From Lachnospiraceae bacterium (GTDB lineage Bacteria > Bacillota_A > Clostridia > Lachnospirales > Lachnospiraceae): DNA of 6,969 nucleotides. The DNA lies in the NCBI GenBank assembly GCA_017523185.1, contig JAFWXB010000315.1:1-6969 (forward strand). The letters run 5' to 3'. The position numbers and the translations under genes were made by a program. The notes below the pieces were generated by a model. The model ran no database searches, was not told the origin of the DNA, and worked only from the letters and a program-made list of their open reading frames with translations. Shown piece after piece: positions 1 through 6,969 of the stretch; the stretch's first letter is position 1; each line of letters begins with the position of its first letter.

Positions 1-1
1 A

Positions 2-1021
2 AAAATAAATACAAATTTACAAAAAAACGAAACAGAAAAAAATCAAATAGAAATACAAGAAAATATAGCAGAACAAGTAAAAGTTCATCCATTAGGTGTT
101 TGGGTAGAAACAGATGATATATTCTCTATTATGCAGATTCGTGCGTATCGTGAATTATTATTTCCAATTTCAACAAATAAGTTGATTTCAGCAAATCCAA
201 AAGAAAGTGCAAAAGAAATTTGGAATACAGGAATTATGGAACTTTTACGAAAACTTCATATAGGGGAAGGTGCATTTTATTTTCGTGTAGAAGTAAAAAG
301 TCCTATGACGTTAGAAGAACGCAGTCGTTTTACAAAGAAATTAAGTTCGGAATTAGAAAATATATCAAAAGGACAGTTGATTAATTCAACAAGCGATTAT
401 GAAGTAGAGATACGTTTAATTGCAAATAAAGACGGATTATTTTTTCCATGTTTGAAATTGATGACATTAAAAGACAGACGTTTTTCTTATCGAAAAAATG
501 CAATTGCAACTTCCATACATCCTTCTACAGCAGCACTTATTATGGAATTAGCAGAAAAGTATTTAAAAGAAGATGCTCAAATTATAGACCCGTTTTGTGG
601 CGTAGGAACAATGTTAATTGAGCGTGATTTAAAAGTACCTGCAAAAGAAATCTATGCAACTGATATTTTTGGAGAAGCCATAACATATGGCAGAGAAAAT
701 GCACGACTTGCAGGAGAACGAATTAATTTTATTCACAGAGATTTTATGGATTTTAAACATAAGTATCTGTTTGATGAAATTATTACAAATATGCCACTTC
801 GTGGAAAAAAGACAAAACAGGAAATGGACACATTTTATGGTGAATTTTTTACAAAGACAAAAGAAATTTTAAAACAAAAAGGTATTATTATTATGTATAC
901 GAATGAGTTGGGATTTGTAAAAAAACAACTTCGTTTACAGAAAGAATATATTTTATTGCAGGAAACTTGTATGCAGACAAAGAATGAATTTTATTTGCTT
1001 ATAATAGGATATAAGATGTAA
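2..1021 (+). CDS. THUMP-type SAM-dependent RNA methyltransferase (5' end outside window)
   Basis: Likely an RNA (tRNA or rRNA) base methyltransferase of the UPF0020/Trm11-Trm14-RlmL superfamily. The frame is open from base 2, adding 43 codons before the ATG at 131, and the sequence runs smoothly through that Met (HPLGVWVETDD before it, RAYRELLFP after it), so 131 is internal and the true start lies left of the window. Counting from the Met at 131: a THUMP-like stretch around residues 65-115, the linker RRFSYRK (about 115-121), SAM motif I DPFCGVGT (153-160), motif II ATDIFGEA and catalytic-loop motif IV TNMPLRG (219-225). Known members usually have N-P/L-P-aromatic in motif IV. Here it is N220-M-P-L, so the stacking aromatic is absent. 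The gene ends in TAA and is followed by 176 non-coding bases, so it is probably not co-transcribed with the AAA+ gene. The superfamily is clear; the substrate is not. Confidence 0.8.
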   Translation, partial: KINTNLQKNETEKNQIEIQENIAEQVKVHPLGVWVETDDIFSIMQIRAYRELLFPISTNKLISANPKESAKEIWNTGIMELLRKLHIGEGAFYFRVEVKSPMTLEERSRFTKKLSSELENISKGQLINSTSDYEVEIRLIANKDGLFFPCLKLMTLKDRRFSYRKNAIATSIHPSTAALIMELAEKYLKEDAQIIDPFCGVGTMLIERDLKVPAKEIYATDIFGEAITYGRENARLAGERINFIHRDFMDFKHKYLFDEIITNMPLRGKKTKQEMDTFYGEFFTKTKEILKQKGIIIMYTNELGFVKKQLRLQKEYILLQETCMQTKNEFYLLIIGYKM

Positions 1022-1137
1022 TACTAAAAAATTGTAAATTGATGATATAAAATAAGAATATTTTCATATATTTTTATGAAGCAATTGAACTTACGTTAAA
1101 ATATATTGAAAAAATAAAATATGTTGCAATTTTGCAC

Positions 1138-1190
1138 ACCTCCGATTGGTAATATGCACTTAGAATCAAGTACATATATCAAAAGGAGGT
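1138..1190 (+). promoter_or_regulatory. Structured leader pairing the Shine-Dalgarno of the AAA+ gene
   Basis: ACCTCC at 1138-1143 is exactly complementary to the Shine-Dalgarno GGAGGT at 1185-1190. Inside that stem, GAT (1144-1146) can pair with ATC (1178-1180). ATATGCACTT (1152-1161) pairs with AAGTACATAT (1168-1177) at 9 of 10 positions around a six-base loop. The three helices are nested and together bury the ribosome binding site, with A1181-1184 left as a bulge. This is what a translation switch (riboswitch, RNA thermometer or autoregulatory site) looks like, but no known riboswitch class is recognised. The inner inverted repeat could instead be a protein operator. The pairing is seen directly; the function is inferred. 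Confidence 0.4.
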
Positions 1191-1197
1191 CTTTTTT

Positions 1198-3138
1198 ATG
1201 ACAAAAACACTTTCTATTTTTAAACCATATTTACATATAGGAATCCTTCAAAAAGAAGAAGGACGAGAAAAAATTAAATATTTAAAAGTTCCGGGAGATA
1301 TGGGTTATGCAGAATTAAATCAAGATATTGAAAAAGGTGCAGTTCAGTTTGCAGAATTAAAAGCCTTAGTGGAAAAAGAAAATGAACCACAATATATTTT
1401 AATTACTTGTGATAATTTAGAATATGCCTATATGGCAGTTACATATCTTGCTGCCTCTTTTAATGAAAAACATGGTGTAATGTGTCATGTAGAAAAAACA
1501 AATCCTGAATATGCAAGTTCGAATTTAGATAGATGGGAAGAAGATGCATTTGCAATTCCTATTATTGAAAAAACGGAATTGGAGCAATATATGTGTAATG
1601 AAAATTCGCCTTTTGGATTTGGAAATATGTCATTTATTGGCGACCAAAGATGTAAAAATGAGAAACCATATTGGACATCTTGTGTGGGTGAAGCTGTTTG
1701 TATTCTTTGTGAAGATAGGGGATTTTATTATGGCAACAGAGATATAGATGACAATGTAATGGAAGGATTTCAATATTTCCAAAATAATAAAAAAGTATAC
1801 ATTATCAATTATCAGCAACCAAATAGAATGCATGAATTTTGTGATGAAGAAGGTAATTCATTTGATGATGACGATTTTTTGAATATCGAAGAAGATAGTC
1901 AGCGTGCAAAATGGAATTATGCAATTTTAAGTTTTAGAATGGACGAAATAGACTTAAATATTTCAAAAGAAAATTTAGAAAAGTATTATAAATTGGTGCT
2001 TCAAAGTATATTTCATAAAAATGAATTAATTGTAAAAAAAGGATTTTCTTATAAAAAATTAATTCATTTGATTAGTGCTATGAAAGAACCGGATAAATGT
2101 CAGTTAATGGAAAATATTGTAAAATACGCAGTTAAGGATTTTTCCACAAGTACACCAAATGTTATTACAAATGAATCGTTTGCATTTATGGAGCGTTTTG
2201 TGCGTATCAATGAAAAGACAAAACGAAATTCCAATCGCAATCAAAATGCAAAGGAAAAACTTGTAGATGGATTACTTGGAATGGATTCTGTAAAACAGCA
2301 AGTATTAAATGTGGTAAATGTGCTGAAATTTAATAGAATACGTGAGCGTATGCATATTTCAGGTGGTGGTTATCACAATGCACATGTTATGTTAGGTGCT
2401 CCGGGAACAGCCAAAACAACCGTTGCTCAAATTATGGGAGAAATTATGACAGAGGAAGGCCTGTTAGAAGATAATCGCTATATTTGTATCAATGGTGCTG
2501 AATTAAAAGGAAAATATGTAGGTCATTCTGCACCAAAAACAAAAGAAATTTTTGAAAATAACGATATTATCGTAATTGATGAAGCATATTCTTTGGTAAG
2601 TGATACAGGGGAGCAAGATTGTTTTAGTAAAGAAGCCATTGCCCAATTGATTATTGAGTTAGAAAATCATTCCAAAGAAAAATTGATTATTTTTGCAGGA
2701 TATGGTGGAAAAAATGTAAATGAAAAGAATAATAAAATGAAAGCGTTTTTAGATGCAAATCCTGGAATTAAAAGTCGTATTACATCTACCATTTATTTTG
2801 ATTCCTATACACCGGAAGAAATGGTAAATATTTTCTTTCACATTGCAAAAAAGCAAAATTACATTGTAGAAGAATCGGTAGCAGAAGCTGTACGAAAACA
2901 TTTTGAAAAACGTGTATTAGATGAAAATTTTGGAAATGGTCGTGAAGCAAGAAGTTTGTTAGAAACAGCAGTTGTGTATACAGCAAATCGTATTTTTGGA
3001 TTGGAAAAGAAAACATATTCAAAAGCAGATATGAAACATATCACAGAAGAAGATGTAAGAAAAGCAATTCGACAAGTAGAAGAAGGTGAAGAAATTCGTA
3101 ATGCAAAGAAAATGAAAATGATAGGATTTGGAGTGTAG
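1198..3138 (+). CDS. AAA+ ATPase, CbxX/CfxQ (CbbX/SpoVK)-like, with a long uncharacterised N-terminal region
   Basis: Predicted 646-residue cytoplasmic AAA+ ATPase; the family remodels or unfolds partner proteins through a hexameric pore. The start has an excellent site, AAAAGGAGGT at 1181-1190, seven bases before the ATG. The C-terminal module (about 355-610) shows Walker A GAPGTAKT (400-407, K406), a pore loop KYVG (439-442), Walker B IIVIDE (457-462), sensor 1 FAGY (499-502), the CbbX-type NPGIKSR with the likely arginine finger R527, and sensor 2 GNGREAR (579-585). Walker A has Ala where Gly normally precedes the Lys. Residues 1-350 match no family I recognise. They include an acidic patch (DDDD, 223-226), a YILITCDN strand (66-73) followed by a helix, and a helical block (256-315) that resembles an AAA lid, so a degenerate first ATPase module is possible. 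The target is unknown. A 304-base gap separates it from the RNA ligase gene. Confidence 0.85.
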   Translation: MTKTLSIFKPYLHIGILQKEEGREKIKYLKVPGDMGYAELNQDIEKGAVQFAELKALVEKENEPQYILITCDNLEYAYMAVTYLAASFNEKHGVMCHVEKTNPEYASSNLDRWEEDAFAIPIIEKTELEQYMCNENSPFGFGNMSFIGDQRCKNEKPYWTSCVGEAVCILCEDRGFYYGNRDIDDNVMEGFQYFQNNKKVYIINYQQPNRMHEFCDEEGNSFDDDDFLNIEEDSQRAKWNYAILSFRMDEIDLNISKENLEKYYKLVLQSIFHKNELIVKKGFSYKKLIHLISAMKEPDKCQLMENIVKYAVKDFSTSTPNVITNESFAFMERFVRINEKTKRNSNRNQNAKEKLVDGLLGMDSVKQQVLNVVNVLKFNRIRERMHISGGGYHNAHVMLGAPGTAKTTVAQIMGEIMTEEGLLEDNRYICINGAELKGKYVGHSAPKTKEIFENNDIIVIDEAYSLVSDTGEQDCFSKEAIAQLIIELENHSKEKLIIFAGYGGKNVNEKNNKMKAFLDANPGIKSRITSTIYFDSYTPEEMVNIFFHIAKKQNYIVEESVAEAVRKHFEKRVLDENFGNGREARSLLETAVVYTANRIFGLEKKTYSKADMKHITEEDVRKAIRQVEEGEEIRNAKKMKMIGFGV

Positions 3139-3173
3139 GAGAGGAATACAATTTTTATGAAATATTTTGATTG

Positions 3174-3199
3174 TCGAACTCACGTTAATGTAAGTTCGA
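3174..3199. repeat. Imperfect palindrome / hairpin centred on TTAA
   Basis: The arms 3174-3184 (TCGAACTCACG) and 3189-3199 are inverted copies matching at 9 of 11 positions around TTAA. Weaker pairing extends outward to about 3168 and 3205 with GT wobbles. It lies 35 bases after the AAA+ stop codon. No T-run follows on either strand, so a classical intrinsic terminator is doubtful. An operator or an intergenic repeat fits equally well. A single related half-site, GAACTTACGTTAA, lies at 1087-1099 upstream of the AAA+ gene. Confidence 0.5.
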
Positions 3200-3210
3200 T
3201 AATTATAATA

Positions 3211-3273
3211 TTAAGCAGAATCTTCATAATCTGTATTTGCTACTTTTTCATAATCGGATGTAAATAAGTTTTC
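3211..3273 (-). pseudogene. Possible remnant of a minus-strand gene 3' end
   Basis: Read on the minus strand, this stretch encodes ENLFTSDYEKVANTDYEDSA followed by TAA. It is bounded upstream by an in-frame stop and has no start codon or ribosome binding site. The composition (acidic, mixed, ending cleanly) is more protein-like than usual AT-rich intergenic translation, and TTCATAATC occurs twice in it on the + strand. It may be the tail of a decayed gene or chance. No family is recognised. Confidence 0.15.
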
Positions 3274-3291
3274 TTACTTACTATTTAAGGT

Positions 3292-3341
3292 TTGACATAT
3301 TTGAGATGAGTGACTTATTTGATTTGTTAAAATGATATATT
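3292..3341 (+). promoter_or_regulatory. Candidate promoter elements for the RNA ligase/Thg1-like pair
   Basis: A perfect TTGACA is at 3292-3297, but the matching -10 position (about 3315-3321) holds only TTATTTG. A better -10 is the extended element TG-A-TATATT at 3333-3341, which has no good -35 at the usual distance. A third option is TTGATT (3319-3324) with TATTAT (3341-3346), 16 bases apart. Any of these would leave a leader of about 90-120 bases before the ligase ATG. The assignment is ambiguous. Confidence 0.3.
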
Positions 3342-3442
3342 ATTATGTAAAAAGTATCTACTATTTTTATAGAAAAATAATATACAGAAATTATAAAGAA
3401 AATCTCTGAAATAGAATAAAAAAGAGGAAAGGGAAAAAGTAT

Positions 3443-4579
3443 ATGGAAAAAAGAGCATTAGCACATATTGAAAAGGTAGAATGGGTGAAGCCGATTGAAG
3501 GAGCAGATAATATCGAGTTAATTGGTGTATTAGGTTGGATATGTATTGCCAAAAAAGATGAATTTAAGGCAGGCGATTTAGCTGTTTATATTGAAATTGA
3601 TAGTAAATGTCCTATGGAGGATAAGAGATTTGCATTTTTAGAGAATAGAAAATATAAAATTAAAACAATGAAATTGAGCAGATTTAATGTAATTAGTCAA
3701 GGGATTGCATTACCTATAACGATGTTTGATGAATTAAAAAGGAAAAAAGTAGGAAGTGATGTAACAGATATTTTAGGAATTACATATGCAGCACCTCAAG
3801 AACAAGAAGAAAAAACGGATATTGTTGTTCAAAAGATGCAAAAGAACAAGTTTGCAAAAAATCCTGTGATAAAAGCACTTATGAGATATGAATGGTTTCG
3901 TAATTTTATGAGGATATTTCTTGTTGATAAAAATGAGCAGAAAACGCACTTTCCAAATTGGATAATGAAAACAGACGAAGTACGAATTGAAAATACGCCA
4001 AAATATTTAGAGAGTACAGAAAAATGGGTAGTTACAGAAAAATTAGATGGTACCAGTTGTACATATGCAGTAAATCAAATTAAAAAAGGAAAATATGAAT
4101 TTTTTATTTGCAGTAGAAATCAACGTATTATAGATAAGCATCAGAGTGTAAGTAATGGTGTAAATATTTATTGGAAATTAGCAGAAAAATATCAGTTAGA
4201 AGAAATTTTGAAAAATTTTGCCAAAAAACATGGATATCGCAGGGTTATTTTGCAAGGGGAAGGAATTGGTAATGTACAAGGAAATCCGTATCAAATAAAA
4301 GGAGATGATTTCTATGTATTTAATTTGATTATTGAAGGACAACGTTTAGGAACAATTGAAATGAGTGAGATTTGTAAGCAACTTCAGTTGAAACATGTAC
4401 CAATTATAGAAACAGAATATTATTTACCGAAAACAATGCAAGAAATAAAAGAAGCAGCAGATGGAACAAGTGCAATTAATCCAAATGTGAAACGTGAAGG
4501 ATTAGTATATAGGGCAATAGATGGTGTAAAGAGTTTTAAAAATGTATCCAATAGTTACTTATTAAAAAAGAAGAATTAA
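3443..4579 (+). CDS. ATP-dependent RNA ligase, DraRnl (Rnl5/TIGR02306) type
   Basis: Predicted 378-residue RNA ligase that joins a 3'-OH and a 5'-phosphate by way of ligase-AMP and AppRNA; the characterised Deinococcus relative DraRnl seals nicks in duplexes when the 3'-OH side is RNA. Residues 1-115 form the N-terminal OB-like domain typical of this group (LAHIEKV, GDLAVYIEID). FPNWIMKTDEVRIEN (170-184) is the family's linker motif. The nucleotidyltransferase domain has motif I EKLDGT (199-204) with nucleotidyl Lys200, motif Ia SRN (224-226), QGEG with Glu273, FYVFNL (290-295), motif IV REGLVYR (351-357) and motif V SFKNVSNSYLLK (364-375). All core residues look intact, so the enzyme should be active. 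ATG 3443 is preceded by AAAGG (3428-3432). The Thg1-like gene follows after 24 bases, so the two are almost certainly one transcript. Confidence 0.9.
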   Translation: MEKRALAHIEKVEWVKPIEGADNIELIGVLGWICIAKKDEFKAGDLAVYIEIDSKCPMEDKRFAFLENRKYKIKTMKLSRFNVISQGIALPITMFDELKRKKVGSDVTDILGITYAAPQEQEEKTDIVVQKMQKNKFAKNPVIKALMRYEWFRNFMRIFLVDKNEQKTHFPNWIMKTDEVRIENTPKYLESTEKWVVTEKLDGTSCTYAVNQIKKGKYEFFICSRNQRIIDKHQSVSNGVNIYWKLAEKYQLEEILKNFAKKHGYRRVILQGEGIGNVQGNPYQIKGDDFYVFNLIIEGQRLGTIEMSEICKQLQLKHVPIIETEYYLPKTMQEIKEAADGTSAINPNVKREGLVYRAIDGVKSFKNVSNSYLLKKKN

Positions 4580-4586
4580 GAGTTTT

Positions 4587-4592
4587 AGGAGG
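4587..4592 (+). promoter_or_regulatory. Ribosome binding site of the Thg1-like gene
   Basis: AGGAGG lies in the 24-base gap between the ligase stop and the ATG at 4604, 11 bases before that ATG. It fixes the start and shows the second gene has its own strong translation signal within a shared message. Confidence 0.8.
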
Positions 4593-4603
4593 GAGAAATA
4601 AAA

Positions 4604-5476
4604 ATGTCTTTTAGAGATGAACTGGGAACTAGAATGAAAGAATATTATGAGCAAATTCCTAAGATGAAATTGATGCGCAGAACACCTGTTATGATACGTG
4701 TTGATGGTAAGGCATTTCACACATTGACAAGAGGATTTGAGAAACCTTTTGATGAGATTTTGATAAAAACCATGCAAGAAACAACGAAATACCTTTGTGA
4801 AAATATTCAAGGCTGTGTATTAGGATATACGCAGTCAGATGAGATATCGTTGGTGTTGATTGATTATCAGACATTTAGTACAGCAGCGTGGTTTGATTAT
4901 GAAATTCAAAAGTTGGTAAGTATTTCTGCAAGTATGGCGACAATGGCATTTAACAGATATTTTGAGAGAAATGTTAAGGAGTATTTTCTTAAAAATACAT
5001 CAGAATTACAAGAAAAGCGTGAACTAGAAAAGCAAAATGCATATAAGAAAGCAATGAAGCAAGGGGCATTATTTGATGCACGTGTATTTAACATTCCAAA
5101 AGAGGAAGTAACAAATTGTATTTATTGGCGTCAATTAGATGCTTCTAGGAATAGTATACAAATGGTTGGACAAGCTATGTTTCCACACAAAGAATTGCAA
5201 GGAAAGTCTTGCAATGATATTCAAGATATGCTTATGGCACAAAAGGGAATTAATTGGAATGATTTTCCAACACATCAAAAGAGAGGTACTTGTGTTATTA
5301 AAGAAGAATACGATATGTATATAGATGAAAAGGGACAAGAGATACAATCAAATGAAGCAGATAATTTTAAGGGTGAGTTAATTATAAGAACACGATGGAA
5401 AATCGATAAAGATATTCCTATTTTTAAGAATGAGGGAAGACAATATATTGAGAGATTGATATATGTAGGGGAGTAG
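4604..5476 (+). CDS. Thg1-like protein: tRNA(His) guanylyltransferase-family 3'-5' RNA polymerase
   Basis: Predicted 290-residue member of the Thg1 superfamily, which adds nucleotides to RNA 5' ends in the 3'-5' direction after activating the 5' end. Eukaryotic Thg1 adds G-1 to tRNA(His); bacterial Thg1-like proteins (TLPs) characterised in vitro instead repair 5'-truncated tRNAs by templated addition. The palm metal ligands are present: IRVDGKAFH with Asp34 (equivalent to human D29) and GYTQSDEISL with Asp79/Glu80 (human D76/E77). The motif YWRQLDASRNSIQMVGQ (174-190) replaces the HINNLYN block of true Thg1. With INWNDFP (216-222), KRGTCV (226-231) and a bacterial host, this marks it as a TLP. 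Bacterial tRNA(His) already carries an encoded G-1, so repair is the likelier role. It follows the RNA ligase gene by 24 bases, implying that the two act on the same RNA. Confidence 0.9.
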   Translation: MSFRDELGTRMKEYYEQIPKMKLMRRTPVMIRVDGKAFHTLTRGFEKPFDEILIKTMQETTKYLCENIQGCVLGYTQSDEISLVLIDYQTFSTAAWFDYEIQKLVSISASMATMAFNRYFERNVKEYFLKNTSELQEKRELEKQNAYKKAMKQGALFDARVFNIPKEEVTNCIYWRQLDASRNSIQMVGQAMFPHKELQGKSCNDIQDMLMAQKGINWNDFPTHQKRGTCVIKEEYDMYIDEKGQEIQSNEADNFKGELIIRTRWKIDKDIPIFKNEGRQYIERLIYVGE

Positions 5477-5652
5477 TTTGATATATTTGTTTTAGAGAAA
5501 ATTTTATTACAACACGAATACGGATATTAGTTGTATTTGAGTTTGCCATAATTATGATATTCTTTTTTATATTTATACCATTTTTTGTATTATGAAAACT
5601 CTTATTTCCATTGAAAAACAGATTATTTTGTGGTAGCCTAAGATAGACAAAG

Positions 5653-5658
5653 TATAAC
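5653..5658 (+). promoter_or_regulatory. Candidate -10 box of the pyrE operon
   Basis: TATAAC matches five of six consensus bases and lies 45 bases before the pyrE ATG. The only -35-like partner is TTGTGG (5628-5633) at a long 19-base spacing. A small inverted repeat, GACAA (5646-5650) / TTGTC (5662-5666), flanks the hexamer and could be an operator. No PyrR-binding RNA motif or attenuator is seen. The rest of the 5477-5703 gap is AT-rich with no gene or convincing terminator. Confidence 0.3.
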
Positions 5659-5703
5659 AGATTGTCAAATGGAAAAGATTCATAATGAGGAGGAACATAG
5701 ACA

Positions 5704-6393
5704 ATGGAAGCATACAAGAGTGAATTTATAGAATTTATGGTAGAAAGTGACGTATTAAAATTTGGTGATTTTACATTAAAGAGTGGCAGAAAATCTCCAT
5801 TTTTTATGAATGCAGGTGCGTATGTAACAGGTTCACAGCTTATGAGATTAGGTGAATACTATGCAAAAGCAATTCATGACAATTTTGGTGATGATTTTGA
5901 CGTATTATTTGGACCGGCATACAAAGGGATTCCGATTAGTGTTGTAACAGCAGTAGCATATAGTCAGTTATATGGAAAAGAAATCCGTTATTGTTCAGAC
6001 CGTAAAGAAGAAAAAGACCATGGTGCAGATAAAGGAAGTTTTCTTGGAAGCAAGTTAAAAGATGGTGACAGAGTTGTTATGATTGAAGATGTTACTACTT
6101 CCGGTAAATCTATGGAAGAAACTGTTCCAAAGGTAAAAGGTGCAGCAGATGTGGAAATTTTAGGACTTATGGTTTCTTTAAATCGTATGGAAGTTGGTCT
6201 TGGTGGAAAAGTAAGTGCATTAGATGAAATCAAAGAAAACTACGGATTTGATGCAAAAGCTATTGTAACAATGGAAGAAGTTGTGGAACATTTATATAAT
6301 CGTGAATGCCAAGGCAGAGTGGTAATTGACGATACTATTAAAACAGCAATTGACAATTATTACGAACAGTATGGTTGTAAAGAAAAGAATTAA
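5704..6393 (+). CDS. pyrE: Orotate phosphoribosyltransferase
   Basis: Cytoplasmic enzyme that joins orotate and PRPP to give orotidine 5'-monophosphate, the fifth step of de novo pyrimidine synthesis, just before OMP decarboxylase (PyrF). The 229-residue length is normal for the family. Visible motifs are FTLKSGRKSPFF near the N-terminus (23-34, orotate/phosphate binding), FGPAYKGI (69-76), the catalytic flexible loop with DRKEEKDHG (99-107) and the PRPP signature VVMIEDVTTSGKS (124-136) with acidic pair E128/D129. The ATG has GGAGG at 5689-5693, ten bases upstream. The VanZ-like gene begins inside its last 23 bases, so they are co-transcribed and perhaps translationally coupled. No other pyr gene is in the window. 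Confidence 0.96.
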   Translation: MEAYKSEFIEFMVESDVLKFGDFTLKSGRKSPFFMNAGAYVTGSQLMRLGEYYAKAIHDNFGDDFDVLFGPAYKGIPISVVTAVAYSQLYGKEIRYCSDRKEEKDHGADKGSFLGSKLKDGDRVVMIEDVTTSGKSMEETVPKVKGAADVEILGLMVSLNRMEVGLGGKVSALDEIKENYGFDAKAIVTMEEVVEHLYNRECQGRVVIDDTIKTAIDNYYEQYGCKEKN

Positions 6394-6844
6394 ATTTTTA
6401 GCAGGGATATGCCTGATTATTTATTTACTTGTACTTGGCTATGTTTTGTTTTTTGCAGAATATTTGGGACGAACAGAGCATCCGGAAGGATATCGTTACA
6501 ATCTGACTCTGTTTTCAGAGATTGGGCGATTTTATAGAGTAGGAATACAAAGACATTCATGGAGTTTATTTTTATGGAATGTTTGTGGAAATATTGCAGT
6601 ATTTATACCATTTGGAATTTTTATGCCGATGCTTTTTAGAAGGTGTAAAAATATTATTTTTACAGTTCTGCTGAGTTTTGAATTAAGTCTTTTTGTAGAA
6701 GTAATCCAACTTATTACACATGTAGGTATTTTTGATGTAGATGATATTTTATTGAATACATTTGGTGGATTTTTAGGATTTTGTATTTATATCATTTGTT
6801 ATATTGTGTGGAGGATTTTTACAAAGCAGAGAAAAAGAAAGTAG
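6371..6844 (+). CDS. VanZ-like family membrane protein
   Basis: Predicted 157-residue integral membrane protein of the VanZ-like family; the founding member, VanZ, gives low-level teicoplanin resistance, and most homologues have no known function. Four hydrophobic segments are visible at about 8-28, 68-86, 95-116 and 130-149. The family's conserved residues are present: NVCGNIAVFIPFG (70-82), FVEVIQ (108-113) and FDVDDILLNTFGG (121-133). The start at 6371 (MVVKKRIKF) puts a short basic N-terminus before the first membrane segment. An in-frame ATG at 6326 would add 15 residues and deepen the overlap with pyrE. Neither start has a good ribosome binding site, which suggests coupling to pyrE translation. 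The C-terminus is basic (KQRKRK). The family is clear; a resistance role should not be assumed. Confidence 0.85.
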   Translation: MVVKKRIKFLAGICLIIYLLVLGYVLFFAEYLGRTEHPEGYRYNLTLFSEIGRFYRVGIQRHSWSLFLWNVCGNIAVFIPFGIFMPMLFRRCKNIIFTVLLSFELSLFVEVIQLITHVGIFDVDDILLNTFGGFLGFCIYIICYIVWRIFTKQRKRK

Positions 6845-6853
6845 GAAATTTGC

Positions 6854-6969
6854 ATGAGAAAAAAACGTAAGTCTTACAAGTTTACGGAAAAGAAACACTC
6901 CAAACGAGGAGTGATTTCTTTTCTAATGGCTAGTTTGATTTTGGCTATTTATAGTGGGTTTATTTACCA
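6854..6969 (+). CDS. Small basic membrane protein, N-terminal part only (cut by right edge)
   Basis: An open frame starts at ATG 6854 and is still open at the window end. It has AGGA (6843-6846) seven bases upstream and begins ten bases after the VanZ-like stop, so it continues the pyrE operon. The visible 38 residues start with a strongly basic stretch (MRKKRKSYKFTEKKHSKRG), then a hydrophobic segment from about residue 20 (ISFLMASLILAIYSG). This fits a cytoplasmic basic tail followed by a first membrane helix. The family cannot be named securely from this fragment. Confidence 0.65.
   Translation, partial: MRKKRKSYKFTEKKHSKRGVISFLMASLILAIYSGFIY

Follow-up and report, generated by a model that had tools for sequence, protein, structure and literature searches.

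The ligase and TLP genes and their surroundings

The window, by which we mean the whole stretch of 6,969 nucleotides that was analysed, carries an RNA ligase gene followed on the same strand by a gene for a Thg1-like protein (TLP), with 24 nt between the two in the ORF calls. The features of the locus are as follows:

2-1021: methyltransferase gene, incomplete at the window edge
1198-3138: AAA+ ATPase gene, its stop 304 nt upstream of the ligase gene
3443-4579, + strand: RNA ligase gene, ATP-dependent (378 aa, ATG start)
4580-4603, + strand: intergenic gap of 24 nt, with a Shine-Dalgarno-like AGGAGG inside
4604-5476, + strand: TLP gene, bacterial type (290 aa, ATG start), a predicted 3'-5' polymerase
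5704-6393: pyrE, 227 nt downstream of the TLP gene, with a VanZ-family gene beyond

A terminator scan of the window gave no terminator-like site between the ligase and TLP genes, and the two are probably co-transcribed. PADLOC returned no match for either protein, the window contains no tRNA genes, and an Rfam scan of it gave just two microRNA matches, both sub-threshold. The preliminary description of this DNA had remarked that the window holds no healing kinase or phosphatase; this agrees with the domain profiles, which found no kinase or phosphatase family among the six window proteins scanned.

To the right of the pair, a VanZ-like gene lies within 1.5 kb of pyrE, as it does in 26 of the best 30 pyrE loci drawn from 397 Lachnospiraceae genomes, and the right flank therefore reads as ordinary chromosome. 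The listed pyrE matches with an organism named (n=7) came from Agathobacter sp. (four), Lachnospiraceae bacterium (two) and Roseburia sp. (one); the right flank is a Lachnospiraceae pyrE locus, Agathobacter-like in kind. The upstream side of pyrE varies among 10 relatives (L244-L253; genes recognised by eye rather than by family search): pyrD adjoins pyrE in L249, L250 and L253, and other genes stand there in L244, L245, L251 and L252.

The two genes to the left were considered as further members of a cassette and rejected, since among 302 loci (E<=1e-8) the AAA+ protein was matched in 6, all of them loci fetched for that very protein, and the methyltransferase in 0. The C-terminal half of the AAA+ protein is CbbX/SpoVK/EccA-like and its N-terminal half is without a Pfam match; its relatives are rare, being found in 3 of 397 genomes of the family (E<=1e-60) at 30-43% identity. 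The methyltransferase is RNA-methyltransferase-like (UPF0020), with the NCBIfam Trm14 model far below cutoff and a PADLOC match to mad2 at 66.6 bits. The motif GAACTYACGTTA occurs at 1087-1098, before the AAA+ gene, and again at 3176-3187 and 3186-3197 (- strand), where the two copies make a palindrome between the AAA+ and ligase genes. It could be an operator common to these two genes, a weak idea because its 3 matches (at most 2 mismatches) were equalled in 5 of 200 shuffles.

Family and catalytic residues of the two enzymes

The ligase comprises an N-terminal OB-like domain (residues 6-92; PF21189 OB-fold, 82.9 bits), a helical linker at about 118-166 and a nucleotidyltransferase domain (residues 193-366; PF09414, 87.3 bits), with a cutoff of 27 for both families. 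This combination of OB and PF09414 domains is the architecture expected of the Rnl5/DraRnl type, to which the protein had been assigned from the start. Fold, domains and residues uphold that assignment, but the curated model does not, since the ligase misses the cutoff of TIGR02306, the Rnl5/DraRnl equivalog (108.7 vs 151.15 bits). The phage RNA ligase family PHROG 968 matches at 220.8 bits. All nine matches in a PDB sequence search (E<=0.001) were the Naegleria gruberi RNA ligase (NgrRnl) or its mutants, and with a predicted model of the window protein (mean pLDDT 81.8, pTM 0.68) Foldseek likewise placed NgrRnl structures best (E 3.7e-28, TMq 0.68). K200, the predicted nucleophile, lines up with the KLDG lysine of the Naegleria enzyme. 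More broadly, K170, D172, R149, E227, E312 and K326 of NgrRnl correspond to K200, D202, R181, E273, E352 and K366 of the window ligase; the NgrRnl residues are those of the PDB titles, with chain numbering offset by one, and K121, which is also titled, falls outside the mapped part. The window ligase is thus like NgrRnl (PDB 5cot and mutants) and DraRnl in joining OB and nucleotidyltransferase domains and in keeping these six catalytic residues. It differs from NgrRnl in having about 49 residues, predicted to be helical, between its aligned domains, where NgrRnl has 11. By domain and residue alignment the protein is related to the nick-sealing ligases of the Naegleria/DraRnl kind, with its catalytic residues intact, and as such it would be expected to seal RNA breaks that carry a 3'-OH and a 5'-phosphate.

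The TLP scores 109.2 bits against PF04446 (cutoff 29.2). The Thg1C family PF14413 stays below its cutoff of 26.3 in the window protein (21.2), as it does in the phage relative L135 (24.5). The best PDB match is 4kgk (220.9 bits; database title Thg1-like), which we take to be the Bacillus thuringiensis TLP (BtTLP) of PMC3701042. D34, D79 and E80 align with D30, D75 and E76 of BtTLP, and these positions are invariant in 25 aligned TLPs. K47, R32, K103, R160, E16 and M187 correspond to K43, R28, K99, R131, E12 and M158; at position 47, that of the activation lysine, most of the 25 have arginine instead. Residue roles in activation and transfer have been assigned in BtTLP, where H33 acts via its main chain (PMC3701042), and all of the mapped residues are kept in the window except R16 (K20) and H33 (A37). 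The window protein further differs from BtTLP in extra, unaligned stretches at about 122-151 and 238-260. On these alignments it is a bacterial-type Thg1-like protein, closest to BtTLP, with intact catalytic residues. Thus, the starting observation of a DraRnl-like ligase and a TLP encoded 24 bases apart, both with catalytic residues in place, holds in ORF calls, domain scores and residue alignments alike.

In a tree of 124 TLPs, whose bootstrap is unsettled and some of whose long branches are unsure, the window protein groups with P0002, P0003, P0007, P0008 and P0012 (100/99). Next to this group stand the Lachnospiraceae contigs L001, L002 and L004 with the viral contig L083 (99/96), and the clade sits inside a larger set whose rows are mostly viral contigs.

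Recurrence of the pair and its genomic neighbourhood

To count adjacency we used the best 80 of 516 genome loci and the best 80 of 104 viral loci matching the TLP, of which 155 of 160 had a called TLP ORF (in L074-L077 and L079 no ORF was caught by the TLP profile). A ligase of the window type lies directly beside the TLP on the same strand in 1 of these 155, namely L135, with a 26-nt gap; it is rare for a TLP to have this ligase type as its immediate neighbour. A second type of PF09414 ligase adjoins the TLP in 8 of the 155 loci, or 5 of 117 non-redundant groups, lying upstream in L010, L037, L038, L039, L040, L044 and L047 and downstream in L048, with gaps of -74 to 154 nt on mechanical start calls. 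Direct pairs with either type thus number 9 of 155 loci and 6 of 117 groups. Compared by BLAST, the second type and the window ligase have no real similarity (E 0.53). The single member put through Pfam (L010) is without an OB domain, and several ligase models give L040 and L010 only weak scores. Adjacency on one strand accordingly occurs in more than one lineage (the window, L135 and the second-type loci), and the TLPs concerned are scattered over the tree, at the window, at L135, in an Oscillospiraceae set and at L010. Repeated assembly of ligase-TLP pairs would be the simplest reading of this scatter, and losses may instead lie behind it. The adjacency that the preliminary description proposed to look for in other genomes does recur, then, but mainly with another ligase. 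Of the genomic arguments for a task common to both enzymes, this recurrence, which involves two ligase types, is the strongest.

Closer to the window, the TLP relative P0007 (78% identical) and the ligase relative P0123 (79%) both come with a longest contig of 23,423 bases and 2 contigs, which suggests that they lie on one contig in the window's own subclade, with gene order beyond the reach of this match. Across sampled chromosomes the window-type ligase was found in 1 of 397 (E<=1e-40), 2 of 325, 1 of 315, 0 of 2, 0 of 15 and 0 of 22, the draws overlapping, and because it is nearly absent there, the window's exact pair was not seen in another assembled chromosomal locus. Two genomes with such a ligase (G219 and G507) have it at 40-42% identity, and a BLAST with the window proteins against the surrounding 13.2 kb (L254) and 4.1 kb (L258) detected no TLP. 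Among 44 viral records with a window-type ligase, 1 also holds a TLP, some 18 kb off; conversely, 10 of 50 TLP-bearing viral records (50 of the best 80 of 104 viral loci) hold the ligase anywhere. A ligase of profile A2 was present in 3 of 26 TLP-bearing genomes, hand-chosen among the best 80 of 516 genome loci. In the TLP loci of the best-80 sets, the LIG5 profile gave a ligase in 7 of the 75 from genomes and in 19 of the 80 from viruses, and the stricter A2 profile in 14 loci, including a 72-aa piece in L002.

Two broken loci were also seen. In a Ruminococcus flavefaciens MAG (L042, 7090-8765), ligase and TLP frames are broken into shorter ORFs with a phosphoesterase adjoining, reflecting decay or assembly error; this locus is within the 155 and was not scored as adjacent, its frames being broken and an opposite-strand ORF call lying in between. 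An IMG/VR contig (L203, 8001-8173) carries a window-ligase-like piece of 175 nt at 78% DNA identity with the rest unmatched, apparently a decayed remnant.

The neighbour clusters of TLP genes, each identified from one scanned representative, include calcineurin-like phosphoesterases, AAA_33 kinases, RlaP, NADAR, NAD synthase, NAMPT and vault-shoulder proteins, with a sub-threshold match to Macro. Within 8 kb on either side, the 117 non-redundant TLP groups from the best-80 sets held a metallophosphoesterase in 50, RlaP in 27, a PNK-like kinase in 26, the window-type ligase in 20 and the second ligase type in 7. As a control, 40 of the best 80 of 104 viral TLP loci were compared with 40 windows of equal size lying on the far side of those records, one such window itself having a TLP match; the p values are single-test, and the enrichments are biased upward because the profiles were built from TLP-neighbour clusters. 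Phosphoesterase was found in 15 of 40 phage TLP windows and 1 of 40 controls (p 0.00012), RlaP in 10 and 1 (p 0.0069) and HD in 7 and 0 (p 0.012). PNK and Macro each gave 5 and 0 (p 0.055), vault 7 and 1 (p 0.057), and Band-7 3 and 1; for NAD synthase, NAMPT and zinc finger alike the counts were 3 and 0 (p 0.24). HD, Band-7 and zinc finger are names given by eye, not by Pfam. The window-type ligase was not enriched (3 vs 1, p 0.62), nor did the second ligase type (1 vs 1) or NADAR (2 vs 2) differ. These results support an RNA-repair type of neighbourhood for TLPs in phages and bacteria; they give no support to a specific tie of the TLP to the window-type ligase.

Viewed from the ligase, 8 of 33 groups (44 ligase-anchored viral loci) have a PNK-like kinase no more than four ORFs away, and in 4 it follows immediately downstream; over the same distance RlaP and phosphoesterase were each found in 3 groups and Band-7 in 4. 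The commonest profiled repair partner of the phage relatives is thus a PNK-like kinase, and in the window the TLP stands in that place. One such kinase, directly after a window-type phage ligase (L163, 9174-10061), has an AAA_33 match with HD just under cutoff and looks like a healing enzyme of the HD-Pnk kind; among its PDB matches are Pnkp1 (4xrp) and 4gp7, the latter with the database title metallophosphoesterase and presumably a bacterial Pnkp kinase domain. Vault-like proteins, with shoulder and repeat domains in the scanned member, occur in 18 of the best 80 of 104 viral TLP loci (for example L109, 9772-12261). In Bacillus phage Goe8 (L260, 5998-10746), the TLP gene is followed by an AIPR-annotated gene, and RtcB lies about 2.8 kb downstream.

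Possible roles and relation to known systems

We consider it reasonably probable that the pair is a two-gene RNA-repair module that comes from a pool of genes also found in phages and lies in a Lachnospiraceae chromosome just upstream of pyrE, in which the enzymes serve as separate tools for different lesions. The ligase would seal 3'-OH/5'-phosphate breaks, and the TLP would adenylylate 5'-monophosphate ends and put back lost 5' nucleotides that pair with a template, chiefly at the acceptor ends of tRNAs. RNase attack, by toxins or phage-triggered nucleases, is the likely trigger, and end-healing would be supplied by other genes. The account draws on gene identity, catalytic residues and adjacency, on the repair-type context of relatives and on the position of the TLP near many viral sequences in the tree; from such evidence we infer co-expression, substrates, activity, trigger and the direction of transfer. 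The bacterial and archaeal TLPs investigated prefer repair of 5'-truncated tRNA over addition on full-length tRNA-His; they add template-paired nucleotides, and Watson-Crick-paired ends are inefficient substrates for their removal of pyrophosphate (PMC6471195). A TLP product that keeps its 5'-triphosphate for this reason would be a poor ligase substrate, and a gap within the anticodon loop would offer the TLP no template. On both grounds we favour two enzymes working apart rather than in a relay.

A relay was what the preliminary description had proposed, as a special refill-and-seal route: after trimming, the 3' fragment would be extended 3'-5' by the TLP on the opposite stem strand, and the ligase would then join it to the 5' fragment. 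In a further variant of the relay, the TLP would supply a 5'-adenylylated end for the ligase to seal with no ATP step of its own. App-RNA is an intermediate of both chemistries, and its hand-over from TLP to ligase is possible. Tight adjacency, its recurrence with two ligase types and the earlier proposal of ligation via a 5' App end (PMC2904730) all speak for such an order of events, which we nevertheless regard as unlikely. TLP products end in a 5'-triphosphate, whereas a substrate for the ligase must carry a 5'-monophosphate or App; Watson-Crick-paired ends suit the pyrophosphatase step poorly (PMC6471195); and RlaP, a predicted restorer of lost bases before ligation (PMC7824862), is already present in the 27 groups counted above. 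The absence of ligase enrichment near phage TLPs and the single TLP among 44 ligase records also tell against a special route. That the two proteins work as one coupled machine for 3'-5' gap repair, in which the TLP either fills a gap in a stem, starting from the downstream fragment, or passes on a 5'-adenylylated end for the ligase to seal with no adenylylation step of its own, appears distinctly improbable; if true, RNA repair would proceed from the downstream fragment's 5' end. What stands of the original repair-cassette reading is the nature of the enzymes and the repair-type neighbourhood of the TLP, but not a dedicated joint route.

Pfam, PHROGs and phage annotators name the TLP family tRNA-His guanylyltransferase, so that the protein might merely mature or proofread tRNA-His while the ligase has an unrelated role; the preference of bacterial and archaeal TLPs for truncated tRNA (PMC6471195) and the genome-encoded -1 position in bacteria (PMC2904730) make this very improbable. 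Alternatively, two independently acquired repair genes may have come to lie side by side in the variable region upstream of pyrE, with general benefit as their only coupling. This would suit the variability seen by eye among the 10 relatives and the rarity of window-type ligase and TLP in one record (1 of 44), and we think it rather unlikely in view of the 24-nt same-strand gap with its ribosome-binding site, the matching contig figures of the 78-79% relatives P0007 and P0123, and the other ligase-TLP adjacencies elsewhere.

The module that we favour, with its separate tools, bears on the in vivo role of bacterial TLPs: as a compact chromosomal pair of genes it offers a simple system for asking whether a single damaged RNA undergoes both 3'-5' addition and ligation. 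We found no study in the open-access literature that tests a TLP and a ligase together; RNA-repair systems were reportedly treated by Burroughs and Aravind in 2016. The pairing is not new in kind, because Thg1 genes beside RNA ligase genes in some bacteria were reported, and tRNA repair proposed for them, in 2010 (Anantharaman, Iyer, Aravind 2010, PMC2904730). In that paper, polynucleotide kinase is the most persistent bacterial partner of Thg1, MACRO also occurs in the neighbourhoods, and Clostridiales bacterium, Coprococcus eutactus and Eubacterium rectale stand in the abbreviation list. New here are the recurrence with two ligase types and the same-record control, and the window is a reduced, chromosomal version in a gut bacterium.

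Compared with the 2010 neighbourhoods, the window likewise encodes a Thg1 family protein with an RNA ligase and, as there, a tRNA-repair role is proposed from context, but the polynucleotide kinase typical there (PMC2904730) is missing from it. In phages, ligases, PNK, phosphatases, RlaP and sporadic Thg1 have been described as a means of countering attacks on the translation machinery (jumbo phage survey 2021, PMC7824862); the window shares the ligase and Thg1 components with these sets, and differs in being chromosomal and reduced to two genes. With the Pnkp-Hen1 and RtcB routes it has the general purpose in common, and it is set apart from them by its families, neither Pnkp, Hen1 nor RtcB being among the six window proteins scanned.
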